Source: Candidatus Aerophobota bacterium (GTDB lineage: Bacteria > Aerophobota > Aerophobia > Aerophobales > B3-G15). From it: a DNA stretch of 10,834 nucleotides. The DNA lies in NCBI GenBank assembly GCA_030607765.1, contig JAUWJJ010000012.1, positions 1-10,834 of the forward strand, in the 5' to 3' direction. Under the pieces are notes generated by a model, which was given only the letters and a program-made list of their open reading frames with translations, was not told the DNA's origin and searched no databases. This document shows, one piece after another, positions 1 to 10,834 of the stretch; the stretch's first letter is position 1, and every line of letters begins with the position of its first letter. A program made the translations under genes and the position numbers.

Positions 1-396
1 AGCAGATTTCTTATAGAAATATTTACGGCTTTTATTCACTCTGTTAAACGGTTAAATACCGCTCTCGGGAAAATAGAAATAGACCGAGAGAGAATGAGGA
101 AAAATTTGAATTTTAGTAAGGAGTTAATTGTTGCCGAGCCTTTATATATTCTTTTGTCAATTAATGGTCATCCTGATGGATATGGATGTGTACGCAAGCT
201 TTTAGCAAAATCCCGAAAAGAAAAGCGGAGCTTAAGAGAACTTATATGGGAGGATGAGGAGGTTAAATTGTTTCTCGCAAAGATTAACGAGAGGCAAAGA
301 AAAGTGCTAAATAACCCTGAAGAATATATTGGTATTTCCAGAGAGAAGACCGAAAATATTTGTGAATTCTGGGAATCCTCTATAGAAAATTTTTAG
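1..396 (+). CDS. Adenylosuccinate lyase-type enzyme, C-terminal fragment
   Basis: The frame is open from base 1, so the gene begins upstream of the window; about 131 residues up to the TAG stop are visible. The methionine at base 94 is internal, because the open frame before it (SRFLIEIFTAFIHSVKRLNT...) continues the same helical domain. The fragment looks like the helical C-terminal domain of adenylosuccinate lyase: an ERMRKNL segment, then LIVAEPLYILL, NGHPDGYGCVRKL, a LRELIWEDEEV segment and a final PEEYIGISREKTE stretch. In that family the enzyme eliminates fumarate from adenylosuccinate and SAICAR in purine synthesis. The catalytic loops lie in the missing part, so a related lyase with another substrate cannot be excluded. 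A second member of the same superfamily (aspartase-like) starts at 10006. The family call is fairly firm; the purine role is less so. Confidence 0.72.
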   Translation, partial: SRFLIEIFTAFIHSVKRLNTALGKIEIDRERMRKNLNFSKELIVAEPLYILLSINGHPDGYGCVRKLLAKSRKEKRSLRELIWEDEEVKLFLAKINERQRKVLNNPEEYIGISREKTENICEFWESSIENF

Positions 397-567
397 GATC
401 TTACCCACCAAAGGGATTTTTTAGATGGAAACAAACTCATTAAACTGTAAAATAATTACAAATTTTTAAGAGTGCGTTCACGGTGGAGGGGATAATATTT
501 CTTTTATTTCTCCCGAAAGCCTCTTGAAATCTAATTTACTTTCAATTTTTCTGATCTAACGCGCCTC

Positions 568-598
568 TTGACAAAAAATAAAGACGTGCTAATAATAT
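568..598 (+). promoter_or_regulatory. Sigma70-type promoter, copy 1
   Basis: A perfect -35 box TTGACA (568-573) is followed by an AT-rich -10 region. The options are AATAAT at 591-596 (17-base spacer) or TAATAT at 593-598 (19-base spacer). The -35 context CTCTTGACAAAAA recurs as CTCTTGACGAAAAA near 1168. No gene follows directly; the next structure downstream is the hairpin at 654-683, so any product would be a short RNA or a longer leader for the gene at 799. Confidence 0.42.
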
Positions 599-653
599 AA
601 AATGGATTAGATCTTTGGTATGAAGAGGCTAATAATCATTCTGTCATTCAGTA

Positions 654-683
654 TTTATTTTAAGTTTTTGAACTGAAAATAAA
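654..683 (+). terminator. AT-rich hairpin, possible terminator or operator dyad
   Basis: TTTATTTT (654-661) pairs with AAAATAAA (676-683). After an A/G mismatch, AGTT (663-666) pairs with AACT (671-674) around a TTTG loop. A short TTTT run follows at 686-689. The stem is nearly all A-T, so it would be a weak terminator for RNA started at 568. It ends only 4 bases before the next -35 box (688), so it could equally be a protein-binding dyad controlling that promoter. Confidence 0.3.
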
Positions 684-687
684 AATT

Positions 688-715
688 TTGACAGTTTGAT
701 AAAACATATTATAAT
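688..715 (+). promoter_or_regulatory. Consensus sigma70 promoter for the 88-residue gene
   Basis: Perfect TTGACA (688-693) and perfect TATAAT (710-715) boxes are separated by 16 bases. Transcription would begin near 722 and give a leader of about 75 bases before the ATG at 799. This is the best promoter match in the window and suggests that the small downstream gene is really expressed. Confidence 0.68.
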
Positions 716-720
716 AAACT

Positions 721-756
721 GAAAGAAATTATTCAACCAGTAAGGAGAGTAAAATT
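721..756 (+). repeat. Shared leader repeat, copy A
   Basis: The block holding GAAATTATT, a variable few bases and then TAAGGAGAGTAAAATT recurs almost unchanged at 1215-1249, each time just downstream of a strong promoter. Copy A is followed by a degenerate echo of itself at 767-781 (AAGAGGGTAAATTTT) and not by a start codon. The AAGGAG core looks like a ribosome binding site that has lost its gene here. Confidence 0.55.
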
Positions 757-798
757 TTAAGGAGTTAAGAGGGTAAATTTTAGGGCACAGAGGAAAGA

Positions 799-1065
799 AT
801 GAACGAACAAAAAAATAATATTCAAAGAAGTTTAGGAAGAATAGAAAGCGATATAAAAGCTATGAGAGTTGATATTACCGAGACTAAACAGGATGTAAAG
901 AATTTAGCTAAAAAAGTAGAAATCCTACCAGTTATTAAAAAACAACTGGAAAATCATCTAAAGCATCACCAGATTAAATCAGACCGATGGTTTAAAATTT
1001 TAGTTATTATTCTAAACGCAGGAGTATTTGCTCTTTTAGGATATTTGGTTAGTTTAGTAAGATAA
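799..1065 (+). CDS. Small coiled-coil protein with C-terminal membrane helix
   Basis: The gene encodes 88 residues. Residues about 5-50 are a heptad-rich charged helix (QRSLGRIESDIKAMRVDI...VKNLAKKVEIL) typical of a coiled coil. A basic, histidine-rich linker (KHHQIKSDR) follows, then one hydrophobic helix at about 65-86 (WFKILVIILNAGVFALLGYL) and a short basic tail. The layout matches small phage haemolysin XhlA-like or holin-accessory proteins and many unnamed tail-anchored bacterial proteins; I cannot separate these. The start is supported by AGAGGA at 789-794, five bases before the ATG, and by the consensus promoter at 688. There are no neighbouring phage genes. Function is unknown: the topology is read from the sequence and any lysis role would be guesswork. 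Confidence 0.68.
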   Translation: MNEQKNNIQRSLGRIESDIKAMRVDITETKQDVKNLAKKVEILPVIKKQLENHLKHHQIKSDRWFKILVIILNAGVFALLGYLVSLVR

Positions 1066-1113
1066 AAATTATATGTAAAATATTTTTAAAGTTTTTAGTT
1101 TTTCAAAGATTTT

Positions 1114-1164
1114 TCACTCAATTTAGCATCTGACAAGGAAAAGAGCGAAAAAAATTTTGAGTGA
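1114..1164. repeat. Spaced inverted repeat upstream of a promoter
   Basis: TCACTCAA (1114-1121) and TTGAGTGA (1157-1164) are a perfect 8-base inverted pair separated by 35 bases. The right arm ends 5 bases before the -35 box at 1170. It could be a spaced operator pair or the closing stem of an RNA from the gene ending at 1065. No T-run follows, so it is not a classical terminator. Confidence 0.35.
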
Positions 1165-1169
1165 CCCTC

Positions 1170-1196
1170 TTGACGAAAAAATATATGTACTATAAT
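1170..1196 (+). promoter_or_regulatory. Sigma70-type promoter, copy 3
   Basis: TTGACG (1170-1175) and a perfect TATAAT (1191-1196) are separated by 15 bases, slightly short of the 17-base optimum. The surroundings resemble the promoter at 568 (CTCTTGAC plus A-run). It would start RNA near 1203, running through leader copy B to the terminator at 1333-1370. Confidence 0.52.
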
Positions 1197-1214
1197 ATAA
1201 ACCGAAAGATTAAA

Positions 1215-1249
1215 GAAGAAATTATTTAGTCATTAAGGAGAGTAAAATT
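1215..1249 (+). repeat. Shared leader repeat, copy B
   Basis: This matches the block at 721-756: GAAATTATT, then a few variable bases, then TAAGGAGAGTAAAATT. Here the AAGGAG (1235-1240) sits 9 bases before a GTG codon at 1250, a proper ribosome-binding arrangement. The two copies suggest a duplicated promoter-leader cassette. Confidence 0.55.
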
Positions 1250-1342
1250 GTGGAAAAGGTTTATAGCTCTCTCTCTCTCGAGAATAGGTTAGTTTTTTTA
1301 AGTAGAGATAATTTTAATAAAGTAAATTTAAGGGATAGGTAG
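1250..1342 (+). CDS. Possible 30-residue peptide (or the body of a small RNA)
   Basis: A GTG at 1250 with AAGGAG nine bases upstream opens a 30-codon frame reading MEKVYSSLSLENRLVFLS then RDNFNKVNLRDR, with its TAG stop inside the left arm of the terminator at 1333. The frame sits in a complete short transcription unit: promoter 1170-1196, predicted RNA of about 165 bases, and strong terminator. The peptide is not recognised, has no membrane helix, and is too short for coding statistics to decide. Alternatives are a regulatory RNA without translation, or the remnant of a longer gene lost from a duplicated cassette. Confidence 0.28.
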   Translation: MEKVYSSLSLENRLVFLSRDNFNKVNLRDR

Positions 1343-1370
1343 TGCTTTTTGCATTGCCTATCCTTTTTTT
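1333..1370 (+). terminator. Strong Rho-independent terminator
   Basis: GGATAGGTAGTGC (1333-1345) pairs with GCATTGCCTATCC (1351-1363) over 13 pairs, two of them G-U, around a TTTTT loop. A run of T's follows directly (1364-1370). It closes the short unit started at 1170 and separates it from the solute-binding protein gene. Confidence 0.88.
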
Positions 1371-1378
1371 ATTTAATA

Positions 1379-1407
1379 TTGATTGAAAAGGTGAGAAAAG
1401 ATAGAAT
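1379..1407 (+). promoter_or_regulatory. Likely promoter of the solute-binding protein gene
   Basis: TTGATT (1379-1384) and TAGAAT (1402-1407) are separated by 17 bases, placed just after the terminator at 1333-1370. It would give a leader of about 185 bases before the ATG at 1600. The boxes are only fair matches, but position and spacing fit. Confidence 0.38.
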
Positions 1408-1599
1408 AAATGGCCGAAAAGGAGGTGGATGAAGGTAGGTAGGCCAATCTATCTTGGAAAAAAGGAAAACTTTTTAAAAAGAGAAGTGTCGAAAGTTTAA
1501 TTTCTCTTTTAAGAGCTTTCCACAGAAAAATGAACCACGTCAAACCAAAGGAATTTAGTTTAAGGATTTTAAATTACATCATACAGGAGGTAACAAAAA

Positions 1600-3513
1600 A
1601 TGATACGAAAGTTAACAATGTTGCTTTTAAGTGGGGCAATTTGTTTATTGGGAGTAATCCCAGTGTTAGCACAAAGTCAATATGGACAATATTCTACTAT
1701 AGGGGAATATGAAAAAGCTACAGGTAATAAAATAGAAAAATTTAATGAAGCTCCTGAGTTAAAAGTAAAGGTAGCTGCTGGTGAGCTTCCTTCAATAGAG
1801 GAAAGACTTCCTGAGGAGCCAGTGGTAGTAGAACCGGTAGAAGAGATTGGACAATATGGAGGAACCTGGCATAAAGTAGTTACAAGAGCTGGGGATATTA
1901 TGCTAAATTCTCGGCAGGGATATGAGGCTCTTGCCCGCTGGGCTCGCGATGCTATGACCGCAATTCCTGGAATAGCTAAAAGTTGGGAAATTTCAGATGA
2001 AGGGAAAACTTTTACTTTCTATTTAAGAAAAGGAATGAAGTGGTCTGATGGAGAGCCTTTCACTGTTGATGATATCATGTTCTGGTATGAGAATATTATG
2101 CTTAACAAAGAACTCACTCCTGTTTTTCCAAAGTGGCTTACAGTTGGGGGAGAACAAGTAAAAATAGAAAAAGTAGATGATTATACGATTAAATTTGGCT
2201 TTACCGAGCCATACGGGCTATTTCTCGATAACCTCTGCTTTAACGGAATTGGAATGGCTGTTCCCAAGCATTACATGAAGCAGTTTCATCCCCGTTATAC
2301 CTCAAAAGAAAAGTTAGAAGAGATGGCTAAAAAGGAAGGATTTAAATTTTGGTATCAATTATTTCCGGTAAAGAATAACCTTAATGAAAATCCTGAACTT
2401 CCTACCATTAGATCCTGGAAAATAAAGGTAGGTCCTCCTGCTACTCGTATGATTGCGGAAAGGAATCCTTACTACTGGAAAGTGGATCCTGAAGGAAATC
2501 AACTCCCCTATATTGACCGAATTACTTTTGATTTGATAGGAAGTGCAGAAACGGCGAATTTTAAAGCAATAGCAGGCGAATTAGATATGCAAATGCGGTA
2601 TATGAGTCTATCAAACTTTAGTCTCTTTCTGATAGAGAGGGAAAAAGGAGACTACAGAGTTTTAAGATGGTGGAAAAAACCTCTTCCTATTACTGTTAAG
2701 GAACTTTATTTGGAATATGATCCTAAACGAGCAAATGAGCTTTTGGATGAGATAGGCTTAAAGTGGGATACGAACCGTGAATATCGTCTGCGGCCTGATG
2801 GTAAGACTTTGTCTGTGGTTATTAATACTTATGGTGCTGAGGAAATCGGGGGTACAGTTGATGAGTATGAATTAGTAAAAGGTTATTGGAAAGAAGTTGG
2901 GATTAAGGTTGATGTAAAATCCGAGGATAGAACATTATGGGTATCTCGAATGTTAGCAAGTGAACACGAGATAGGTGGTTATGGAAGATTGTACTTTAAT
3001 CAAAATTGCAAAGCCCCTGTTCTGCGGGAACTTTTTCAGAATAAAAAGTTCCGTATCGCTCTTTCTTTAGCTATAAACCGGGAAGAGATAAATGAATTCT
3101 GTTATATGGGAATAGCTAAACCTGCTTCTAAACGTTACGTCACGCACTGGGAAGTTGATCCTATATGGTATGTCCCTACAGCTACAAATTGTTATTTTGC
3201 TCCTCTTTATGGTCTTTGGTATGCATCCAATGGAAAAAGTGGTGAAGAGCCCACAGGGGATTTAAGAAAAGTCCAAATATTGTACGATAAGTTGAAGGTA
3301 ACTGTGGATGAAAAAGAAAAGCGTAAACTATCTGATGAGATTGTGCGCCTCAATGCGGAGAATATATGGTCAGTTGCTACTATTTTGGAGTTTAGTCCTG
3401 TTATAGTGAAGAATAATTTCCGAAATGTTCCCGAAGAGGGAAATGATTATGACTGGCGAACAATGGTACCAGGGTATGTTAATCCAGAACAATTCTTCAT
3501 CAAACAGAAATAG
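1600..3513 (+). CDS. ABC transporter solute-binding protein, family 5 (Opp/Dpp type), with reordered blocks
   Basis: The product is a 637-residue periplasmic binding protein that would deliver a peptide-like solute to Opp/Dpp-type permeases. Residues 1-24 form a signal peptide (basic start, hydrophobic core, VLA/QS cleavage) without a lipobox cysteine. Family signatures include GTWHKVV, LARWARDAMTAIPGIAKSW, GKTFTFYLRKGMKWSDGEPF with VDDIMFWYE, YYWKVDPEGNQLPYID, and the C-terminal GLWYASNGKSGEEPTG and VKNNFRNVPE. AGGAGGT (1585-1591) supports the start. Oddity: in the family the block ending in FRIALSLAINREEI normally comes before the EYDPKRANELLDEIGL and ELVKGYWKEVGIKV blocks. Here residues 463-510, carrying the former, come after residues 361-462, carrying the latter, with the frame unbroken. 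Length is normal, so the blocks seem exchanged and not lost. The fold may be compromised. The family call is firm. Confidence 0.92.
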   Translation: MIRKLTMLLLSGAICLLGVIPVLAQSQYGQYSTIGEYEKATGNKIEKFNEAPELKVKVAAGELPSIEERLPEEPVVVEPVEEIGQYGGTWHKVVTRAGDIMLNSRQGYEALARWARDAMTAIPGIAKSWEISDEGKTFTFYLRKGMKWSDGEPFTVDDIMFWYENIMLNKELTPVFPKWLTVGGEQVKIEKVDDYTIKFGFTEPYGLFLDNLCFNGIGMAVPKHYMKQFHPRYTSKEKLEEMAKKEGFKFWYQLFPVKNNLNENPELPTIRSWKIKVGPPATRMIAERNPYYWKVDPEGNQLPYIDRITFDLIGSAETANFKAIAGELDMQMRYMSLSNFSLFLIEREKGDYRVLRWWKKPLPITVKELYLEYDPKRANELLDEIGLKWDTNREYRLRPDGKTLSVVINTYGAEEIGGTVDEYELVKGYWKEVGIKVDVKSEDRTLWVSRMLASEHEIGGYGRLYFNQNCKAPVLRELFQNKKFRIALSLAINREEINEFCYMGIAKPASKRYVTHWEVDPIWYVPTATNCYFAPLYGLWYASNGKSGEEPTGDLRKVQILYDKLKVTVDEKEKRKLSDEIVRLNAENIWSVATILEFSPVIVKNNFRNVPEEGNDYDWRTMVPGYVNPEQFFIKQK

Positions 3514-3525
3514 AATCTTTAAAAG

Positions 3526-3570
3526 GGAAGCTCTCTAAAAGTTTAGGAGCTTCCATTTCTAAGTTTTTTT
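3526..3570 (+). terminator. Rho-independent terminator after the binding protein gene
   Basis: GGAAGCTC (3526-3533) pairs with GAGCTTCC (3547-3554). An inner CTAA/TTAG extension surrounds an AAGT loop, with one bulged T. Seven T's lie at 3564-3570, nine bases beyond the stem, a little far for a textbook terminator. It separates the binding protein from the following operon. Confidence 0.68.
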
Positions 3571-3599
3571 GATAGATTTTCTTTAATATAAAAGGTTAA

Positions 3600-3635
3600 G
3601 ATTGACACGTCGCTATCGCTCTTCGCAATGACAGT
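3600..3635. repeat. Short dispersed GATTG...CGCAATGAC repeat
   Basis: The segment from GATTGACACGTCGC to TTCGCAATGACAGT is much richer in G+C than its surroundings. It resembles the widespread intergenic repeat whose other strand reads GTCATTGCGAG-AGCG-AGCGACG-CAATC, seen in many unrelated bacterial genomes. Only one copy lies in this window and its terminal inverted repeat (ATTGC/GCAAT in better copies) has decayed on the left. Recognition is from memory of the motif, not from a search. Confidence 0.6.
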
Positions 3636-3729
3636 GGTATACGTGCTTTAGTGAATATTTACGAATTTGGAATGAAAGGAATATTTAAATTAGGTTGGAT
3701 AAAGCTAATAAAAATGGAGGTAGGTAAAA

Positions 3730-5094
3730 ATGAAAGTAGGATTTGGGAAACAAGATATCACTCCTGACTTAAAATCACCTATACCTGGTCCGGCGGGAGT
3801 TGATACTGAACGAGAATTTATTCTTGACGATATCTGGACGAGAGCTTTAGTATTTAAGTATGAGAATAATGTGGTGATTTTAGTGGCTGCGGATATCCCT
3901 AATTTTCATGAGAAAGACAGGGAAGATCTTATTAAGGAGATAGAAAAAGTATGCAATATTAAGAAATTTAAACTGGTATCTCATTGTGTGCATATGCACC
4001 AGGCCCCTAATGTATGCTGGAATTCTTTTAGTATGATCAATAAAGAAGGTGGTTATTCTATAAATGAAAAGTATTATAGAGCTTTCTTAAATAAAACTGC
4101 CTTAGCAGCAAAAGAAGCATTTAAAAATCTTGAAAATTTCCAGATAGAATATGGAGAAGCAGAGGTTAAAGGAATTGAAAGTAATAGAAGGATAATGGAG
4201 CCTGATGGAAATATAAGGTTAAGAGGTTCAAGACCTTCAAAAGAACTAAGAGAACTCCCTGAAGGACATATTGACCCAATGGTAAGAGTATTTTACCTAA
4301 AAAGAAAAGATAAAAAGAATATAGTTTGGGCTAATTATAATGGTCACCCTACTGCCACAGGAGGAGATGCAGCCCCATTTGTAAGCGGTGATTTTCCTGG
4401 ACAGGCGTTAAGAATTTTAAAGAGAGAGAAATCTGAAAATGAATATATTTATATGATGGGCCCAAATGGAAATTTAAATCCGGGGAAGTATATAACCGGG
4501 GATTCGTTTAACTTAGAGGACAGAATAAAAGATAGGGACCGGATGGGTAGAATTTTAGCTGAAAGCATAAAAGTGGCAATAAATAAGGCCGAAAAGCTAA
4601 AGATGGGTCCTCTTAAATTTAAAAAGGAGAGACTTCTACTTTTACATAAAGAAAAAGATTTTCCAACTTATAAACAAGCTTTAGAGCAACATAAAGAAGC
4701 TGTGAAAGAAATGATAGAAGTGCATAAGAGAGGTGAAAAACTTTCTCGTGGAGGAAAGATAAGATTTACTCACCGTATACTTTATTATTATAAAATTCTT
4801 GAAAATGGTAAGATCCCTGTTTATATATCTGCTATGAAAATTGGAGACCTTAATGTTGTATTTTATCCGGGAGAAATATTTCTTGAAGCAAGTGATATGA
4901 TAAGGAAAAATTTTCCCGAAAAAAAGATATTTGCTGTGGCTCTTTGTGATGGATTATTTGGTTATGTTATAACTGAAGACTGTTATGAAACAAGAAGACA
5001 TGGATATGAATATACAGCCACATTATTAGCAAAAGGGTCTTTTACGGCAATAGTTAATAAATCGATACAAATGCTGAAGGAAATTAACAATTAA
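3730..5094 (+). CDS. Cytoplasmic neutral ceramidase-like zinc hydrolase, paralogue 1
   Basis: The product has 454 residues and resembles the neutral/alkaline ceramidase N-terminal domain family, zinc amidases that hydrolyse an amide bond. Signatures in order: GFGKQDITP at 4-12, HMHQAPN at 88-94 (His88, His90), GHPT with His206, GDFPG at 220-224, GPNGNLNP at 244-251, YPGEIFLEAS with Glu382, and HGYEYTATL with Tyr426. The His, His, Glu, Tyr set matches the zinc ligands known in bacterial ceramidase. The ceramidase GDVSPN serine motif is GNLNPG here, so ceramide is unlikely to be the substrate. There is no signal peptide, unlike true ceramidases, so it should act in the cytoplasm. GGAGG at 3716-3720 supports the start. 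It heads a close-packed gene run (35 bases to the amidohydrolase) and has a paralogue at 8596. The true substrate is unknown. Confidence 0.8.
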   Translation: MKVGFGKQDITPDLKSPIPGPAGVDTEREFILDDIWTRALVFKYENNVVILVAADIPNFHEKDREDLIKEIEKVCNIKKFKLVSHCVHMHQAPNVCWNSFSMINKEGGYSINEKYYRAFLNKTALAAKEAFKNLENFQIEYGEAEVKGIESNRRIMEPDGNIRLRGSRPSKELRELPEGHIDPMVRVFYLKRKDKKNIVWANYNGHPTATGGDAAPFVSGDFPGQALRILKREKSENEYIYMMGPNGNLNPGKYITGDSFNLEDRIKDRDRMGRILAESIKVAINKAEKLKMGPLKFKKERLLLLHKEKDFPTYKQALEQHKEAVKEMIEVHKRGEKLSRGGKIRFTHRILYYYKILENGKIPVYISAMKIGDLNVVFYPGEIFLEASDMIRKNFPEKKIFAVALCDGLFGYVITEDCYETRRHGYEYTATLLAKGSFTAIVNKSIQMLKEINN

Positions 5095-5129
5095 AGTTTA
5101 TTATTTACATAAGTATTTAAGGTGATAAT

Positions 5130-6356
5130 ATGCTAATTAAAAATGCAAATTTAATTGATGGAAAAACAAATGAAATTAAATTGAACATTGCCTTAGTAAT
5201 TAAGGATGAGAGAATTTATAAAATTATTCCTGATAATACTTCCTCAAAAGAAGGAGAAGACATAATCATAGATGCCCAAGGAGGAACCATCCTTCCCGGA
5301 CTTTTTAACTTACATTCTCATATTCACCGAAGACATTTAAGTTGGTTTAAAAATGATAATCCTTTGGAACCATTTAGAATTGTACACCCGAGAGTAGAAA
5401 GATTGCCAATACATGATGCATTATTCTTTGCTCTTAAAAATGCCTGGACCGAGCTTTTTATGGGTATTACAACCATAAGGGATGCTGGCTCGAGAGATCA
5501 TTTAGCTACAATCTTGAGAAATTTATTTGCTGATGGTTTATTTAATGGGCCCAGGATTATATCCAGCGGAAAAATCATTAGTATGACCGGGGGTCATGAA
5601 GAAAGTATATCTACAAGAGAATGTGACGGTCCTGATGAAGTGCGTAAGGCAACACGCGAGCAATTCAAAGCCGGTGCAGATTGGGTTAAATTTTGTGCAA
5701 GTGGAGGGTTGGCTGGTATGCCAGATAAGGAAAACCCTCATATGATTGAATTTAGCTATGATGAGCTTAAGGCAGGCATTGATGTGGCCCATAAAAGATT
5801 CAAAAAAGCCTTAGCTCATGCCCATGCAACAGAAGCTATCAAAAATGCTGTACGTGCAGGAGTAGATACTATAGAGCATGGGATGTATTTAGATGCTGAA
5901 GCCATTGAAATGATGATAAAGAATAAAACAGCTCTGGTCCCAACAGTTTCAGGAATTTATCGCTATGCAAAACTCGAGGAGGAAAGTGGGAATATAGATT
6001 TTTCAAAAATGTTGATGGCAGAAGTGGTTGTGCCACATAAAAGGAGCGTTAAAAAGGCGTTTAAGGCAGGTATCAAAATTGGAACCGGAAGCGATACTTT
6101 AGGAAATATTGTAGATGAAATAGAAATATTTAAAAAAATAGGTTTCTCATCAATGGAGGCAATCCAATCAGCTACCAGGGTATCTGCTGAGATACTTGGA
6201 TTAAATGAAATATTAGGAACAATTGAGGTAGGCAAAATTGCTGATATTATTATCATAAATGGCGATCCACTACAAAATTTAAAATGTTTACGGAATATAT
6301 CATATGTAATAAAAGATGGTGAACTAGTAAATCCTTCATGGTGCCTGAACTTATAA
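5130..6356 (+). CDS. Metal-dependent amidohydrolase (dipeptidase/imidazolonepropionase-like)
   Basis: The product has 408 residues with the amidohydrolase-superfamily barrel and flanking beta domain. N-terminal strands end in ILPGLFNLHSH, where His62 and His64 are the usual metal pair. GADWVKFCASGG carries Lys187, the probable carboxylated bridging lysine. His230 (ALAHAHATEAI), His250 (GVDTIEHG) and Asp322 (GTGSDT) complete the site, and the tail IEVGKIADIIIINGDP is typical. Order and spacing match the Xaa-Pro dipeptidase/imidazolonepropionase-related branch, which includes cytoplasmic dipeptidases and N-acyl amino acid hydrolases. The residue before the HxH motif is Asn60 where Asp is common. 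The start has AAGGTGAT at 5119-5126. It lies between a ceramidase-like gene and the permeases, so its substrate probably enters by the transporter. Exact substrate not readable. Confidence 0.86.
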   Translation: MLIKNANLIDGKTNEIKLNIALVIKDERIYKIIPDNTSSKEGEDIIIDAQGGTILPGLFNLHSHIHRRHLSWFKNDNPLEPFRIVHPRVERLPIHDALFFALKNAWTELFMGITTIRDAGSRDHLATILRNLFADGLFNGPRIISSGKIISMTGGHEESISTRECDGPDEVRKATREQFKAGADWVKFCASGGLAGMPDKENPHMIEFSYDELKAGIDVAHKRFKKALAHAHATEAIKNAVRAGVDTIEHGMYLDAEAIEMMIKNKTALVPTVSGIYRYAKLEEESGNIDFSKMLMAEVVVPHKRSVKKAFKAGIKIGTGSDTLGNIVDEIEIFKKIGFSSMEAIQSATRVSAEILGLNEILGTIEVGKIADIIIINGDPLQNLKCLRNISYVIKDGELVNPSWCLNL

Positions 6357-6456
6357 GCTTGATGCCATGTTGGTAGTAGTGTTTGGTGAGGGATATGTAG
6401 CTTACTAATAGTTCATTATTGACTTATTCAACTCGTTTCTAAGGAGGATTTAAAAG

Positions 6457-7449
6457 ATGTTTTCCTATATTGCCAGACGAATTCTTTATATGATTCCTAC
6501 CCTTTTAGTAATCTCCATTATTAGCTTTACTCTTATTCAACTTCCCCCTGGAGACTACTTAACCTCTTATATAGCCCGGTTAACCGAGACCGGGGAATCA
6601 GTAGATGAAGCAATGATGGCTTCGCTAAAAAAACGCTACGGATTAGAGCAACCAATCTATGTGCAGTATTTTATGTGGATAAAGGGAGTTCTTCAAGGAG
6701 ACTTTGGTCAGTCCTTTGAATGGAATATGCCTGTAAGTAAATTAATATGGGGGCGACTGGCACTTACAGTAATTATCTCTCTTTTTAGCCTTATCTTTAC
6801 CTATATTGTAGCTATTCCCATAGGAATTTATTCTGCTACTCATCAATATTCATTAGCTGACTACTTCTTTACCTCCACTGGTTTCCTCGGGTTAGCCACT
6901 CCTAATTTCCTTTTAGCATTAGTCCTAATGTTTCTTTTTTATAAGTATTTTGGTCTTAGCGTAGGCGGTCTTTTCTCACCAGAGTTTATAGAAGCATCCT
7001 GGAGCTGGGCTAAAATTGTAGATATGATGAATCATATGTGGATTCCGGTGATAGTTATTGGGACAGCAGGAACTTGTGGGCTTATCCGTGTTATGCGCGG
7101 TACTTTATTAGACGAGCTTCGGAAACAATATGTAATTACTGCCCGAGCTAAAGGGGTTGGCGAAAAAAAGCTTTTATTTAAGTATCCTGTAAGAATAGCT
7201 ATTAACCCAATAATTAGCACCATAGGTTGGACCCTTCCCGGCATTATTTCTGGAGCAACTATTACCGCGATAGTACTCAGCTTACCTACTACAGGACCTT
7301 TACTTTTAAAAGCTTTGATGTGTCAGGATATGTACTTAGCGGGAAGCTTTATTCTAATTTTAGCTACCTTAACCGTGATAGGAACCTTAATCTCAGATAT
7401 TTTGTTAGCCTGGCTTGATCCCCGAATCCGTTATGAAGGGAGAACATAA
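6457..7449 (+). CDS. ABC transporter permease, DppB/OppB type
   Basis: The product is a 330-residue inner-membrane permease subunit of a peptide-type importer. The N-terminal helix (about 9-29) carries YIARRILYMIPTLLVISII, followed by an external segment with RYGLEQPIYVQYFMWIKGV and GDFGQSF typical of the family. Further helices lie at about 101-122, 142-164, 194-212, 252-280 and 294-318. The EAA coupling loop that contacts the ATPase is at about 221-246 (LRKQYVITARAKGVGEKKLL). It ends with LDPRIRYEGRT, a usual DppB terminus. AAGGAGG at 6441-6447 supports the start. The next permease begins two bases after the stop, so the pair should be translationally coupled. A 100-base gap precedes it, without a clear promoter. 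Confidence 0.94.
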   Translation: MFSYIARRILYMIPTLLVISIISFTLIQLPPGDYLTSYIARLTETGESVDEAMMASLKKRYGLEQPIYVQYFMWIKGVLQGDFGQSFEWNMPVSKLIWGRLALTVIISLFSLIFTYIVAIPIGIYSATHQYSLADYFFTSTGFLGLATPNFLLALVLMFLFYKYFGLSVGGLFSPEFIEASWSWAKIVDMMNHMWIPVIVIGTAGTCGLIRVMRGTLLDELRKQYVITARAKGVGEKKLLFKYPVRIAINPIISTIGWTLPGIISGATITAIVLSLPTTGPLLLKALMCQDMYLAGSFILILATLTVIGTLISDILLAWLDPRIRYEGRT

Positions 7450-7451
7450 GC

Positions 7452-8585
7452 GTGAAGCTTTTAAAGAAAAAAGTTACTCTGGATAGAAAAACTACTTCTT
7501 TTGAGGAAGAATATTATATAGCCTCGCAATGGCAGCTTATGTGGAGAAAATTTAAAAAACATAAGCTTGCTTTGGGTAGCATCGCTGTGCTTGTTATTTT
7601 ATATATAGGGGGAATTTTTTGTGAGTTTGTTACTCCTTACGGCCTTGAGGCACGTCAAATTAAATATATTTATGCTCCACCTCAACATATTCATTTTTTT
7701 GATGAGAAAGGGTTTCATATTCATCCCTTTGTTTACGGAATTAAACGTAAGATTGATATAGAAACCTTGCAAAAGATTTATAGTGAAAATAAAACAAAAA
7801 AATATCCTATCTATTTTTTTGTTCGTGGAGAAAAATATAAAATGTGGAATTTATTCCCGATGGATATTCACCTCTTTGGAGTAAAAGATGAGGGAGTTAT
7901 TTTTCTTTTAGGGACAGATCGTATGGGTAGAGATATGTTTTCACGAATTGTCTACGGAGCACGCATTTCTTTATCTATAGGATTAGTTGGTGTTTTCTTA
8001 AGCTTAGTTATAGGACTAACCTTAGGGGGAATATCTGGATATCTTGGTGGAATAACGGATACCATTCTTCAGCGAGTTATAGAAATTTTAAGATCTTTTC
8101 CTACTATCCCTCTCTGGATGGCTTTAAGTGCCGCTGTACCACCTCAGTGGCCACCACTGAAAGTTTACTTCGGAATCACAGTGATGCTCTCCCTCATCGG
8201 ATGGACAGGATTAGCCCGCGTGGTTAGAGGAAAACTCTTAGCCTTAAGGGAAGAGGATTACGCCATGGCGGCTAAAATAGCCGGGTGTAAGGATACGCGA
8301 ATAATTAGCCGACATCTTCTTCCCGGTTTTTTAAGTTATATAATTGTCTCTATGACGTTGTCTATACCTGCCATGATTTTGGCAGAAACTTCTTTAAGTT
8401 TTCTTGGCCTTGGTCTTCGTCCTCCCATAACCAGTTGGGGAGTGCTTCTTAGAGAGGCACAGAATGTGCGCACTGTTGCTTTACATCCCTGGCTTATGCT
8501 TCCTGTACTTTTTGTAATCATCACCGTCTTAGCCTTTAATTTCTTAGGAGATGGCCTACGTGATGCCGCAGATCCCTATAAATAA
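7452..8585 (+). CDS. ABC transporter permease, DppC/OppC type, with long external loop
   Basis: The product is the 377-residue partner of the DppB-type permease. The first helix is at about 38-60. The GTDRMGRDMFSR motif at 154-165, helices from about 171 onward, an EAA loop at 265-291 (REEDYAMAAKIAGCKDTR...), SLSFLGLGLRPP and the ending GDGLRDAADPYK are all standard for the family. Between helix 1 and the GTDRMGRD motif lies an external region of about 90 residues rich in aromatic and histidine residues (APPQHIHFFDEKGFHIHPF), longer than in compact DppC proteins but seen in a known long-form subgroup. The start is GTG, supported by GAAGGGAG at 7435-7442 inside the previous gene. The next gene starts ten bases after the stop. 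Confidence 0.93.
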   Translation: MKLLKKKVTLDRKTTSFEEEYYIASQWQLMWRKFKKHKLALGSIAVLVILYIGGIFCEFVTPYGLEARQIKYIYAPPQHIHFFDEKGFHIHPFVYGIKRKIDIETLQKIYSENKTKKYPIYFFVRGEKYKMWNLFPMDIHLFGVKDEGVIFLLGTDRMGRDMFSRIVYGARISLSIGLVGVFLSLVIGLTLGGISGYLGGITDTILQRVIEILRSFPTIPLWMALSAAVPPQWPPLKVYFGITVMLSLIGWTGLARVVRGKLLALREEDYAMAAKIAGCKDTRIISRHLLPGFLSYIIVSMTLSIPAMILAETSLSFLGLGLRPPITSWGVLLREAQNVRTVALHPWLMLPVLFVIITVLAFNFLGDGLRDAADPYK

Positions 8586-8595
8586 GGAGAAAAAA

Positions 8596-9948
8596 ATGAT
8601 CAAATGTGGTTTTAGTAAGAAGATAATAACACCTTCTTTGGGTACACCTTGTTCCTTAGGGGTGGACAATGAAGCAGAAGAGATATTTGACGATATCTAT
8701 ACCCGGGTAATAGCTCTACAGGATAAAAGTAAAGTTATCTTTTTAATTTCTGCTGAGGTGATAGCTCTTTCCATGGAGGATAGAACTGACATAAGAAATG
8801 CTATTGCTAAATTTATTAATATGGAAAATTTCCAGATAGTAATTCATACTATTCATAATCACCAGGCGCCGAATGTTAGATGGCACGTGTTTTCAACTAT
8901 CAATAAAGATGGTTATCAGGCTATTAGCGAAGATTATTATAATTATTTTTTAAAGCAGAATGCTAAAGCTGCCAAAGAAGCATTAGAAAATATTGTGGAA
9001 TTGGAATCAATTGGCTATGATGAAAGCGAGGTTCGAGGAATTCAAAGCAACCGGCGAATTATTACCTCTGATGGTAAAATTATTATGAGATACAGCCGCC
9101 CTCCAGAGGATTTAAAGAAGTATCCAGAAGGTCATATAGATCCGAAAGTAAGATGTATGTTTTTAAAGAGGGAAAAGGCGAAGAGTATTATTTGGATAAA
9201 TTATCATGGTCATCCAACCTGCACAGGGGGAGATGAAGCACCTTATATTACTGGAGATTTTCCTGGCTGGGCTCTTCACCTTTTAGAAAAAGAGATGCCT
9301 CAATACGAATATATTTATATGACCGGTCCGCATGGAAATCTCAATCCCGGTAAATATACTACCGGAGACCCTAAAGAAGTAAAGGATAGAAAACATGACA
9401 GAGATAAGATGGGGAAAATATTAGCTGAGGGAATAAAGAGAGCTTTAGGAAACACAGAGTTTAACCAGGTTCATCAATTTAAATTTTTAAGAGAAAAATT
9501 ACTCTTGAAATTAAAGTCTGATTTCCCTTCAAAAGAAAAATCGGAGAAAGAATATCAAGAAGGTTTAAAGGAAATTAAAGAAGCTCATCGTCAAGGAAGG
9601 AAGGTTACAGGAGGTGGTTTGATAAGGAGAGCTCAGGCAAAAAGGGCTATTTATTATAATCTAATAGAGGGGAAGTTGCCCACTTCTGTGTCAGCACTAA
9701 GGATTGGAAATTACTATGCTGTATTTTTCCCTAGCGAGATTTTCTTGGAAGCAAGCAAAGAAATAAGAAAAATTTTTCCGAAGAAAAAAATATTAACAGT
9801 TTCTATGTGTAGTGACTATATCTGGTATTTACCTACCCCTCAGGCCTATCGCGAAGGAGGATATGAAGTAAATTCATCTCTAGTTGATTCCTCAAGTTTC
9901 AGTGCATTGGTAGAGGCGGGGGAAGAGTTAATAAAAAATCTTGATTAA
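8596..9948 (+). CDS. Cytoplasmic neutral ceramidase-like zinc hydrolase, paralogue 2
   Basis: The product has 450 residues and is collinear with the protein at 3730, with about half the positions alike by eye. An upstream ATG at 8551 overlaps the permease gene. I prefer the ATG at 8596 because AAGGAGA lies at 8583-8589 and MIKCGFSKKIITP then aligns with the start of paralogue 1. Key residues are kept: His87 and His89 in HNHQAPN, His206 in HGHPT, GDFPG, GPHGNLNPGKY, Glu381 in PSEIFLEAS and Tyr423 in GGYEV. The PTPQAYREGGYEV segment is closer to the family norm than in paralogue 1. There is no signal peptide. It lies ten bases behind the DppC gene, so it is surely in the same operon. It is a predicted zinc amidase of unknown substrate; the serine of true ceramidases is Asn here. 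Confidence 0.8.
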   Translation: MIKCGFSKKIITPSLGTPCSLGVDNEAEEIFDDIYTRVIALQDKSKVIFLISAEVIALSMEDRTDIRNAIAKFINMENFQIVIHTIHNHQAPNVRWHVFSTINKDGYQAISEDYYNYFLKQNAKAAKEALENIVELESIGYDESEVRGIQSNRRIITSDGKIIMRYSRPPEDLKKYPEGHIDPKVRCMFLKREKAKSIIWINYHGHPTCTGGDEAPYITGDFPGWALHLLEKEMPQYEYIYMTGPHGNLNPGKYTTGDPKEVKDRKHDRDKMGKILAEGIKRALGNTEFNQVHQFKFLREKLLLKLKSDFPSKEKSEKEYQEGLKEIKEAHRQGRKVTGGGLIRRAQAKRAIYYNLIEGKLPTSVSALRIGNYYAVFFPSEIFLEASKEIRKIFPKKKILTVSMCSDYIWYLPTPQAYREGGYEVNSSLVDSSSFSALVEAGEELIKNLD

Positions 9949-10005
9949 GAATGATTAAGTAAGACAAACGGAGTATATTAGCTTACTGAGGAGAGGTTTA
10001 ATAAC

Positions 10006-10834
10006 ATGCGAATAGAACAAGATATGTTAGGTGAAAAAAGTATCCCGGATAAATATTATTATGGAATCCATACAAAGAGAGCTTTAGAAAACTTTCCTAT
10101 TTCCCATTATAAATTAAGTGATTTTCCTGAGTTGATACAAGCCTTAATCTATATCAAAAAGGCAGCCGCCTATGCAAATTTCAAAATAGGCTTACTGAGT
10201 AAAAAAATTTATGGAGCTATAGAAGATGCTTGTAATAGGATTGTAAACGATGGATTGTGGGATCAATTCCCCGTTGATATGCTTCAAGGAGGCGGGGGAA
10301 CCTCAACTAATATGAATGCAAATGAGGTAATTGCCAATATAGCTGGTGAATTACTGGGAGATAAGAAAGGGACCTACAAGAAAGTTCATCCTATCCAGCA
10401 TGTTAACCTCAGTCAATCTACGAATGATGTGTATCCTTCAGCAATTCGAGTAACCTTATTTAGTAAGACAAAGGAATTAGCATACGTTCTTAAAAATTTA
10501 GCTAATATCCTCGAAAACAAAGAGAAAGAATTTTCCTCCATTGTAAAACTGGGAAGAACCTGCCTTCAAGATGCTGTCCCCATGACTTTGGGACAGGAGT
10601 TCTCAGGTTATAAGTGTTTAATTTTGAGAACTACATCGGATCTTGAAAAGGAACTTCCTCGCATACGAGTATTAAATATTGGTGGTACGGCTGTGGGAAC
10701 AGGTATCGGTTGCAAGAAGAATTTTACAAAGTATGCTTTGGAATATTTAAATAATATTACCAAAGAAAATTTTCAAGTTGCTGATAATCTTTTTGATGCT
10801 ACTCAAAACTGTGATGTTCTTCTTTCATTATCGG
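10006..10834 (+). CDS. Aspartate ammonia-lyase-like enzyme, N-terminal part
   Basis: The frame runs off the window end; 276 residues are visible of a family usually about 460-470 long. Motifs of the fumarase/aspartase superfamily appear in order: LGEKSIPDKYYYGIHTKRA at 9-27, QGGGGTSTNMNANEVIAN at 94-111, HVNLSQSTNDVYPSA at 132-146, LGRTCLQDAVPMTLGQEF at 182-199, NIGGTAVGTG at 224-233 and NLFDATQN at 261-268. SQSTND and GTSTNMN favour aspartase over fumarase. Aspartase reversibly removes ammonia from aspartate to give fumarate. Oddly, the GRT motif continues with Cys186 where aspartases carry Gln and fumarases His, so substrate preference may differ. GAGAGG (9991-9996) and GAGGAG (9988-9993) support the start. 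The 57-base gap from the hydrolase suggests the same operon. The catalytic SS loop is beyond the window. Confidence 0.85.
   Translation, partial: MRIEQDMLGEKSIPDKYYYGIHTKRALENFPISHYKLSDFPELIQALIYIKKAAAYANFKIGLLSKKIYGAIEDACNRIVNDGLWDQFPVDMLQGGGGTSTNMNANEVIANIAGELLGDKKGTYKKVHPIQHVNLSQSTNDVYPSAIRVTLFSKTKELAYVLKNLANILENKEKEFSSIVKLGRTCLQDAVPMTLGQEFSGYKCLILRTTSDLEKELPRIRVLNIGGTAVGTGIGCKKNFTKYALEYLNNITKENFQVADNLFDATQNCDVLLSLS

Follow-up and report, generated by a model that had tools for sequence, protein, structure and literature searches.

The window, by which we mean the whole 10,834-nt stretch analysed (contig JAUWJJ010000012.1, positions 1 to 10,834, forward strand), carries a gene for a family 5 solute-binding protein preceded by a strong ribosome-binding site (Table 1). 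The protein matches the SBP_bac_5 family (PF00496) at 189.2 bits (1.6e-55), compared with a curated cut-off of 32.4, and the match is split into three stretches. Its N-terminus is hydrophobic and was read by eye as an export signal. On these features the protein is classed as a secreted member of SBP_bac_5, within cluster C, and would be the binding component of an Opp/Dpp-type ABC importer. SBP_bac_5 systems have neighbouring Opp/Dpp permeases, as does the window, in which both an export signal (by eye) and linked ABC permeases are present. The proximity of the two permeases suggests that they serve this binding protein; no ATPase gene was found among the window ORFs examined.

Table 1. Positions of the binding-protein gene, its blocks and joints, and neighbouring features in the window.
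Feature	Positions	Strand	Basis
Ribosome-binding site AGGAGGT, 8 bases upstream of ATG	1585..1591	+	Direct sequence reading
Family 5 solute-binding protein gene, 637 aa, order A-C-B-D	1600..3513	+	ORF, Pfam, alignment to structures
Block A, residues 1-357, N-terminal part with signal peptide (by eye)	1600..2670	+	Alignment
Joint 1 (A to C), residues 358-368; I364A is the sole substitution in P0001	2671..2703	+	Alignment
Block C, residues 369-457, third in canonical order	2704..2970	+	Alignment
Joint 2 (C to B), residues 458-463; unchanged in P0001	2971..2988	+	Alignment
Block B, residues 464-508, second in canonical order	2989..3123	+	Alignment
Joint 3 (B to D), residues 509-522; A509T is the sole substitution in P0001	3124..3165	+	Alignment
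Block D, residues 523-637	3166..3510	+	Alignment
Two ceramidase-like proteins (PF04734), flanking the amidohydrolase and the two permeases	3730-5094 and 8551-9948
Two Opp/Dpp-type permease genes (BPD_transp_1)	6457..8585	+	Pfam

Besides these genes, the window holds the end of an adenylosuccinate lyase-like ORF, an amidohydrolase, part of an aspartate ammonia-lyase and an ORF of 88 aa that has no Pfam match. The ceramidase-like proteins show no evident signal peptide by eye, and no Rfam family was found in the window at gathering score. Downstream of the binding-protein gene, a stem-loop with a T run can be seen by eye at 3526-3571; its loop exceeds the limit of the terminator scan. The leader in front of the binding-protein gene (1400-1545) has several other matches in three genomes (G021, G019 and G001), with DNA identities of about 75-89%, as an interspersed leader element would, and the intergenic stretch 3600-3668 matches six places in G021 (contigs C195, C185, C232, C170, C166 and C242), like a dispersed small repeat. 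Another G021 locus (positions 1-5300 of L108, on contig C66) is syntenic to window 6438-10834, its match to the window beginning at base 577. Upstream of its first permease gene lies an ORF weakly resembling an IS110 transposase (below the Pfam cut-off), and its ceramidase-like and aspartate ammonia-lyase ORFs are split. An IS110-family ORF is also present in locus L109, beside a gene of canonical block order.

Order of the conserved blocks

Aligned to the chain of the structure 5IPW, window protein residues 33-358 fall on chain positions 6-332, residues 460-523 on 337-401, residues 368-455 on 403-486 and residues 547-636 on 544-633, so that pieces two and three are out of order relative to that chain. 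The two structures of SPH1118 (7VER, 7VEQ) give the same out-of-order picture. With the blocks lettered in the canonical SBP_bac_5 order, both the alignment and the block positions of the window protein read A-C-B-D. The reading frame is open across all three joints. An exchange of two conserved blocks with the frame kept at three junctions had been claimed by a sequence-only reading of this DNA; alignment to family 5 proteins, through 5IPW, SPH1118 and the block positions of homologues, bears out the swap, and the frame is indeed open throughout.

To place this order within the family, we searched 5.8 billion proteins and obtained 7,891 homologues. Among the best 120 of these 7,891, which were inspected, the order is A-B-C-D in 119 and A-C-B-D in P0001 only. 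A second search with residues 420-512, which span C and B, yielded 24 matches from 56 candidates; P0001 scored 181 bits and the next match 98, and the 19 matches that were new are all canonical. Over both protein searches, 138/139 inspected homologues have the canonical order. Genomic DNA gave 70 ORFs with a match to B or C in 88 loci, and the 68 holding both blocks are canonical without exception (68/68); this ORF set overlaps the protein set (L055 and P0003, for example, are the same gene). No match running from C through B was found in the 17 genomes from the phylum of the Aerophobetes relative (6 of the 17 gave matches), nor among the matches listed for 3 further genomes, and the viral_contigs search returned no relative of the window protein at all. 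Because the other inspected proteins and ORFs are canonical, the swapped order is, in this sample, a derived one found in just two near relatives. Swapped members beyond these two may exist among the rest of the 7,891.

The second swapped sequence, P0001, is identical to the window protein at 599/637 residues (94%), with 38 substitutions and no gaps, and has the order A-C-B-D with all three joints as in the window protein. It comes from JGI data, where it represents a cluster with 4 members found on 2 contigs; the longest contig measures 17,267 bases, and one of the four members could be the window protein itself. The window's second ceramidase-like protein is matched by P0146 (415/449 identical), for which the longest contig likewise measures 17,267 bases, so P0001 and P0146 probably share a single contig that has synteny with the window. 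For P0140, which is identical to the first ceramidase-like protein at 421/453 residues, the longest contig has 13,758 bases. When the DNA of G021 was searched for the swapped gene, the best match, at 76%, was the canonical gene on its contig C124.

Joints and origin of the order

Linker residues were counted between the same anchors throughout and summed over the joints. The sum is 31 in the window protein, compared with 35-63 (median 44) in the 137 of 138 canonical proteins that passed the anchor filter. The joints are not a clean reshuffle of canonical blocks, and a linker sum below the canonical range argues against mere reshuffling by an assembler. The total length had been described as normal from the letters, which is right for the whole protein but not for its joint linkers. 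For the same reason, the claim that restoring A-B-C-D gives sensible seams is only partly right, as simple restoration leaves the protein without canonical linkers. The words TGGAA and AAACCT, proposed as guides to recombination, are present at the junctions; the guiding role was not borne out, since the longest words common to the joint regions have 6 to 8 bases and are no longer than at random gene positions (for three sizes of region, P = 0.48, 0.71 and 0.23). On this chance-level sharing, a role for guide repeats was rejected.

We consider it likely that the order reflects a real ancestral in-frame exchange of two inner segments, with the product maintained by purifying selection as a functional binding protein. 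The in-frame internal block exchange that the letters had suggested finds support in the joints of P0001 and in the low protein divergence. One ancestral rearrangement probably accounts for it. The simplest route would be a partial tandem duplication covering B-C, inside the gene or between paralogous copies; two in-frame deletions would then have removed the first B and the second C and left the linkers about 13 residues short of the canonical median. The protein would still fold into the two lobes of a binding protein, with the segments of lobe III connected in a changed order, and would hand its ligand on to the permeases. Over the whole chain the change would constitute a non-cyclic permutation, and within lobe III a local circular permutation of B-C. 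No duplication intermediate was found among the sequences inspected.

One further proposal concerns the route only and is compatible with the other readings: the order may have come from recombination of different paralogues rather than from events inside a single gene. In 5/6 related genomes there are 49-171 matching stretches, several per gene, and canonical pairs such as P0076/P0077 show a difference of 11% in A against 0% in B and C. Recombination of paralogues does occur in the family, as the mosaic 5' end of the window gene (1600-1839) shows: over residues 1-80 it stands nearest to canonical P0003, with 93% identity in residues 1-40 and 85% in 41-80, falling to 55% in 81-120. In block trees, A joins the window protein to the P0003 group (83/89), and C+B places it with L051 (94/96) and the P0002/L050 group (88/85); however, no grouping reaches the tree threshold of 95/80 in both values and the D tree resolves nothing. 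The BLAST scores also speak against a mixed origin, P0002 being the nearest canonical relative for A and C and, for B and D, either the top scorer or no more than 2 bits below it. We treat the paralogue route as tentative and somewhat doubtful.

Selective constraint and predicted fold

The window protein keeps 93% of 15 strongly conserved columns in block B (median of the others 100%) and 92% of 26 in block C (median of the others 96%), and ranks near the middle in both. Near-invariant residues are replaced at A472 in the window protein (D in 99% of homologues) and at C488 (L in 92% of homologues) and N306 (D in all) in P0001. As a neutral yardstick we used the G021 contig C66, which matches window 6438-10834 at 91-93% DNA identity; four G021/window gene pairs, with two of the G021 genes frame-split, give dS values of 0.16-0.35 (pooled 0.27). 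Taken from syntenic genes of another genome, this dS is a proxy in any dN/dS estimate. Of 317 residues of the ceramidase-like protein compared in both cases, the window shares 288 with P0146 and 277 with G021, so the genome of P0001 may be a little nearer than G021 and the pooled dS a little too high.

Neutral simulation of 637 codons gave about 289 changes (251-328) and about 19 stops at dS 0.27, about 199 (168-231) and 14 at dS 0.164, and about 108 (82-142) and 8 at dS 0.08, compared with 38 changes and 0 stops observed. Neutrality needs a dS near 0.03, at which 5% of runs are without a stop. For B and C together, 65, 46 and 25 changes are expected at the same three values and 14 are observed. 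Between the window protein and P0001, B+C change faster than D (14/146 versus 2/117, p 0.008), a ratio reached by 0/221 canonical pairs; compared with A, the ratio of 1.63 is not significant (p 0.17) and is reached by 4.5% of the 221. The substitutions avoid conserved columns in the right direction, although not significantly (p 0.09 overall, 0.27 in B+C). With its open frame, ribosome-binding site, conserved columns and few changes, the gene looks maintained, and with so little protein divergence it is unlikely to be a neutral relic. The faster change of B+C relative to D means that the moved blocks may have undergone some relaxation or adaptation.

AlphaFold2, run with a shallow alignment, gave no complete assembly of the window protein (pTM 0.40 versus 0.65 for a canonical control). 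Of the three-domain, two-lobed cluster C fold, domain II and local elements of lobe III are predicted with confidence in the single chain. In lobe III, the elements from C, from B and from the beginning of D mostly have pLDDT of 70-94. The low overall confidence, together with the faster change of B+C and the lost near-invariant residues, would suit a real rearrangement that has cost the protein its canonical binding function, through early decay or a partly unfolded lobe III. We regard this as unlikely, because for dS 0.16-0.27 the 38 changes stand against 199-289 expected without selection, with no stop or gap, and the 14 in B+C against 46-65. A segment-swapped dimer, in which two protomers exchange segments and each lobe III is completed in trans, would satisfy the constraint on all blocks without short new connections and would fit a single-chain prediction in which the fold was left unclosed; the confident prediction of C, B and early D elements of lobe III in one chain counts against it, and we find it highly improbable. 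An assembly or binning artefact, which the sequence-only reading had allowed for, would fit an order known from assembled sequence alone and found in just one other inspected protein, whose cluster of 4 sequences on 2 contigs could include the window's own, but we reject it as unlikely in the extreme because P0001 is a distinct allele with the same joints despite 38 residue differences, reordering alone does not explain the missing linker residues, and shared words at the joints are at chance level. That reading's other alternative, a normal subfamily, is half borne out: one close homologue has the same order, but the predicted fold is not a confident one.

Comparison with known systems

It has long been asked how much the order of segments in a chain can change before the fold is lost, and the answers sought have come from designed proteins and from pairs of distantly related structures. 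The window protein seems to be a natural instance, in which two segments within one lobe of a large binding protein have traded places and the result has been retained. On balance, and with some reserve, we favour the view that the window protein is a natural, functional non-cyclic segment permutation in a well-known fold, its order being shown by sequence and its fold modelled at a pTM of 0.40. If true, the event, the joints and the tolerance of the fold become directly studiable, given the canonical P0002, which is 60-76% identical per block; the case may also inform where binding proteins tolerate cutting and rejoining.

The solved SBP_bac_5 relatives 5IPW (OppA) and 7VEQ/7VER (SPH1118) contain all four blocks and have most conserved residues in common with the window protein. 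Set against the canonical members, the window protein has B and C exchanged and a linker sum shorter than in 137 canonical proteins. The N-terminal A and the C-terminal D stay put, and in this the change differs from a TpMglB-2-type permutation, where the entire chain is shifted circularly and both termini move. No permuted family 5 binding protein was found among the titles and abstracts listed from mainly non-subscription literature.

The standard model of permutation by duplication, namely tandem duplication followed by loss of redundant parts, is set out in PMC3320104 and resembles the route proposed for the window gene; the difference is that here a partial internal duplication would need to lose inner parts. 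Non-cyclic permutation is described in PMC2096629 for Arc repressor by design and, as an instance that may be natural, for AML1/CBF versus riboflavin synthase. In these, as in the window protein, segment order is not a simple whole-chain circular shift, but for the window protein the relation can be read directly from the sequence, among members of a single gene family. A further known case is TpMglB-2 (Tp0684), a naturally permuted ligand-binding protein of an ABC importer that belongs to cluster B and binds glucose (PMC4990184). That source portrays a circular permutation in another fold cluster, with the order present in many species and the structure solved, whereas the window protein has two inner segments exchanged with its ends fixed, in two sequences. 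Natural permutation of a binding protein is thus already known from TpMglB-2, and what would be new here is the exchange of inner segments in family 5.
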